Assembly (NCBI RefSeq): GCF_030270585.1
Contig: NZ_BSYI01000021.1
Coordinates: forward strand, 1 to 64,000
Length of the DNA: 64,000 nt
Source of the DNA: Paralimibaculum aggregatum
Lineage (GTDB): Bacteria > Pseudomonadota > Alphaproteobacteria > Rhodobacterales > Rhodobacteraceae
Reading direction: 5' to 3'
Shown: positions 1 to 64,000 of the stretch, one piece after another
Layout: every line of letters begins with the position of its first letter
Numbering within the stretch: position 1 is the first letter of the stretch
Program-made: the position numbers and the translations under genes
Notes under the pieces: generated by a model
The model's input: the letters and a program-made list of their open reading frames with translations, nothing else
Told to the model about the DNA's origin: nothing
Databases searched by the model: none

Positions 1-82
1 CGGGCCGGCGCCCGCGGCAGCCAAATCGCCGCCTTCGCCGCGGAATGCGGGCGCCCCGGGGCGCGGGCCTGCCGCCGCGGCG

Positions 83-112
83 CGCCGATCGGTCCCCCGC
101 CGATTGGTCCTC
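83..112. repeat. 15-bp tandem repeat, two copies
   Basis: Two adjacent 15-mers, starting CGCCGATCGGTCCCC and CGCCGATTGGTCCTC, differ at two positions. A related GATCGATCCCCCGCC follows at 121-135. The stretch lies in the GC-rich leader of the COQ10-like gene. No function is evident and no gene is recognised in bases 1-182; the end of an upstream gene cannot be excluded. Confidence 0.45.
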
Positions 113-182
113 CGGGGGTTGATCGATCCCCCGCCGACGGCCTAACTCACGGGTTCGTGCCTCAGAACCGGAGCCTGCGAAG

Positions 183-704
183 ATGCCCACCCATGGCGAG
201 CGCCGCCAGATGCCGCATTCGGCCGATCAGATGTTCGACCTGATCGCCGATATCGGCAAGTATCCGGACTTCCTGCCCTGGTGTTCCGGCGCCCGCATCC
301 GCAGCCGCAAGACCCGCGCCGACGGGGCCGAGGTGATCGAGGCCGACCTGGTGATCTCGTTCAAGGTCTATCGCGAGCGCTTCACCTCGCGGGTGGTGCT
401 GAAGCGGAGCGAGCGGGTGATCGACGTCGCCTATCTCGACGGCCCGTTCCGCTACCTCGACAATCACTGGACCTTCGAGCCCGAGGGGCCGGACGCCTGC
501 ACCGTCGATTTCTTCGTGGATTTCGAGTTCCGCTCGCGCACCCTGCAGGCGGTGATCGGCGCGGTGTTCAACACCGCGATGCAGCGGATCGTGAGCGCCT
601 TCGAGCGCCGCGCCGAGGCGCTCTATGGCGGGGGCGGCGGCACGGGCACGGATGCCGCGGACCCTGATGCCGCGGCGGCGGTCACAACGCGCGCGGCCCG
701 CTGA
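183..704 (+). CDS. COQ10/RatA-like START-domain protein
   Basis: A 173-residue protein of the polyketide-cyclase/START type, related to mitochondrial Coq10 and bacterial RatA. Family members have a helix-grip fold with a hydrophobic cavity; Coq10 binds ubiquinone and supports its use in respiration. Visible family features are the N-terminal MPHSADQMFDLIADI helix, the KYPDFLPWC segment, the central YLDGPFRYLDNHW strand pair and the long C-terminal helix ending near AFERRAEALYG (about residue 150). The last 25 residues are a low-complexity Gly/Ala tail. The ATG at 183 is the first suitable start. The gene converges on cinA. This protein commonly sits beside lipA, cinA and pgpA in Rhodobacterales. 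A toxin role (RatA) is an annotation habit and is not supported here. Confidence 0.85.
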   Translation: MPTHGERRQMPHSADQMFDLIADIGKYPDFLPWCSGARIRSRKTRADGAEVIEADLVISFKVYRERFTSRVVLKRSERVIDVAYLDGPFRYLDNHWTFEPEGPDACTVDFFVDFEFRSRTLQAVIGAVFNTAMQRIVSAFERRAEALYGGGGGTGTDAADPDAAAAVTTRAAR

Positions 705-711
705 GCGGGCC
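695..711 (+). terminator. hairpin at the convergent 3' ends of the COQ10-like gene and cinA
   Basis: GGCCCGC, then the stop codon TGA as loop, then GCGGGCC: a 7-bp GC stem that contains the stop codon. It sits in the 16-bp gap between convergent genes. There is no T-tract, so termination is an inference. Confidence 0.4.
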
Positions 712-720
712 CTTCCGGGC

Positions 721-1218
721 TCAGCCTTTCGCCGCGGCCAGCAGCAGCTCGAGCGCGGTGGTCACCGCGGCGGCGCGCACTGCGTCGCGGCCCCGGGCGC
801 CGTAGTCCATCCGCCTCAGCACCGTCGCGGCGCCGGCCCGCGCGCAGCCGAACTCGACGCGGCCCTCGGGCTTGGTCTCGGTGGCGCCGCCGGGCCCGGC
901 GATGCCGGTGATCGACACCGCAAGCTGCGCCGCCGAGCGCGCCAGCGCCCCCTCGGCCATCGCCTGCGCGACCTCGGCCGAGACCGCGCCATGCGCATCG
1001 ATCAGCGCCGCCGGCACCCCCAGCATCTCCGACTTGGCGGCGTTGGAATAGGTCACGAAGCCCCGCTCCACCACCGCCGAGGAGCCGGGAATGTCGGTCA
1101 GCGCCGCCGCCACCAGCCCGCCGGTGCAGCTCTCGGCGGTGGCCAGCATCAGCCCCGCCTCGCCGCAGGCGGCCAGCACCGCCTCGGCCAGCGCGCGTCT
1201 CTCGTCAGATCCAGCCAT
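721..1218 (-). CDS. CinA C-terminal domain family amidohydrolase (PncC type)
   Basis: 165 residues matching the stand-alone CinA C-terminal domain, the nicotinamide-nucleotide amidohydrolase (PncC) that deamidates NMN to nicotinate mononucleotide in NAD recycling. Signature segments are the TAESCTGGL loop near residue 30, AVVERGFVTYSNAAKSEMLGV, and ITGIAGPGGATETKPEG with the conserved glycine run. The N-terminal molybdopterin-binding-like domain of long CinA proteins is absent, as usual for proteobacterial PncC. The start chosen is ATG at 1218 (MAGSDERR), overlapping the pgpA stop by 14 bp; a second in-frame ATG at 1236 lies deeper in pgpA. It is the last gene of an ispDF-pgpA-cinA run. Confidence 0.88.
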   Translation of the reverse strand: MAGSDERRALAEAVLAACGEAGLMLATAESCTGGLVAAALTDIPGSSAVVERGFVTYSNAAKSEMLGVPAALIDAHGAVSAEVAQAMAEGALARSAAQLAVSITGIAGPGGATETKPEGRVEFGCARAGAATVLRRMDYGARGRDAVRAAAVTTALELLLAAAKG

Positions 1219-1690
1219 GGGCCACCGCCGCTGCAAGGCTCGCCGCGAGCGCCGTGAGCCCGCCCGCCACGAGATCGTCCAACATCACGCCCAGCGCGCC
1301 GCCCGCGCGCTCGGCCCGGCTCACCGGCCAAGGCTTGAAGATATCGAGCGCGCGGAACAGGAGGAACCCCAGAACCCAGCCCGGCCAGGGAAACAGCCAG
1401 GGCTCCGCGCCGATATGCGTCAGCCCCAGCGAGAGCGGCCACAGCGCCAGCCACTGCCCGGCGATCTCGTCGATCACCACCTCCGCCGGGTCGTCGGTGC
1501 CGCCCGGCATCCGCGCCACCGCCCAGAGCCCGAGCGCCGTTGCCGCCAGCGTCGCCGCCGCCAGCAGCCAGAAGCCGCCGAGCCCGTGCAGCAGCCAGGC
1601 CAGCGGGATCGCCGCCGCCGACGCCCAGGTGCCCGGCGCCAGCGGCAGCCGGCCGAGGCCGAAGCCGGTGGCGATCAGCCGCGCGATCAC
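1205..1690 (-). CDS. pgpA: phosphatidylglycerophosphatase A
   Basis: 161-residue integral membrane enzyme that dephosphorylates phosphatidylglycerol phosphate in phospholipid synthesis. PgpA family features are the start IARLIATGFGLGRLPLAPGT, the acidic catalytic stretch VVIDEIAGQW near residue 75, FRALDIFKPWPV near 113-124 and GVMLDDLVAG near 134-143. Hydrophobic segments lie at about 22-60, 82-112 and 140-158. It begins with GTG at 1690, whose bases overlap the ispDF stop (GTGA), which indicates translational coupling. Length is normal for the family. Confidence 0.9.
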   Translation of the reverse strand: MIARLIATGFGLGRLPLAPGTWASAAAIPLAWLLHGLGGFWLLAAATLAATALGLWAVARMPGGTDDPAEVVIDEIAGQWLALWPLSLGLTHIGAEPWLFPWPGWVLGFLLFRALDIFKPWPVSRAERAGGALGVMLDDLVAGGLTALAASLAAAVAHGWI

Positions 1691-2859
1691 GCGCCGCCCC
1701 CGAGGATCACCGTGGCGGTGGCAATCGCGCCCATGCCTTCCTCGCGGCCGACGAAGCCCATCCTCTCCATCGTGGTCGCCTTGATCGAGACGCGCCCCGC
1801 ATCGAGGCCGAGGATCTCGCCGATCCGCGCCCGCATCGCCGCGGCATGGGGGCCGATCTTCGGCCGCTCGCAGAGCAGCGTGACGTCGAGATTGGCGATG
1901 CGCCCGCCGCGCGCCGCCACCCGCCCGCCGGCATGGGCGAGGAAGATGTGGCTCTCGGCCCCCTTCCACTGCGGCTCGGAGGGCGGGAAATGCGTGCCGA
2001 TATCGCCCTCGCCGAGCGCGCCGTAGAGCGCATCCGCCAGCGCGTGCAGCCCGACATCGGCGTCGGAATGGCCCCGGAGCCCGTGGCTGTGCGGCAGCCG
2101 CACGCCGCAGAGCGTCACGTGGTCGCCCTCGCAGAAGACATGCACGTCGAAGCCGTGCCCCATGCGGATATCCATCGCCGTCTCTCCCGCCAGCATGCGC
2201 TCGGCCCGCGCCATGTCGGCCGGCGCGGTGATCTTGAAGTTCTCCGCCGGCCCCGGCACGAGGCGCACCGCGAGACCGGCCCGCCGCGCCACCTCGGCAT
2301 CGTCGAGCGCCGGCGGATCGGCCTCGGCCTGCGCGCGATGCGCCGCCAGCAGCTCGGCAAAGGGAAAGGCCTGGGGCGTCTGCGCGCGCCAGAGCCCGTC
2401 GCGGGGGCGGGGCGAATCGGCAAGGCCGCCGGCGCCGTGCCAGAGCGCATCGACCACCGGCTCGGCCGCGATGGCGCCCTGTCCGGGGCGGCATTCGGCG
2501 GCGAGCGCCTCGAACAGCGCCGGCGGCGCGAAGGGCCGTGCGGCATCGTGCACCAGCACCACATCCGGCGCCTCGGGCTCCAGCGCCGCCAGCGCGCGGC
2601 ACACGGTTTCGGCGCGGCTGGCCCCGCCCGTCACCGGGGGCGCGAGGCGCGGATCGCCGATCCCCGCCATCGCCGCGTCGTAGAGCGGGCGGGCCTGGCC
2701 GTCGATCGCCACCAGCACCCGGTCGATCCGCGCGCCGAGCGCGGCCGAAACGCTGCGCGCAAGGATGGCACGGCCGCCAAGTGTCTGGTATTGCTTCGGC
2801 ACTGGTCCGCCGAGGCGCAGCCCCTGTCCGGCTGCCACGATCACCACGGCTGTGGTCAT
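1687..2859 (-). CDS. ispDF: bifunctional IspD/IspF, MEP isoprenoid pathway
   Basis: 390-residue fusion of 2-C-methyl-D-erythritol 4-phosphate cytidylyltransferase (IspD, about residues 1-225) and MECDP synthase (IspF, about 230-390), steps 3 and 5 of the non-mevalonate isoprenoid pathway. IspD shows VIVAAGQGLRLGGPVPKQY, VLVHDAARPF and AQTPQAF. IspF shows RMGHGFDVH with its zinc-binding D and H, GHSDADVGLHAL and IKATTMERMGFVGREEG. Such fusions are known in alphaproteobacteria. The ATG at 2859 (MTTAVVIV) is preceded by GGAAGG; a longer frame to 2955 would add 32 residues unlike the family. It is divergent from dusB across 137 bp. Confidence 0.95.
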   Translation of the reverse strand: MTTAVVIVAAGQGLRLGGPVPKQYQTLGGRAILARSVSAALGARIDRVLVAIDGQARPLYDAAMAGIGDPRLAPPVTGGASRAETVCRALAALEPEAPDVVLVHDAARPFAPPALFEALAAECRPGQGAIAAEPVVDALWHGAGGLADSPRPRDGLWRAQTPQAFPFAELLAAHRAQAEADPPALDDAEVARRAGLAVRLVPGPAENFKITAPADMARAERMLAGETAMDIRMGHGFDVHVFCEGDHVTLCGVRLPHSHGLRGHSDADVGLHALADALYGALGEGDIGTHFPPSEPQWKGAESHIFLAHAGGRVAARGGRIANLDVTLLCERPKIGPHAAAMRARIGEILGLDAGRVSIKATTMERMGFVGREEGMGAIATATVILGGGA

Positions 2860-2996
2860 TGTTGGTTTCCTTCCGCCCGGCGCCGACAGCGCGACGCGGC
2901 GACATCGCGCCGCCAATGTCAGCGCGTGTTTAAGACTCGCCCTTGCGCGGCTCAAGTGTGCGCGGTACTTCCCTTCGAAGTGGCGAGGATTTGTGC

Positions 2997-4001
2997 ATGA
3001 CTCTCAGGATTGGTGATATCGTGGTCACTCCGCCGGTCGCACTCGCACCGATGGCAGGGATCACCGACCGACCGTTTCGCGATCTGGTCACCCGTTTCGG
3101 TGCAGGGCTGGTCGTCTCGGAGATGGTGGCGAGCCAGGAAGTGCTGACCGCGAAGCCCTCGGTGCAGGCGAAGGCCGAGCTCGGCGCCGATGCGGCGCGC
3201 ACCTCGGTGCAGATCGCCGGGCGCGAGGCGGCGCCGATGGCCGAGGCGGCGCGCCGCGCCGCGGGGCAGGGCGCGCGGATCATCGACATCAACATGGGCT
3301 GCCCGGCGAAGAAGGTCACCCGCGGGGCCTGCGGCGCCGCGCTGATGCGCGAGCCGGACCATGCGCTCCGGCTGATCGAGGCGGTGATCGGCGCGGTGGA
3401 GGTTCCGGTGACGGTGAAGATGCGCCTCGGCTGGGACGCAGGCAGCCTCAACGCCCCGGCGCTCGCCGCGCGGGCCGAGGCCGCTGGCGTCGCGATGATC
3501 GCGGTGCACGGGCGCACCCGGGCGCAGTTCTACAAGGGCCGGGCGGACTGGGCGGCGATCCGGCGCGTGAGCGAGGCGGTCTCGGTTCCGGTGCTGGCCA
3601 ATGGCGATATCGGCGGCCCGGCCGAGGCGCGGGCGGCGCTCGCGGCCTCCGGCGCCGCCGGGGTCATGGTCGGCCGCGCCGCCACCGGCGCGCCTTGGCT
3701 GCTGGCCGAGATCTCCGCCGGGCTCGCGGGCCGCACGGCGCCGCCGCGGCCGCGGGGCGCGCGCCTCGCCGAGCTGGTCGCCGAGCACTGCGCGGCGCAG
3801 TGCAGCTTCTATGGAAAGACGGTGGGGATGCGCGCCTTCCGCAAGCATCTCGACGCCTATCTTGCGCCGGTCCCCGGCGCGAAGGACCTCCGCGACCGGG
3901 TGATCCGCATGGAGGAGCCGGAGCATCTCGCCCGCGCGCTCCGCGCCGAGTTGCCCGGGCTCGGGGAAATCTCCCATGATTGCGAAAGGGCCGCGGCATG
4001 A
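2997..4001 (+). CDS. dusB: tRNA-dihydrouridine synthase DusB (NifR3)
   Basis: 334-residue flavoprotein that reduces uridine to dihydrouridine in tRNA D-loops with NADPH. The N-terminal TIM-barrel shows [13 protein letters not shown] (17-29), [10 protein letters not shown] (98-107) and the catalytic Cys112 in [21 protein letters not shown] and VLANGDIG follow, and the C-terminal helical domain ends near 325. The ATG at 2997 follows GCGAGGA; the 18 upstream in-frame codons are not family-like. The 3' end overlaps ntrB by ATGA, so it leads the ntrBC operon. In Rhodobacter this gene was named nifR3 for that position; it has no direct nitrogen role. Confidence 0.95.
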
Positions 4002-5115
4002 ACGCCACGATGGACCAGCAGGACCAGCTCTGGCACAGCCTGCCCGCGCCTGCGCTGATGGCCGATGCGACGCTCGCCATCCGCGCGGTGAACACCGCCG
4101 CCGAGACCTTCCTCGGCGCCTCCCAGCGGCAACTCGAGGGGCGCAACCTGGTGCGCCTCGTCGGCGAGGACAGCCGCCTCGTCGACCTGATCCGCCAGGT
4201 GCTGGAGGGCGAGACCAAGACGGCGGAATACGATGTCGAGCTGCTCTGGCCGGAGATGCCGCCGCGGCTGGTGGACATCCACGCCGCGCCCTATGGCTCC
4301 GGCGCCGAGGGGGCGGTGGTGCTGATCCACCCCCGCGCCATCGCCGAGACCATGGACCGCTCGCTCTCGCACCGCAACGCCGCACGCTCGGTGGCCGGCA
4401 TGGCGGCGATGCTGGCGCACGAGGTGAAGAACCCGCTGGCCGGGATCGCCGGCGCCGCCGAGCTGCTGGAGAGCTCGGTGACCGAGGCGGATCGCGAGCT
4501 GACCCAGCTGATCCGCGACGAGGCGAAGCGGATCGGCAAGCTGATGGCCCGCGTCGAGCAGTTCGGCGAGATCGGGCCGGGCGTGCGCAAGGTGCTCAAC
4601 ATCCACGACGTGCTCGACCGGGCGCGGCGCGCGGCGCAGGCCGGCTTCGCCGCGCATGTGCGCTTCGTCGAGGAGTTCGATCCCTCGCTGCCGCCCACCA
4701 TGGGCGACCCGGACCAGCTGATGCAGGCGCTGCTCAACCTGCTGAAGAACGCCGCCGAGGCGGCGCCGCAGGTCGGCGGGGTGATCCAGATCCGCAGCGC
4801 CTTCCGGGCCGGCATGAAGCTGCGCACCCCGAACGGCCGGCGCGAGGGCCTGCCGCTGCAGATCACCGTCACCGACAACGGCCCCGGCGTGCCGGACGAG
4901 CTGCGCCGGCACATCTTCGAGCCCTTCGTCAGCTCCAAGGCGAGCGGCTCGGGGCTCGGCCTGTCGCTGGTCTCCAAGGTGGTGGCGGATCACGGCGGCA
5001 TCATCGTCTGCGACAGCGAGCCGGGCTGGACCCGCTTCCGCCTCGCGCTGCCGATGGCCTCCGAGGCCGAGATCGCCGCCGCCGAGGCCGCCGGCAGCGA
5101 CAAGGAGAACGCGGC

Positions 5116-5119
<4 letters not shown>
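3998..5119 (+). CDS. ntrB: nitrogen regulation sensor kinase NtrB
   Basis: 373 residues: a PAS sensor domain (about 12-120), HisKA with H-box [12 protein letters not shown] (phosphorylated His141), and an ATPase domain with N-box [12 protein letters not shown]1 DNGPGVP and G2 GSGLGLSL. NtrB is cytosolic; it is controlled by the PII protein and phosphorylates or dephosphorylates NtrC according to nitrogen status. There is no membrane segment, as expected. The ATG at 3998 overlaps the dusB stop (ATGA) and follows GAAAGGG. The stop overlaps the ntrC start in the same way, so dusB-ntrB-ntrC are translationally coupled. No glnB lies in the window. Confidence 0.95.
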
Positions 5120-6573
<1,454 letters not shown>

Positions 6574-6625
6574 ATCGGCAACAGATGCTCGGCCCTGGCG
6601 CGGCGGAGCTGCGTCGGGGGGCCAT

Positions 6626-8890
6626 GTGAGCGAGGCGAGGGCGGAGGCATCGGCAGAACAGGGGGGCGACTGGCCCTGGCTGCCGCAATGGCTGCGCCGG
6701 CAGGGGGTGATCGCCCTGGTCGTCCTCGGGCCGATCCTGGCCACCGTCACCGCCTGGGCGCTCGGCGAGGACCGGCTGGGGCCCGGCTATGTCCGCCTCG
6801 TGCTGCTGGTCGACCTCTGCTACATCCTCGCGCTGATGGCGCTGATCGCGCTCCGCGTCGGCTCGCTGGTGCTGGCGCGGCGGCGGCGGCGGGTCGGCTC
6901 GCAGCTGCATCTCAGGCTGACGCTGGTGTTCGCGCTGGTGGCGCTGGTGCCGGCGGTGATCGTGGCGATCTTCGCCACCCTCTCGGTCAATCTCGGCATC
7001 GAGACCTGGTTCTCCGACCGTGTCGGCAGCGTGGTGCGCAACGCGCTGGCCACCGCCGAGGCCTATGAGCGCGAGCACCGCACCAACCTGCAGGGCGACG
7101 TGCTGGCGATGGCCACCGATCTCAACCGCGCCGGCGCGCAGGGCATCGCCGCCGACCGGCTCGGCGACATCGTGCGCCAGCAGGCGCTGATCCGCGAGCT
7201 CTCCGAGGCCTTCGTCTTCAACAGCCAGAAGGAGATCCTGGCGCGCGGCGAATACAGCTACCTCTTCGGCTTCGAGGCGCCGACCCCGGCGCAGCTCGAC
7301 CGGGCGCGCAGCGGCGAGGCGGTGGTGGTCGCCGATGCCGACAACAACGAGATGCGCGCGCTGGTGGCGCTCAGCGCCTATGACGACGCCTTCCTCTACG
7401 TGACCCAGCAGGTCCAGGGCGACGTGCTGCGCCTGCTCGACGACAGCCGGGCGACGGTGGCGCTCTACGAGCAGCTCGACACCGACCGCGACTCGCTGCT
7501 GTTCGACTTCGCGCTGATCTATATCGGCTTTGCCGGGCTGGTGATCGTCGCGGCGATCCTGCTCGGGCTCTGGTTCGCGGAGCGGCTGGCCAAGCCGGTC
7601 GGGCGGCTCGCCGGGGCGGCCGAACGGATCGGGGCAGGGGACCTCGACGCCCGGGTCAAGGAGGAGCGCGGCTCCGACGAGATCGCGCTGCTGTCGCGGG
7701 CCTTCAACCGCATGGCCGACCAGGTGCGCGACCAGCGCGATGCGCTCGTCGCCGCGCATCACGAGACCGAGCGGCGCCGGCAGTTCTCCGAGGCGGTGCT
7801 GGCGGGCGTCAGCGCCGGCGTGATCGGCATCGACGGCGCCGGGCGGATCGACCTCGCCAACGCCGCCGCGACCGAGATGCTCAGCCTCGAGGGCTCGGAG
7901 GTGCGCGGCCAGCCGGTCGAGGCGGTGGCGCCGGGCTTCGCCGAGACCGTGGCGCGCGCGCCGGCGGCGGTCGGCGGCATCGCGCGCGGCGAGGTGCGGC
8001 AGATGGTCGACGGCCAGCCGCGGGAGTTCCTGGCGCGCTGCGCGCCGCGTGCGCCAGGCCGGCCGGAGGAGGGGCTGGTGCTGACCTTCGAGGACATCAC
8101 CGCGCTGGCCTCGGCCCAGCGCATGGCCGCCTGGGGCGATGTCGCCCGGCGCATCGCCCACGAGATCAAGAACCCGCTGACGCCGATCCAGCTCTCCGCC
8201 GACCGGCTGCGCCGCAAATATGTCGGGCTGCTCGGCGAGGAGGGCCCGAAATTCGAGCGCTACATCGAGGTCATCACCCGCCAGACCGCGGATATCCGGC
8301 GCATGGTCGACGAGTTCTCCCGCTTCGCCCGGATGCCCGAGCCGCATCTGGCCGAGGAGGATCTCGGCCAGCTGCTGCGCGACATGGTGCTGCTGCAGCA
8401 GGAGGGGCGCAGCGATATCGGCTATGCCCTCGCGCTGCCCGACGGCCCGCTGCCGCTGCTCTGCGACCGCGGCATGATCACCCAGTGCCTCACCAACCTG
8501 CTGCAGAACGCGGCCGATGCGCTCGATGCCCGGCGCGAGGGCGAGCCCGGGGCACCGCCGGGCCGCATCGCCGTGGCGGTGGCGCGCGGGCGGCGCAACT
8601 ACCGCGTCACCGTCTCCGACAACGGCATCGGCCTGCCCAAGGCCGAGCGCGACCGTCTGACCGACCCCTATGTGACCACGCGGGCGAGCGGAACCGGGCT
8701 CGGCCTCGCCATCGTCACCAAGATCATGGAGCACCACGGCGGCGAGCTGACCCTGGGAGATGCCACCGGCGAGGACGGCCTCGACGGCGCCCGGGCCAGC
8801 CTGCGCCTGCCGCGCCCCGCCGCCGACCAGGACGCGCACGACGCGGCCGAAGACACCCCGCACCCGCTCGATGCCGCCCCCGCAAGCTGA
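6626..8890 (+). CDS. ntrY: membrane sensor histidine kinase NtrY
   Basis: 754 residues. The N-terminal membrane region has hydrophobic stretches at about 28-50, 60-80, 95-120 and 285-315, which frame a periplasmic loop. HAMP (about 315-370), PAS (about 385-490), HisKA with RRIAHEIKNPLTPIQ (His512) and an ATPase domain with LLQNAADAL, SDNGIGLP and GTGLGLAI follow. NtrY phosphorylates NtrX; the pair has been linked to nitrogen, redox and envelope control in alphaproteobacteria. The start is GTG at 6626. An ATG two bases upstream is out of frame and meets a stop at once, and a G-run precedes the GTG. A 52-bp gap separates it from ntrC. Confidence 0.94.
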   Translation: MSEARAEASAEQGGDWPWLPQWLRRQGVIALVVLGPILATVTAWALGEDRLGPGYVRLVLLVDLCYILALMALIALRVGSLVLARRRRRVGSQLHLRLTLVFALVALVPAVIVAIFATLSVNLGIETWFSDRVGSVVRNALATAEAYEREHRTNLQGDVLAMATDLNRAGAQGIAADRLGDIVRQQALIRELSEAFVFNSQKEILARGEYSYLFGFEAPTPAQLDRARSGEAVVVADADNNEMRALVALSAYDDAFLYVTQQVQGDVLRLLDDSRATVALYEQLDTDRDSLLFDFALIYIGFAGLVIVAAILLGLWFAERLAKPVGRLAGAAERIGAGDLDARVKEERGSDEIALLSRAFNRMADQVRDQRDALVAAHHETERRRQFSEAVLAGVSAGVIGIDGAGRIDLANAAATEMLSLEGSEVRGQPVEAVAPGFAETVARAPAAVGGIARGEVRQMVDGQPREFLARCAPRAPGRPEEGLVLTFEDITALASAQRMAAWGDVARRIAHEIKNPLTPIQLSADRLRRKYVGLLGEEGPKFERYIEVITRQTADIRRMVDEFSRFARMPEPHLAEEDLGQLLRDMVLLQQEGRSDIGYALALPDGPLPLLCDRGMITQCLTNLLQNAADALDARREGEPGAPPGRIAVAVARGRRNYRVTVSDNGIGLPKAERDRLTDPYVTTRASGTGLGLAIVTKIMEHHGGELTLGDATGEDGLDGARASLRLPRPAADQDAHDAAEDTPHPLDAAPAS

Positions 8891-8901
8891 GAGGACCCGA
8901 C

Positions 8902-10341
8902 ATGGCCGATATCCTGATCGTTGACGACGAGGCCGATATCCGGGAGCTGATCTCGGATCTGCTCGAGGACGAGGGGCACCGCGCACGCACCGCGACCGAT
9001 GCCGACAGCGCCTTCGCCGAGATCGACCGCGCCGCCCCCGATCTCGTGATCCTCGACATCTGGCTCCAGGGCAGCCGGATGGACGGCATCGAGATCCTCA
9101 AGCGCGTCAAGCGCGACAACCCGGACCTGCCGATTGTCATCATCTCGGGCCATGGCAACATCGAGGTCGCGGTGGCGGCGGTGAAGCAGGGCGCCTACGA
9201 CTTCATCGAGAAGCCCTTCACGCAGGACCAGCTCCTGGTGGTCGTCGGGCGCGGGCTCGAGACCTCGCGCCTGCGGCGGGAGAACCTCGCGCTGAAGCGG
9301 GCCAACGAGGCCAGCGCCGAGCTGATCGGCGCCTCGCCGGCGATGAACGCGCTGCGCTTCAAGCTCGACCGGGTGGCGCGCACCGGCAGCCGGGTGCTGC
9401 TCACCGGCGGCCCCGGCACCGGCAAGGAGGTCTCGGCGCGCTACATCCACCGCAAGTCGAGCCGCAAGGACGCGCCCTTCATCGTGGTCAACGCCGCCTC
9501 GATGGAGGCCGACCGCATGGAGGAGGTGCTGTTCGGCCGCGAGAGCCCGGACCAGCCGCCGCAGATCGGGCTCTTCGAGCGCGCCCATGGCGGCACGCTG
9601 TTCATCGACGAGGTCGGCGACATGCCGGTCGGCACGCAGTCGAAGATCCTGCGGGTGCTGCTCGACCAGGCCTTCACCCGGCTCGGCGGCTCCAACACGG
9701 TGCGGGTCGACGTGCGGCTGATCTCGGCGACCAACCGCAACCTGCAGTCGGAGATCGCCGCCGGGCGCTTCCGCGAGGATCTCTATCACCGGCTCAACGT
9801 GGTGCCGATCGAGCTGCCGACCCTCGAGCACCGGCGCGAGGACATCCCCCAGCTGGCGCAGCATTTCCTCGAGATGTTCGCCCGCGAGCAGGGCCTGCCG
9901 CGGCGCACGCTCTCCGAGGGCGCCATCGCGGCGCTGCAGACCCGGACCTGGCCCGGCAATGTCCGCCAGCTCCGCAACATGATGGAGCAGCTGCTGATCC
10001 TCGGCGCCGAGAACTCCGAGATCGCCGCCGGCGAGATGCCGGGCTCGTCCGCCGCCGACACCGCCGATGCCGGGCTCGGCGACCTGATGGGGCTGGTGGC
10101 CAACCTGCCGCTCCGCGAGGCCCGCGAGCTGTTCGAGCGCGAATACCTCATCGCCCAGATCAACCGCTTCGGCGGCAACATCTCCAAGACCGCAAGCTTC
10201 GTCGGCATGGAGCGTTCCGCCTTGCATCGCAAGCTGAAGATGCTCAATGTCGTCACGACCTCCCGGGGCGGCGTGCGCATGGCGGTGGTGGATGAGACCG
10301 GAACGCTGGAAGACGACGATCTCGCGGCCAATGATGGCTGA
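8902..10341 (+). CDS. ntrX: response regulator NtrX, GAFTGA loop missing
   Basis: 479 residues. The receiver (1-120) has DDE at 8-10 and Asp52. An AAA+ domain (about 140-375) carries a modified Walker A GGPGTGKEV and GGTLFIDEVGDMP. A Fis-like C-terminus reads NISKTASFVGMERSALHRKL. Where NtrC has GAFTGA, the protein reads LFGRESPDQPPQIGLFERA, so the sigma-54 contact loop is absent. GAFTGA loss is described for alphaproteobacterial NtrX and implies a role independent of sigma-54 activation, possibly as a repressor or sigma-70 regulator. The ATG at 8902 follows GAGG and lies 11 bp after ntrY. The last residues are acidic (EDDDLAANDG). Confidence 0.94.
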   Translation: MADILIVDDEADIRELISDLLEDEGHRARTATDADSAFAEIDRAAPDLVILDIWLQGSRMDGIEILKRVKRDNPDLPIVIISGHGNIEVAVAAVKQGAYDFIEKPFTQDQLLVVVGRGLETSRLRRENLALKRANEASAELIGASPAMNALRFKLDRVARTGSRVLLTGGPGTGKEVSARYIHRKSSRKDAPFIVVNAASMEADRMEEVLFGRESPDQPPQIGLFERAHGGTLFIDEVGDMPVGTQSKILRVLLDQAFTRLGGSNTVRVDVRLISATNRNLQSEIAAGRFREDLYHRLNVVPIELPTLEHRREDIPQLAQHFLEMFAREQGLPRRTLSEGAIAALQTRTWPGNVRQLRNMMEQLLILGAENSEIAAGEMPGSSAADTADAGLGDLMGLVANLPLREARELFEREYLIAQINRFGGNISKTASFVGMERSALHRKLKMLNVVTTSRGGVRMAVVDETGTLEDDDLAANDG

Positions 10342-10374
10342 GCCTCCGACCACCGCGCGCCCGGGCGCCGGCCG

Positions 10375-11748
10375 ATGAAGGCCATCGTCTGCGGCGCGGG
10401 GCAGGTCGGCAGCCAGATCGCCCGGACGCTCTCCGAGGAGGGCAACGCCGTCACCGTCATCGACCAGGACGCGGCGCTGGTGCGCCGGGTCACCGATGCC
10501 TTCGACGTCTCGGGCGTCACCGGCTTCGCCTCGCATCCCAACGTGCTGGCCCGGGCCGGCGCACGCGATGCCGACATGCTGATCGCCGCGACCTCGATGG
10601 ACGAGGTCAACATGGTCGCCTGCCAGGTGGCGCATTCGGTCTTCGAGGTGCCGACCAAGATCGCCCGGGTGCGCACCGAGAGCTATCTCGAGGCCGAGTT
10701 CTCCGACCTGTTCCGGCGCGACCACATGCCGATCGACGTCATCATCAGCCCGGAGACCGAGGTCGCCAAGGTCACGCTGCGCCGGCTGATGACCAATGCC
10801 GCCTTCGACATCGAGCCCTTCCTCGGCGGCCGGGTGAAGGTGCTCGGCCTGCATGTCGACGAGACCTGCCCGGTGATCAACACGCCGCTCGGCCAGCTCA
10901 CCGAGCTGTTCTCGACGCTCCGGGCCCTGGTGGTGGCGGTGCGACGCTCCAACAAGATCTGGGCGGCGAGCCGCGACGACCAGCTGCTGGCCGGCGACGA
11001 CGTCTACATCGTGGCGGCGGCGGAGGACGTGCAGCGCACCTATGGCATCTTCGGCAAGGAGAACCTGACGCCGGAGCGCGTGCTGATCGTGGGCTCGGGC
11101 AATGTCGGGTTGCGCGTCGCCCAGCAGATCGAGGCCGAGGGCGTGCTGCGCGCCAAGATGATCGAGCGCGACCGCGACCGCGCCGAGCGCGCGGCCGACA
11201 CGCTGGAGCGGACCATCGTGCTCAACGGCGACGCGCTCGACACCGAGCTGCTCTCGGAGGCCGGCGTCAGCGAGGCCGATGCCATCGTCGCGCTCACCGA
11301 TGACGACCGCACCAACCTGATCGTCTGCGCGCTGGCGGGGCAGGCGGGCTGCCCGGTCTCGATCGCGCTCTCCAAGGACCCGACCTTCCAGCGCATCGCC
11401 GAGCCGCTCGGGGTCAACGCGCTGATCAACCCGCGGGCGACGACGGTGTCCTCGATCCTGCGCCATGTCCGCCGCGGCAAGGTGCGCGCGGTCTATTCCA
11501 TCGGCCGCGGCGAGGGCGAGGTGATCGAGGCGCAGGTGATGGCGACCTCGCCGATCGCCGGCAAGCGCCTGCGCGACATCAACTTTCCCCAGGGCTCGGT
11601 GGTCGGCGCGGTGCTGCGCGGCGAGGAGCTGCTGATGCCGAAGGGCGATCTCACCATCCAGGTCGGCGACGTGATGGTGATCTTCGCGGTGTTCCAGGCG
11701 GTGCGCAAGGTCGAGCAGATGTTCCGCGTGAGCATGGACTTCTTCTGA
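10375..11748 (+). CDS. trkA: Trk potassium transporter peripheral subunit TrkA
   Basis: 457 residues with two tandem RCK units. The first Rossmann fold opens with MKAIVCGAGQVGSQIA (1-16) and the second with VLIVGSGNVGLRVA near residue 238. Each is followed by a TrkA-C domain (about 140-225 and 370-455). TrkA binds NAD(H) on the cytosolic face and gates the TrkH channel. It lies directly upstream of trkH with only a 3-bp gap and downstream of ntrX, so these genes are probably one transcript. Length is normal. Confidence 0.96.
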   Translation: MKAIVCGAGQVGSQIARTLSEEGNAVTVIDQDAALVRRVTDAFDVSGVTGFASHPNVLARAGARDADMLIAATSMDEVNMVACQVAHSVFEVPTKIARVRTESYLEAEFSDLFRRDHMPIDVIISPETEVAKVTLRRLMTNAAFDIEPFLGGRVKVLGLHVDETCPVINTPLGQLTELFSTLRALVVAVRRSNKIWAASRDDQLLAGDDVYIVAAAEDVQRTYGIFGKENLTPERVLIVGSGNVGLRVAQQIEAEGVLRAKMIERDRDRAERAADTLERTIVLNGDALDTELLSEAGVSEADAIVALTDDDRTNLIVCALAGQAGCPVSIALSKDPTFQRIAEPLGVNALINPRATTVSSILRHVRRGKVRAVYSIGRGEGEVIEAQVMATSPIAGKRLRDINFPQGSVVGAVLRGEELLMPKGDLTIQVGDVMVIFAVFQAVRKVEQMFRVSMDFF

Positions 11749-11751
11749 GCC

Positions 11752-13335
11752 ATGCGCCTCTCGCAGATCCCCGTCTTCAGCCTGCTGCTGGCGCTCGTCG
11801 CGGCGGCGATGCTGGCGCCGGCGCTGATGGGCGCGGCGGATGGCGACTGGGAGGTCGCCCGGGTGTTTCTCTACAGCGGGATCGGCACCGCGGTCTTTGC
11901 CGCGGTGATGGGGCTGGCGCTGGCCGGGCCGCAATATGGCGGCACGGCGCGGCGCGAGATCTCGATCCTCTGCCTCGGCTGGCTCTGCATCCCGGCGGTG
12001 GCGGCGGTGCCGCTCTGGCTGATCACGCCGCAGATCGGGCTGCGCGGCGCGATCTTCGAGATGGTGGCCGATTTCACCACCACCGGCGGCACCGTCTATG
12101 GCGATCTCGACGCGCTGCCGCGGGCGGTGCATCTCTGGCGCGGGCTGGTCGGCTGGCTCGGCGGGCTGCTCTCGCTGGCCGGGGCCTATATCGTGCTGGC
12201 GCCGCGGCGGCTCGGCGGCTTCGAGATCGAGGCCGCGACCTGGCGCTATTCCCCCAACCAGCCGGCGGCGAGCGTGCGCCTCGGCGCCTCGATCACCCCG
12301 CTCGACCAGCGCATCCGCCGGGCCGTCCGGGTGATCCTGCCGATCTATGCCGGGCTCACCGCGCTGCTCGGGCTGCTGCTGAGCGCCACCGGGCAGTCCG
12401 AGCTCGACAGCTTCGTGCACGCCATGGCGGTGCTCTCGACCAGCGGGATCTCGCCGCACCGGAACGGCATCGCCGAGGGCGGCAGCCTCGGCGCCGAGAT
12501 GTTCGCGGCGATCTTCCTGGTGCTCGCGGTCACGCGCCAGCTCTATTCCGACGCGGCGGAGTTCGGCAGCCGGGTGCCGCTGCGCCGCGACCCGGAGGTG
12601 CTGACCATGGCCGGGCTCGTCCTGGCGGTCGGCCTCGCGCTCTTCGGCCGGCACTGGATCGGCGCGCTGACGCTGGATCTCACCGGCGACGAGATCGCCG
12701 TCCTGGACGCGCTCTGGGGCACGCTCTTCACGGTGCTGTCGTTTCTCACCACCACCGGCTTCGTCTCGGCCTTCTGGGACAGCGCGCGCGACTGGTCGGG
12801 CTGGGCCAATCCCGGGCTGATCCTGCTGGCGCTGGCGGCGATCGGCGGCGGCGCCGCCACCACCGCGGGGGGCATCAAGCTGATCCGGGCCTATGCGCTG
12901 ATGCGCCACGGGCTGCGCGAGGTCGAGCGCATCGCCCAGCCGCACAGCATCCTCGGCGTCGGCGCGCGCACCCGCAGCCTGCTGCGAGAGGGGCCGGCGA
13001 TCGTCTGGACCTTCATGATGCTCTTCATCTTCGCGATCCTGCTGACGGTGCTGGCGTTGACGGCGCTCGGTCTCGGCTTTATCGACGCCACGATGGCGGC
13101 GATCTCCGCGATCTCCAACACCGGGCAGGCCTTCGACCTGGTGGCGGACCGGCCGGACGGCTTCTCCGGGCTCACGCCGCTCCAGCGCGAGGTCCTGGCG
13201 GTCACGATGATCATCGGGCGCATCGAGGTGCTGGCCTTCGTCGCGCTTTTCAACCCCGATGCCTGGGGCGGAAGCGCGCGCCGTCGAGAAAGGTCTGGAA
13301 AAAGGGCAGGCAAGGCCCCAGACTCAAACTGGTGA
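11752..13335 (+). CDS. trkH: Trk potassium channel subunit TrkH
   Basis: 527-residue polytopic membrane protein of the SKT potassium-transporter family, partner of TrkA for K+ uptake. The four filter-type loops are visible: TTTGGTVYGDLDALP, LSTSGISPHRNG, LTTTGFVSAFW and ISNTGQAFDL. These supply the glycine of each M1-P-M2 repeat. GGGAATTAGGIKLIRAYALM is the usual TrkH segment before the last repeat. The C-terminus is short and basic (RRRERSGKRAGK). K+ uptake fits the NAGGN osmolyte operon 2 kb downstream, but that link is only positional. ATG at 11752 directly follows trkA. Confidence 0.95.
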   Translation: MRLSQIPVFSLLLALVAAAMLAPALMGAADGDWEVARVFLYSGIGTAVFAAVMGLALAGPQYGGTARREISILCLGWLCIPAVAAVPLWLITPQIGLRGAIFEMVADFTTTGGTVYGDLDALPRAVHLWRGLVGWLGGLLSLAGAYIVLAPRRLGGFEIEAATWRYSPNQPAASVRLGASITPLDQRIRRAVRVILPIYAGLTALLGLLLSATGQSELDSFVHAMAVLSTSGISPHRNGIAEGGSLGAEMFAAIFLVLAVTRQLYSDAAEFGSRVPLRRDPEVLTMAGLVLAVGLALFGRHWIGALTLDLTGDEIAVLDALWGTLFTVLSFLTTTGFVSAFWDSARDWSGWANPGLILLALAAIGGGAATTAGGIKLIRAYALMRHGLREVERIAQPHSILGVGARTRSLLREGPAIVWTFMMLFIFAILLTVLALTALGLGFIDATMAAISAISNTGQAFDLVADRPDGFSGLTPLQREVLAVTMIIGRIEVLAFVALFNPDAWGGSARRRERSGKRAGKAPDSNW

Positions 13336-13397
13336 CTCCGGCGGACGGTCCGTCGTAGCAACCCAACATGTGGCTAGAAAAACGGGTGAAAAACAAC

Positions 13398-13640
13398 ATG
13401 GCCAGCGAAAAGCAACAGAATCTCCAAGACGCCTTTCTCAATCACATTCGTAAAGCGAAGATACCGGTGACCGTGTTCCTGGTCAACGGTGTGAAATTGC
13501 AGGGTGTCATTACGTCATTCGACAATTTCTGCATTCTGTTGCGGCGAGACGGTCAGTCGCAGCTGGTCTACAAGCATGCGGTGTCGACGATCATGCCGGC
13601 GCAGCCGTTCAGCCTCTATGAGGGCAACGAGGAGTCGTGA
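13398..13640 (+). CDS. hfq: RNA chaperone Hfq
   Basis: 80 residues, a typical alphaproteobacterial Hfq. The Sm1 motif is in [19 protein letters not shown] and the Sm2 motif reads YKHAVSTI. The hexameric ring anneals small RNAs to mRNA. The start is ATG at 13398 ([11 protein letters not shown]); an upstream in-frame ATG at 13368 would add ten residues not seen in the family. It sits 62 bp after trkH in a locally AT-richer stretch that could hold its own promoter, and immediately before hflX, the classical hfq-hflX pair. Confidence 0.96.
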
Positions 13641-13656
13641 TGGGGGCAGGGCGCGC

Positions 13657-14955
13657 TTGACCAGGGTCCGGGTACTCCATCCCCATCTGCGCGAGGCCGC
13701 CGGCGATGGCCGTGCGGCGCTCGCCGAGGCCATGAGCCTGACCGCGGCGCTCGATTTCGAGCTGTCGGACGGTGCCGTCGTGCCGGTTGCCGCGCCGAAC
13801 CCGGCGACGTTTCTCGGCCCCGGCAAGGTCGCCGAGCTCGCGGAGAGCATCGCCGAGGCGGAAGACGAGGTGATCGTGGTCAACACCACGCTCAGCCCGG
13901 TGCAGCAGCGCAACCTCGAGCGGGCGTGGAAGGCCAAGGTGCTCGACCGCACCGGCCTGATCCTCGAGATCTTCGGCGAGCGCGCGCAGACCCGCGAGGG
14001 CGTGCTGCAGGTCGAGCTCGCGCATCTGACCTATCAGAAATCGCGCCTCGTGCGCTCCTGGACCCATCTCGAGCGCCAGCGCGGCGGCGGCGGCTTCATG
14101 GGCGGCCCCGGCGAGCGGCAGATCGAATCCGACCGCCGGCAGATCGACGAGCGCATCACCCGGTTGCGGCGCCAGCTCGAGAAGGTGGTGCGCACCCGCG
14201 CGCTGCACCGGGCAAAACGCAAGAAGGTGCCGGACCCGGTGGTGGCGCTGGTCGGCTACACCAATGCCGGCAAGTCGACGCTGTTCAACCGGCTCGCCGG
14301 CGCCTCGGTGATGGCCGAGGACATGCTCTTCGCCACGCTCGACCCGACGATGCGGCAGATCCGGCTGCCCTCGGGCCGCCGCGCGATCCTGTCGGACACC
14401 GTGGGCTTTGTCTCCGATCTGCCGATCCAGCTGATCGCGGCGTTCCGCGCCACGCTCGAGGAGGTGCTGGAGGCGGATCTCGTCGTCCATGTCCGCGACA
14501 TGACCCATGCCGAGACCGAGAGCCACAAGGCCGACGTGCTGGAGGTGCTGCAGGCGCTCGGCGTCGAGGCGGACCGGCTCGAGGGCATGATCGAGGCGCA
14601 GAACAAGCTCGACCTGCTGGAGCCCGAGGCCCGCGCCGCGGTGCAGGCAGCGGCCGAGCGCGACCCCAACGTGCTGGCGATCTCGGCCGTGACCGGCGAC
14701 GGGCTGGAGCCGCTGCTCGCCGAGATCGAGGACCGGCTCTATCCGCGGCGTTTCCTCTTCGACATCGATCTCGGGCACGAGGAAGGCGCCGCGGTTTCCT
14801 GGCTCTATGGCCATGGCGATGTGCGCGCCCGCGAGGACGATGGCGATGGCGTGCACCTGCAGGTCGAGCTCACGGAGCGGGAATTCTACCAGTTCACCAA
14901 GGGTTTCGGGCGACACCACGACAGCGTGCGCCGGACCCGGCTGGCAGCGCAGTAA
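13657..14955 (+). CDS. hflX: ribosome-associated GTPase HflX
   Basis: 432 residues. The N-terminal HflX domain (about 1-200) has FLGPGKVAEL, NTTLSPVQQRNLE and GERQIESDRR with a Gly-rich loop GGGGFMGGPGE. The G domain (about 205-370) has GYTNAGKST (G1), SDTVGFVSDLP (G3) and QNKLD (G4), followed by a C-terminal domain. HflX binds and splits stalled or heat-damaged 70S ribosomes. The start is the least certain part: I chose TTG at 13657 (TRVRVLHPH) because the only upstream in-frame ATG (13618) lies inside hfq, and GGGGGCAGGG lies just upstream. Confidence 0.92.
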   Translation: MTRVRVLHPHLREAAGDGRAALAEAMSLTAALDFELSDGAVVPVAAPNPATFLGPGKVAELAESIAEAEDEVIVVNTTLSPVQQRNLERAWKAKVLDRTGLILEIFGERAQTREGVLQVELAHLTYQKSRLVRSWTHLERQRGGGGFMGGPGERQIESDRRQIDERITRLRRQLEKVVRTRALHRAKRKKVPDPVVALVGYTNAGKSTLFNRLAGASVMAEDMLFATLDPTMRQIRLPSGRRAILSDTVGFVSDLPIQLIAAFRATLEEVLEADLVVHVRDMTHAETESHKADVLEVLQALGVEADRLEGMIEAQNKLDLLEPEARAAVQAAAERDPNVLAISAVTGDGLEPLLAEIEDRLYPRRFLFDIDLGHEEGAAVSWLYGHGDVRAREDDGDGVHLQVELTEREFYQFTKGFGRHHDSVRRTRLAAQ

Positions 14956-15073
14956 TTTAACATAATCCATCTTCCTCACCTAGGGGACTAACCACGTCGG
15001 GTGCGCGACAGCCGGCGGAATCGCTGCCCGAGGATCGGTGCATTCGAGGCAGTTTGCGCCCGGTCACCCGGGC

Positions 15074-15748
15074 TCAGCCGTCATGCGGTTCGCCAAAGCT
15101 CCGCATCCAGTCCCGGACACCGCGCCCGACCGCCGAGAGCACCGCGGCGCCGATCGCCTCCCCGAGCGCGGTGTGCAGCCCGGCATGGGCCAGCGGCTCC
15201 GGGCCGCCCGGTTGCGCCAGCGCGGCGGCCACCGCGATGCAGTCGGTGCCGGTGCCGGTCGGCCGGTTCCCGCCAAGGTCCGGGCCATGCGCCAGAACCG
15301 CCAGCGTGCGCGCCTCGGCCGCGATGCTCAGCGCCTCCACCAGCGCGCCGTCGGCAAGCGGCCGGTCCAGCGCGACGGCGATGTTGATCGTGCCCGCAGG
15401 CTCCGGCACCGCGCTGCCGCGGCGCTGGCCGACGCGCTCGGCATTGGACAGCCCGACGGTGGCAACCGCCTCGGCGCGTATCCCCTCGATCTCGGCGGAG
15501 GCCGCCGCATGGCAGCCGAGATCGCGCGAGGTGATGAAGCCGAGCGCCCCGGCATGGCCGGCGGCGGCGAGCTCGGCGGCGAACCAGGCGCCGGGATCGA
15601 GATCCTCCGGCAGGTCTGCATTGCGCACCTCGCGCCAGACGATGCGCTCCACCTCGGCGAAGCCGGGCCGGTTCAGCACCCAGCTCAGCGCCCGCATCGG
15701 CGCTCCGAGATCGGCGACCAGCCAGGGCCGCGCCAGCGTCAGCTGCAT
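15074..15748 (-). CDS. cbiZ: adenosylcobinamide amidohydrolase CbiZ
   Basis: 224 residues with CbiZ-family motifs: VATVGLSNAERVGQ, PAGTINIAVALDRPL, and the glycine-threonine run GGNRPTGTGTDCIAVAA. CbiZ cleaves the aminopropanol linkage of adenosylcobinamide or pseudo-B12 to give adenosylcobyric acid, so imported corrinoids can be rebuilt into cobalamin. ATG at 15748 follows GCAGGGG. It lies 19 bp after the M42 peptidase and on the same strand, so it is probably the last gene of the NAGGN operon. No other cobalamin gene and no recognisable B12 riboswitch is nearby, which makes the location odd. Confidence 0.85.
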   Translation of the reverse strand: MQLTLARPWLVADLGAPMRALSWVLNRPGFAEVERIVWREVRNADLPEDLDPGAWFAAELAAAGHAGALGFITSRDLGCHAAASAEIEGIRAEAVATVGLSNAERVGQRRGSAVPEPAGTINIAVALDRPLADGALVEALSIAAEARTLAVLAHGPDLGGNRPTGTGTDCIAVAAALAQPGGPEPLAHAGLHTALGEAIGAAVLSAVGRGVRDWMRSFGEPHDG

Positions 15749-15767
15749 CCCCCTGCCCCCGCTTGGC

Positions 15768-16952
15768 TCAGCCCGGATCGGGCTCCGCGGTCTCGGGCCG
15801 CTTGGTGCCGGGGCCGAGCATCTGGTCGGCCGGATCGGAGGGCTGGTGCGTGAAGCCCTTGAGCCCCGCCATCACCTTCTCGTCGCGCGGGATGTCGACC
15901 TCGCTGAGCCCGTAGGCGGTGAGCAGCTCGGCCAGCGAGCGCAGCGCGTGCATGTGGATGCGCTCGTAGCCGTGGCTCGCATCGACGCCGAAGGTCACCA
16001 GCGCGGTGCGCACATCCGCCCCGGCCTCGATCGCCGAGGCGCTGTCGGAGCGGTAATAGCGGAACACGTCCTTCTGGTAGCGGATGTCGTTGGCATCGCA
16101 GAGCTCGACCATCTTGCGCGTCAGGTGATAGTCGAACGGCCCGGTCTCGTCGGCCATGGCCACGGTGACGCCGAACTCCGCCGAGTTCTGCCCCGGCGCG
16201 GTGGTGCCGTTGTCGACCGCGACCATGGCGGCGATGTCGGGCAGCAGGATCGCCGCGGCGCCGTGGCCGACCTCCTCGGCGATGGTGAACAGCCAGTAGA
16301 CATCCACCGGCGGGCGCGGGCCCGCCACCATCGCCCGGATCGCCGCCAGCATCGAGGCGACGCCCGCCTTGTTGTCGAGATGGCGCGAGACGATGAAGCC
16401 GTTCTCGAGGAATTCCGGCTGCGGGTCGATCGCCACGATGTCGCCGATCTCGATGCCGAGCCGCTCGAGCTGGCTGCGGTCCTCGGCCAGGGCATCGACC
16501 CGGAGCCGGACATGGCGCCAGCCGATCGGCGCGGTGTCGACATCGTCGCCGAAGGTGTGCCCGGAGGCCATCGGCGGCAGGATGGTGCCGCGATAGGCGC
16601 CCTTGCGCGAGAAGATCGTGGCGCGCGCGCCCTCGGCGAAGCGCGCCGACCAGTGCCCGATGGGCACCAGGCCGAGCCGCCCGTCCGGCCCCAGCGTCGC
16701 GACCTGCGCGCCCAGCGTGTCGACATGGCTGACCACGGCGCGGGCGCCGGCACGCGCATGGCCCGGCAGCCGCGCCCGGATCGCGCCGCGCCGGGTGAGC
16801 TCGTAGCTGAGGCCCAGCCGGTCGAGCTGCGCGCAGACATAGCGCACGATGCTGTCGGTGTAGCCGGTGGGGCTGGCGATCGCCAGCATGGCGGCGAGCT
16901 GCCCGGAGAGATAGTCGATGTCGATGTCGAGGCGCCTGCAGTCCTGGCTCAT
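15768..16952 (-). CDS. M42-family peptidase of the NAGGN osmoprotectant system
   Basis: 394-residue zinc peptidase of family M42, of the type always found with N-acetylglutaminylglutamine amide synthesis. Metal and catalytic motifs in order are AVVSHVDTLG, the MASGHTFGDDVDTAP region, VSRHLDNKAGVA, FTIAEEVGHGA, AVDNGTTAPG, and the late HGYERIHMHAL. Its substrate in the NAGGN pathway is not established. ATG at 16952 overlaps the synthetase stop (ATGA) with GGAGG about 10 bases upstream. This rules out the in-frame ATG at 16967, which would place that site inside the coding sequence. Confidence 0.9.
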   Translation of the reverse strand: MSQDCRRLDIDIDYLSGQLAAMLAIASPTGYTDSIVRYVCAQLDRLGLSYELTRRGAIRARLPGHARAGARAVVSHVDTLGAQVATLGPDGRLGLVPIGHWSARFAEGARATIFSRKGAYRGTILPPMASGHTFGDDVDTAPIGWRHVRLRVDALAEDRSQLERLGIEIGDIVAIDPQPEFLENGFIVSRHLDNKAGVASMLAAIRAMVAGPRPPVDVYWLFTIAEEVGHGAAAILLPDIAAMVAVDNGTTAPGQNSAEFGVTVAMADETGPFDYHLTRKMVELCDANDIRYQKDVFRYYRSDSASAIEAGADVRTALVTFGVDASHGYERIHMHALRSLAELLTAYGLSEVDIPRDEKVMAGLKGFTHQPSDPADQMLGPGTKRPETAEPDPG

Positions 16953-18724
16953 GTCGCCGACCTCCATTGCAGCTCCCGCGCGCTGGCGGGAATCGAGAGC
17001 GGGAACAGCAGATCGACGAAGCGCTCGGCGGTCGGCTGCGGCTCGTGATTGGCGAGGCCCGGGCGCTCGTTGGCCTCGATGAAGACATACTCCGCCCGAC
17101 GCGGCGATTTCACCATGAGATCGATCCCGGTAACCGGGATCTCGATGGCCCGCGCCGCCCGGATCGCGGCGTCGATCAGCGCCGGATGGGTCTCGCTGGT
17201 CACGTCGACGATGGTGCCGCCGGTGTGGAGATTGGCGGTCTTGCGCACGGTGAGCTCCTGCCCCGCCTCGAGCACGCTGTCCATGCCGTATCCGGCGGCG
17301 GCGATGCAGCGCTCGGTCTCGGCATCGAGGGGGATGCGGCTCTCGCCGCCGGTGGCCGCGGCCCGGCGCCGGCTCTGCGCCTCGATCAGCCGCGAGACCG
17401 GGGTCACCCCGTCGCCCACGATCCGGGCCGGGCGGCGCATCGCCGCCGCCACCACGCGGTAGTCGATGACGATGAGGCGCAGGTCCTCGCCCTCGAAGCA
17501 CTGCTCGATCAGCACATCCGCGCAGACCTCGCGGGCGCGCGCCACCGCCGCGGCAAGCTCCGCCTCGGTGGTCAGCCCGGCGGCGACGCCGGTGCCCTGC
17601 TCGCCGCGCGCCGGCTTGACCACCACCGAGCCGTGCTCGGCCAGGAAGGCGGCATTGGCCGCCGCATCGCCCGCCTCGACCTGCGCCGGCACCGCGACGC
17701 CCGCGGCCCGCACCAGCCGGCTGGTCACCCGCTTGTCGTCGCAGATCGACATTGCGACGGCGGAGGTGAACTCCGAGAGCGACTCGCGGCAGCGCACCGC
17801 CCGCCCGCCATAGCTGAGCCGGAACAGCCCCGCCGCCGCGTCGAACACCTCGACGCCGATGCCGCGCCGCCGCGCCTCGTCGACGATGATCGCGGCATAG
17901 GGGTTGAGCCCCTCGTTCTCGGCCTTGCCGACGAAGAGCTTCTCGTTGATCTGGTTCTTGCGCTTCAGCGCATAGACCTGCACCCGGCGGAAGCCGAGCT
18001 TCTCGTAGAGCGCGATCGCCTGTTCGTTGTCATGCAGGACTGAAAGGTCCATATGCGCCGCGCCGCGCGCCTGGAACTGCTCCGCCAGCCGCCGCACCAG
18101 CGATTCGCCGATGCCGGCGAAGGGCGCCTTGGCCGAGACCGCGAGGCACCAGAGCGAGGAGCCCCGCTCCGGGTCGTCGAAGGCGCGGGCATGATCCACC
18201 CCCATCACCGTGCCGAGGATCTCGCCGCTCTCGGCATCCTCGGCCACCAGCACGGTCAGCGTGCGCGCGTCGCGGTGCGACCAGAAGAAATCCGGCGCCA
18301 CCGTCACCATGCCGCGCTCGGCATAGATCCGGTTCACCGCCTCGGCATCGGCGCGCGTGGTCAGGCGGCGGATCGAGAAGCCCTGCCGGCGCTTGCGGGC
18401 GACGCGATAGGTGGTGAAGTCGAGCCGGAAGGTCACCGACGGGTCGAGGAAGATCTCCTGCGGCGCCAGCGCCAGCGCCACCTGCGGATCGGGCACGTAG
18501 AAGGCGATGTCGCGCCGGTCCGGCCCCTCGGCGCGCAGCGCGTTCACCAGGTCCTCGGCCCGCCCGAAGGTATGGCCGAAGATCAGCCGGCCCCAGCCGC
18601 AATCGACCACCGCATCGGCCTTGCGCCCGTTGCGCGCGCCCTGCGGATCGCCCATCGTGTCCTGGCGCAGGCGCTTCAGCCGGCGCCGGTGCGGATCGCG
18701 GGAGCCGCGGTTGCCATTCGCCAT
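16949..18724 (-). CDS. N-acetylglutaminylglutamine synthetase (GNAT plus ATP-grasp)
   Basis: 591 residues, the central enzyme of NAGGN osmolyte synthesis. A GNAT acetyltransferase-like domain lies at about 115-275, with FAGIGESLVRRLAEQF and LHDNEQAIALYEKLGF as the acetyl-CoA fold. An ATP-grasp ligase domain lies at about 310-580, with VVVKPARGEQGTGV, EQCFEGEDLRLIVI and the metal-site FIEANERPGL. The product dipeptide is then amidated by the amidotransferase encoded upstream. The gene follows that gene after 3 bp and overlaps the peptidase by ATGA, so the three are one coupled operon. Length agrees with the family. Confidence 0.92.
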   Translation of the reverse strand: MANGNRGSRDPHRRRLKRLRQDTMGDPQGARNGRKADAVVDCGWGRLIFGHTFGRAEDLVNALRAEGPDRRDIAFYVPDPQVALALAPQEIFLDPSVTFRLDFTTYRVARKRRQGFSIRRLTTRADAEAVNRIYAERGMVTVAPDFFWSHRDARTLTVLVAEDAESGEILGTVMGVDHARAFDDPERGSSLWCLAVSAKAPFAGIGESLVRRLAEQFQARGAAHMDLSVLHDNEQAIALYEKLGFRRVQVYALKRKNQINEKLFVGKAENEGLNPYAAIIVDEARRRGIGVEVFDAAAGLFRLSYGGRAVRCRESLSEFTSAVAMSICDDKRVTSRLVRAAGVAVPAQVEAGDAAANAAFLAEHGSVVVKPARGEQGTGVAAGLTTEAELAAAVARAREVCADVLIEQCFEGEDLRLIVIDYRVVAAAMRRPARIVGDGVTPVSRLIEAQSRRRAAATGGESRIPLDAETERCIAAAGYGMDSVLEAGQELTVRKTANLHTGGTIVDVTSETHPALIDAAIRAARAIEIPVTGIDLMVKSPRRAEYVFIEANERPGLANHEPQPTAERFVDLLFPLSIPASARELQWRSAT

Positions 18725-18727
18725 CGC

Positions 18728-20503
18728 TCAGACACCCTGTTCCTGCAGCCACATCTCGAGCAGCGCCACCTGCCAGAGCTCCGAGCCCCGGAGCGGCGTG
18801 ATATGGTCCTTGGGCGCGGCGAACAGCGTCTCGAGATACTCGGTCCGGAACAGCCCCCGCTCCCGCGCCCGCTGGCTGGTGAGCGCATCGCGCACCATCT
18901 CGAGATAGGGCCCCTCGATGTATTTCAGCGCCGGCACCGGGAAATAGCCCTTGGGCCGGTCGATCACCTCCGAGGGCACCACCTGCCGCGCCACGTCCTT
19001 CAGGATGCCCTTGCCGCCCTGCGCCAGCTTCAGCGCCGAGGGCACCCGGTTGGCCAGTTCGACCAGCTCGTGATCGAGGAACGGCACCCGCGCCTCCAGT
19101 CCCCAGGCCATGGTCATGTTGTCGACCCGCTTCACCGGATCGTCCACCAGCATGACATTGGTGTCGATGCGCAGCGCCTTGTCCACCGGGTCGTCGGCGC
19201 CGGGCTCGGCGAAATGCCTCGCGACGAAGGCGAGGCTCTCGTCGCGGCTCGGCAGGTAGTCGGCATTCACGTGCGCGGCCATGCGCGCCTGGGTGCGGTC
19301 GAAGAAGGCCGCGGCATAGTCCTCGACCGGCGCGTTCGAGGCGGCCAGCGGCGGATACCAGTGATAGCCGGCGAAGACCTCGTCCGCCCCCTGCCCCGAC
19401 TGCACCACCTTGATGGTCTTGGAGACCTCGCGCGAGAGCAGGAAGAAGCCGATATTGTCATAGGAGACCATCGGCTCCGACATCGCCCGGATTGCCGCCG
19501 GCAGGTTGTCGCGCATCTCCTCGGAGGGGATGAAGATCTTGTGGTGGTTGGTGCCGTAGCGCTCCGCGATCAGGTCGGAATAGACGAACTCGTCGCCGCG
19601 CTCGCCATGCGCCTCCTCGAAGCCGATGGAATAGGTGGCGAGCCCCGCCTGCCCCTCTTCCGCCAGCAGCCCGACGATCAGCGAGCTGTCGACGCCGCCC
19701 GAGAGCAGCACGCCCACCGGCACGTCGGCCACCATGCGCCGGCGCACCGAGACGCGCAGCGCCTCCAGCACCATGTCGCGCCACTCCTCCGGCGCGCGGG
19801 CCGCATCCTCGGCGCTGCGGGTGAAATCCGGGCGCCAATAGGTGCGGTCGCTGTGCTCGCCATCCGGGCCGATGCGCCGGATCGTGGCGGCCGGGAGCTT
19901 GTGCACGCCCTGCAGGATGGTCCGCGGCGCCGGCACCACCGAGTGCCAGCTCATGTAGTGATGCAGCGCCGTGCGGTCGATCGCGGTGTCGATCCCGCCG
20001 CTCGCCAGCAGCGCCGGCAGGCTCGAGGCGAAGCGGATCGCGTTGTCGCCCTCGGCAAGGTAGAGCGGCTTGATCCCGAAACGGTCGCGCACCAGCCAGA
20101 GATTGCCGCTCGCGCGCTCGTGGATCGCGAAGGCGAACATGCCGTGCAGATGCGAGACCGCGTCCGGCCCCCATTCCGCCCAGGCCTTCAGGATCACCTC
20201 GGTATCGCCGCTGGAGGCGAACGCATGCCCGCGCGCGGCAAGCTCGGCGCGCAGCTCCGGGTAGTTGTAGATGCAGCCGTTGAAGGCGATGGTCAGCCCC
20301 GCCGCGGTGTCGACGAAGGGCTGCGCCGCGGCCTCGGAGAGGTCGATGATCTTCAGCCGGCGGTGGCCGAAGCCGATCGAGCCGCGCACCACGACGCCGG
20401 CGCCGTCCGGCCCCCGCGGCGCCATGGCATCGGTCATCTTCTCGATCCGTCCGGCCGAGGCCATCCCGCCGTGAAAGACGAACTCTCCGCATATTCCGCA
20501 CAT
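18728..20503 (-). CDS. N-acetylglutaminylglutamine amidotransferase (AsnB-like)
   Basis: 591 residues with an AsnB-type layout. The Ntn glutaminase domain (1-210) has the nucleophile Cys2 in MCGICGEF, then PRGPDGAG, FNGCIYNYPEL and RDRFGIKPLY. The synthetase domain (about 230-590) has the PP-loop GVLLSGGVDSSL and ARVPFLDHELVEL. In the NAGGN system it converts the C-terminal carboxylate of acetylated Gln-Gln to the amide, giving the compatible solute that protects against salt. It is first in the minus-strand operon. Its promoter should lie in 20504-20890. General asparagine synthetase is the alternative, but the downstream NAGGN genes decide it. Confidence 0.92.
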   Translation of the reverse strand: MCGICGEFVFHGGMASAGRIEKMTDAMAPRGPDGAGVVVRGSIGFGHRRLKIIDLSEAAAQPFVDTAAGLTIAFNGCIYNYPELRAELAARGHAFASSGDTEVILKAWAEWGPDAVSHLHGMFAFAIHERASGNLWLVRDRFGIKPLYLAEGDNAIRFASSLPALLASGGIDTAIDRTALHHYMSWHSVVPAPRTILQGVHKLPAATIRRIGPDGEHSDRTYWRPDFTRSAEDAARAPEEWRDMVLEALRVSVRRRMVADVPVGVLLSGGVDSSLIVGLLAEEGQAGLATYSIGFEEAHGERGDEFVYSDLIAERYGTNHHKIFIPSEEMRDNLPAAIRAMSEPMVSYDNIGFFLLSREVSKTIKVVQSGQGADEVFAGYHWYPPLAASNAPVEDYAAAFFDRTQARMAAHVNADYLPSRDESLAFVARHFAEPGADDPVDKALRIDTNVMLVDDPVKRVDNMTMAWGLEARVPFLDHELVELANRVPSALKLAQGGKGILKDVARQVVPSEVIDRPKGYFPVPALKYIEGPYLEMVRDALTSQRARERGLFRTEYLETLFAAPKDHITPLRGSELWQVALLEMWLQEQGV

Positions 20504-20890
20504 ATGATTATCAGTTCCCCGTGAAAGGCTGCGCCCGTTTCAGGCTTGGAAGATCGGCTCTGCTGCGCGCTGCGGTTGCGCCCTGGACGGGCGCGGCGAC
20601 CGCGGAGCGGTCTCGGAGGGCGGGGCCGGTCCCTGCCCTTTCCTGTCCCGTCTGCGGCTCTGGCGCCGACCCGACGGGCCGCGCGGGCCTCGGCCCCCGC
20701 GGTCACGCAGCGTGCATGTGGCGGAAGACCTAGCCCAAGGGTTCACGGAAAGCAACCTTGCGACAAAAATGCCACAGATCGGCGGCGCCGGCCGGCGCGC
20801 GCCGCAGCCGCGAATCGCGGCGCTCGGTTGAAGACCGGGCATTCCCCGTTAGGTCATGGGAGGACCGGCCAACAGAGGGGCATCAGAAGC
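20504..20890. other. divergent intergenic region between NAGGN operon and amidoligase gene
   Basis: 387 bp with no convincing gene; the frames present are uninterrupted only because of GC bias. It must carry the promoters for both directions. The outer ends are less GC-rich: GATTATCAG next to the amidotransferase start, and AAGCAACCTTGCGACAAAAATG around 20750-20772. The centre is very GC-rich. I see no clear -35/-10 pair. Osmotic control is expected for NAGGN but no operator is identifiable. Confidence 0.5.
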
Positions 20891-21880
20891 ATGGAGTATC
20901 AGCGGCTGCCGCAGCCGGAAACCGTGGAGGGCGCGACCCGGCGCGTCGGGGTCGAGCTCGAATTCGCCGGGCTTCCCGCGGATGTCGTGGCGAAGGCGGT
21001 GGCAGACTGGTGCGGCGGCCGCATCGAGCAGACCGCCCCGCATGCGCACAGGGTCGTGGCGGGCGACGACGCCTACGAGGTCTATCTCGACATGGCCCTC
21101 GCCCATCCGAAGGCGGGAGCCGAACCCGAGCGGATCGAGACCAAGCTCAGCCAGGTGGTCGGCGACGCGGCGAGCATCGCGGTGCCGGTGGAGATCGTGA
21201 CCCCGCCGCTGGCGCCCGCGGCCCTGCCCCGGCTCGACCGGCTCGTGGCGATGCTGCGCGCGGCCGGCGCCGGCGGCACCCGCGACAGCGTGCTCTACGC
21301 CCACGGGATGCACCTGAATGTCGAGGCGGTGGAGGTCGGCGCGGCGGCCATCGCGCCGGTGCTGCGCGCCTTCGTGCTGGTCGAGGACTGGCTCCGCCAG
21401 ATCATGCAGATCGACCTCACGCGGCGCACCTTCGCCTTCGTCGACGGCTTTCCGATCGGCTATATCGACCGCGCCGCGGCGGGCGACCTGGCGGACGGGC
21501 TCGTGGCCGACTACCTCGCCGAGAACCCGACGCGGAACCGCTCGCTCGACATGACGCCGCTGCTGGCCCTGCTCGACCGCGAGGCGGTGGAGCGCGCCCT
21601 CGACGGCGCCAAGCTGAAGCCGCGGCCGACCTACCACTACCGCCTGCCGGACTGCGATCTCGGCCGGCCCGGCTGGACCCCGGCGCGGGACTGGAACCTC
21701 TGGGTGCATCTCGAGCGCATCGCCGCCGATGCGGAGGCGGTGTCGGCGCTGGCCGAGGGCTGGAAGGCGCATCGCGCGAAGATCCTGAGCAGCCGGGCCG
21801 ACTGGCGCGCCGAGGCCGGCGCGGTCCTCGCGGCCCACGGGCTGAGCTGGCCCGGGGCGGTGGCGGAGGCCGCCCGATGA
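20891..21880 (+). CDS. amidoligase enzyme (glutamine-synthetase-like fold)
   Basis: 329 residues resembling the Amidoligase_2 family, which has a COOH-NH2 ligase fold related to glutamine synthetase and gamma-glutamylcysteine synthetase. Characteristic pieces are RRVGVELEF (about 16-24), the acidic strand motif VEIVTPPL (100-107), HGMHLNVE and the later YHYRLPDCDL. Such enzymes are predicted to form an amide or peptide-like bond with ATP; the substrates of most are unknown. ATG at 20891 starts the family-like sequence. The stop overlaps the downstream glutamine amidotransferase (ATGA), so the two probably act together. It is divergent from the NAGGN operon. Confidence 0.8.
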   Translation: MEYQRLPQPETVEGATRRVGVELEFAGLPADVVAKAVADWCGGRIEQTAPHAHRVVAGDDAYEVYLDMALAHPKAGAEPERIETKLSQVVGDAASIAVPVEIVTPPLAPAALPRLDRLVAMLRAAGAGGTRDSVLYAHGMHLNVEAVEVGAAAIAPVLRAFVLVEDWLRQIMQIDLTRRTFAFVDGFPIGYIDRAAAGDLADGLVADYLAENPTRNRSLDMTPLLALLDREAVERALDGAKLKPRPTYHYRLPDCDLGRPGWTPARDWNLWVHLERIAADAEAVSALAEGWKAHRAKILSSRADWRAEAGAVLAAHGLSWPGAVAEAAR

Positions 21881-22602
21881 GCCGACCGGTGATCGGGGTC
21901 ACCACCTCGGCGCGCTCGGGCTGGCGGATCTTCCCGATGATCGCGCTCTCGGTGCGCTGGGCCGGTGGCCGCCCGCTCTGGTGGCGGGTCGGGCATCCCG
22001 CGGAGATCGCCGACTGCGACGGGCTGATCATCGGCGGCGGCGACGACATCTCCGCCGATCTCTACGGCGGCAGGCTGATGGCCGAGGCCCGGGTCGACCC
22101 GGAACGCGACGCGCTCGAGCGCCGGCTGGTGGCCGAGGCCGAGGCAACCGGCCGCCCGGTGCTCGGGATCTGCCGCGGCGCGCAGATGCTCAACATCGTG
22201 CTCGGCGGCTCGCTGCACCAGGACATCTACGAGGCCTATGCAGATGCGAGGCGGATCTGGACCGTGCTGCCGCGCAAGGAGGTCACGGTGGAGTCGGACA
22301 CCCTGCTGGCGCGGATCATGGGGCCGGAGCCGGCCCGGGTGAATGCGCTGCACACCCAGTCCGTCGACCGGCTGGGCGAGGGGCTCCGGGTCTCCGCCCG
22401 CGACCGGGCCGGGGTGGTCCAGGCGGTGGAGCGCAGCGATGCCGGTTCGGTCCTGCTCGGCGTGCAGTGGCATCCCGAGCACCTGTTCTATGCCCGGCGC
22501 CAGCGCGCGATCTTCCGCACCCTGGTATCGGCGGCCGCCGCCTTCCGCGCCGACAGCGACCAGCAGGGCGCCGCCGCGGCGATGGCGGAACTGCTGCGCT
22601 GA
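21877..22602 (+). CDS. class I glutamine amidotransferase / gamma-glutamyl hydrolase (peptidase C26)
   Basis: 241 residues of the PuuD-like C26 family. Motifs are LIIGGGDDISADLYGG, the nucleophile elbow GICRGAQMLN with Cys99, GGSLHQDI, and the His-Glu pair in LGVQWHPEHLFY. PuuD relatives hydrolyse gamma-glutamyl amides; other members supply ammonia. Coupled by ATGA to the amidoligase, it may either remove a gamma-glutamyl group from the ligase product or feed nitrogen to it; the sequence cannot decide. The 3' end lies 10 bp from the convergent sulfotransferase gene. Confidence 0.85.
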   Translation: MSRPVIGVTTSARSGWRIFPMIALSVRWAGGRPLWWRVGHPAEIADCDGLIIGGGDDISADLYGGRLMAEARVDPERDALERRLVAEAEATGRPVLGICRGAQMLNIVLGGSLHQDIYEAYADARRIWTVLPRKEVTVESDTLLARIMGPEPARVNALHTQSVDRLGEGLRVSARDRAGVVQAVERSDAGSVLLGVQWHPEHLFYARRQRAIFRTLVSAAAAFRADSDQQGAAAAMAELLR

Positions 22603-22612
22603 CCGCGCGCAT

Positions 22613-23449
22613 TCAGGAGGCCGCCGCGGCGGCCCCGGCCGGCCGGGGCGCGAAGATCCGCGTGGTCTCCGGCAGCCGCAGCCCGGTTGCCCGGCGCTCC
22701 GCCCAGGCGGCTTCGGCGCGCGCGCGGAACCGGTCGCGCTGGCCGCGGTCCACCACCTTCGTCATCCAGCGCTCGGGCCAGCGGCCGGGCTCCGGCACCC
22801 CGGCATGGGCGCAGCAGGCGGCCAGCACCGCCTCGCGCCGCGACGCCAGCGCCTCGTATTCGACAACACAGACCGGCCGCGCGAGCCGCGCGCAGACACG
22901 GTCGAGAAAATCCGTCTCCAGCGCGATGTCCTGCAGGATCTGCTCGAGCCGCTGCGGCGTGAAGGTCTCGAGCGCCGCCTCCTGGCTGAGCGTGCCGGCG
23001 CGCTCGTCGCGGCGCTCCTCGCCGCTGGCCGTGCGGAAATAGATGCCGGTCGCGGTGGCGAGGTGGCGCGACAGCGCCTGGTCGAACCGGTCCGCCCGGT
23101 CGATGCGGAAGATCGCCGCCGGCCCCCACTCCGCCTCGAGCGCCAGGAGCATCGCCGCCGAGGCCGCGACATCGTCCGCCTCCGGCACGGCATCGGGCGG
23201 CAGCCAGGCCCGGGCGAGCTTCGGCAGATAGTCCGCCATCAGCTTGACGCCGACAGTGCCGGCCCTGCCGCGCCCGCGCTCCGCGATCGCCTCGAACTCG
23301 GGCCGCGGCAGCCGCGCCCCCCCGGCCGCCGCCCGCAGCCAGGGCAGGAAGTGCTCGCCGGGCTTGCCGAGCCCGCCCATTGCGGAAAACTCCGAGCAGA
23401 GCAGCGTGCTGCCGGTCCGCTGCGTGGCCAGAATGATGGTGCTCGTCAC
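22613..23449 (-). CDS. Stf0-family sulfotransferase
   Basis: 278 residues. The N-terminal IILATQRTGSTLL is the 5'-phosphosulfate-binding loop of PAPS-dependent sulfotransferases, and GLGKPGEHFLPW follows as in Stf0, the trehalose 2-sulfotransferase of mycobacteria. GVKLMADYL and the central IFRIDRADRFDQALS helix also fit. Alphaproteobacterial Stf0 relatives are common and their acceptor substrates are mostly unknown. The start is GTG at 23449, behind a GGAGG about 6 bases upstream; the longer ATG frame to 23506 adds 19 unrelated residues. A hairpin element lies 120 bp upstream. Confidence 0.82.
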   Translation of the reverse strand: MTSTIILATQRTGSTLLCSEFSAMGGLGKPGEHFLPWLRAAAGGARLPRPEFEAIAERGRGRAGTVGVKLMADYLPKLARAWLPPDAVPEADDVAASAAMLLALEAEWGPAAIFRIDRADRFDQALSRHLATATGIYFRTASGEERRDERAGTLSQEAALETFTPQRLEQILQDIALETDFLDRVCARLARPVCVVEYEALASRREAVLAACCAHAGVPEPGRWPERWMTKVVDRGQRDRFRARAEAAWAERRATGLRLPETTRIFAPRPAGAAAAAS

Positions 23450-23763
23450 ACGCCCTCCTCCGAACCGCGGAGTTCGCACGGCCCCGCATCGACGGTTCTC
23501 GAACAAAGCGCTAACAGGATAGGATTAACCGCCGGTTACCGCCGCGCGTCCGGCGCAGGAGGCAACGGAAAAGGGCCGCCGGTGCCCGAGGGAAGCTGCG
23601 CACCGGCGACCAATCGGAACGAGGGACACTCTAGGCTGCGCAGCGGGCGTTCATCTCCGCCGGCAGATACCGCGAGCGCGTCGGGGCGCGTCGGTATGAA
23701 AGTCACTGTATGCGATTCCGGTGGTGTGTGCAAGTTGCTGTACTCATACCGACCGAAGATTTT
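23450..23763. other. intergenic region upstream of the sulfotransferase
   Basis: 314 bp between two minus-strand genes. It holds one copy of the paired hairpin element (23569-23628). On the plus strand 23690-23760 is AT-richer and contains GGTATGA and its inverted counterpart TCATACC. No coding sequence is convincing. Confidence 0.5.
23569..23628 (-). ncRNA. candidate small RNA or attenuator, copy A
   Basis: Read on the minus strand: a 15-nt block TGTCCCTCGTTCCGA (23614-23628), 2 nt, then a 12-bp stem (arms 23600-23611 and 23574-23585, one G-U pair, 14-nt loop), then CTTTTCC. The same plan recurs at 24297-24357 with stems of different sequence that still pair. The stem plus T-tract looks like an intrinsic terminator. 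The shared block could be the seed of a small RNA or a leader element of the sulfotransferase gene 120 bp downstream. A candidate -10 box TAGAGT (23629-23634, minus strand) abuts the block. Unknown family. Confidence 0.5.
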
Positions 23764-24270
23764 TCAGCCCTGCGCCGCCGGCTCGGCCGAGGGCAGCAGA
23801 CCGGCCCGGCGCAGCCGCGGCAGCTCGATCTTCGGGCAGCGATCCATCACCACGTCGAAGCCCGCCGCACGCGCCCGCGCGGCCGCGGCGGCGTCGATCA
23901 CGCCGATCTGCATCCAGATGGCGACGCCCGCCTGCCCGCCGAGCGCCGCGATGGCCTCGTCCACCACCGCGCCGGCCTCGGCGGAGCGCCGGAAGATGTC
24001 GACCATGTCGATTCGCACGCCGGACGCGACCAGCTCGGAGAGCGAGCCGGCCACCTCGCGGCCGAGAATCATCTCCCCCGCATGGCGCGGGTTCACCGGA
24101 TGAACCGCGAATCCTGCACGAATGAGATAATCTGCCACCTCGTGGGATGGGCGGTCGACTCGCGGCGAAGCGCCCACGACCGCGATCGACCGTGTTCTCA
24201 GAAAGATCTCGCAAAGCTCTGCGTCAGTGGGAGAAACCGTGCTCAACAGATCACATCCGGAATATGGCAT
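23764..24270 (-). CDS. CoA-binding protein (YccU-like)
   Basis: 168 residues forming one Rossmann-type CoA-binding domain. SIAVVGASPRVDRPSHEVADYL is the nucleotide loop, VHPVNPRHAGE the second strand region, VAIWMQIGVID and VVMDRCPKIEL the conserved C-terminal part. The family resembles the CoA-binding domain of succinyl-CoA synthetase alpha subunits; its physiological role is not known. ATG at 24270 is used. It has a weak ribosome site (GAGG 13 bases upstream), and a TTG eight codons later is an alternative. The start lies 26 bp after the hairpin element at 24297-24357. Confidence 0.85.
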   Translation of the reverse strand: MPYSGCDLLSTVSPTDAELCEIFLRTRSIAVVGASPRVDRPSHEVADYLIRAGFAVHPVNPRHAGEMILGREVAGSLSELVASGVRIDMVDIFRRSAEAGAVVDEAIAALGGQAGVAIWMQIGVIDAAAAARARAAGFDVVMDRCPKIELPRLRRAGLLPSAEPAAQG

Positions 24271-24296
24271 CGGCTCTGCACGGTCGCCTCAGGTTG

Positions 24297-24357
24297 AAAA
24301 GGGCCCGCCGATATGCATCAAGGATGCTACCGACGGGCCAAGTCGGAACGAGGGACA
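24297..24357 (-). ncRNA. candidate small RNA or attenuator, copy B
   Basis: Same architecture as copy A: block TGTCCCTCGTTCCGA (24343-24357), 3 nt, a 16-bp stem (arms 24324-24339 and 24302-24318, two G-U pairs, one bulged A, loop CCTTG), then CTTTTC. It ends 26 bp before the CoA-binding protein start, so it would suit an attenuator in that leader. Presence of a second copy upstream of a different gene favours a mobile regulatory motif or homologous small RNAs. No coding capacity. Confidence 0.5.
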
Positions 24358-24365
24358 GTGAGAGA

Positions 24366-24385
24366 GAGGCCGACCAATCGGCCTC
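24366..24385 (-). terminator. rlmB terminator hairpin
   Basis: Perfect 8-bp stem GAGGCCGA / TCGGCCTC with loop TTGG on the minus strand, followed by TCTCTC, about 80 bp after the rlmB stop. It lies directly before the conserved block of hairpin element B. It could instead be part of that element's 5' end. Confidence 0.5.
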
Positions 24386-24467
24386 GCTGATAACAATATG
24401 TGGCCGAGGTTAGAAATTTGTAACCCCGGTATCACACAGCTCACGAAAATTTTTGGTATCAATCGTA

Positions 24468-25304
24468 TCAAGCGCTTGGCCCCTTTCCGGGCCCCCTGAG
24501 CGCGCGCGCGGCGAACAGCGAAACCGCCGCCGCGTTGGAGACGTTGAGCGAGCCGAAGGCGCCCGCCGGATCGATCCGCGCGATGCGATGGCAGAGGCTG
24601 CGGCTGCGCGCGCGCAGCCCCGGCCCCTCGGCGCCGAGCACCAGGCAGACCGGGTCGCTCCCCGCCCCGGCGATCGCCTCGGGCAGCGTGACGTCGCCCT
24701 CTCCATCGAGCCCGATCAGGCTGTAGCCCATCGCCCCCAGCTCCTCGAGCGCATCGCCGAGATTGCGCACCCGGAGATAGGGCTGGCGCTCGAGCGCGCC
24801 GGAGGCGGTCTTGGCCAGCGCCCCGGTCTCCGGCGCCGAATGGTGGCGCGGCGCGATCACCGCCTGCGCGCCGAAGACCTCCGCCGAGCGCAGCACCGCC
24901 CCGACATTGTGCGGATCGGTCACCCGGTCGAGCGCCACCACCACCGCGGGCGGCCCCTCGGCGGCCGGCAGGCAGCGCGTCTCCAGCTTGCCCCAGTCGA
25001 GCGGCGAGACCTCCATCGCGGCGCCCTGGTGCACCGAGCCCGGATCGAGCGGCGCGGTGAAGCGCCGCGCATCGGCAATCTCCGGCTCGATCCCGGCGCC
25101 CTCGAGCACATCGGCCAGCCGGTCGGCGGCGTTCTTCGTGAGGATCAGCCGGTGGCGCCTGCGCTTCGGATTGGCCAGCGCGTCGCGCACCGCGTGGATG
25201 CCGAACAGCCAGACCCGCTCGGGCCCGTCCCCGTGCCGCGCGCCCGGCCCGCGCGGGGCGCCCCGCAAGCCCCCGGATCTCGCCTGCGGCTGTGGCTTTC
25301 GCAT
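24468..25304 (-). CDS. rlmB: 23S rRNA 2'-O-methyltransferase, RlmB/TrmH type (SpoU family)
   Basis: 278 residues. A Lys/Arg-rich head and small substrate-binding domain (about 30-105, RVWLFGIHAVRDAL) precede a SpoU knot domain (about 115-270). Knot motifs are VVALDRVTDPHNVGAVLRSA (motif 1, with the catalytic Arg), LVLGAEGPGLR (motif 2) and LNVSNAAAVSLF (motif 3). RlmB methylates the 2'-O of G2251 in the 23S rRNA P loop; other SpoU members act on tRNA, so the site is inferred. ATG at 25304 has a perfect GGAGG. The longer frame upstream is antisense to tRNA-Tyr and not protein. Divergent from the tRNA gene. Confidence 0.9.
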   Translation of the reverse strand: MRKPQPQARSGGLRGAPRGPGARHGDGPERVWLFGIHAVRDALANPKRRRHRLILTKNAADRLADVLEGAGIEPEIADARRFTAPLDPGSVHQGAAMEVSPLDWGKLETRCLPAAEGPPAVVVALDRVTDPHNVGAVLRSAEVFGAQAVIAPRHHSAPETGALAKTASGALERQPYLRVRNLGDALEELGAMGYSLIGLDGEGDVTLPEAIAGAGSDPVCLVLGAEGPGLRARSRSLCHRIARIDPAGAFGSLNVSNAAAVSLFAARALRGPGKGPSA

Positions 25305-25366
25305 GATGGTCCTCCCTTGGTTCCCGTCCATTATGCGCGGAAACGAAAACCGGCAAGGGCATGGCC

Positions 25367-25396
25367 TTGACACCTCCCCGGAGCCGGGTCTACATC
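25367..25396 (+). promoter_or_regulatory. sigma-70 promoter of tRNA-Tyr
   Basis: TTGACA (25367-25372), an 18-bp spacer, TACATC (25391-25396). A start 6-7 bases downstream would leave an approximately 8-nt leader before the tRNA. The consensus -35 and the position make this the clearest housekeeping promoter in the window. Confidence 0.7.
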
Positions 25397-25410
25397 CCCG
25401 CCACCACCTC

Positions 25411-25496
25411 GGAGGGGTGGCAGAGCGGTCAAATGCAACGGACTGTAAATCCGTCGGGGAAACCCTACGCTGGTTCGAATCCAGCCCCCTCCACCA
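25411..25496 (+). tRNA. tRNA-Tyr (anticodon GTA)
   Basis: An 86-nt class II tRNA with a long variable arm. Acceptor GGAGGGG (25411-25417) pairs with CCCCTCC (25486-25492), followed by discriminator A and an encoded CCA (25494-25496). The anticodon stem ACGGA/TCCGT (25438-25442 and 25450-25454) encloses loop CTGTAAA with anticodon GTA at 25445-25447. The T-loop TTCGAAT is standard. It faces away from rlmB. Confidence 0.97.
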
Positions 25497-26070
25497 TTTC
25501 CCGGACATCGCGAGGCGAAGCGGCGGTCTTGCCGGGCAAATGTTCCGTGCCCTGCCTCTGACGCAGGAGAAGGCCGACGCTCACGCCGGGCCTTCCCTGG
25601 CCTCGCGGCGAAGGTGACGGGCGGAATTCCCGCGGGTGCCAACGGCTGTGTGCGCCTCGCAACCTGGGAGGCCCTGATCCGGCGGGGCCATGGGTACCCG
25701 GCATCCGTTGCCGGGACCTGCACATCTGACCGGAACGGCGAATCCCCAAACCTCGGGCAAGTGACACGCGGAGCAGTGCGCCAGGCAGCAGGCCGATCGG
25801 GCCTCGGGCTTCGGCGCCACGAGGCGCTGCCCGGTCGATCACACCTAGCACCTTGTATCCCTTGAACAACCTCCTGCCAAACCAAGGGAAACCCACCTGC
25901 AACTCCCATCGAAACTTGGTTCGCATATGAAATCATCATCAGTTCTCTTGACACTTTATTGAATTTTTATTCAGCCTACCCTTCGAGGGAGCAACTGATC
26001 TCGCGATATTGGCGAATTCTGTGTGCTTTTTCGTGCGTAGGTTGATATTTTACCAAGGGGTAGATGCCTG
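25497..26070. other. 574-bp region between tRNA-Tyr and the VPLPA-CTERM gene
   Basis: No convincing gene; open frames on both strands lack family features and ribosome sites. The first 340 bp are GC-rich. From about 25850 the sequence becomes AT-rich. It contains TTGACA (25948-25953) followed by AT-rich TTTATTGAATTTTTATTCAG, which includes an imperfect palindrome TTGAAT-TTTT-ATTCAG (25960-25975). This is likely the promoter and operator region of the gene at 26071. Confidence 0.5.
25948..25976 (+). promoter_or_regulatory. candidate promoter of the first VPLPA-CTERM gene
   Basis: TTGACA with a poorly matched -10 (TATTCA at 25968-25973 gives a short 14-bp spacer). An imperfect palindrome overlaps the -10 side. 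The AT-rich setting in a GC-rich genome supports a regulatory role, but the exact promoter is uncertain. Confidence 0.3.
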
Positions 26071-26865
26071 ATGAAGTTTCCGATCCTCACCACCCTCGGG
26101 GTGGCAGCGGCGCTGTGCGCGTCTCCGGCCTTTGCGGTCGGCCTGACCGAAACCTTCGACACCAACCCGATCCTTGCGGAGAACCAGGCCCCGGGGGTGT
26201 GGTACGAGGACCGGTACGCGCCGGCCGGGTTCTCCTCGACCTTCTTCGCCGGCGACAACCGGCTCGAGCTCGAGCTGTCGCAGGCCGACAGCACCGACAA
26301 CCGCCCGCCCAGCTTCAGCAGCGCCTTCTACGACACGCAGGGGCGCAAGTTCGACACGCCGGGCGCGACGATGCTGGAGATCGACTTCTACATCGACGCG
26401 GGCTTTGCGACGCTCGACCAGCGCATCGGCGGCATCTGGGGCACGGCCACGACGCCGGGCGGCGACGTGTTCCCGATCCTCGAATTCTTCGGCGGCGAGT
26501 TTCAGGTCTACGACACCGCGGGCACCTTCTCCTTCGTTCCCGTGGGCACGCCGACGGGGTTCGCCTATGACCAGTTCGCGACACTCAAGATCTCGCTCGA
26601 CACGATCGATGACGAGTTCGACTATTTCGTCGATGACGAGCTGCTGGGCTCCTTTGCCGCGGGCGGGGCGACCGAGATCCTGAACGTCATCCTGCAGGGC
26701 GTGAACCGGGGCGAACCGGGGAGCGAGAATGCCGGGGTCAACCGCAGCCTCTATTTCGACAATCTCGAGGTGAGTGGCGGGGCCACGGTTCCCCTGCCCG
26801 CCCCCGCGGCCCTGTTGCTGACCGGCCTTGCCGGGCTCGGCCTGCTTCGCCGGCGCGCCGCCTGA
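26071..26865 (+). CDS. secreted VPLPA-CTERM sorting-domain protein
   Basis: 264 residues. A Sec signal peptide (about 1-22, cut after SPAFA) precedes an acidic beta-rich domain with FDTNPI, FYDTQGRKFDTPGATMLEIDF and YFDNLEVSG. The segment reads like a laminin-G/concanavalin-like fold of extracellular proteins. The C-terminus VPLPAPAALLLTGL plus GLLRRRAA is the VPLPA-CTERM signal: motif, membrane helix and Arg cluster, predicted to be processed by an exosortase-type enzyme on the cell surface. No exosortase gene is in the window. ATG at 26071 follows AAGGGG. Function of the mature protein is unknown. Confidence 0.85.
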   Translation: MKFPILTTLGVAAALCASPAFAVGLTETFDTNPILAENQAPGVWYEDRYAPAGFSSTFFAGDNRLELELSQADSTDNRPPSFSSAFYDTQGRKFDTPGATMLEIDFYIDAGFATLDQRIGGIWGTATTPGGDVFPILEFFGGEFQVYDTAGTFSFVPVGTPTGFAYDQFATLKISLDTIDDEFDYFVDDELLGSFAAGGATEILNVILQGVNRGEPGSENAGVNRSLYFDNLEVSGGATVPLPAPAALLLTGLAGLGLLRRRAA

Positions 26866-26872
26866 CCGCGTA

Positions 26873-26912
26873 GGTGGCGGTTCCGGGGGATGCCGAATCT
26901 GGACCCGCCACC
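26873..26912 (+). terminator. hairpin after the VPLPA-CTERM gene
   Basis: GGTGGCGG (26873-26880) pairs perfectly with CCGCCACC (26905-26912). After one mismatch TCC pairs with GGA inside. It starts 8 bp after the stop. No T-tract, so a terminator is likely but not certain. Confidence 0.45.
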
Positions 26913-27056
26913 CTTCGCCGCCCGATGCCCGGACCCAATGCCGCGGCGGCCCGGCACATGCGGGGCCGCGCGATCCGGTGCCGATCGGTTTTCGGAGCGT
27001 CAGGCAGGCGCGTTAATCCACAGAAAATCCCAATATTTCGGGGAAAACCGGCGGAT

Positions 27057-27088
27057 TTGGCTTGCATTCCACCCGACCTTGGCTTGCA
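27057..27088 (+). promoter_or_regulatory. direct repeat in the HU gene leader
   Basis: TTGGCTTGCA occurs at 27057-27066 and again at 27079-27088, exactly 22 bp apart (two helical turns), 70-100 bp before the HU-like gene. TTGCAT/TTGCAA could also act as -35 elements. Candidate activator or repressor site; identity unknown. Confidence 0.35.
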
Positions 27089-27158
27089 ATCGCCGCTTAG
27101 CGCGGGCAATGCCGCGCTGGTCCGACAACAAGCCACCAACGGATAAAGGGACGCCCCC

Positions 27159-27443
27159 ATGAACAAAGCCGAACTGATCGCCGCCCTGGCGGAGAAGACG
27201 GGACGCACCAAGGCCGACAGCGGAGAGTTCATCGACGCGCTCGGCGCGATCATCACCGAGGCGCTCGGCAGCCACGACGAGGTGAGCCTGCCCTCGGTCG
27301 GGAAATTCGCCGCCGCGCATCGCGCCGCCCGCACCGTGCGCAACCCCCGCACCGGCGAGAAGAACGAGGCGCCCGCGCACTACGCGCCGGTGTTCAAGCC
27401 CGCATCGGCACTGCGCGAGGCCGTGCGCAACGGCAAGGGCTGA
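27159..27443 (+). CDS. HU-family nucleoid DNA-binding protein
   Basis: 94 residues of the HU/IHF fold. MNKAELIAALAEKTGRTKAD is the usual N-terminal helix, VSLPSVGKFAAAHRAARTVRNP the beta saddle and arm start (with NPRTGE in place of the common NPqTGe), and the C-terminal FKPASALREAV helix is typical. It bends and compacts DNA. HU-beta is likelier than IHF because the arm has the RNPRTGE form and there is no partner gene. ATG at 27159 with AAAGGG upstream. Flanked by a VPLPA-CTERM gene and an unknown gene, not by lon. Confidence 0.93.
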   Translation: MNKAELIAALAEKTGRTKADSGEFIDALGAIITEALGSHDEVSLPSVGKFAAAHRAARTVRNPRTGEKNEAPAHYAPVFKPASALREAVRNGKG

Positions 27444-27502
27444 CCGCCCGGTCCGGCCTTCGCATCACGATTCAGGAGCCGCCCGATGCCCGGACCGGGC
27501 GG
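27444..27502. terminator. 13-bp inverted repeat between convergent genes
   Basis: CCGCCCGGTCCGG (27444-27456) and its exact complement CCGGACCGGGCGG (27490-27502) begin directly after the HU-gene stop, with a 33-nt loop. Facing the gene that ends at 27559, this may serve as a two-way terminator. Confidence 0.45.
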
Positions 27503-27558
27503 GGCGAGCTCCACCCCGGGCCGGCATCCCTGGCGGGACGGCCGGCGCCAGTTCTCCC

Positions 27559-28380
27559 TCACCAGCCGAAGATCCAGCCCCGCGTGTGGCACAGCGTCCG
27601 CTCCAGCGCGTGGAACAGCCCGCTGAGCTCGGCGCGCTCCTCCGGCCGGCTGTGGAAGGTTACGACCCGCGTGAGGTAGGGCTCGACCAGCGCGACATCG
27701 CCGCAGGTCCGGTGCATCCGGTGGATGCGGGCCAGCACCGGGCCGATCTCGCCGCTCTCCACCCGGTCGGATACCTCGCGGGCAAAGGCGATCTTCTCCG
27801 CCGTGTCGCCCTCGCGCAGCACCGGCGGGTCCATCAGGATGTAGTCGCGCATTCCCATCTCGAGCGCGTTCTCGATCCGCGGCACCCAGCTGTAGACCAG
27901 CTCGGCCCGCGGCAGCGTCGGCGGCTCGCCCGGCACCAGCCGGCCGGGCTCCTCGAGATAGGCCGGGTGCAGCATCAGGTCGCGCAGGTTCACCCGGTCG
28001 ACGAAGCCGGCGAGCGCGTGCTCCGGGTCTCCCGCGCAGACCGCCTCCGGATAGACCGCCTCGAACTCCAGCACGCAGCCGTCGAAGCGGTAGCCCGCCC
28101 GGGCGATGCCCATGCTGCGCCCCGGCAGCGCTTCGGGACGGTTGAGCAGCGCGAGGATCCGCGCCTTCAGCGCCTCTGGGGCGGCCGCCTCGCCCCGCGG
28201 CACCGGCGGCGGGTCGAGCAGCACCCCCCAGTCCGCCTGCCAGAGCCGGATCGCGCCGAGCCTGAGATGGCTCAGCGTATCGGTGGACGAGGCGGTGAAG
28301 ACCAGCAGCGCCGCCGCGATCGGCAGCGCCAGGCGCCAGGTGCTTGGCGGCCGCGTCGCGCGGCGTCTCGGCGATGGCAT
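27559..28380 (-). CDS. unknown membrane-anchored protein
   Basis: 273 residues that I do not recognise. A basic head (MPSPRRRATRPP) and one hydrophobic segment at about 15-32 suggest an inner-membrane anchor or uncleaved signal, with the rest periplasmic. The body has LRDLMLHPAYLEEPGRL, two Cys pairs (GCVLEFEAVYPEAVCAGD and HRTCGD), and a C-terminal RTLCHTRGWIFGW that includes another Cys. This leaves at least four periplasmic cysteines that could form disulfides. Codon use matches its neighbours. It is divergent from the acyl-CoA synthetase by 203 bp. No pathway can be assigned. Confidence 0.65.
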   Translation of the reverse strand: MPSPRRRATRPPSTWRLALPIAAALLVFTASSTDTLSHLRLGAIRLWQADWGVLLDPPPVPRGEAAAPEALKARILALLNRPEALPGRSMGIARAGYRFDGCVLEFEAVYPEAVCAGDPEHALAGFVDRVNLRDLMLHPAYLEEPGRLVPGEPPTLPRAELVYSWVPRIENALEMGMRDYILMDPPVLREGDTAEKIAFAREVSDRVESGEIGPVLARIHRMHRTCGDVALVEPYLTRVVTFHSRPEERAELSGLFHALERTLCHTRGWIFGW

Positions 28381-28583
28381 GGGCTCTCCCTCCCGCAGCC
28401 CGGCCCGGCCGGCGGGGCCCGCGCCATCAGGCCCCGCACGGCCGGCCGGCAGGCAGCGTATCGGTGGCAGACCCTATACGAGCCTCCGGCCCCGCGGAAG
28501 CCCGATGCAGCACCCGCCGCGCTTGGCGGGCCATGGCCGCGGGGCTAGGCTCGGCGCGACACCTGAGCCCGGGAGACCCGCCG

Positions 28584-30200
28584 ATGACCGAGATCACCGC
28601 AGCCCCCGACTGGGAGGGCATCCGCGCGCGTTTCCGCTGGCAGCTGCCGGTGCCCTACAACCTGGCCGAGGACATGGTCGGCCGCTGGGCGCGCAGCGAT
28701 CCGGGGCGGCTGGCGCTGCTGCACCTGCCCGCCGAGGGCGAGCCGCGGGACTACAGCTTCCTCGAGCTCGAGCGCGCCGCCTGCCGCATGGCCAACGTGC
28801 TCGAGGCGCGCGGCATCTATCGCGGCGACCGGGTGGCGGTGCTGCTGTCGCAGTCGCCCGAGGTGCTGCTGACCCATCTCGCGGCCTACAAGATCGGCGC
28901 CATCGTGGTGCCGCTCTTCACCCTGTTCGGGCCCGAGGGGCTGGAGTTCCGCCTCACCGACAGCGATGCGCAGCTGCTGGTGACCGACCGGGCCAGCCTG
29001 CCCAAGATCGCCGAGATCCGAGGCCGCCTGCCGGGGCTGCAGCACGTGCTCTCGGCCGATGGCGCGGGCGACGGCGCCGAGGCGCTCGGGCCGCTGCTCG
29101 AGGCGGCGCGCGACAGCTTCGAGACCGCCGCCACCGGGCCGGACGATCCGGCCTTCATCTCCTACACCTCCGGCACCACCGGCCCGCCCAAGGGCGCGCT
29201 GCACGCTCACCGGGTGCTGCTCGGCCACATGCCGGCGGTCCAGCTCACCCACGAGCTGTTCCCGCAGGAGGGCGACGCGATGTGGACGCCCGCCGACTGG
29301 GCCTGGATGGGCGGCCTGTGCAACGTCGCCATGCCCTGCCTGCGCTTCGGCGTGCCGCTGCTCTCGCACCGCATGGAGCGCTTCGACCCCGAGCGCGCCT
29401 TCTGGCTGCTCGAGGCCTTCCAGATCCGCAACAGCTTCCTGCCGCCGACCGCGCTGAAGCTGATGCGCGCCGCCGGCAAGCCGGCAAAATCGGCGCCGGC
29501 GCTGCGCTCGGTGGGCTCGGGCGGCGAGAGCCTCGGGGCCGAGCTGCTCGACTGGGGGCGCGAGACCTTCGGGCTGACGATCAACGAGTTCTACGGCCAG
29601 ACCGAGTGCAACCTGGTGCTCGGCAACTGCGCCTCGCGGCTGCCGGTGCGCCCCGGCTCGATGGGCAAGCCCTTCCCGGGCTCGGAGGTCGCGATCCTCG
29701 GGCCGGAGGGCGAGCCGCTGCCGCCCGGCGAGGCCGGCGAGATCGCCGTCCGCCGCGGCGATGCGGCGATGTTCCTGCGCTACTGGAAGGCGCCGCGGAA
29801 GACCGCGGAGAAGTTCGCCGGCGACTGGATGCTGACCGGCGACGAGGGGGTGATGGACGAGGACGGCTACTTCCACTTCGCCAGCCGCAGCGACGACGTG
29901 ATCACCTCCTCCGGCTACCGCATCGGGCCGACCGAGATCGAGCACTGCCTGACCGGCCATCCCGCGGTCGCCATGGCCGCGGTGGTGGGGGTGCCGGACC
30001 CGGTGCGCACCGAGATCGTCAAGGCCTTCGTGACGCTCGCGCCGGGGCACGCGGCAAGCGAGGCGCTGGCCGAGGCGCTGCGTGCGCATGTGAAGGCCCG
30101 GCTCTCGCCGCATCTCGCGCCGCGGGAGGTGGCCTTCATCGAGCGGATGCCGACCACCGCGACCGGCAAGATCCGCCGCCGCGACCTGCGCGGCGCCTGA
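28584..30200 (+). CDS. AMP-binding acyl-CoA synthetase
   Basis: 538-residue ANL-superfamily enzyme. The ATP loop is YTSGTTGPPKGALHAH, the A4-A5 region includes EFYGQTECN, the A7 motif is DWMLTGDEGV, the hinge is ASRSDDVITSSGYRIGPTEIE, and the catalytic Lys lies in TGKIRRRDL. It activates a carboxylate to acyl-AMP then acyl-CoA. The TADWAWMGG segment resembles acetyl/propionyl and medium-chain acyl-CoA synthetases. Substrate cannot be set. It stands alone: convergent with tyrS and divergent from the unknown membrane protein. ATG at 28584 is used; the longer frame to 28344 is not supported. Confidence 0.88.
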   Translation: MTEITAAPDWEGIRARFRWQLPVPYNLAEDMVGRWARSDPGRLALLHLPAEGEPRDYSFLELERAACRMANVLEARGIYRGDRVAVLLSQSPEVLLTHLAAYKIGAIVVPLFTLFGPEGLEFRLTDSDAQLLVTDRASLPKIAEIRGRLPGLQHVLSADGAGDGAEALGPLLEAARDSFETAATGPDDPAFISYTSGTTGPPKGALHAHRVLLGHMPAVQLTHELFPQEGDAMWTPADWAWMGGLCNVAMPCLRFGVPLLSHRMERFDPERAFWLLEAFQIRNSFLPPTALKLMRAAGKPAKSAPALRSVGSGGESLGAELLDWGRETFGLTINEFYGQTECNLVLGNCASRLPVRPGSMGKPFPGSEVAILGPEGEPLPPGEAGEIAVRRGDAAMFLRYWKAPRKTAEKFAGDWMLTGDEGVMDEDGYFHFASRSDDVITSSGYRIGPTEIEHCLTGHPAVAMAAVVGVPDPVRTEIVKAFVTLAPGHAASEALAEALRAHVKARLSPHLAPREVAFIERMPTTATGKIRRRDLRGA

Positions 30201-30228
30201 CCGCGCCGGCCGCCGGCCGGAGGCGCGG
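30201..30228 (+). terminator. GC hairpin after the acyl-CoA synthetase
   Basis: CCGCGCC (30201-30207) pairs with GGCGCGG (30222-30228) directly behind the stop codon. It is the first of two structures in the 347-bp gap to tyrS. No T-tract. Confidence 0.35.
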
Positions 30229-30424
30229 AACGCGCGCGTCGCTCCGGCAAGGGCTCCGTCCGGTCCCGGCATGGCGGCGGGTCGAGATGCCCGGCCGCCG
30301 GGGCGGCGCATCGCCGGACCGGCCCGCCGCCGCCCGCGGGCCCCGTGCCCCGCCCACCCCTGCACCGGAGCGCGGGCCGCGCGGTTCCGCCCCCCATCCG
30401 CGCGGGGCCCGCGGGCGGATCGCC

Positions 30425-30533
30425 GGCGTTGCGCGCAGGCGCCTCCCCGGGCTGGGGGCTTCCGCTCGGGCGCTGCCGGGCGCCGTCCCCTCCGGGGTGG
30501 GTGGGGCCCGGGGAGGCGCCTGCGCGCAACGCC
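30425..30533. repeat. 28-bp perfect inverted repeat (109 bp overall)
   Basis: The arm at 30425-30452, which starts GGCGTTGCGCGCAGGCGCCT, has an exact reverse complement at 30506-30533, with a 53-nt centre. The element ends 14 bp before the tyrS stop in the gap between convergent genes. The rest of the gap (30229-30424) is GC-rich, carries no gene, and shows nothing else. The arms could be a very strong bidirectional terminator or a copy of a genome-wide palindromic repeat. It carries no transposase. Confidence 0.75.
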
Positions 30534-30547
30534 CCGGACCCCCTGCC

Positions 30548-31798
30548 TCAGCCGAGGCGGGCCAGCGCGTGCCGCTTCTTGCCGGCGGAGAGCTTCAGCG
30601 GCTCGGCCAGCGCCTCGGCGCCGATCATCTGCCCGGGATCGGTCACCGCCGCGTCGTTGATCCGCGCGCCGCCCTCGTTGACCAGCCGTTTCGCCTCCTT
30701 GCCCGAGGCCGCGAGCCCGGCCCGCACGAAGAGCTGGGCGACCGAGATGCCCTGCCCGACATCCGCCGCGCTCAGCGTCACCATCGGCAGGTCGGCGCCG
30801 GCGCCGCCGGCCTCGAAGGTCTCGCGCGCGGTCGCCTCGGCCGCGGCGGCCGCCTCCGCCCCGTGCGCCAGCGTGGTCGCGGCATTGGCCAGCACCACCT
30901 TGGCGGTGTTGATCTCCTGGCCCTCGAGCCGCTCCAGCCTGGCGATCTCGTCGAGCTCGAGCTCGGTGAACAGCCGCAGGAAGCGCCCGACATCGGCATC
31001 CGCGGTGTTGCGCCAGAACTGCCAGAAGTCGTAGGGGCTCAGCATGTCGCCGTTGAGCCAGACCGCGCCCTGCGCCGTCTTGCCCATCTTGGCGCCGGAG
31101 GCGGTGGTGAGCAGCGGCGTGGTCAGCCCGAACACCTCCATCCCGGCGATGCGGCGGGTCAGGTCGATGCCGTTGACGATGTTGCCCCACTGGTCGGAGC
31201 CGCCCATCTGCAGCCGGCAGCCCTCGCGCCGGTAGAGCTCGAGGAAGTCGTAGGCCTGCAGCAGCATGTAGTTGAACTCGAGGAAGGTCAGCGGCTGCTC
31301 GCGGTCGAGCCGGCCCTTGACGCTCTCGAAGCTGAGCATCCGGTTGATCGTGAAGTGCCGGCCGTATTCGCGCAGGAAGGGAATGTAGCCGAGCCCGTCG
31401 AGCCAGTCGGCATTGTTGGGCTGGATCGCGTTGCCGCCATCCTCCGCGAAGGTGATGTAGTTCGCGAAGAACCCGCGCAGGCTCGCCATGTTCTCGGCGA
31501 TCTTCTCGTCGGTGAGCAGCTGGCGCGCCTCGTCCTTGCCCGAGGGGTCGCCGATGCGCGTGGTGCCGCCGCCCATCAGCGCGATCGGCCGGTTGCCGGT
31601 CTTCTGGAACCAGCGCAGCATCATGATGTTGACGAGGTGCCCGACATGCAGCGAGGGGCCGGTGCAGTCATAGCCGATATAGGCGGTGACGGGCCCCTCC
31701 AGCAGCAGCTCGTCGAGCCCTTGCAGATCCGTGCAGTCGGCGATGTAGCCGCGCGTCTCCATCACGCGCAGGAACTCCGACTTCGGCTGGTAGGTCAT
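30548..31798 (-). CDS. tyrS: tyrosyl-tRNA synthetase
   Basis: 416 residues, class I synthetase. The HIGH motif appears as PSLHVGHLV and KMSKS as GAKMGKTAQ. Tyrosine-binding residues lie in [12 protein letters not shown] and the [15 protein letters not shown] segment. A C-terminal S4 RNA-binding domain starts near residue 350 ([22 protein letters not shown] by pattern). It charges tRNA-Tyr; the cognate tRNA lies 5 kb upstream in the window. ATG at 31798 has GGAGG; the frame to 31900 is an extension into the shared promoter region. Divergent from anmK by 55 bp. Confidence 0.97.
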
Positions 31799-31853
31799 GG
31801 CACGTCCTCCTATGCTGGCGCCCAGATAGCGGCTCACGGGGGCGGAGGACAAG

Positions 31854-32975
31854 ATGGCGGATGCGGCCCCGGTCTGGGCGCTCGGGCTGATGTGCGGCAC
31901 CTCGATGGACGGGGTCGATGCGGCGCTTCTCGAGACCGATGGCGAGCGGGTGACGGGCCTCGGCCCGTCGCTGGCGCTGGAGCCTGCCTATGACGGGCCG
32001 ACGCGGACGCGGCTGGCGGATTGCATGAGCGCCTGGGCGGACGGCACAGGCGGCCGCGACACCGCGCTCGGGCGTGCGGTGGACAGGATCCACGCCGCCG
32101 CGGCGATCGGGCTGATGGCGCGGCATGACGCGCCGGTGGCGGCGCTCGGCTATCACGGGCAGACGGTGTTCCACGCGCCGGAACGCGGCCTCACGGTGCA
32201 GCTCGGCGACGGTGCCTGGCTGGCCGAGACCACCGGCGTGCCGGTGGTCTGGGATTTCCGCGCGGCGGATGTCGCGGCCGGCGGCGAGGGTGCGCCGCTC
32301 GCGCCCTTCTACCACTGGGCGCTGGCCCGCCGCCTCGGCGCCGCGGCGCCGATCGCCTTTCTCAACATCGGCGGCGTGGCCAATGTCACCTGGATCGACC
32401 CGCGGGCCGAGGCGCCGGAGGCCGGGGGCGCGCTCCTCGCCTTCGACACCGGCCCCGGCAACGCGCTGATCGACGATCTGGTGCGCGCACGCACCGGAAT
32501 GCCCTGCGACCGGGACGGCGCGCTGGCGGCGCGGGGCCGGGCCCAGCCGGGGCGGCTCGCCTCCAACGCCGCCAGCGCCTTCCTCGCCCGGCGCCCGCCG
32601 AAATCGCTCGACCGCAACGCCTTCGCGGCGCTGGGCGCGCGGGTGGCGGAGCTCGGGCTCGAGGATGCCGCGGCGACGCTCACGGCGTTCACCGCCGACT
32701 GCGTGGCCGCCGCCCTGCCCCACCTGCCCGAGCCGCCGGCGCGCTGGCTGGTCTGCGGCGGCGGGCGCCGCAACCCGGTGCTGATGGCACGCCTCGCCGA
32801 CCGGCTCGGCGCGCCGGTCGAGCCGGTCGAGGCCGCGGGGCTCGACGGCGACATGCTGGAAGCGCAGGCCTTCGCCTTTCTCGCGGTGCGCGCCCTGCGC
32901 GGCCTGCCGCTCTCGGCCCCCGGCACCACCGGCTGCCCGTCGCCGCTCACCGGCGGGCGGATCTCCCGGCCGTGA
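31854..32975 (+). CDS. anmK: anhydro-N-acetylmuramic acid kinase
   Basis: 373 residues of the AnmK family (ASKHA fold). [16 protein letters not shown] is the phosphate-1 loop, [11 protein letters not shown] and [10 protein letters not shown] the substrate region, [11 protein letters not shown] the second phosphate loop, and [13 protein letters not shown] the adenosine site. It phosphorylates and opens 1,6-anhydro-MurNAc for peptidoglycan recycling. ATG at 31854 follows GGAGG. Divergent from tyrS, a common alphaproteobacterial pairing. Length normal. Confidence 0.95.
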
Positions 32976-32993
32976 GCGCCGGGCCCTGCCCGT

Positions 32994-33206
32994 TCAGGTG
33001 CCCTCGAACTTGAAGGAGACCTTCAGCTTGCAGCGAAAGGCCGTGACCTTGCCGTTCTCGATCACCAGGTCCTGCTCGGTGACCTCGGCCACGCGCAGGT
33101 CGCGCAGCGTCTGCGAGGCGCGCTCCACCGCGCGGGCCGCCGCCTTGTCCCAGGACTCGCTGCTGGTGCCCACGAGTTCGATGATCTTGTAAACGCTGTC
33201 CGGCAT
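32994..33206 (-). CDS. dodecin-family flavin-binding protein
   Basis: 70 residues. SVYKIIELVGTSSESWDKAAARAV has the conserved Trp that stacks on flavin, and KVSFKFE is the family end. Dodecins form 12-mers that store riboflavin, FMN or FAD and shield cells from flavin photochemistry; some bind CoA. ATG at 33206 follows GAGGAGG; the longer frame is not family-like. It stands between anmK (convergent, 18 bp) and a minus-strand hydrolase gene. Confidence 0.93.
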   Translation of the reverse strand: MPDSVYKIIELVGTSSESWDKAAARAVERASQTLRDLRVAEVTEQDLVIENGKVTAFRCKLKVSFKFEGT

Positions 33207-33319
33207 GGGGGTTCCTCCTCTGCATCGTTGAGGAGGCAAGCCTAGCACGCCCTGACGCTGACGCTCGCGGAAGCGATTGTCACACCCCGGTCACGCGAAA
33301 CCGGGGCGTGCGCGCAGGC

Positions 33320-33970
33320 TCAGCGGCCGCCCTCGATCAGCCGGGCCTTCACGTAGCCCTTCACGATGTCGACCATCTCCTCCATGCCCTTCTCGAAGAA
33401 GTGGTTCGCGTCGGCCACGGTGGAATGGGTGATCTGGATGCCCTTCTGCGCCTGCAGCTTGGCCACCAGCCCCTCGACATCGGCCATCGGCACGATGCGG
33501 TCGCTCTCGCCGTTGAGGATCAGCCCCGAGGACGGGCACGGCGCGAGGAAGCTGAAATCGTACATGTTCGCCGGCGGCGCGATCGAGACGAAGCCGGAGA
33601 TCTCCGGCCGCCGCATCAGCAGCTGCATCCCGATCCAGGCGCCGAAGGAGAAACCCGCCACCCAGCAGCCGCGGGCATTGGGGTTGTGCATCTGCAGGTA
33701 GTCGAGCGCCGCCGCGGCGTCCGAGAGCTCCCCCTGGCCCTGGTCGAACTCCCCCTGGCTGCGCCCGACGCCCCGGAAGTTGAACCTCAGCGCGGTGAAG
33801 CCGAGATCCCGGAAGGCATAATGCAGCGCATAGGTGACGCGGTTGTTCATGTTCCCGCCATATTGCGGGTGCGGGTGAAGGATCAGCGCGATCGGCGCAT
33901 CCTTCTGGGCGGTCGGGTGATAGCGCCCTTCCAGCCGTCCGTCTGGACCGGGAAAGATCACCTCGGGCAT
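33320..33970 (-). CDS. alpha/beta hydrolase (COG2945-like)
   Basis: 216 residues. ALILHPHPQYGGNMNN and FNFRGVGRSQGEFDQGQGE are typical of a small esterase-like subgroup. The nucleophile elbow is VAGFSFGAWIG (Ser in GFSFG), with a later ILNGESDRIVPMAD acid and HSTVADANHFFEKG catalytic His. Substrate unknown. ATG at 33970 follows AGGAGA. The gene is divergent from iscR across 234 bp. Confidence 0.88.
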   Translation of the reverse strand: MPEVIFPGPDGRLEGRYHPTAQKDAPIALILHPHPQYGGNMNNRVTYALHYAFRDLGFTALRFNFRGVGRSQGEFDQGQGELSDAAAALDYLQMHNPNARGCWVAGFSFGAWIGMQLLMRRPEISGFVSIAPPANMYDFSFLAPCPSSGLILNGESDRIVPMADVEGLVAKLQAQKGIQITHSTVADANHFFEKGMEEMVDIVKGYVKARLIEGGR

Positions 33971-34009
33971 CCGTGTTCTCCTGGAACCGGGCGAGCTGCC
34001 CGGGCATGC

Positions 34010-34045
34010 TTGACTAACCCGCTCAGGAAACCTAGAAACATTCTA
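34010..34045 (+). promoter_or_regulatory. iscR-suf operon promoter with IscR-type operator
   Basis: TTGACT (34010-34015), 17-bp spacer, TAGAAA (34033-34038). The palindrome TAGAA-ACA-TTCTA (34033-34045) begins on the -10 hexamer, so a bound protein would block polymerase. The first gene is iscR, which suggests autorepression as for iron-sulfur biogenesis operons in Rhodobacterales. The protein that binds is inferred. Confidence 0.7.
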
Positions 34046-34204
34046 AGAAAGATGTCCCACTGCCTCCGCGGTGTGCAGGGAGTTAGCGAACACACCTGTC
34101 AAGGTCAATCTCGCTGCGCGGGGGCGCCGGCCATCCGCGCCGGAAATTCCGCGCAACCTGCGGAGCGGAAACGAGAATTCGGCGCACGGGAAAGGAGACC
34201 CCGG

Positions 34205-34717
34205 ATGAAGCTCAGCACCAAGGGCCGCTATGCGGTGACCGCCCTCGCCGATATCGCGCTCAACACGGGGCAGGATCCGGTCTCCCTCGGCGACATCTCC
34301 GGCCGGCAGGACATCAGCCTCGCCTATCTCGAGCAGCTCTTCGTGCGCCTGCGCCGGGCCGGGCTGGTCACCTCGATCCGCGGCCCGGGCGGCGGCTACC
34401 GGCTGGCGCGCGACCCGGCCCGGATCAGCATCGCCGAGATCATGGCGGCGGTGGACGAGCGGCTCAACGCCATGGGCTGCGAAGGCAAGTCCGGCGTGCA
34501 GGGCTGCGGCAGCACGCGCGAGGTCTGCCTCACCCACACGCTCTGGGAGCAGCTCTCGGCGCATGTGCATGTGTTCCTGGCGCAAACCAGCATCGCCGAC
34601 GTGATCGCCGAGCGGCTCTCGCCCTGCCCGGCGGTCCCGGATTTCGCGGCGATCCTCGACGAGGACGACGACGCCCCCGCACCGGCGGCCGGCGGGGCGG
34701 CGGAGGCGCGCGCATGA
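34205..34717 (+). CDS. iscR: Rrf2-family iron-sulfur regulator IscR
   Basis: 170 residues. A winged helix-turn-helix (1-80: MKLSTKGRYAVTALADIA, IRGPGGGYRLARD) is followed by the cluster region with Cys92, Cys101, Cys108 and His111. The spacing C-x8-C-x6-C-x2-H is wider than in E. coli IscR (C-x5-C-x5-C-x2-H), as in Rhodobacterales regulators. The last 30 residues are acidic then Ala-rich. It should sense Fe-S supply and repress the operon it heads. ATG at 34205 after GGAGA. Confidence 0.93.
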   Translation: MKLSTKGRYAVTALADIALNTGQDPVSLGDISGRQDISLAYLEQLFVRLRRAGLVTSIRGPGGGYRLARDPARISIAEIMAAVDERLNAMGCEGKSGVQGCGSTREVCLTHTLWEQLSAHVHVFLAQTSIADVIAERLSPCPAVPDFAAILDEDDDAPAPAAGGAAEARA

Positions 34718-34769
34718 CGCCGCGCCCGACCATCGATGCGCGGCATCCGGCCGGCCCGACGGGACCAGC

Positions 34770-35855
34770 ATGACCGGGCTCGCCGGCCGCCGCGCCTATC
34801 TCGACTGGAACGCCAGCGCGCCGCTGCGCCCGGAGGCGCGCGCCGCCATGCGCGACGCGATGGAGGTGGCGGGCAACCCCTCCTCGGTCCATGCCGAGGG
34901 CCGCGCCGCGCGGGCGCTGGTGGAGCGTTCGCGCGCCCAGGTCGCGGCGCTGGTCGGCTGCGAGCCCGCCGAGATCGTCTTCACCTCCGGCGCCACCGAG
35001 GGCGCCGGGCTGCTGCGCCACCTGCCGGCCGGCCACGCGGTCTTCGTGGAGGAGACCGCGCATGACTGCCTCTGGGCGCATCTCGACCTCACCGGGGTGG
35101 AGAACGCCGAGGGCGGGCACACGCTGGCCATGGGGCTCGCCAATTCCGAGACCGGGCTCCTCGCGAGCCCCGGGCGCGACGATGGCGGCTGGATCTGGGG
35201 CGCGCGGCGGGCACACTGGCTGTTCCTCGACGCGGTGCAGCATGCCGGGCGCCTGCCGCTGAACCTGCACGCGCTGGGGGCGGATTTCGCGATCCTCTCG
35301 GCGCACAAGCTCGGCGGGCCCAGGGGCTGCGGCGCGCTCTTCGTCCGCACCGGGCTGGACATCTCGCCGCTGTCGCTCGGCGGCGGGCAGGAGACGGGGC
35401 GCCGCTCCGGCACCGAGAACGTCATCGGAATCGCGGGTTTCGGCGCCGCGGCCGAGGCGGCCCGCCGCGACATCGCGTCCGGCATCTGGGCAGACGTGAC
35501 AAATCTGAGGGATTCGCTAGAGAATACCCTTGCAGCCGCCGTGCCCGAGACCATTTTCGTTGGCAGGGGCAGCCCGCGTCTTCCCAACACCAGCTGCTTC
35601 GCCACCCCCGGATGGAAGGGCGAGACACAGGTGATGGCGATGGACCTTGCCGGCTTCGCCGTGAGCGCGGGCAGCGCCTGCAGCTCGGGCAAGGTGCGCG
35701 AGAGCCGGGTGCTGCGCGCCATGGGGCACGACGAGGAAACCGCCCGCTCCGCGATCCGCGTGAGCCTGGGCCCGACCACGACGCAAGCCGAGGTGGCGGC
35801 CTTCGCCGATGCCTGGCTTGCCGCTTACGAGAAACGCCGCGTCCGCGCGGCTTGA
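34770..35855 (+). CDS. IscS-like cysteine desulfurase
   Basis: 361-residue PLP enzyme of aminotransferase class V, about 40 residues shorter than Isc[17 protein letters not shown] opens it, HAEGRAAR and [11 protein letters not shown] bind the cofactor, the PLP lysine lies in [12 protein letters not shown], and the mobile catalytic loop has Cys in [12 protein letters not shown]. It supplies persulfide sulfur for cluster assembly. It is the first of two desulfurases in the operon (SufS is the other). ATG at 34770, 52 bp after iscR. Confidence 0.92.
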
Positions 35856-35874
35856 CCGACCGAAGGAGAGCCGG

Positions 35875-37392
<1,518 letters not shown>

Positions 37393-37397
37393 CCGCG

Positions 37398-37742
37398 ATG
37401 GCTGGCAGCCTGGAAGAAGCCGAACTGCGCGACTCCCGCCGCCTCTTCATCTATGGCGACGGCGCCCGGGAGGCCGTTGCCGCGGGGATGCTGGTGCTGA
37501 TCGGCAGCCTGGTGCTCTCCACCTTCCTGGGGGCCGGCTGGCTGTCGCTCTCGGCGGCGTTCTGGGGCTCGATGGGTCTCGCCGCGATGGCCGGCACGGC
37601 CGTGGCCTGGCTCGTCCGCCGCCGCACCCGGCGCCGGCAGTCCCGCGAGGCGGCCGCGTACCGCGCCGAGCGCGCGGCGGAGCAGGCGCGCCAGCTCGCC
37701 GCGTTCCGCGCCGCGAAGGCGCGCGAGGCCGGCGATGGCTGA
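37398..37742 (+). CDS. small membrane protein of the suf operon
   Basis: 114 residues, unknown. Two hydrophobic segments (about 25-45 and 53-73) are followed by a long, highly basic and Ala-rich helix (RRRTRRRQSREAAAYRAERAAEQ) likely in the cytosol and possibly coiled. It begins 5 bp after sufB and overlaps the next small ORF by 8 bp. Its place in the operon suggests service to Fe-S assembly, but nothing in the sequence proves it. Confidence 0.65.
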   Translation: MAGSLEEAELRDSRRLFIYGDGAREAVAAGMLVLIGSLVLSTFLGAGWLSLSAAFWGSMGLAAMAGTAVAWLVRRRTRRRQSREAAAYRAERAAEQARQLAAFRAAKAREAGDG

Positions 37743-37908
37743 GCCCGTGCGGCAGATCGGCTTCCGGGCAGCGCTCTGCGTGGCGGCCGCGGCCTTCCTG
37801 CTCGCCACCGCGGGCGGCGGCAGCACCCTGCCGTGGAACGCGCACGGCGCGGTGTTCCGGTCGATCGGCGGCATCGGCTCCGGCATCGGCATGCCGGTCT
37901 ACTTCTAG
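37735..37908 (+). CDS. 57-residue hydrophobic peptide in the suf operon
   Basis: ATG at 37735 gives MAEPVRQIGFRAALCVAAAA and continues through a hydrophobic stretch to AFLLATAGGGSTLPWNA, ending with a glycine-isoleucine repeat (IGGIGSGIGMPVYF). It could be a signal peptide with a short exported tail or a single-span membrane peptide. It overlaps the previous gene by 8 bp and ends 14 bp before the next gene, which is the spacing of a real operon gene. Unknown function. Short ORFs of this size are easily missed in annotation. Confidence 0.6.
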   Translation: MAEPVRQIGFRAALCVAAAAFLLATAGGGSTLPWNAHGAVFRSIGGIGSGIGMPVYF

Positions 37909-37922
37909 GCACGGAGGCGGCG

Positions 37923-38186
37923 ATGGCGGACGGGGATCACTGGTTCGAGCCGAAGAGCCATGGCTACGGCGCGAAACCGGCCAACTGGAAGGGCTGGGCG
38001 GCGACGGGGGTCTTCGTCGCCGTCATGGTGGCGCTGGCCTGGGTCTTCGTGATGGCGCCCGGCGAGGGCGGGCCGCGGATCCTGACCTGGCTGGCGATCC
38101 AGACGCCGGTGCTCGTCGGCTTCCTCTGGCTCGCGCGGCACAAGACGAGGGGCGGCTGGAAATGGCACTGGGGGAGCCGGAAATGA
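37923..38186 (+). CDS. small two-helix membrane protein of the suf operon
   Basis: 87 residues: an acidic/aromatic head (MADGDHWFEPKSHGYGAKPA), hydrophobic helices at about 25-45 and 54-71, and a Lys/Trp-rich tail (RGGWKWHWGSRK). ATG at 37923 follows GGAGG. Its stop overlaps the next gene by ATGA. This type of protein is found in Rhodobacterales genomes but I know no function. Confidence 0.75.
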   Translation: MADGDHWFEPKSHGYGAKPANWKGWAATGVFVAVMVALAWVFVMAPGEGGPRILTWLAIQTPVLVGFLWLARHKTRGGWKWHWGSRK

Positions 38187-38692
38187 GCGAGACCCCCTGC
38201 CCCGTCGTGCATCTCGACGCGGTGCCGCTGCGCGAGACCGGCCACGGCGATGGCTTCGCCGCGGCGCTCGGGCGCATCGGGCCGCTGATCGGCGCGAGGC
38301 AGCTCGGCTGCCAGCTCCACATCGTGCCGCCGGGCAAGGCCGCCTTCCCGCGCCATGCCCACCATGCCAACGAGGAGATGCTGGTGATCCTCTCCGGCGA
38401 GGGCGAATACCGCATCGGCGCGGCGCGCCATGCGGTGCGCGCGGGCCATGTCTGCGCGGCGCCCGCGGGCGCCGCAGAGACGGCGCACCAGCTGCGCAAC
38501 ACCGGCGCCGGGGAGCTGCGCTATCTCTGCATCTCCACGCGGCACGACCCGGAGGTCGTCGAATACCCGGACTCGGGCAAGATCGGCGTCATGTCGATGG
38601 TGCCGGAGAGCACGGGGATGCGCGGCGCGCGGGTGTTCCATCTCTGGTCGGCGGAGGACGAAAGCCTCGGATACTGGGATGGCGAGGGCTGA
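38183..38692 (+). CDS. cupin-domain protein
   Basis: 169 residues, one cupin barrel. Cupin motif 1 is FPRHAHHANEEMLVILSGEGE, giving the H-x3-4-E metal set, and motif 2 appears as AGHVCAAPAGAAETAHQLRN. Cupins bind Fe, Mn or Zn and serve as sugar isomerases, dioxygenases or storage proteins; the substrate is not evident. ATG at 38183 is coupled by ATGA to the membrane protein upstream. Confidence 0.82.
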   Translation: MSETPCPVVHLDAVPLRETGHGDGFAAALGRIGPLIGARQLGCQLHIVPPGKAAFPRHAHHANEEMLVILSGEGEYRIGAARHAVRAGHVCAAPAGAAETAHQLRNTGAGELRYLCISTRHDPEVVEYPDSGKIGVMSMVPESTGMRGARVFHLWSAEDESLGYWDGEG

Positions 38693-38702
38693 GCGCCCCA
38701 TC

Positions 38703-38722
38703 ATGGTTAAGCGGACCTAAAG
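38703..38722 (-). promoter_or_regulatory. possible CtrA-type box ahead of the Ala-rich gene
   Basis: The reverse complement of 38703-38710 is TTAACCAT, the half-site used by the cell-cycle regulator CtrA; TTAA-GCGGACC-TAAA (38707-38721) on the plus strand is close to TTAA-N7-TTAA. It lies about 80 bp before the gene at 38792, in the only sizeable gap of the suf operon. No CtrA evidence exists in the window, so this is a weak candidate. Confidence 0.25.
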
Positions 38723-38791
38723 GAGTTCGGTTCAAGCCTTGCGGTCAGGGACCGGCGCATCGGGCGCCGGCAGGACCGAAAGGCGAGCGAG

Positions 38792-39526
38792 ATGACTGAG
38801 CAGGACATGGCCGGGACGGCCGAGCTCGGCGGCGACAGCCCGGTGAGCCAGGAGATCGGCGAGGCGATCGGGGCGGCGCTGGCGCGGCTCGACAAGGTGG
38901 ACCGGGACCCGACGATTCGCGAGGCGGTGGCGCGGGTAGTGGTGCGCCGCTTCAACACCCACCTCGCGGCGGTGTTCGAGGAGAGCCGGGGCGCCATCGT
39001 GCACGAGCTCGGCGGCATCGCCGAGGTGCTGCGGAGCAGCCCTGCCCGGCCCGCGCGCGACGAGCTGCGCATGGCCTATGCGCCCGAGGGCGCGCCGGTG
39101 CGGCTCGCGGCCCCGACACGGGCGCCGGCACGGGCGCCGACGCCGGCCGAGCTGGCGGCCCCCGCGCCGAACCGGCTGGCCGAGGCGGCGAAGCTGATGG
39201 CCGAGGCCGCCCCCGCCGGCGCGGCGGCGGCAGCGACGGAGGAGAACGCATCGGCGGAGGGCCCGGAGACCGCGGCCGCCACCGGCGCGAGCGAGACGAG
39301 CGAAGAGACAACCGCGGCCGGCGCCCGGCGCCCCGCCGCAACCACAGGAGAGACGAGAGATGCTGGAGATCCGCGATCTGCATGTGCGCCTCGAGGAGGA
39401 GGACAAGCCGATCCTCAAGGGGCTGAGCCTGACCGTCGAGGCGGGCAAGGTGCACGCCATCATGGGTCCGAACGGCTCGGGCAAGTCGACGCTGTCCTAC
39501 GTATTGGCGGGGCGGGACGGCTATGA
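38792..39526 (+). CDS. unknown Ala-rich protein overlapping sufC
   Basis: The frame encodes 244 residues. Residues about 15-95 look like a real folded helical domain (IREAVARVVVRRFNTHLAAV). From about 100 it is Ala/Pro/Glu-rich and probably disordered. The last 55 codons lie inside sufC in another frame and look like a shadow (PRGGGQADPQGAEPD). Either the protein truly overlaps sufC by 167 bp, or a frameshift in the low-complexity tract hides an earlier stop. No family is recognised. ATG at 38792 after AAAGGCGAG. Confidence 0.55.
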   Translation: MTEQDMAGTAELGGDSPVSQEIGEAIGAALARLDKVDRDPTIREAVARVVVRRFNTHLAAVFEESRGAIVHELGGIAEVLRSSPARPARDELRMAYAPEGAPVRLAAPTRAPARAPTPAELAAPAPNRLAEAAKLMAEAAPAGAAAAATEENASAEGPETAAATGASETSEETTAAGARRPAATTGETRDAGDPRSACAPRGGGQADPQGAEPDRRGGQGARHHGSERLGQVDAVLRIGGAGRL

Positions 39527-40115
39527 GGTGACCGGCGGCAGCGCCACGCTCGACGGCGAGGACCTGCTCGAGAAGGAGCCCGACGCGCGCGCCGCGGCCG
39601 GGCTCTTCCTGGCGTTCCAGTACCCGGTCGAGATCCCGGGCGTGAACAACATGACCTTCATCCGCACCGCGCTGAACGCCCAGCGCAAGGCCCGCGGCGA
39701 GGCCGAGATCTCGGCGCCGGACTTTCTGAAGCAGGTACGCGAGACCGCCAAGAGCCTCAACATCGGCCCGGAGATGCTCAAGCGCGCGATCAATGTCGGC
39801 TTCTCCGGCGGCGAGAAGAAACGCAACGAGATCCTGCAGATGGCGATGCTGGCGCCGAAGATGTGCATCCTCGACGAGACCGACAGCGGCCTCGACGTCG
39901 ACGCGATGAAGCTGGTGGCCGAGGGCGTCAACGCGCTGCGCGCGCCGGACCGGGGCTTTCTGGTGATCACGCATTACCAGCGGCTGCTGGACCATATCGT
40001 GCCGGACGTCGTGCATATTATGGTGGACGGGCGAATCGTCGAGACCGGCGGAGCGGAGCTTGCCGCGCGCGTCGAGCGCGAGGGCTACGGCGCGCTGGTC
40101 AAGGCGACGGCCTGA
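39360..40115 (+). CDS. sufC: Fe-S assembly ATPase SufC
   Basis: 251-residue ABC-type ATPase of the SufBCD complex. Walker A is GPNGSGKST, the Q-loop region FLAFQYPVEIPGV, the signature FSGGEKKRNEI, Walker B CILDETDSGLD, and the switch His is in LVITHYQRLL. It drives conformational change of SufBD on ATP hydrolysis. ATG at 39360 with AGGAGAG upstream, although the upstream frame runs on through its first 167 bp. Confidence 0.97.
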   Translation: MLEIRDLHVRLEEEDKPILKGLSLTVEAGKVHAIMGPNGSGKSTLSYVLAGRDGYEVTGGSATLDGEDLLEKEPDARAAAGLFLAFQYPVEIPGVNNMTFIRTALNAQRKARGEAEISAPDFLKQVRETAKSLNIGPEMLKRAINVGFSGGEKKRNEILQMAMLAPKMCILDETDSGLDVDAMKLVAEGVNALRAPDRGFLVITHYQRLLDHIVPDVVHIMVDGRIVETGGAELAARVEREGYGALVKATA

Positions 40116-40125
40116 GGGGATGGCC

Positions 40126-41415
40126 ATGCTGAGCGAGAAGCTGATCGACGACAAGCGGCGCACCGCGGAGGCCCTGCTGGCCGCGCTGCCGCTGCCCGAG
40201 GGCGAGAGCGCCTGGGCGCGCGATGCCCGGGCCCGGGCGCGGTCGCGCCTGCTCGATGCCGGCGCGCCGATCCGGCGCGACGAATACTGGAAATACACCG
40301 ACCCGACCGCGCTGACAGCCCCGGCGGCGCCGGTGGCGCCGGCACCCGAGGGCGGCCTGCCCTCGGCCCTCGCGCTCTTCGCCGGCCATGCGGCGCGGCG
40401 GATCGCCTTCGTCAACGGGCGCCAGCGGCCGGATCTCTCCGACGACGCCGCCCAGGCCGGGCTGGCGATCGCCCCGCTCGGTGAGGTTCTGGCGCATGAC
40501 GTGACCTGGGCGCGCGGGCTCTTCGGCGCGCTCGAGGCGGCGGGTCAGGAGAAGGTGGCGCGCCCGCTCGCGGCGCTCAACACCGCCGCCGCGACCGAGG
40601 GCGCGGCGCTGCACGTGACCGGCGCGGTCGCCGAGCCGCTGCATCTCGCGCATACCCAGATCGGCGAGGGCGCGGCGCTGCTGCGCCATCTCGTGCGGGT
40701 GGAGAGCGGCGGCGCGGTGACGCTCCTCGAATCGGGCATCGCCGGCAACACGGTGATGGAGATCGACCTCGCCCCCGGCGCGGTGCTCCGCCATATCCGC
40801 CTGCAGGACGCGCCGGAGCGGCCGACCGCCACCCATGTCTTCGCCCGGCTCGGCGCGGGCGCGAAGTTCCAGACCTTCACGCTCACCGCCGACGGCTCGC
40901 TGACCCGCAACGAGGTGGTGATGGAGTTCGCCGGCGACGACGCCCAGGGCCACATCGCGGGCGCCGTGCTCGGCCGCGGCGAGAGCCATGTCGACAACAC
41001 GGTCTTCGTCACCCACGGGGCGGAGCGCTGCGAGAGCCGGCAGGTCTTCAAGCAGGTGCTCGACGGCGCCGCGAAGGCGATCTTCCAGGGCAAGATCTTC
41101 GTGCGCCAGGTCGCGCAGAAGACCGACGGCTACCAGATCAGCCAGTCGGTCCTGCTGTCGGACGATGCGGAGTTCTCGGCCAAGCCCGAGCTCGAGATCT
41201 ATGCCGACGACGTGAAGTGCTCACACGGCTCGACCACCGGCGCGCTCGACGAGGGCGGGCTGTTCTACCTGATGGCGCGCGGCATCCCGCTCCGGCAGGC
41301 GGAGGCGATGCTGGTCGGCTCCTTCGTCGAGGAGGCGGTGGCGGAGATCGCGGACGAGGACCTGCGGGAGATCATGCGCGCCCGGGTGGCCGACTGGATG
41401 GGCGCGCGCGGCTGA
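40126..41415 (+). CDS. sufD: Fe-S assembly scaffold SufD
   Basis: 429 residues. RRDEYWKYTDPTAL is typical of the SufD N-terminus. The beta-helix core has HVDNTVFVTHGAERCESRQV and GKIFVRQVAQKTDGYQISQS, and the C-terminal DVKCSHGSTTGALDEG is the SufB/SufD signature. Two ATGs compete: 40120 lies one base after GAGGGG, whereas 40126 has a 6-base spacing, so 40126 is chosen. It follows sufC by 10 bp. Confidence 0.95.
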   Translation: MLSEKLIDDKRRTAEALLAALPLPEGESAWARDARARARSRLLDAGAPIRRDEYWKYTDPTALTAPAAPVAPAPEGGLPSALALFAGHAARRIAFVNGRQRPDLSDDAAQAGLAIAPLGEVLAHDVTWARGLFGALEAAGQEKVARPLAALNTAAATEGAALHVTGAVAEPLHLAHTQIGEGAALLRHLVRVESGGAVTLLESGIAGNTVMEIDLAPGAVLRHIRLQDAPERPTATHVFARLGAGAKFQTFTLTADGSLTRNEVVMEFAGDDAQGHIAGAVLGRGESHVDNTVFVTHGAERCESRQVFKQVLDGAAKAIFQGKIFVRQVAQKTDGYQISQSVLLSDDAEFSAKPELEIYADDVKCSHGSTTGALDEGGLFYLMARGIPLRQAEAMLVGSFVEEAVAEIADEDLREIMRARVADWMGARG

Positions 41416-41461
41416 CAAGGGGGCCTTGCGCGGCCCGCACCGAAGACGAGGGGGGAGAGCG

Positions 41462-42064
41462 ATGGCGACGGAGGGCATGGCACGCGAGGGGATGACGATC
41501 CGTGTCCTCGGGGCCTGGCGCGACATGCGCGGCACCATGCGCGCCGTGCTCGACGGACGCCCGAGCGAGACCGCCCTCCTCGTCTTCATCCTGGTCTCCG
41601 GGCTGCTGCATTTCCTCGGCAGCATGGCCGAGTTCTGGCTCGACCCGCGCAGCATCGGGCTCGAGCAGGGCGAGGCGCTGGCCAACATCTACTGGCTCGG
41701 CATCTTCTTCTTCGTGGTGCGCACCATCGGGCTCTACATGCTGGCGCTGCTCGGGCACCTGCTGGCGCGGGCTTTCGGCGGCAGGGGCGACGCCTATGCC
41801 AGCCGGGCGGCGATGGCCTGGGCGGCGCTGGTGGCGGCGCCGGTCTGGCTCATGCTGAAGTTCCTCGGCCTGTCGCTGCAGGGCGAGATCGGGCACGAGC
41901 CGGCCCGGGCGATCGGCGAGTTCGGCTACATCCCCTTCATCTACGCGCTGGCGCATTGCTTCGCCGAGGCGCACGGCTTCCAGCGCACCTGGGCGGTGCT
42001 GGGGGTGATCGCGCTCCTCGTGATGATGCTGTTCAGCGGGCTGATGCTTCTCTCGAGCAGCTGA
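41462..42064 (+). CDS. Yip1-family membrane protein 1
   Basis: 200 residues with about five membrane helices (about 35-55, 75-100, 115-135, 150-165, 175-197). The RWAM-like LASRAAMAWAALVAAPVWL segment and HGFQRTWAV suit the YIP1 domain family. Bacterial Yip1 proteins have no firm function; some are linked to membrane protein or transport complexes. ATG at 41462 after GGGGGAGAG. First of three related genes between sufD and sufS. Confidence 0.82.
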   Translation: MATEGMAREGMTIRVLGAWRDMRGTMRAVLDGRPSETALLVFILVSGLLHFLGSMAEFWLDPRSIGLEQGEALANIYWLGIFFFVVRTIGLYMLALLGHLLARAFGGRGDAYASRAAMAWAALVAAPVWLMLKFLGLSLQGEIGHEPARAIGEFGYIPFIYALAHCFAEAHGFQRTWAVLGVIALLVMMLFSGLMLLSSS

Positions 42065-42085
42065 GGCCTGCCTGAGCCGGCTCCC

Positions 42086-42097
42086 GGCATGCATGCC
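42086..42097. repeat. 12-bp perfect palindrome
   Basis: GGCATGCATGCC, preceded by the 10-bp palindrome GAGCCGGCTC (42074-42083), in the 204-bp gap between the first two Yip1 genes. Together they may act as a weak terminator or regulator site inside the operon. Confidence 0.4.
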
Positions 42098-42268
42098 AGA
42101 GATGCAATCTTAGACATTGCTCAACCTCTGCGGGCGAAATTGTTTTGGCCCGACCTCCGGATCGTGTATCGTCCCCGTAGGTTCTTCTGGGTGCGCGCGT
42201 CGGAGCGGGGCGGCGCCCCGCAATGAATGTCTGCGCCGAACGCAACATCCGAACAGCCCGGGGCCTGT

Positions 42269-42973
42269 ATGACCAGCGAGACCGCCGACGACCTTCCAGA
42301 CGTACACCTCGAGGACGTCCAGCAGCCGCTGGAGCCGCTCACCGGCATGTCCGTCTGGGCGCGGATGCGGCTGTCCTACAGCGACATGCGGCGCACCACG
42401 CGGGCGCTGATCGAGGAGGCGCCCTCCGAGGCGCGGCTGCTGTTCTTCGTGCTGCTCTCCGACGTGATCTTCTTCCTCAGCTTCGGCGTGAGGCTGATCG
42501 TCTCGCCGAGCCAGGCGATCTCGGAGATCATGCCGGTGCCGGCCCAGCTCGGCACCGCGCTGCTCGGCATCTTCCTGCTGCGCACCGTGACGCTCTATCT
42601 CTTCTCCGCGGTGGTCTGCGGCATCTGCCGCGCGGTCGGCGGCAGCGGCACCTGGCGCGACACCCGCGCGGCAATCTTCTGGGCCTCGCTGGTGGCCGCC
42701 CCGGTCGGCGTGCTCGGCGCGATCATCGGCGCCGCCTTCTCGAACCTCGAGCAGACGATACCGGCCTTCGCCAGCCCGACGGTGGCGCTGCCGCCGGTGC
42801 TGATCGGGGTCGTCGCCTTCGTCTTCTTCCTCTCCGCCGGGGTCGCCGAGGCGCATCGCTTCGCGCGCACCTCGCCGGTCTTCATCATCTTCTCGGTCTT
42901 CACGATTCTGGTTCTCGTCGCCGGTTTCGTGCTAGGTCCGGCTATCATGGATTCGCTCGGACTCACTGCGTGA
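42269..42973 (+). CDS. Yip1-family membrane protein 2
   Basis: 234 residues. An acidic cytosolic head (about 1-55) precedes five to six membrane helices; WRDTRAAIFWASLVAAPVGVL parallels the same region of the first Yip1 protein, as does AEAHRFARTSPVF. ATG at 42269 follows CGGGGCC; ATG at 42227 is an alternative that adds 14 residues. The stop overlaps the third Yip1 gene (GTGA). Confidence 0.8.
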   Translation: MTSETADDLPDVHLEDVQQPLEPLTGMSVWARMRLSYSDMRRTTRALIEEAPSEARLLFFVLLSDVIFFLSFGVRLIVSPSQAISEIMPVPAQLGTALLGIFLLRTVTLYLFSAVVCGICRAVGGSGTWRDTRAAIFWASLVAAPVGVLGAIIGAAFSNLEQTIPAFASPTVALPPVLIGVVAFVFFLSAGVAEAHRFARTSPVFIIFSVFTILVLVAGFVLGPAIMDSLGLTA

Positions 42974-43536
42974 TCGCCCCGTTCCTTGCGCGCGTCGCCG
43001 AAGGCGTCGTCGCCCCTCGGCGTGCGGTCGAGCGGTTGCTGGCGCGCGGCCCGCTGACACCGCAGGAGGTGCTCGGGCTGATCCTGCTCGCCTATGCGAT
43101 CCAGGAGATGTTCGTGCTGTTCCTGCTGCCGGAGATGCGGGCGGGGCAGAGCCCGGCCCTGACCTGGCATCTCGAGCGGGTGTTCTTCGCGGTGATGGAG
43201 TTCGCGGTGACCGTCGGGCTCGTCTTCGGCGTCGGGCGGATGTTCGGCGGCAAGGGCAACGTGGCCGACTGCGTCACCGGGATCGCCTGGTTCAACCTGA
43301 TCACCAGCTTTCTCGTGCCGCTCACGGCGCCGGCCCTGCCCGGCCTCTTCACGGGAGAGATCACCGCAGCCGCCGCCCTCTTGCTGTTTGCGGGAACTGC
43401 CATATTTTGCTGGGTGTTCGCTGGCGTGATCGCGGGGATACACAGGTTCCGAAGTACCGGATCCGTGCTGATGGCGATGATGGTCCTGATCACCCTGACG
43501 ACACTCATCGCCAGCGCGCTCGCCCCGGCCGGCTGA
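42970..43536 (+). CDS. Yip1-family membrane protein 3
   Basis: 188 residues, starting with GTG at 42970 that shares bases with the previous stop. Five membrane helices are visible; GGKGNVADCVTGIAWFNLI is the family-type loop after helix 2. It is shorter than its two neighbours and lacks their acidic heads. Located 73 bp before sufS. Coupling to gene 2 suggests fixed stoichiometry. Confidence 0.8.
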   Translation: MIAPFLARVAEGVVAPRRAVERLLARGPLTPQEVLGLILLAYAIQEMFVLFLLPEMRAGQSPALTWHLERVFFAVMEFAVTVGLVFGVGRMFGGKGNVADCVTGIAWFNLITSFLVPLTAPALPGLFTGEITAAAALLLFAGTAIFCWVFAGVIAGIHRFRSTGSVLMAMMVLITLTTLIASALAPAG

Positions 43537-43609
43537 TCCGCCGCTCCGAGCGCCCAGCCACCGAAGTTCCGCCGCATCCGCGACGCCAGAGACCCTGCCG
43601 AGGCCCACC

Positions 43610-44830
<1,221 letters not shown>

Positions 44831-44995
44831 ATCCGGGCCGCGCTGGAGCGCTGTGCCCGGCAGCGGCGCGGCGCGATTCCTAAATCGTTTAAGACGCACT
44901 GCAGCAAAAATTTCCCGCGTGAAGAAATTCCTCATGGACACCCCGTCACATTTTGATGAATGTGGATGGGGCAGTAGCAAAGGGGAATGATCCAG

Positions 44996-45187
44996 ATGGC
45001 AAGCGGTGGGACAGAAGGGGGCTCCGGCAGCACCCAGAACCCGATCGGGGCCGATCCGTTCAGCATGGCGCCGGACATGCTCGGCACGCAGCTCTGCGCG
45101 CTGGCGCTGGTCTGGACGGCGCCGTGGCGGGCCGCGAGCGTGGTGATGAACGAGGCGCTGCGGGAAAACATCGACCGAATGAGCTGA
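44996..45187 (+). CDS. 63-residue unknown protein
   Basis: MASGGTEGGSGSTQNPIGAD opens a Gly/Ser-rich head, followed by a helix TQLCALALVWTAPWRAASVV with Trp and a charged end NEALRENIDRMS. The layout, a soluble head plus one amphipathic or membrane helix, faintly recalls short phasin-like or membrane-tether proteins. AAGGGG lies about 10 bases before ATG 44996; an ATG at 44987 is too close to it. The upstream 100 bp are AT-rich, like a promoter. It is apart from sufS by 165 bp. Confidence 0.6.
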   Translation: MASGGTEGGSGSTQNPIGADPFSMAPDMLGTQLCALALVWTAPWRAASVVMNEALRENIDRMS

Positions 45188-45289
45188 GCCGGCCGCCGGC
45201 TCGGGCCTTCGGCAGGACGCGGCAGGCGCCGGGGCGGCATCGCCCGGAGACCGCCTGGACAGCGGGAATCGCAGGGGCGCCGCGGCGTC

Positions 45290-47764
45290 TCAGCCCTTTT
45301 CGGGCGTGATTTCCATGATGCCGACCGCGCCCGACTGCGCATCCTCGTCATCCATCGACATCGGCACCACGTCGCCCCGCGCCCAGAGCTCGGACATGTG
45401 GTCGTACCAGCGCGAGAACGGGTGCCCGCTCTGCCCGGTCGACAGCACCCAGACCGACCGGTCGAGATCGGCGAAGTCGTAGACCACGCGCACCCCCGCC
45501 GCATGGATGTTCTCGAACGGCCGCGGGCCGCGCCCGGCGCTGAGCCCGCGCATCAGGGTGTGGCTGCCGCCGGAGGTTTCCTGCTCGATGTTCACCATCA
45601 GCCCGAGCCAGTCGGAGAAGCCGAGCGGCATGTGACGGTGCACCGCGCGGTGCACCTCGCCCCAGCGCCAGCCGGCGATGTTGCGCCCATGCGTGCGGGC
45701 GAGATCGGCGAGCGCGTCGTCGAGCGCCGCGGCGGCGATCTCGCGGCAGGTCTCGGGCTCCGGCGTCTTGTCCACGTCGCACCAGATCGCGGCGCCCTCG
45801 ATGTTGCGGAACACCCGCTCGACGAAGAGCGGCCGCGGCCCGGCCACCTCGCGGAACAGCCCGCCGAGCTCGTCCGCCGCCAGCCGGTGCGTGAGCCGGC
45901 GCATCCATTCCGAGAAGATCAGCGGCTCGGGGCTGTGCTGGTCCATCTCGCCGTTCCACTCCGCCAGCAGCGCCAGCGCCTCGCCGCGCAGCCCCTCCTG
46001 CGTCGAGACCGGCTCGCGCCACCAGAGATCGCGGGCGATCAGCGGCAGCACCGAGCGCGCCATCTCCGAGACCGCATCGGCCTGCAGCGCCACGAAGCTG
46101 TCGCGCGAATGGAAGCGCCGGCCGGAGAGCTCCTTGCGGATGCGCCGGATGCGGTAGGGCGCCGCCCAGTCATGGCCGAGATGGCGCGGATAGGCGGCAT
46201 CGGTGATGCGGTTGTTGGCGGCGGCGATGGCGCCCTCCTCGGGCGCGCGCACCACCGGGATCTCCTCGGGCGGCAGGAAGCCCTGCCAGTCATGCACCGA
46301 TTTCCAGCCGGGCGAGGGCAGCCGGCCGCGCACCGGGTTGTCGGGCTGGCGCAGCGGCACGCGCCCGGCCACCACCATCGCCACCTCGGAGGCATCGGCC
46401 AGCGTGACCACCTGCGCCGGCGCCGCGACCATCGGCGCGATCGCCAGCCCCTGCGCCACGCTGTCGGCCTCGAGCAGGCGGATCAGCGCGGAGAGGCCGG
46501 TGTCCTCGTCGGTCAGCGCGGTCCAGGCCAGCGCTGCCACATGCCCCTCGGGGGTCACCGCCTCGGCGCCGAACATCTCGCCCGCCAGCACCGGCCCGTG
46601 GCGGGTGCGGCGCACGGTCTCGACCAGCGGCGCCGAGCCGTCGATCTCGATGCGGATCTGCCGGGTCTCGAAATCGCGCCAGCCCTCGGGGGTCAGGTAG
46701 CTCTCCGGATCGGCCGGGTTCAGCTTCTCGATGAACAGGTCCTGGTCGTCGACATTGGCGGTGGTGAGCCCCCAGCCGAGGCGCCCGTTGTGCCCGATCA
46801 GGATCGCCGGCACGCCGGGCAGCGTCGCGCCGATGCCGGCCAGATCGCCGCCGCGCAGATCGGCGAGATACCAGACGCCGGGCGCCGAGAGCCAGAGATG
46901 CGGATCGTTCGCCAGCAGCGGCGCGCGCGAGGAGGACCGCGAGGCATCCACCGCCCAGGCATTCGAGGCGCCGCCCTTGCCCGGCGCCGGCGGGCCGAGG
47001 GCGGCAAGCAGCGGGCCGGGCTCGGGCGGCGGCGGGGCGAGGCGCGTGTCGGCGTGGCGGAGCTCCGGAAACAGCGTGGAGTAGCGCGGCACCACGGTCT
47101 CGGCGGGGCCGGGATAGTCCGGCAGGATATCGGCGACCCGCGCCGCCGGCAGCGCGAGCTGGAAGCGCGCGCGGCGGACCTCGGAGCGGGCGCCGTCGGA
47201 GAGCCGCAGCGCCATCATCTTCAGGATGCCGAGGCTGTCGGCCGGGGTCCAGGGCGCGAAGCCCTTGCCGAAGAGGAAGAACTCCGGCGCGCCGCGGCCG
47301 AGCGAGCGGGCGTCGATATGGCGGATCCAGGCGTTGACGCCGGCGGCATAGGCCTCGAGCGCGGCCTGCGCCTCCGGGGTCTGATGCGCCACGGCGCGTT
47401 TCGCATGGCCGTAGAGGTCGAGGGTCTTGGCCAGCCGGTCGAGCGCCACGGTGCGCCGGCCGAACAGCGCCGAGAGCCGGCCCTGCACCGCGCGGCGGTT
47501 GACCTCCATCTGCCAGAGCCGGTCCTGCGCATGGACGAGGCCGAGCGCATACCAGGCATCGGCCGGGCTCCCGGCGCGGATATGCGGGATCGCGTTGGCA
47601 TCGCGGATCACCCGCGCCGGCGCGCCGAGGCCGGCGGCCTGCACATGCGCGTCATAGTCCGGCAGCGAGCCGGCCACCAGCACCCAGGCGAGGCCGAGGG
47701 CCGCCGCCGCGAGCCCGGCCACGGCCAGCACGCCGCGCAGCATCCAGCGCAAGATCCGGTTCAT
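45290..47764 (-). CDS. penicillin acylase family N-terminal-nucleophile hydrolase
   Basis: 824 residues with an N-terminal hydrophobic segment (about 10-33) acting as membrane anchor or signal. The alpha part has NAIPHIRAGSPADAWYALGL and HAQDRLWQMEVNRRAVQGR. Autocleavage should occur before Ser267 in KGGASNAW, which becomes the nucleophile of the beta subunit. LLANDPHLWLSAP and GLTTANVDDQDLF follow. Members cleave amides such as beta-lactam side chains or acyl-homoserine lactones; the natural substrate here is unknown. ATG at 47764. Divergent from the dehydrogenase gene. Confidence 0.9.
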   Translation of the reverse strand: MNRILRWMLRGVLAVAGLAAAALGLAWVLVAGSLPDYDAHVQAAGLGAPARVIRDANAIPHIRAGSPADAWYALGLVHAQDRLWQMEVNRRAVQGRLSALFGRRTVALDRLAKTLDLYGHAKRAVAHQTPEAQAALEAYAAGVNAWIRHIDARSLGRGAPEFFLFGKGFAPWTPADSLGILKMMALRLSDGARSEVRRARFQLALPAARVADILPDYPGPAETVVPRYSTLFPELRHADTRLAPPPPEPGPLLAALGPPAPGKGGASNAWAVDASRSSSRAPLLANDPHLWLSAPGVWYLADLRGGDLAGIGATLPGVPAILIGHNGRLGWGLTTANVDDQDLFIEKLNPADPESYLTPEGWRDFETRQIRIEIDGSAPLVETVRRTRHGPVLAGEMFGAEAVTPEGHVAALAWTALTDEDTGLSALIRLLEADSVAQGLAIAPMVAAPAQVVTLADASEVAMVVAGRVPLRQPDNPVRGRLPSPGWKSVHDWQGFLPPEEIPVVRAPEEGAIAAANNRITDAAYPRHLGHDWAAPYRIRRIRKELSGRRFHSRDSFVALQADAVSEMARSVLPLIARDLWWREPVSTQEGLRGEALALLAEWNGEMDQHSPEPLIFSEWMRRLTHRLAADELGGLFREVAGPRPLFVERVFRNIEGAAIWCDVDKTPEPETCREIAAAALDDALADLARTHGRNIAGWRWGEVHRAVHRHMPLGFSDWLGLMVNIEQETSGGSHTLMRGLSAGRGPRPFENIHAAGVRVVYDFADLDRSVWVLSTGQSGHPFSRWYDHMSELWARGDVVPMSMDDEDAQSGAVGIMEITPEKG

Positions 47765-47944
47765 CGCGCCTCGTCATCCTCCGCCAGACAGGGCATCGCC
47801 GCCAGGGGGCGCGGCCATGCCGGGGCCGCCTCCGGCGCCCCTGCCCCGTTAATCAGAGGACCGGCACGCGTGCAACCGGCAGCGGTGCGCGCGGGCCCGG
47901 GGGCGGGCGGGCGTGGAGGGGCGCACCGGCGGGCGGATGATCCG

Positions 47945-47972
47945 TTGACCCCTGCCCCCCATCGGCTAACAC
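47945..47972 (+). promoter_or_regulatory. candidate promoter of the hydroxyacid dehydrogenase gene
   Basis: TTGACC, 16-bp spacer, TAACAC, ending 25 bp before the ATG, with AAAGGAGG between. Good -35, fair -10. Confidence 0.45.
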
Positions 47973-47997
47973 TGCCCCGCCAGCAAAGGAGGGACAC

Positions 47998-48864
47998 ATG
48001 GCGAAGGTGAGTTTTCTCGGGCTCGGGGTGATGGGCTATCCGATGGCGGGGCACCTCGCCGCCGCGGGCCATGACGTGACCGTCTACAACCGCACCGCCG
48101 CCAAGGCGGAGAAATGGGCCGCCCAGCATGGCGGCAAGGCCGCGCCGACGCCGAAGGCCGCCGCCGAGGGCCAGGATTTTGTGATGTGCTGCGTCGGCAA
48201 TGACGACGACCTGCGCGCCGTCGTGCTGGGCGATGACGGCGCCTTCGCCGGCATGGCCTCGGGCACCGTCTTCGTCGACCACACCACCGCCAGCGCGCAG
48301 GTGGCGCGCGAGCTGCAGGCCGCGGGCAAGGCGGCCGGCATCGGCTTCGTCGACGCGCCGGTCTCCGGCGGCCAGGCCGGGGCGGAGAACGGCCAGCTCG
48401 GCATCATGTGCGGCGGCGAGCAGGCGGATTACGACCGCGCCGAGCCGGTCATGCAGGTCTATGCCAAGGCCTGCCGGCTGCTCGGCGGCCCGGGCGCGGG
48501 CCAGCTGACCAAGATGGTCAACCAGATCTGCATCGCCGGGCTCGTGCAGGGGCTCTCGGAGGGCGTGGATTTCGCGCAGAAGGCCGGGCTCGACGCCGAG
48601 GCGGTGTTCGACGTGATCACCAAGGGCGCCGCCGGCTCCTGGCAGATGGAGAACCGGCACAAGACCATGCTGGCCGACGAGTTCGAGTTCGGCTTCGCGG
48701 TGGATTGGATGCGCAAGGATCTCGGCATCTGCCTCGACGAGGCCAAGCGCAACGGCGCGCGGCTGCCGGTCACCGCTCTGGTTGACCAGTTCTATGGAGA
48801 AGTGCAGGACATGGGCGGCGGGCGCTGGGACACCTCCTCGCTGCTCCGCCGACTGAAGCGCTGA
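47998..48864 (+). CDS. 3-hydroxyisobutyrate-dehydrogenase-like NAD(P)-dependent oxidoreductase
   Basis: 288 residues of the beta-hydroxyacid dehydrogenase family. The Rossmann entry is SFLGLGVMGYPMAGHL. The substrate-binding DAPVSGGQAGAENGQLGIM and LTKMVNQICIAGLVQGLSEG include the family's catalytic lysine region (usually K in GxxxKxxxN; here GQLTKMVNQ). KDLGICLDEAK is the C-terminal signature. It oxidises a short hydroxyacid or reduces a semialdehyde; substrate open. ATG at 47998 with AAAGGAGG. Confidence 0.92.
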   Translation: MAKVSFLGLGVMGYPMAGHLAAAGHDVTVYNRTAAKAEKWAAQHGGKAAPTPKAAAEGQDFVMCCVGNDDDLRAVVLGDDGAFAGMASGTVFVDHTTASAQVARELQAAGKAAGIGFVDAPVSGGQAGAENGQLGIMCGGEQADYDRAEPVMQVYAKACRLLGGPGAGQLTKMVNQICIAGLVQGLSEGVDFAQKAGLDAEAVFDVITKGAAGSWQMENRHKTMLADEFEFGFAVDWMRKDLGICLDEAKRNGARLPVTALVDQFYGEVQDMGGGRWDTSSLLRRLKR

Positions 48865-48910
48865 GGCGCCGCGGGGCCCGGGGGCGGCATGCCCGCCCCC
48901 TGCCCTTGCA

Positions 48911-49843
48911 TCAGTCGTTGACGATCAGCACCACATCGGCGAGCACCGCGCCGTCGGCCAGGCTCACATAGCGCAGCCGGTAGCGGCCCTCGCGCCGGGG
49001 CCCCGGCAGTACCACCGTGTCGCGCGCGCCGGCCGAGCCCGCGAGGTTCTCCTCGTGCACCACCTCGCCGCTCGCCTCGGAGGTGATGACCAGCGCATGG
49101 CCCTCGCCGCCCGGGCCGAAGCGGTCGATCCTGACCGGCTCGCCGGGCGCGATCACCGAGGGCGCGCGGAACCAGGCCTTGCCGGCATCGACGGTGAAAT
49201 GCCGGCTCGCCAGCACCGTGCCGTTCTGCCCGTGCAGCACCTGCAGCAGGTAGCGCCCCGAGAGATCGGGGGCCCGGATCGCGAGGCGCCCGCCGCCGAC
49301 CTCGTCGCGGGTGACCAGCCGCTCCCAGACCAGCCCGCCGGCCTCGTTCTCCACCACCAGCAGCACGTCGCGCGCGCCGCCGATGCTGAGGCGGATGTCG
49401 AAGGCCGCCGTCGGATGCACCTCCGAGGGGGTCCAGAGTCCGACCGGCGCGGCCACCACCTCGAGATCGGCGCGCTCGCGCATCCGCCCGTTCTGGTGCA
49501 GCTCGAGCCAGTAGGAGCCGGAGCGCGCCGGTGCGGTGAACTCGATCCGCCCCGCCCCCGGCTCGACGCCGCCGAGCGGCACAGCGGGGCCGGTCGGCAC
49601 CTCGCCGCCATCCGGCCCGGTGATCGGGCGGGCGAGAAGCTCCGCCCCTGCCCCGGCCGGCGGCACGATCTCCAGCGGCACCGCCTGGCCCGGATCGACC
49701 GAGGGCGGCAGCCGCAGCTCGGCGGCGGCCGGCAGGGCGAGCGCCGCAGCGGCGCTCAAGCCGAGCAGCGCCGCGCCGGCAATCCGCCGCTGCGGGCGGG
49801 CCGGGCCACGGTCCCGCGGGGCGGACCAATCACGAGAAGACAT
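48911..49843 (-). CDS. unknown periplasmic protein with beta-domain repeats
   Basis: 310 residues. A signal peptide follows a basic start (MSSRDWSAPRDRGPARPQRR, hydrophobic about 21-40, likely cut after ALPAAA). The mature part has several similar beta-rich segments (GSYWLELHQNG, GRYLLQVLHGQNG, GRYRLRYVSLADG), suggesting three or four immunoglobulin-like or PPC-like domains. No catalytic motif. Family unknown to me. ATG at 49843 follows AAGGGAG. No clear partner nearby. Confidence 0.75.
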   Translation of the reverse strand: MSSRDWSAPRDRGPARPQRRIAGAALLGLSAAAALALPAAAELRLPPSVDPGQAVPLEIVPPAGAGAELLARPITGPDGGEVPTGPAVPLGGVEPGAGRIEFTAPARSGSYWLELHQNGRMRERADLEVVAAPVGLWTPSEVHPTAAFDIRLSIGGARDVLLVVENEAGGLVWERLVTRDEVGGGRLAIRAPDLSGRYLLQVLHGQNGTVLASRHFTVDAGKAWFRAPSVIAPGEPVRIDRFGPGGEGHALVITSEASGEVVHEENLAGSAGARDTVVLPGPRREGRYRLRYVSLADGAVLADVVLIVND

Positions 49844-49928
49844 CGGGTTTCTCCCTTCGAGCACGGGTCGTGAACCATCCGGGGCACGCCGCGGCGCGCC
49901 CCGGTCCCGGCCCTGCGACCCGTGCTGG

Positions 49929-50549
49929 TCAGGGCATCGGGATGTCCGACACATATTTGGGCACGTGATAGCCCTTTTGAACCGCCTCGCGGGCGGCGAT
50001 GCGCTCATACCATGCCTTGACGTTGGGGAATTCGCCAAGATCGACCTGCTGCCACTCGAAGCGGCTGATCCAGGGCCAGGTGGCCATGTCGGCGATGGAA
50101 TAGGCGCCGCAGATGAAGTCCCGCCCGTCGAGCCGGCGGTCGAGCACGCCATAGAGGCGCTTCGCCTCCTTGCCGTAGCGCTCCTCGGCATAGGGCGCCT
50201 TGCCGGGGTTGAACTTGAGGAAGTGATGCGCCTGGCCGAGGAACGGCCCGATGCCGCCCATCTGCCACATCAGCCATTCGATGGTCTCCCAGCGATCCGG
50301 GCCCATGAACTGCCCGTGCTTCTCGGCGAGATAGAGCAGGATCGCGCCGGATTCCATCAGGCTCCGCCCGGTGTCGCGCTCGACGATGGCCGGGATCTTG
50401 TTGTTGGGGCTGATCTTCAGGAAATCCGGGGCGAACTGATCGTCCTTCATGATGTCGATCGCATGCGCCTCGTATGGCACGCCGAGCTCCTCGAGCATGA
50501 TCGAGACCTTGCGCCCGTTGGGCGTCGTCCAGGTGTAGAGATCGTACAT
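49929..50549 (-). CDS. glutathione S-transferase, Nu class (YfcG/YghU-like)
   Basis: 206 residues. The thioredoxin-like N-domain (1-80) has WTTPNGRKVSIMLEELGVPY and NKIPAIVERDTGRSLMESGAI, the glutathione-binding PAI and ES pairs. The helical C-domain includes YSIADMATWPWI. TTPNGRK is typical of Nu-class proteins that reduce disulfides with GSH rather than conjugate substrates. ATG at 50549. Confidence 0.93.
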   Translation of the reverse strand: MYDLYTWTTPNGRKVSIMLEELGVPYEAHAIDIMKDDQFAPDFLKISPNNKIPAIVERDTGRSLMESGAILLYLAEKHGQFMGPDRWETIEWLMWQMGGIGPFLGQAHHFLKFNPGKAPYAEERYGKEAKRLYGVLDRRLDGRDFICGAYSIADMATWPWISRFEWQQVDLGEFPNVKAWYERIAAREAVQKGYHVPKYVSDIPMP

Positions 50550-50625
50550 GGGGCGGGCTCCCTTGGCTTGAGACCGCGCCATCCTCGCGTTCGGTGACGC
50601 GATTGCAACCCTCGAAACCGCGAGG

Positions 50626-51375
50626 TCAGACGTGCTGGCCGCCGTTGATCTCGATCTCCACGCCCGAGACATAGGAGCTCTCGGCGGTGCAGAGATAGTA
50701 GATGGTGCGCGCCACCTCCTCGGGCCGGCCGAGGCGGCGCATCGGGATCTGCTCCACCAGCTTCTCGGTGCCGGGGGAGAGGATCGCGGTCTCGATCTCG
50801 CCCGGCGCGATGGCATTGACGCGCACGCCGAGCGGCCCGAAATCATGCGCCATCTCCCGGGTCAGCGCCGCCAGCGCGGCCTTGGAGGTGGCATAGGCGG
50901 CGCCCGCGAAGGGATGCACCCGGGCGCCGGCGATCGAGGTGACGTTGACCACCGCGCCCTTCGCCGCCATCAGCTCGGCCCTGAGCCCGCGCGCCAGCAC
51001 GACGCTGGCGAAGAAGTTCACATGGAACACCTTGCCCCAGGTGCGCAGATCGGTGGTCAGCGTGTCGAGCCGCTCGCCCTCCGGCCCCTTCGGCGAGATC
51101 CCGGCATTGTTGACCAGCGCCTCGAGGCGGCCGCCGGAGCCCGCGGCGAGCCGGCCGCGGATGTCCTCCACCGCGGCGATGGTGCTGTTCGGGTCGGAGA
51201 GATCGACCTGGACATGGTCCTCCTCCCCCGCCTCCCAGGGGCAGTCCTCCGGGAAGGGGTGGCGCGAGCAGGTGATCACCCGCCAGCCGGCCGAGGCGAA
51301 GCGCTTGACGGTGGCATGGCCGATGCCGCGGCTGGCACCGGTGAGCAGCAGCGTGCGGCGGGGGCTCTCGGCCAT
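50626..51375 (-). CDS. SDR-family oxidoreductase
   Basis: 249 residues. The cofactor loop is LLTGASRGIGHATV, then NNAGIS, catalytic Ser in VNVTSIAGA, the YxxxK pair in AAYATSKAALAAL, and a C-terminal VSGVEIEINGGQHV. The motif TGxxxGIG is complete. Arg near the first loop and CSRHPFP after strand 2 suggest NADP(H). Substrate unknown. ATG at 51375 after AAGGGAGA. Confidence 0.92.
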   Translation of the reverse strand: MAESPRRTLLLTGASRGIGHATVKRFASAGWRVITCSRHPFPEDCPWEAGEEDHVQVDLSDPNSTIAAVEDIRGRLAAGSGGRLEALVNNAGISPKGPEGERLDTLTTDLRTWGKVFHVNFFASVVLARGLRAELMAAKGAVVNVTSIAGARVHPFAGAAYATSKAALAALTREMAHDFGPLGVRVNAIAPGEIETAILSPGTEKLVEQIPMRRLGRPEEVARTIYYLCTAESSYVSGVEIEINGGQHV

Positions 51376-51518
51376 GGCGGTCTTCTCCCTTGGGGCCGGG
51401 GCGGCCCGGGCCCGGCCAGTATCCGCCGCCGGCGCCTCCCCGCAAGTCCTATCCGGGCGCCGGGGCCCCATGCTAGCCTCGCCGCGGGCGACACGGGGAA
51501 CCACGGGACGGGGAACAG

Positions 51519-52802
51519 ATGCTCGACGACCAGTACGGCAACCGGCTCTCGACAGGCTCGGCCGAGGCGCGCGACGCCTATGCGGCGGGGCTCGACCGTT
51601 TCCTCGCGGCGCTGCCCGGGGCGGATGCCGATCTCGACCGCGCCGTCGCCGCCGATCCGGGGCTGGCGCATGGCCATCTCGCGCGGGCGCGGCTGGCCCA
51701 GATGACCGGGCGGGCCGCGGTGCTCCGCGAGAGCCTCGACGCCCTCGCCGCGCTCGACCGGCGCAGCCTCACCGAGGGCGAACGGGGCGCCATCGACGCG
51801 CTCCTGCCGGTGCTCGCGGGCAAGGGCGCGGCGGCGATCCCCGGCATCCGCGCGCATCTCGCGAACCATCCGCGGGACGCCCTGGTCGCGCAGAGCTGCA
51901 TGAGCGTCTTCGGCCTCATCGGCTTCTCCGGGCAGCCCGGGCGCGAGGCCGAGCAGCTCGCCTATACCAGCTGGCTGGCGCCGCATTACGGCGACGACTG
52001 GTGGTTCCTCTCGATGCATGCCTTCGCGCAGATGGAGTGCGGCCAGCTCGCCCCCGCCGCCGAGACCATCGCCCGCTCCGTCGCGCAGCGCCCCGACAGC
52101 GCCAACGGCGCGCATGTGAAGGCGCATCTGCACTACGAGACCGGCGAGACGGCGGCGGGCCTCGCCTATCTCGATGCCTGGCGGGCGGATTACGACCGCT
52201 CCGGCCAGCTGCATTGCCATGTCTCCTGGCATGTCGCGCTCTGGGCGCTGGAAACCGGCGATGCCGGGCGGATGTGGGCGGTGCTCGATGCCGATATCCG
52301 CCCCGCCGCGGCCTGGGGCCCGGCGATCAACGTGCTGACCGACACCGCGGCGCTGCTGGCGCGGGCGGAGATGGCCGGCGTCGCGGTGCCGCGGGAGCGC
52401 TGGGCCGAGGTGAGCGCCTATGCGCAGGAGAAGTTTCCCAGGCCCGGCATCGCCTTCGCCGATGCCCATGCCGCGCTCGCCCATGCGATGGCGGGCGACG
52501 GCGCGGCGCTCGCGCGGATCGTCGCGGAGGCCAGCGGCCCGGCCGGCGCGATGGTGCGGGCGCTGGCCGAGGGGTTCGGCGCGCTCGCGGCCGGGCGCTG
52601 GGCCGAGGCGGCGGCGCATCTCGCCGAGGCGATGGTCGATCATGCCCGGATCGGCGGCAGCCGGGCGCAGCGCGACCTGATCGAGCATGCCATGGTCGCG
52701 GCCCTGCTGCGCGACGGGCGGGCGGGCGAGGCGCGCCGCCTGCTCGCCATGCGCCGTCCGGTCACGCTGCAGCGCTGTCTGGTGGCGGGGCTGGAGGCCT
52801 AG
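51519..52802 (+). CDS. TTC38-like tetratricopeptide protein
   Basis: 427 residues of the TTC38 family. [39 protein letters not shown] and [20 protein letters not shown] are family-like; helical repeats continue to the end ([21 protein letters not shown]). TTC38 proteins are found in bacteria and animals; their molecular role is unknown, most likely scaffolding. ATG at 51519. The 3' end overlaps pdxH by 4 bp, tail to tail. Confidence 0.85.
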
Positions 52803-53458
52803 GGGTTGAGCCGCTGCACCGCCCAGGCCAGCGCGCCGGGCGCCTCCCGCCTCCAGCGGAAACGGTTGTGCAGGCGGAACTCCCCGTCGGCCCAGAACTC
52901 CATCTCGACGGGCCGGATCCGGAAGCCCCCCCAGTGCGGCGGCCGCGGCGGGTTGATCGGGTAGCGCGCGGCATAGCCCGCGACATCGGCCATCAGGCTC
53001 GCCCGCGACGACAGCGGGCGCGACTGCGCCGAGGCCCAGGCGCCGATCCGGCTCTTGTAGGCGCGCGAGGCGTAATAGGCATCGGCCTGCGCATCGCCGA
53101 CCCGCTCCACCGGCCCGCGCACCCGAACCTGCCGGCGCAGCGATTTCCAGTGCATCACCATGGCGGCCTGCGGGTTCTCCGCCAGCTCGCCGCCCTTGGC
53201 GCTCTCGAAATTGGTGTAGAAGACGAAGCCGCCTTCGGAGAGGCTCTCCTCCACCTCCTTCAGCAGCACCATGCGCACGTTCGGCAGCCCGCCGGCATCC
53301 GCGGTGGCCAGCGCCACGGCGGTAGGGTCGTTGGGCTCGGTCTTCTCCGCCTCGGCCATCCAGGCGCGGGCGAGCGCATAGGGATCGCTGCCCGCGAAGA
53401 TGCCGCTGCGCGTCTCGCTCTCGGTGATGCGGGCCGTGCCCCCGGTCGTCTCGCTCAT
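52799..53458 (-). CDS. pdxH: pyridoxamine 5'-phosphate oxidase
   Basis: 219 residues, FMN-dependent oxidase that makes pyridoxal phosphate from PNP or [25 protein letters not shown] binds [16 protein letters not shown] and [14 protein letters not shown] are family cores; the PLP-site tail is [12 protein letters not shown] and ends [11 protein letters not shown]...VQRLNP, the usual PdxH finish. Two desulfurases in the window need PLP. ATG at 53458 after AAGGGAGG. Confidence 0.96.
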
Positions 53459-53635
53459 CGCCGCCTCCCTTGCTGCGCCGGAGAGCCTAGAGCGTCGCGC
53501 CCGCGCTGCAATCCCCCGCGGCGTCGCGGCGGGGCGATGCGCCTTCCCTTCGCGTCATCCGGGCGCTAGGCTCTGAGGGACGGACCCGCACCTGCGCAGC
53601 GATCCCGCACGGATCGGCGGCGAGGAGGACCCGGA

Positions 53636-54154
53636 ATGCCCGACGAACGCGAGCTCGCGGCGCAGATCGCGCTGCTGAAGGCCGCGGTGGCCAGTGGCAA
53701 CCGCCAGCTGCAGCCCGCGCTGTCCGCCCTGATCGCCGCGCAGGTCGCGATGAAGCACGCGAAACCGGCCGAAACCAGCAAGCAGACCGAGAGCAGCGGC
53801 GACCGCGCGCGGAAGGCCTTCGAGGCCTGGAACAAGGAGACCGAGGCACTGATCGCGGCGCGCAAGAGGCGGCGCGACACCATGCAGAAGGCGATGGACG
53901 ACGCCGCCAAGTTCGCCAAGGAGGCCAATGCCGCGCTGCGCCAGATCGGCGAGGCGGGCCGCCAGATCGGCAAGCTCGGCATGAAGCTCGAGGCGGCGAA
54001 GGCCAAGGGCGATGCGAGGAAGGAGGCGGCGCTGGCCAAGGCGATGGAGGCGCAGTCCAAGACGATGTCCACCGCCATGGCCACCGCCGCCCTGAAGCTC
54101 GGCAAGGCCGCGCGGCTCTACGACACCGTCATCGCCGGGCTGAAGAGCGGCTGA
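53636..54154 (+). CDS. unknown coiled-coil protein
   Basis: 172 residues, almost entirely helical, rich in Ala, Lys and Glu, with heptad-like spacing from about 55 to 165 (KEANAALRQIGEAGRQIGKL). No Cys, no Trp beyond one, no signal or membrane segment. It may be a structural or phasin-like protein, but I cannot place it. ATG at 53636. Confidence 0.6.
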   Translation: MPDERELAAQIALLKAAVASGNRQLQPALSALIAAQVAMKHAKPAETSKQTESSGDRARKAFEAWNKETEALIAARKRRRDTMQKAMDDAAKFAKEANAALRQIGEAGRQIGKLGMKLEAAKAKGDARKEAALAKAMEAQSKTMSTAMATAALKLGKAARLYDTVIAGLKSG

Positions 54155-54315
54155 CGGCGGGGCCCGGGCCGCGGCGCCGCGAGACGCCCGAACCCGCCGG
54201 CGAGCTGACCTTACGCAAACGTCGCTTCCGCCACGACAGGCATGAAGCGGGCCTTGAGCACACCACGGTTTTGCCTTAAAGCCCACGCTACCAGACGTAA
54301 CGGAGGAATGCGGTG

Positions 54316-55125
54316 ATGGCGGGGCTGATGGAGGGCAGGCGCGGCCTCGTCATGGGGGTCGCCAATGACAAGTCCATCGCCTGGGCGATCGCGGACGCGG
54401 CCCATGCGCAGGGCGCCGAGCTCGCCTTCACCTATCAGGGCGATGCGCTGAAGAAGCGCGTGATGCCGCTGGCCGAAAGCGTCGGCAGCGAGATCGTGCT
54501 GCCCTGCGACGTCACCGACGCGGCCTCGATGGACGCGGTCTTTGCCGAGATCGGCGCGCGCTGGGGCAAGCTGGACTTTCTCGTCCACGCCATCGCCTAT
54601 GCCGACAAGAGCGAGCTCAAGGGCCGCTACATCGACACCAGCCCGCAGAACTTCCACAACTCGCTGGCGATCTCCTGCTACTCCTTCACCGCGCTGGCGC
54701 AGCGTGCCGAGAAGCTGATGGACGCGGGCGGCAGCCTGCTCACCCTCACCTATTACGGCGCCGAGAAGGTGATGCCGCACTACAACGTGATGGGCGTGGC
54801 CAAGGCGGCGCTGGAGGCCAGCGTGCGCTACATGGCGGCCGATCTCGGCCCCCGCGGCATCCGGGTCAACGCGCTCTCGGCCGGGCCGATCAAGACGCTG
54901 GCGGCCTCCGGCATCGGCGATTTCCGCTACATCCTCAAATGGAACGAGCTGAACGCGCCGCTGCGCCGCAACGTGACCCGCGAGGATGTCGGCAAGTCCG
55001 GCCTCTATCTCCTCTCGGACCTCGCGAGCGGCGTGACCGGCGAGTGCCACCACGTCGATTGCGGCTATCACCTCGTCGGCATGAAGGCCGAGGACGCGCC
55101 CGACATCGCGCTCGACAAGAGCTGA
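54316..55125 (+). CDS. fabI: enoyl-[acyl-carrier-protein] reductase FabI
   Basis: 269 residues. The N-terminal GLVMGVANDKSIAWAIA is the diagnostic FabI cofactor loop. VHAIAYADKSELKGRYIDTS follows; the catalytic Tyr and Lys lie in YYGAEKVMPHYNVMGVAKAA. AGPIKTLAASGIGDF is the substrate loop. It reduces enoyl-ACP with NADH in fatty acid synthesis. GGAGG (54302-54306) suits ATG 54316; a GTG at 54313 is also possible. Confidence 0.96.
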   Translation: MAGLMEGRRGLVMGVANDKSIAWAIADAAHAQGAELAFTYQGDALKKRVMPLAESVGSEIVLPCDVTDAASMDAVFAEIGARWGKLDFLVHAIAYADKSELKGRYIDTSPQNFHNSLAISCYSFTALAQRAEKLMDAGGSLLTLTYYGAEKVMPHYNVMGVAKAALEASVRYMAADLGPRGIRVNALSAGPIKTLAASGIGDFRYILKWNELNAPLRRNVTREDVGKSGLYLLSDLASGVTGECHHVDCGYHLVGMKAEDAPDIALDKS

Positions 55126-55141
55126 GCGGCGGGCCGGGGAC

Positions 55142-55819
55142 ATGACCGAGATCGCGATCCAGCAGGCCTGGCCCTCGACGCTGTTCCTCTGCGACTGGCC
55201 GGAGCAGGCCAGCCGTGCCCCCGCCATCGAGACGGCCCTGCGCGCCGAGGCGGCGGGCTTCGACCGGCCGGTGGCGAGCGGGGTCGCGACCTCGGCCAAG
55301 CCGGCGCAGGGGCTGGTGGAGAGCCGGCTCGATCTCTTCGACACCTGCGGCGACGCGGATCTCGGCGCGCTGGTCGACTGGTTCGGCAACTGCATCCGGC
55401 ACTGCGTGGCGCAGGTCAATGGCGGGCGCGTGGCGCCGGACCGGATCGAGGTGGAGTTCTGCGAGAGCTGGTTCCACATCACCAATGACGGTGGCTTCCA
55501 CGACGCCCATGTGCACGGCAACTGCTCCTGGTGCGGGATTTTCTACCTCGCCGCCGGCGACCCCGACCCGGTGCCGGCGGGCGGCGCGGCCTCGGCGGGC
55601 AACGGCATCAACCGGTTCTACTCGCCGATCCCCGGCGGCGGCTCGGTGCGCGATTTCGGCAATGCCTATCTCGGGCGCAGCTATCTCGACGTGCAGCCCC
55701 ATGCCGGGCGACTGGTGCTGTTTCCCTCGTTCCTGCTGCACAGCGCCCTGCCCTATCGCGGCGCGACCGACCGGGTGATCCTCTCCTTCAACAGCCGCAG
55801 CCACCTGGCGCCGGCCTGA
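55142..55819 (+). CDS. putative 2OG-Fe(II) oxygenase (TIGR02466-like)
   Basis: 225 residues. FHDAHVHGNCSWCGIFYL holds probable metal His/Asp ligands, and the C-terminal AGRLVLFPSFLLHSALPYRG with the second His and an Arg is the usual double-stranded beta-helix end of 2-oxoglutarate oxygenases. SFNSRSH closes it. Substrate unknown. 16 bp after fabI, so likely co-transcribed. Confidence 0.8.
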   Translation: MTEIAIQQAWPSTLFLCDWPEQASRAPAIETALRAEAAGFDRPVASGVATSAKPAQGLVESRLDLFDTCGDADLGALVDWFGNCIRHCVAQVNGGRVAPDRIEVEFCESWFHITNDGGFHDAHVHGNCSWCGIFYLAAGDPDPVPAGGAASAGNGINRFYSPIPGGGSVRDFGNAYLGRSYLDVQPHAGRLVLFPSFLLHSALPYRGATDRVILSFNSRSHLAPA

Positions 55820-55982
55820 GGCGCGGCGCACCGCGCCGCATCCGGCATCCCGGCAGCACCGGCCCGAGGAGGCGCCGGCCCGAGGGGGCGCCGCGCCGGG
55901 CCGCCCGCCACTGGCAACGTCATGCCCGCGGCGCGGTGGCGGCCGCCGGCGCCCGTGGCGGCGGCCCGGGTTGCGGCCGGGC

Positions 55983-56912
55983 TCAGTCGAGCCAGACCGG
56001 GTTTGACCAGGCGCGCCGGCCGACGCTGTCCATCGCCACCACGCGGAACCAGCCGCCGGCGCGGAACGGCGCGAGCGGCAGCTCGGCCACGGTGAGCGCG
56101 CGGCCATGCACCACCCTGGAAGCGGAGTGCTGCCCGACCGCCATCAGATGCGCGACCGGGCTCGAGGCGACGCGGATGCTGTCGCCCTCGACCGCGACCT
56201 CGCGCAGCTCCGGCCCCTGCGAGGAGTAGTAGGCGCCGGCCTTCAGCGCCTCGAGCAGCGCCTCGGGCTCGTTCGCCTCGGCCTTGACCATGACCCAGCC
56301 GCCGAAATGGTCGGGGTCGAGCCCGCGGAAATGCGCATCGTCGCTGGCGCAGCCGGAGAGCCGCCGGCCATCGGCGAGCAGAAGATCGAGGATCGCCGTG
56401 CCGTCGCCGCGGTCGCACTCGACCTGGCAGCCGTGGTTGTAGATCTCCACCGCATGGGCGGCCTCGATGGCGCGCGCATCGGCGAGGGTCAGCCCGTACC
56501 ACTGCGGATGCGCGATGGCGACGAAGGCCCCGGCCGCGCGCGCGCGGGCCGCCAGATCGGCGCCGCTCTCCTGGCCCGCGACCGCCCTGAAGCCCGGCGC
56601 CTCGGGCGGCGCGAAATCCGCCGGCAGGCCGACCGCGAGGATGTGCCAGAGCTCGCCATTGCCCAGCGCGCCGGAGTGGATCTCGGCGCCCGCCAGGGTG
56701 GTGAAGCGGTTGGTGCGGAAATCCCGCGTGTCGGTGATCGGATAGTCGAAGGTGCCGAGGAAATGGTCCGAGAGGCAGAGGAAGTCGTAGCCCTCGGCGG
56801 CATAGCGGCGGCAGACCTCCGCCGGCTCGAGCCCGCCATCGGAACGGGTGGAATGGGTGTGGAGATTGCCGCGGAAGAAATTTCCGGGCGAGGCGAAGGC
56901 GAGCTGCTGCAT
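55983..56912 (-). CDS. PHP-domain phosphoesterase
   Basis: 309 residues. Metal ligands of the PHP fold appear in order: NLHTHSTRSDG (14-26), LCLSDHF, GAEIH, AIAHPQWYG, and GCASDDAHFRG. The C-terminal part is beta-rich (VVHGRALTVAELPLAPFRAGG). Such stand-alone proteins may act as nucleotide or histidinol-type phosphatases; the substrate is not clear. ATG at 56912. Divergent from xthA. Confidence 0.87.
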   Translation of the reverse strand: MQQLAFASPGNFFRGNLHTHSTRSDGGLEPAEVCRRYAAEGYDFLCLSDHFLGTFDYPITDTRDFRTNRFTTLAGAEIHSGALGNGELWHILAVGLPADFAPPEAPGFRAVAGQESGADLAARARAAGAFVAIAHPQWYGLTLADARAIEAAHAVEIYNHGCQVECDRGDGTAILDLLLADGRRLSGCASDDAHFRGLDPDHFGGWVMVKAEANEPEALLEALKAGAYYSSQGPELREVAVEGDSIRVASSPVAHLMAVGQHSASRVVHGRALTVAELPLAPFRAGGWFRVVAMDSVGRRAWSNPVWLD

Positions 56913-56996
56913 CGGGTCCCCCCATGAATCGATCTGCGCCGGTTACCTAATGGAAGCGCCCGCGTCTATCGCAACATGATGACAGTGCGCGGCAGC

Positions 56997-57025
56997 TTGA
57001 CAGCACCCCGGTGCGTCGGGACTGT
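56997..57025 (+). promoter_or_regulatory. candidate promoter of xthA
   Basis: TTGACA (56997-57002), a 17-bp spacer, then GACTGT, a poor -10. The consensus -35 sits about 30 bp before the ATG. Confidence 0.3.
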
Positions 57026-57031
57026 GCGGCC

Positions 57032-57814
57032 ATGCGCATCGCCACTTTCAACATCAACGGCATCAAGGCCCGGCTCGGCCAGCTCGCCGACTGGCTCGCG
57101 GAGACCGCCCCCGACGTGGCGGTGCTGCAGGAGTTGAAGTCGATGGATGCCAACGTGCCGCGCGAGCCCATCGAGGCGCTCGGCTACCATGTCGAGACCC
57201 ACGGGCAGAAGAGCTTCAACGGCGTCGCGATCCTCTCCAAGCGGCCGCTGGAGGACGTCGTCCGCGGCCTTCCCGGCGACGAGGCGGACGAGCAGGCCCG
57301 CTGGATCGAGGCGACCGTCAGCGGCGAGCACGGCGCGGTGCGGGTGGTCGGGCTCTACCTGCCCAACGGCAACCCGGTGCCGGGGCCGAAATACGACTAC
57401 AAGCTGGCCTGGATGGCGCGGCTCGAGGCGCGGGCGGCAGAGCTGCTGGCCGAGGAGATGCCGCTGGTGCTGGGGGGCGACTACAACGTGATCCCCGAGC
57501 CGCGCGACGCCGCGCGCCCGGAGGCCTGGGCGGAGGATGCGCTGTTCCTGCCCGAGAGCCGGGCGGCCTGGCGGCGGGTGGTCAATCTCGGCTTCCACGA
57601 CGCCACCCGCGAGGTCACGCAGGAGGACGGGCGCTATACCTTCTGGGACTATCAGCGCGGCTCCTGGCAGAAGGACGACGGCATCCGCATCGACCATCTG
57701 CTGCTGAGCCCGCAGGCCGCCGACCGCATGACCGCCGCGGGGATCGACCGCGAGATGCGCGGCCGGGAGAAACCCTCGGATCACGTGCCGGTCTGGGTCG
57801 AGCTGGAGATCTGA
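57032..57814 (+). CDS. xthA: exodeoxyribonuclease III (AP endonuclease)
   Basis: 260 residues. Metal and catalytic motifs are FNINGIKARL, QELKSMD, GLYLPNGNP, GDYNVIP, RIDHLLLS and SDHVPVW. It repairs abasic sites and 3' blocks in base-excision repair. ATG at 57032 (MRIATFNING) is the family start; seven codons upstream belong to the leader. Confidence 0.95.
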   Translation: MRIATFNINGIKARLGQLADWLAETAPDVAVLQELKSMDANVPREPIEALGYHVETHGQKSFNGVAILSKRPLEDVVRGLPGDEADEQARWIEATVSGEHGAVRVVGLYLPNGNPVPGPKYDYKLAWMARLEARAAELLAEEMPLVLGGDYNVIPEPRDAARPEAWAEDALFLPESRAAWRRVVNLGFHDATREVTQEDGRYTFWDYQRGSWQKDDGIRIDHLLLSPQAADRMTAAGIDREMRGREKPSDHVPVWVELEI

Positions 57815-57857
57815 GGGGGGGGGCGCCCGAGCCGCGCGAGCCGCGCTCGGCCCGGTT

Positions 57858-58883
57858 TCAGCCCTGTCCGGGCCGTGCCGGTGCCACCGGGGAGCGCCGC
57901 GGCGCCCGCGGCGAGCCGGCATCCGCCTCTGGCGGTGCGCTCGCCACCCCCGGGCCGCGGCGCTTCGGCGCGGGGGCCTGCTCCGGCGCACCGGGGCCGG
58001 CCGGGCCGTAATCCGACACCGGCGCCCCCGCCTCCTCCGCCGCCGCGAGGATCACCGGGTCGATCTCCGCCGGCGCCACGGCATCCTGCGCCCGCTCGGA
58101 GGCCGGCCCCTCGCCGGCCGGCCCCACCTCGGGATCGGCAGCGGCGAGCAGGGTGTCGACCACCGTCAGCGGGTTGGCATTGTCGTGCTTGATCCGGCTG
58201 ACCTGCGCGCGCAGCACCGCATGCATCTCCTCCGGGTCCAGCGGCCGGTCGCGGAAGCCCGACACGGTGACCAGCACCAGCTTGCCGCGGATATCCATGA
58301 AGCCCCGCCAGAATTCCGGCGAGAGCAGCGCCAGACCGCCCTCATGGGTGTCGTGCACATGCACGAAGAGCGCGCCATCGGCCTCGATCACGTCGACGAT
58401 CTCGACCGTATCGCCGGAGCCGTTGCGCCCGAGCAGCGCCAGCCCCTTCTCGCCGGTGAGGAAGTTGCGCAGCTGGAGCATCGCGGTGCCGGTGCCGGCG
58501 CCGCCCGCCGGATCGCCGGAGATCGCCACCGTCACGAGCCCCGGAAAGGCCGGCGGCACCTCCACCCGGTCGGCCCCCGGCGCGGCGGCCGCGGCGGTCT
58601 CGGTCACGCAATCCGCCACCACCGCGAAGACGCCGGTCTCCGAGGCGCTGAAGGTGCCGCTGGTCAGGCAGAGCCCCTCGACCGGCTCGATGGCGATCAG
58701 CGCGTCGCCGGCGCGGACGATCGCCCGCTGCGGCCCGGTCTCGACGAAGCGGTAGGGCACCCGCGTCCGCTCGAGCTCGTCATCGCGGTCGCTGAGGCCG
58801 CGCTCGAGCTGCAGGCAGCCCGAGAGCAGCATCGCCGCCAGGAGGGCGGACGGCATGGCCGGAGGGCATGTGCGAAACGCCAA
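57858..58883 (-). CDS. unknown lipoprotein with Pro-rich tail
   Basis: 341 residues. The lipobox MLLSGC predicts lipidation. The central part (about 40-240) has repeated beta strands and a VHVHDTHEGGLALLS segment. The last 80 residues are rich in Pro, Ala and Glu and end basic. It resembles no family I know. The start is uncertain: TTG at 58883 gives a normal-length signal peptide with a positive head, whereas ATG at 58856 gives only 13 residues before the Cys and has no clear ribosome site. It lies 20 bp from ilvD on the same strand. Confidence 0.68.
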   Translation of the reverse strand: MAFRTCPPAMPSALLAAMLLSGCLQLERGLSDRDDELERTRVPYRFVETGPQRAIVRAGDALIAIEPVEGLCLTSGTFSASETGVFAVVADCVTETAAAAAPGADRVEVPPAFPGLVTVAISGDPAGGAGTGTAMLQLRNFLTGEKGLALLGRNGSGDTVEIVDVIEADGALFVHVHDTHEGGLALLSPEFWRGFMDIRGKLVLVTVSGFRDRPLDPEEMHAVLRAQVSRIKHDNANPLTVVDTLLAAADPEVGPAGEGPASERAQDAVAPAEIDPVILAAAEEAGAPVSDYGPAGPGAPEQAPAPKRRGPGVASAPPEADAGSPRAPRRSPVAPARPGQG

Positions 58884-58903
58884 AACCCCGGCCTCAGCCC
58901 GAC

Positions 58904-60661
58904 TCAGATATCGGCATAGACATGGCGCTCGCCCGCCTGGCCCGGATGCGTCACCGCGCCGTCGCAGGTGCGGCCGACGAGCTGGGCATATTTCCAGAGC
59001 GCACCGGCACCATACTGGGTCTCGCGCGGGCCCGGCCAGTCCTTGGCGCGGGCCTTCAGCTCCTTGGCGGTGAGCTTCACCTTGATCGTGCCCTTCCTGG
59101 CATCGATCTGGATGATGTCGCCGTTCTGCAGCAGCCCGATCGGCCCGCCGGCCGCCGCCTCCGGCCCGACATGGCCGATGCAGAAGCCCCGGGTCGCGCC
59201 GGAGAACCGCCCGTCGGTGATCAGCGCCACCTTGGAGCCCATGCCCTGGCCCGAGATCGCCGCCGTGGTGGCAAGCATCTCGCGCATCCCCGGGCCGCCC
59301 CGCGGCCCCTCGTTGCGGATCACCAGCACCTCGCCGGCCTCATAGTCGCGCGCCTGCACGGCGGCGAAGGCCTCCTCCTCCGATTCGAAGACCCGCGCCG
59401 GCCCCTCGAACTTCAGCTTCTTCAGCCCGGCCACCTTCACGATGGCGCCCTCGGGCGCGAGGTTGCCCTTGAGGCCCACGACACCGCCGGTGGCCGAGAG
59501 CGGCTTGTCGACCGGGTGGATGATCCGCCCGTCCGCCTCGCCGGCGATGTCGGCCAGCGATTCGCCGAGGGTGCGGCCATCGGCGGTGACGCAGTCCTCG
59601 TGCAGGTAGCCGCCGCGGGCGAGCTCCTTCATCACCACCGCGATGCCGCCGACCTCCCAGAGATCCTTGGCGACATAGCGCCCGCCCGGCTTCAGATCGA
59701 CGAAATAGGGCGTCTCCTTGAAGATCTCGCAGACATCCTCGAGGCCGAACTCGATCCCCGCCTCGTGGGCGATCGCCGGCAGGTGCAGGCCGGCATTGGT
59801 GCTGCCGCCGGTGCAGGCGACGACGCGGGCCGCGTTCTCGAGGCTCTTGCGGGTCACCACGTCGCGCGCCCGGATGCCCCGGGCGAGCAGGTTCATCACC
59901 GCGCGCCCGCTGGCCTCGGCGAAGGAGTCGCGGCTCTCGTAGGGCGCCGGCGCGCCGGCCGAGTTCATCAGCGCCAGCCCGATCGCCTCGGAGACGCAGG
60001 CCATGGTGTTGGCGGTGAACTGCCCGCCGCAGGCCCCCGCCGAGGGGCAGGCGACGCGCTCGAGCACCGCCAGCGCCTCGTCCGAGAGCGAGCCGGCCTG
60101 GTTCCGCCCCACCGCCTCGAACATGTCCTGCACGGTGAGATCGCGGTTGCGGAAATCCTCCGGCACGCTGTCGCCATGCGGCGCCCGCCCCGGCAGGATC
60201 GACCCGCCATAGAGGAAGACCGAGGGCACGTTGAGCCGCACCATGGCCATCATCATGCCCGGCAGGCTCTTGTCGCAGCCGGCGAGGCCGACCAGCGCGT
60301 CATAGGCGTGGCCGCGCATGGTGAGCTCCACCGTGTCGGCGATGGCCTCGCGGCTGACCAGCGAGGAGCGCATGCCCTCATGGCCCATGGCGATGCCGTC
60401 GGTCACCGTGATGGTGGTGAACTCGCGCGGCGTGCCGGCGGCTTCCTTGACACCGAGCTTCACCGCCTGGGCCTGGCGGCTCAGGGCGATGTTGCAGGGC
60501 GCGGCCTCGTTCCAGCAGGTCGCGACGCCGACGAAGGGGCGATGGATCTCCGCATCCGTCAGCCCCATGGCGTAGTAGTAGGACCGATGCGGCGCCCGCG
60601 CGGGGCCCTCGGTCACGTGGCGGCTCGGCAGCCTCGATTTGTCGAAGGTCTTGGCGTCCAT
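58904..60661 (-). CDS. ilvD: dihydroxy-acid dehydratase
   Basis: 585 residues, Fe-S dehydratase of branched-chain amino acid and pantothenate synthesis. Cluster cysteines lie in [25 protein letters not shown] and [15 protein letters not shown]. Other motifs are [26 protein letters not shown] and [15 protein letters not shown]. Its cluster depends on the Suf system. GGGGGAG lies right against an ATG at 60667 but is 6 bases from ATG 60661 (MDAKTFDKS), so the latter is chosen. Confidence 0.96.
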
Positions 60662-60812
60662 CCCCATCTCCCCCGCTTTGTTTTTGTCGGACGATTCACA
60701 TCCGCGGGAGCCTAGTCCCTCCGCCGGGCCGATGCCAGTGGCTCCGGTGGCGGCGCGCCGCCCTGCCTGAGCCTCCCGGAAAGACCATGAATTTCAACCA
60801 TAAGGAGAGTTT

Positions 60813-60842
60813 TTCAGTTTTGGAATTCGATTCCATTATATC
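60813..60842 (+). promoter_or_regulatory. palindrome inside a candidate promoter
   Basis: TGGAAT-TCG-ATTCCA (60821-60835) is a perfect 6+6 palindrome between TTCAGT (60813-60818, weak -35) and TATATC (60837-60842, good -10). A repressor bound there would block the promoter. The -35 is poor, so an activator may be needed. Confidence 0.45.
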
Positions 60843-60844
60843 GT

Positions 60845-60873
60845 TAACCATTTAGTAACCATTTTCGGTTACT
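60845..60873. promoter_or_regulatory. 11-bp-phased direct repeat plus inverted repeat
   Basis: TAACCATTT at 60845-60853 and 60856-60864 is repeated with an 11-bp period. AGTAACC (60854-60860) and GGTTACT (60867-60873) form an inverted repeat. TTAACCAT (60844-60851) matches the CtrA half-site of alphaproteobacteria. A multimeric regulator site is likely; the regulator is unknown. Confidence 0.45.
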
Positions 60874-61166
60874 GGGAACAGTTTTCGTTAGTACGCGAAT
60901 GAACTAAACGAAACTTGAAGTAATTTAGTCTCGAATGAAGGTTCGACTTTTGCTACAACCTAGGTGTGTGGAGGCTACGGTTGATTCTCGTGGCTTCCGG
61001 TGGGTGGTTGTGGTTTCCAGTTCGAGACCGTCGTTCTACGCGCGCATCCATAGGTTGCCGGGGCGCGCGGGATCGGGACCGCCCGTGTGGAAGATGCGCC
61101 GCCGTCTGGCGGTGCCTGACGAGGTGGCCGCCGACGATGCCGCGGCCGGGTGAGGGAGATTGATCG

Positions 61167-61934
61167 ATGGGCCAGTTTGACCTGAAGAAGAACGCGATTC
61201 GCTGGGGCGCTGCCGCGGCCCTCACCTGCCTGCCGATGACCGCCTCCGGCGCCGTCATTGGCGAGAGCTTCGATTTCAGCGGCGAGATCCTCGGGCTCGA
61301 CATCTCGGTGTTGCCGGTTATCGGCCTGCCGCTTCCCTCGCTCGATATCGACGCCACCGTGGGCGTCGGCGGCAGCGGTACCGCTACGGCGGGCGTCGAC
61401 GACCCGGCCGATGCGGAGTTCGCCTTCGTGGCGGTCAGCGCGCCCCTGCTGGGCTTCCCGCTCGCCGAGGTCTCGCTTGGCGTGATCGGCGTCGACTGGA
61501 TCGACGCCGACAGCTTCGACCTGGTCTTCGACCTCACGACGACCGTCTCGGCTCTTGGCCTCGACATCGCGAGCGTCTCCGTGACCGCGGTCGAGACGAT
61601 CAACTGGACGATCAGCAATATCGGCGACGGCACCATGCCGATCGAGTCGATCGTGTTCAACGGGGCGGCGTCGAGCGCCCTGCTCACCGGCACTTCGCCC
61701 GACACGCTCGAAATCACCGATGGCGGCTTCGGCCTCGACATTGCCTACAACAACCTGATCGCCGCCGGCGTCGGGATCGACATCTTCGACCAGCCGCAGC
61801 CGGTTCGCGCCCGCTTCGACATCACCACCGGCACGCTGGACAGCGACGTTCCCCTGCCGGCCGCCTTCTGGATGATGCTGGCCGGCGTCGGCGGTCTCGG
61901 CGCGCTCCGGGCGCGCCGCCGCGCCGCGGCCTGA
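61167..61934 (+). CDS. second secreted VPLPA-CTERM protein
   Basis: 255 residues. A signal peptide (about 1-29) starts MGQFDLKKNAIRWG and ends near SGA. The acidic body is dominated by Asp, Gly, Ser and beta-branched residues, with LDISVLPVIGLPLPSLDID and several T/S-rich strands. The tail VPLPAAFWMMLAGVGGLGAL plus RARRRAAA is the VPLPA-CTERM signal (motif, helix, Arg cluster). It is unlike the first VPLPA protein in its body. Cell-surface or matrix protein of unknown role. ATG at 61167 with GGGAG upstream. Confidence 0.85.
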   Translation: MGQFDLKKNAIRWGAAAALTCLPMTASGAVIGESFDFSGEILGLDISVLPVIGLPLPSLDIDATVGVGGSGTATAGVDDPADAEFAFVAVSAPLLGFPLAEVSLGVIGVDWIDADSFDLVFDLTTTVSALGLDIASVSVTAVETINWTISNIGDGTMPIESIVFNGAASSALLTGTSPDTLEITDGGFGLDIAYNNLIAAGVGIDIFDQPQPVRARFDITTGTLDSDVPLPAAFWMMLAGVGGLGALRARRRAAA

Positions 61935-61955
61935 ACCGCGCCACCCAAGCGCGCA

Positions 61956-61984
61956 GCGAGGGCCTCGAACACCGAGGCCCTCGC
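61956..61984 (+). terminator. 12-bp stem terminator of the second VPLPA-CTERM gene
   Basis: GCGAGGGCCTCG (61956-61967), loop AACAC, CGAGGCCCTCGC (61973-61984): a perfect 12-bp stem 21 bp after the stop. Only AATT follows, so the T-tract is weak. Confidence 0.65.
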
Positions 61985-62058
61985 AATTCCGCCCCCGGAT
62001 CGCTACCTTTGAGGGCAGAAGGGCGGCCGCCCGCCGCCCGCAAGGAAGGGAGGCAGAG

Positions 62059-62244
62059 ATGAGCAAGTCCAAGCTCGACCATGCCGAGCCCGGCGCCGAG
62101 GAAAGCCGGGTTCGCGAGTTCACCCGCATCGAGCGGGAAAACGCGCCGGACACGTCGGACCCGAAGATCATGGCCATGACCAAGGCGAAGAAGGCCATGC
62201 CGATGGACTTCTCCGAGGCAAAGACCGCGCGCGACACGGAATGA
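62059..62244 (+). CDS. 61-residue unknown polar protein
   Basis: MSKSKLDHAEPGAEESRVRE opens a highly charged, probably disordered protein with acidic N-terminal half and Lys/Met-rich second half (MAMTKAKKAMPMDF). No hydrophobic segment. GGGAGG lies just upstream of ATG 62059. The stop overlaps the start of the CPBP protease gene (ATGA), so the two are translated together and may be functionally linked. Family unknown. Confidence 0.65.
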   Translation: MSKSKLDHAEPGAEESRVREFTRIERENAPDTSDPKIMAMTKAKKAMPMDFSEAKTARDTE

Positions 62245-63137
62245 CCCCAGTTGCCGCCCCGGCCGCAGACCCGGCCGGGGCGGCGTTTCGGCACTATCTC
62301 GACATGGCGGCGGGCCGTCCCGGATCGTGGCGGCCCGCCGTCGGCGTTCTGGCGGTGCTCGCGGGCTGGCTGATCGTCGGAACCGTGCTCTCGGCGGCGA
62401 CGGGAGGGCTCGCGCTCCGCGGCGGCAGCCCCGCCGGCGTCGCGCTCCTTCTCGGCAGCTTCGGCGGCATCTGGCTCGGCCTGGCGGTGGCGCTCAGGGC
62501 GCTGCACGGGCGCGGGCTGGCGAGCCTCTGGGGCGGGGCGGCCGGGCGGCGCTGGCGCGGGCTTGCCCTCGGCGCCGGGATCGGCGCGGGGCTCCATGCG
62601 GCGACGGCGCTGCTGGCGCTGCCGCTGGCCGGCCTGCCCGGGCGGAGCGCGCTGGCGCTGGCCGACTGGGCGGCCTGGCTGCCGCTTCTGGCGCTTGGCG
62701 TGGCGTTGCAGGCGGGCGCCGAGGAGGCGGTCTTCCGGGGCTATCTGGTTCAGGAGATCGGCCGGCGGCTGCGCCATCCGCTGGCCTGGGCGGTGCTGCC
62801 CTCGGCGCTGTTCGGGGCGCTGCACTACGCGCCGCATCTGCCGGGCTGGAGCGCGCTCGCCTATGTCGCGGTGAGCTTCCTCTTCGGGCTCTCGGCGAGC
62901 CTGCTGGTCTGGCGTTTTGGCGGGCTGGCAGCGGCCTTCGGCCTGCATGCCGCAATCAATTTCCTGGGGCTCACGGTGGCCGGGCTCGACGGTGTCGCGG
63001 CCGGCGCGCAGCTCTGGCTCTATGACGCCGGACGGGCCGAGGCGCTGCTGGCGGCGGATCTCGTGGTCTCCGCCGCCCTGCTCGGGGGGCTCTGGTGGTG
63101 CCTCGGCCCTGCCGCTTCCCGCCGCGCGGCGGCGTGA
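62241..63137 (+). CDS. CPBP-family intramembrane metalloprotease
   Basis: 298-residue polytopic membrane protein (about eight helices). The active motif EEAVFRGYLVQEI lies at about residue 155-170, followed by FGALHYA with a metal His and a later FGLHAAINF with the third. These three motifs define the CAAX protease/bacteriocin-processing (CPBP) family. Members cleave small peptides or act as immunity proteins. It is coupled by ATGA to the small polar protein upstream. Confidence 0.88.
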   Translation: MTPVAAPAADPAGAAFRHYLDMAAGRPGSWRPAVGVLAVLAGWLIVGTVLSAATGGLALRGGSPAGVALLLGSFGGIWLGLAVALRALHGRGLASLWGGAAGRRWRGLALGAGIGAGLHAATALLALPLAGLPGRSALALADWAAWLPLLALGVALQAGAEEAVFRGYLVQEIGRRLRHPLAWAVLPSALFGALHYAPHLPGWSALAYVAVSFLFGLSASLLVWRFGGLAAAFGLHAAINFLGLTVAGLDGVAAGAQLWLYDAGRAEALLAADLVVSAALLGGLWWCLGPAASRRAAA

Positions 63138-63167
63138 GGGCGGGCGCCGCGGCCCGCCCGGGCGGCG

Positions 63168-64000
63168 TCAGCCGAGCTCGCCCACCAGCGTCAGCGCCGC
63201 GGCCAGCCGCTGCCGCTCGCCCTCCGCCACCGCGAGGCGGTCGCGCTGCTTGGTGATCTCCTCCTCCGGCGCCTTGGCGAGGAACTTCTCGTTGCCGAGC
63301 TTGGCGTTGAGCTGCTTCAGCTCCTTGTCGAGCCTGGCCACCGCCTTGCCCAGCCGGGCGGTCTCGGCGGCGACGTCGATCACCCCGGCGAGCGGCAGCG
63401 AGAGCGTGCAGTCGTCCATCGCCACGGTGACCGCGCCCTTCGGCGGCTGCGGCGCCTCGGAGATCCCCTCGATCCGCGCCAGCCGCTCGATCAGCTCGCG
63501 GTTCCGCTCGATCCGCGCCATCACCTCGGCGCCGTGGCCCGAGACCACCAGCGCCAGCTTGGCGCCGCCGGGCACGTTCATCTCGGCCCGCACCGAGCGG
63601 ATCTGCTCGATGGCGCGGATCACCCAGCGCAGCTCGCGCTCGGCCTCCGGGTCGGAGAACGCCGCGTCGAGCGCCGGCCAGTCGGTGTGAATCAGCGGCT
63701 TGGGCCGCCCCCCTGCCCCGGCGGCGAGCTGCTGCCAGATCTCCTCGGTGATGAAGGGCATCAACGGGTGCAGCAGGATCAGGCACTGGTCGAGCGCCCA
63801 GGCCATGCAGGCGCGCGTCTCCGCCTGCTGCGGGTGACCGTCGGCCAGCAGCGGCTTGGCGAACTCGACATACCAGTCGCAGACCACGCCCCAGACATGG
63901 GCATAGAGCCCGTTCGCGGCGTCGTTGAAGCGGTAGGCGCCAAGCGCCTCGTCGGTCGCCTGCGCGATCTTCCGGGTCTCGCCGAGGATCCAGCGGTTGA
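63168..64000 (-). CDS. valS: valyl-tRNA synthetase, C-terminal part (cut by window edge)
   Basis: The last 277 codons of ValRS, running off the right edge. The anticodon-binding domain shows MVCDWYVEFAKPLL, HPLMPFITEEIWQQL and IRSVRAEMNVPGGAKL. The C-terminal coiled-coil (about the last 65 residues, LGKAVARLDKELKQLNAKLGNEKF) is the arm that touches tRNA-Val. Reading frame is open from 64000 with family-like sequence. The catalytic domain lies beyond the window. No start can be given. Confidence 0.95.
   Translation of the reverse strand, partial: NRWILGETRKIAQATDEALGAYRFNDAANGLYAHVWGVVCDWYVEFAKPLLADGHPQQAETRACMAWALDQCLILLHPLMPFITEEIWQQLAAGAGGRPKPLIHTDWPALDAAFSDPEAERELRWVIRAIEQIRSVRAEMNVPGGAKLALVVSGHGAEVMARIERNRELIERLARIEGISEAPQPPKGAVTVAMDDCTLSLPLAGVIDVAAETARLGKAVARLDKELKQLNAKLGNEKFLAKAPEEEITKQRDRLAVAEGERQRLAAALTLVGELG

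Follow-up and report, generated by a model that had tools for sequence, protein, structure and literature searches.

The window analysed here, a 64,000-nt stretch of Paralimibaculum aggregatum DNA, carries a minus-strand gene for a CoA-binding protein that lies between two hairpin elements, A and B. The locus contains the following features, given in the direction of the minus strand.

24468..25508, minus strand: rlmB-type rRNA methyltransferase ORF, upstream of stsR, true start perhaps further in (PF00588, PF08032)
24419..24425, minus strand: copy B, putative −35 element GGTTACA of the family promoter (two-block promoter model)
24396..24402, minus strand: copy B, putative −10 element CACATAT (two-block promoter model)
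near 24389, minus strand: copy B, inferred transcript start (from the promoter position)
24366..24385, minus strand: copy B, 5′ hairpin (HP1), loop without the common GGAAC (fold z −3.9)
24343..24357, minus strand: copy B, pairing block TGTCCCTCGTTCCGA (repeat match, R1 match)
24297..24339, minus strand: copy B, terminator hairpin and T4 tail (folding, T-tract comparison)
23764..24270, minus strand: CoA-binding protein gene, between A and B (PF13380, E 9.3e-33)
23636..23666 (approximate limits), minus strand: copy A, 5′ hairpin (HP1), GAAC in the loop (fold z −1.8)
23614..23628, minus strand: copy A, pairing block TGTCCCTCGTTCCGA (repeat match, R1 match)
23569..23611, minus strand: copy A, terminator hairpin and T4 tail (folding, T-tract comparison)
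22613..23449, minus strand: Stf0-type sulfotransferase gene, downstream of A, counted from GTG; the listed ORF starts at 23506 (PF09037, E 3.8e-14)

The initial annotation had placed two hairpin elements on the minus strand at 23569-23628 and 24297-24357, and the sequence bears this out. The 15-mer TGTCCCTCGTTCCGA is the same at 23614-23628 and 24343-24357, and each block is followed by a long stem-loop (−28.2 and −29.0 kcal/mol) and then CTTTTC. We also recovered the reported distances to start codons: B ends 26 nt before the ATG at 24270, and A ends 120 nt before the GTG at 23449, an in-frame codon within the listed ORF at 22613-23506. The repeated hairpin elements are confirmed as a real feature of the window. 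A 5′ hairpin before each block and the promoter of B had been overlooked.

Each element had also been called an intrinsic terminator. The T tract has only 4 T in both A and B, and a simple promoter and terminator scan of the window listed neither element. Because 58 of 61 family copies have 5-8 T, termination at A and B is possibly leaky. Pieces of 67 nt gave folding z-scores of −2.46 (A) and −4.97 (B). Over longer stretches the score remained at −4.55 for B (121 nt) and was −0.50 for A (134 nt), no better than shuffles.

Between 22400 and 25600, TGTCCCTCGTTCCGA was the sole direct-repeat family with a 100% second copy among those listed, and no third place was found at ≤1 mismatch in the 5.5-Mb assembly. 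At the base composition of the window, ~0.7 repeated 15-mers are expected within 1 kb. The 15-mer repeat alone is not beyond chance; its conservation in other genomes is.

Two further features lie near the locus. A tRNA gene (25411-25493, plus strand) sits at the rlmB end, on the opposite strand, and overlaps the start of the listed rlmB ORF; a relative's locus (L033) has a tRNA beside rlmB too. The plus-strand protein encoded at 26071-26865 has no Pfam match and ends in VPLPAPAALLLTGLAGLGLLRRRAA, which resembles a VPLPA-CTERM sorting signal.

The RNA family and its relation to StsR

We sampled 248 genomes, one per genus, from the family of the window organism. The block occurred at ≤1 mismatch in 179 of the 248 genomes, compared to 25 genomes for a reversed control pattern. 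We opened the first 30 family loci (L003-L032) and left out six as chance pattern matches that did not have the layout (L004, L005, L010, L019, L023, L024). The remaining 24 copies, which include no sequence of the window or of its genus, were used to build a covariance model, R1. R1 recovered both elements of the window over the full length of the model, B scoring 25.1 bits (24297-24388, E 1.4e-5) and A scoring 21.7 bits (23568-23670, E 1.4e-4). The third-best match in the window reached 9.3 bits (E 0.67). At E ≤ 0.01, R1 matched 218 of the 248 genomes, the window genome included. The claimed homology of the two elements is upheld by a model trained on neither, and a covariance-model search, the kind of check that had been proposed, did find further copies in relatives.

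A second model, R2, was trained with the copies from the window and its genus as well, and its structure holds the terminator pairs only. In a class-wide sample R2 matched 34 of 385 genomes at E ≤ 0.01. Among the matches listed, no genome of the same family (five in all) scored worse than E 2.3e-11, and the best genome from elsewhere reached 3.5e-5; below E 1e-6, matches in the class-wide sample were confined to the family of the window organism. Rfam at gathering score gave one tRNA in the window and nothing over either element, and three family copies (L030, L002, L033) gave no match over the RNA up to E 1.

In the family architecture, a promoter is followed by a 5′ hairpin whose sequence is free, then by the block ACUGUCCCUCGUUCCG and finally by a terminator. 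The 5′ hairpin folded at z < −1 in 74 of 78 copies, window copies included (mean −2.7). The copies in the two family alignments, of 24 and 29 copies, were gathered mostly via block matches, so the invariance of the block in these alignments is partly selection; copies with an altered block end exist (e.g. G049, G089).

The family includes a published small RNA. The StsR Northern probe 5′-GGACAGTGAAGGTAGAACGG-3′, as printed in PMC11354728, is the exact reverse complement of the copy in genome G051, whose locus (L030) is one of the 24 sequences in R1. G051 is Cereibacter sphaeroides (R. sphaeroides below): a 3-kb stretch is 100% identical to named plasmid records, strain 2.4.1 among them. Full-text searches with block sequences returned no sRNA paper, and a shorter flanking stretch returned the StsR probe. 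The older name of StsR, RSs0827, did not fit as a map position in kb (mraZ at 694.9 kb, StsR copy at 858.1 kb), and this reading was dropped once the probe had settled the identity.

In published accounts (PMC8307010, PMC11354728, PMC8625941), StsR is described as an Hfq-bound RNA induced by RpoHI/RpoHII, with induction in stationary phase and under stress in R. sphaeroides. It is reported to pair with UpsM and the dcw 5′ UTR, upon which RNase E cuts both. In these accounts StsR is a stress-induced sRNA that restrains cell division genes in Rhodobacter, and the work on it concerns one species. No paper in the collection searched mentions StsR and Rhodobacteraceae together with conservation; the main 2021 StsR paper, outside this collection, may report conservation. 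The length given for StsR of R. sphaeroides in PMC8307010 is 72 nt, compared to ~85-95 nt for the family RNA counted from the inferred start to the T tract.

StsR of R. sphaeroides 2.4.1 and the window elements belong to the same RNA family by covariance model. They share the pairing block, the layout of 5′ hairpin and terminator, a related promoter, rlmB upstream, a CoA-binding gene downstream and complementarity to the mraZ/dcw leader. The window differs in having two tandem copies rather than one, in that A has no promoter and B no GGAAC in its hairpin loop, and in its shorter T tails. The window StsR is known here from its sequence; transcription, sigma factor, Hfq binding, cleavage, growth effect and the fate of A are what we infer for the window organism. 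Several homologous stress sRNAs at one locus are also seen in R. sphaeroides with CcsR1-4, which differ in being processed from a ccaF1 transcript (PMC8307010); the likeness noted here is one of locus arrangement.

These data suggest that both elements are very probably StsR copies, with B the ortholog that pairs with the mraZ leader and A a tandem extra copy. The sequence family itself was known already; what is new is its recognition in this genus and the uncommon tandem duplication. With regard to rpoE as a target, rpoE/chrR was not found in G051 by PF12973 or TIGR02451 and was not recognised among its 10 PF04542 (sigma-70 region 2) loci. The rpoE-chrR pair is known in R. sphaeroides, so a search filter or a stretch missing from the sequence searched may account for this result.

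Complementarity to the mraZ leader

UpsM, the sRNA from the dcw 5′ leader, is the target partner of StsR and not the element itself. It is given as 206 nt long, starting 268 nt upstream of mraZ, in PMC5089854. On the G051 leader, these lengths would bring the UpsM end into the T tract that follows the terminator hairpin.

We collected 53 mraZ leaders and used 50, leaving out one in which no MraZ start motif could be recognised and two from genomes for which no StsR copy was in our set. The 50 leaders come from genomes for which both loci were at hand and are not a random draw. Complementarity to the genome's own block (≤1 G-U) extended over a run of 10 bp or more in 39 of the 50 leaders and fell short of this in 11. 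The longest pairing run averaged 10.2 in leaders compared to 7.7 in shuffled leaders. With shuffled seeds, a mean of 2.9 leaders in 50 (maximum 6) had runs of at least 10 bp. Neighbouring stretches from the same genomes had such runs in 2 of 156 cases, compared to 21 of 26 leaders. When only exact words were counted, at least 9 nt were common to the complement in 19 of 50 leaders, compared to 57 of 1,000 shuffles.

Two leader sites recurred. The first, GGGACGAGGG, faces the block half CCCUCGUUCC in 27 of 52 leaders. In all 27, a strong hairpin starts ≤3 nt from the last two bases of the site; the 64-nt stretches at these sites fold at −25.9 to −38.3 kcal/mol, and T-rich sequence follows the hairpin. 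The second site, GGGACAGTG, faces CACUGUCCC; with ≤1 mismatch allowed, 19 of 52 leaders carry it at the mraZ start, and its in-frame GTG is the likely mraZ start codon. The initial annotation had suggested that the pyrimidine-rich block could pair with ribosome binding sites in the manner of a small RNA seed. A seed able to pair near translation starts is supported for B as an StsR ortholog and agrees with this second site.

The mraZ leader of the window genome (G000) lies on another contig (C9). As in the UpsM leader, a GC stem is present with GTTTCATT behind it, and the StsR-complementary site stands directly before the stem: GGACGAGGGAC pairs over 11 bp with GUCCCUCGUUC. None of 40 shuffles gave an 11-bp run, although the best duplex energy for this leader was unexceptional (z −0.89). 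A site of the GGGACAGTG type at the mraZ start was not found in the leader of the window genome.

By complementarity, the block is the predicted pairing region for the mraZ leader. Leader pairing would account for a block that is unchanged between A and B amid sequence that otherwise differs. The block would pair with the long 5′ leader of mraZ, the first gene of the dcw cell-division cluster, at the foot of the leader terminator, and it may also do so at the start of mraZ in many relatives. If events follow those in R. sphaeroides, RNase E cleavage would then lower dcw mRNA and slow growth under stress or in stationary phase.

Three side observations concern the leaders. In 27 leaders (e.g. 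G231, G153) the tip of the terminator hairpin carries CAGTGGCAG, more than a plain terminator needs. In R. sphaeroides a second stretch complementary to both block halves (L073, ~1440-1490; duplex −36.8 kcal/mol) lies between the UpsM terminator and mraZ, where it overlaps the likely ribosome binding site. CCCAT-like words with ~10-nt spacing, noted by eye, lie upstream of the mraZ leaders of G051 (L073) and G000 (L074), and resemble MraZ binding repeats.

Copy B, copy A and alternative readings

We scored the upstream sequence of both copies with a two-block promoter model made from 76 other copies, genus copies included. The family consensus is cCTTTaa at −35 and CCTATnT at −10, separated by 15-16 nt. 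B scored 9.5, above the maximum of 400 random windows (7.0). For RpoHI/RpoHII promoters, PMC3441632 names C-14, T-13, A-12 and T-9, with an important TTG at −35. The family −10 fits these positions, and CACATAT of B keeps the A and T only. The TTG triplet is uncommon in the family (mostly CTTT) and absent in B (GTTA), so the sigma factor of B is unproven.

Gene order was surveyed at 11 loci, with neighbours recognised by eye against the window proteins. We observed the order rlmB-sRNA-CoA-binding gene at five of them (L014, L028, L029, L030, L033), as at B of the window, and rlmB as the only recognised neighbour at L016. The order was not seen at L003, L007, L013, L022 and L026 under a crude longest-ORF rule. 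B stands in the same gene order as StsR of R. sphaeroides, and A sits behind the CoA-binding gene. Among genus-mates, G248, G250 and G251 have one full-scoring copy each, and no copy was found in G249, which is 85% complete. In the region compared, G248 and G251 match Limibaculum sediminis and Thermohalobaculum xanthum records without a difference, which makes the window organism a relative of Limibaculum. Judged by its rlmB-stsR-CoA-binding order and promoter-like sequence, B is the StsR ortholog. From the family-wide promoter, B would give an RNA of ~90 nt in which the block ACUGUCCCUCGUUCCGA lies open between a 5′ hairpin and a terminator. Read-through from B into the CoA-binding gene is possible because its ATG lies 26 nt behind B.

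GGAAC is present in the 5′ hairpin region of 64 of 78 copies (e.g. L030, ~1475-1485) and is complementary to GUUCC of the block. B lacks it, and A and the genus copies keep GAAC. A GGAAC-GUUCC pseudoknot, or a lid over the seed, is possible. RNAalifold preferred this pairing to hairpin 1 with 24 copies, and returned hairpin 1 with 29 copies; covariation cannot decide here because the block hardly varies. As a lid, the GGAAC loop would pair with the seed GUUCC until the dcw leader displaces it, family-wide.

Copy A differs from B in several respects. Its promoter score is −6.4 (median of random windows −3.0), and CAC before the block is changed to GAG. At genome scale (E ≤ 0.01) R1 found B alone in the window genome, and A was recovered by R2, which was trained with A. 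We observed at least two R1 matches at E ≤ 0.01 in 42 genomes, all of which were searched again (35 with R2, 7 with R1). The second matches were mostly a terminator alone or below 25 bits. Of five that were opened, only G101 had the block, with a diverged 3′ half and ~1 Mb from the first copy; in the other four (G244 C71, G199 C95, G250 C20, G200 C1) no block was found within 3 mismatches. Among the extra places of the block pattern listed, G171 C2 and G065 C6:184 kb were ordinary copies, and the layout was absent by eye from G244 C28, G171 C4, G065 C6:192 kb, G096, G142, G022 (twice) and G158. Second StsR copies look uncommon, which is no count, since five second matches were opened and an A-like copy would escape R1 in a whole-genome search. 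The elements had been proposed as paired small RNAs; they are homologous, but their equality is doubtful, with A lacking the family promoter and second copies uncommon.

A might be a duplicate in decay whose sole remaining role is to terminate transcription of the CoA-binding gene. The missing family promoter, the change of CAC to GAG, the weak fold of the longer stretch and the start of A ~100 nt past the CoA-binding stop codon all point this way. However, all 15 nt of its block are intact and both hairpins are present in predicted folds. Its duplex with the mraZ leader of the window genome (−36.4 kcal/mol) is at least as strong as that of B (−28.5 kcal/mol), in a comparison with no shuffle control. 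We regard decay as a serious contender, somewhat short of an even chance.

Leader attenuation was the second function proposed initially, with B as the attenuator of the CoA-binding gene, A as that of the sulfotransferase gene and the block binding a common regulator. The distances to the two start codons (26 and 120 nt), the short T tracts and the CoA-binding gene behind stsR in several genera would suit such a role. Against it, the block is complementary to mraZ leaders family-wide, and a trans-acting sRNA has been published for R. sphaeroides in the member found there; the gene order was also not seen at 5 of 11 loci, with the upstream gene only at one (crude longest-ORF rule). Attenuation as the main function is unsupported, because conservation of the element includes a promoter of its own and published work gives it a role in trans. 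This reading is improbable and not needed. The least credible alternative, a chance repeat adjoining two unrelated terminators, has the ~0.7 expected 15-mers in its favour, but the block is conserved with its hairpins and terminator in most genera sampled and the independent model R1 recovers both copies; for B, family-wide conservation already refutes it.

As an StsR copy, A is a tandem paralog with the same block and, because this block is kept and a family promoter is missing, probably either made by read-through or decaying. If A is transcribed at all, this would most likely be by read-through from B across the CoA-binding gene, which short T tails (4 T) would favour. A may be released from the transcript that spans B and the CoA-binding gene, or it may be a duplicate in decay. 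A more speculative reading, which we consider rather unlikely, is a split pair: B would be an StsR under a stress promoter and A a 3′-UTR-derived StsR from the CoA-binding transcript, with the GGAAC lid acting family-wide. If true, two separate controls would bring the same seed to the dcw leader.

For what is known of StsR, the survey of its conservation and the predicted pairing at two sites are useful additions. StsR is present in most sampled genera of its family, and its conserved region consists of two halves that match two recurring mraZ-leader sites. The first of these sites adjoins the base of a conserved terminator hairpin in all 27 leaders that carry it. With the bases to mutate named, the link from stress to cell division becomes testable in many marine and soil bacteria, and the window provides a naturally duplicated pair of which one member lacks the family promoter.
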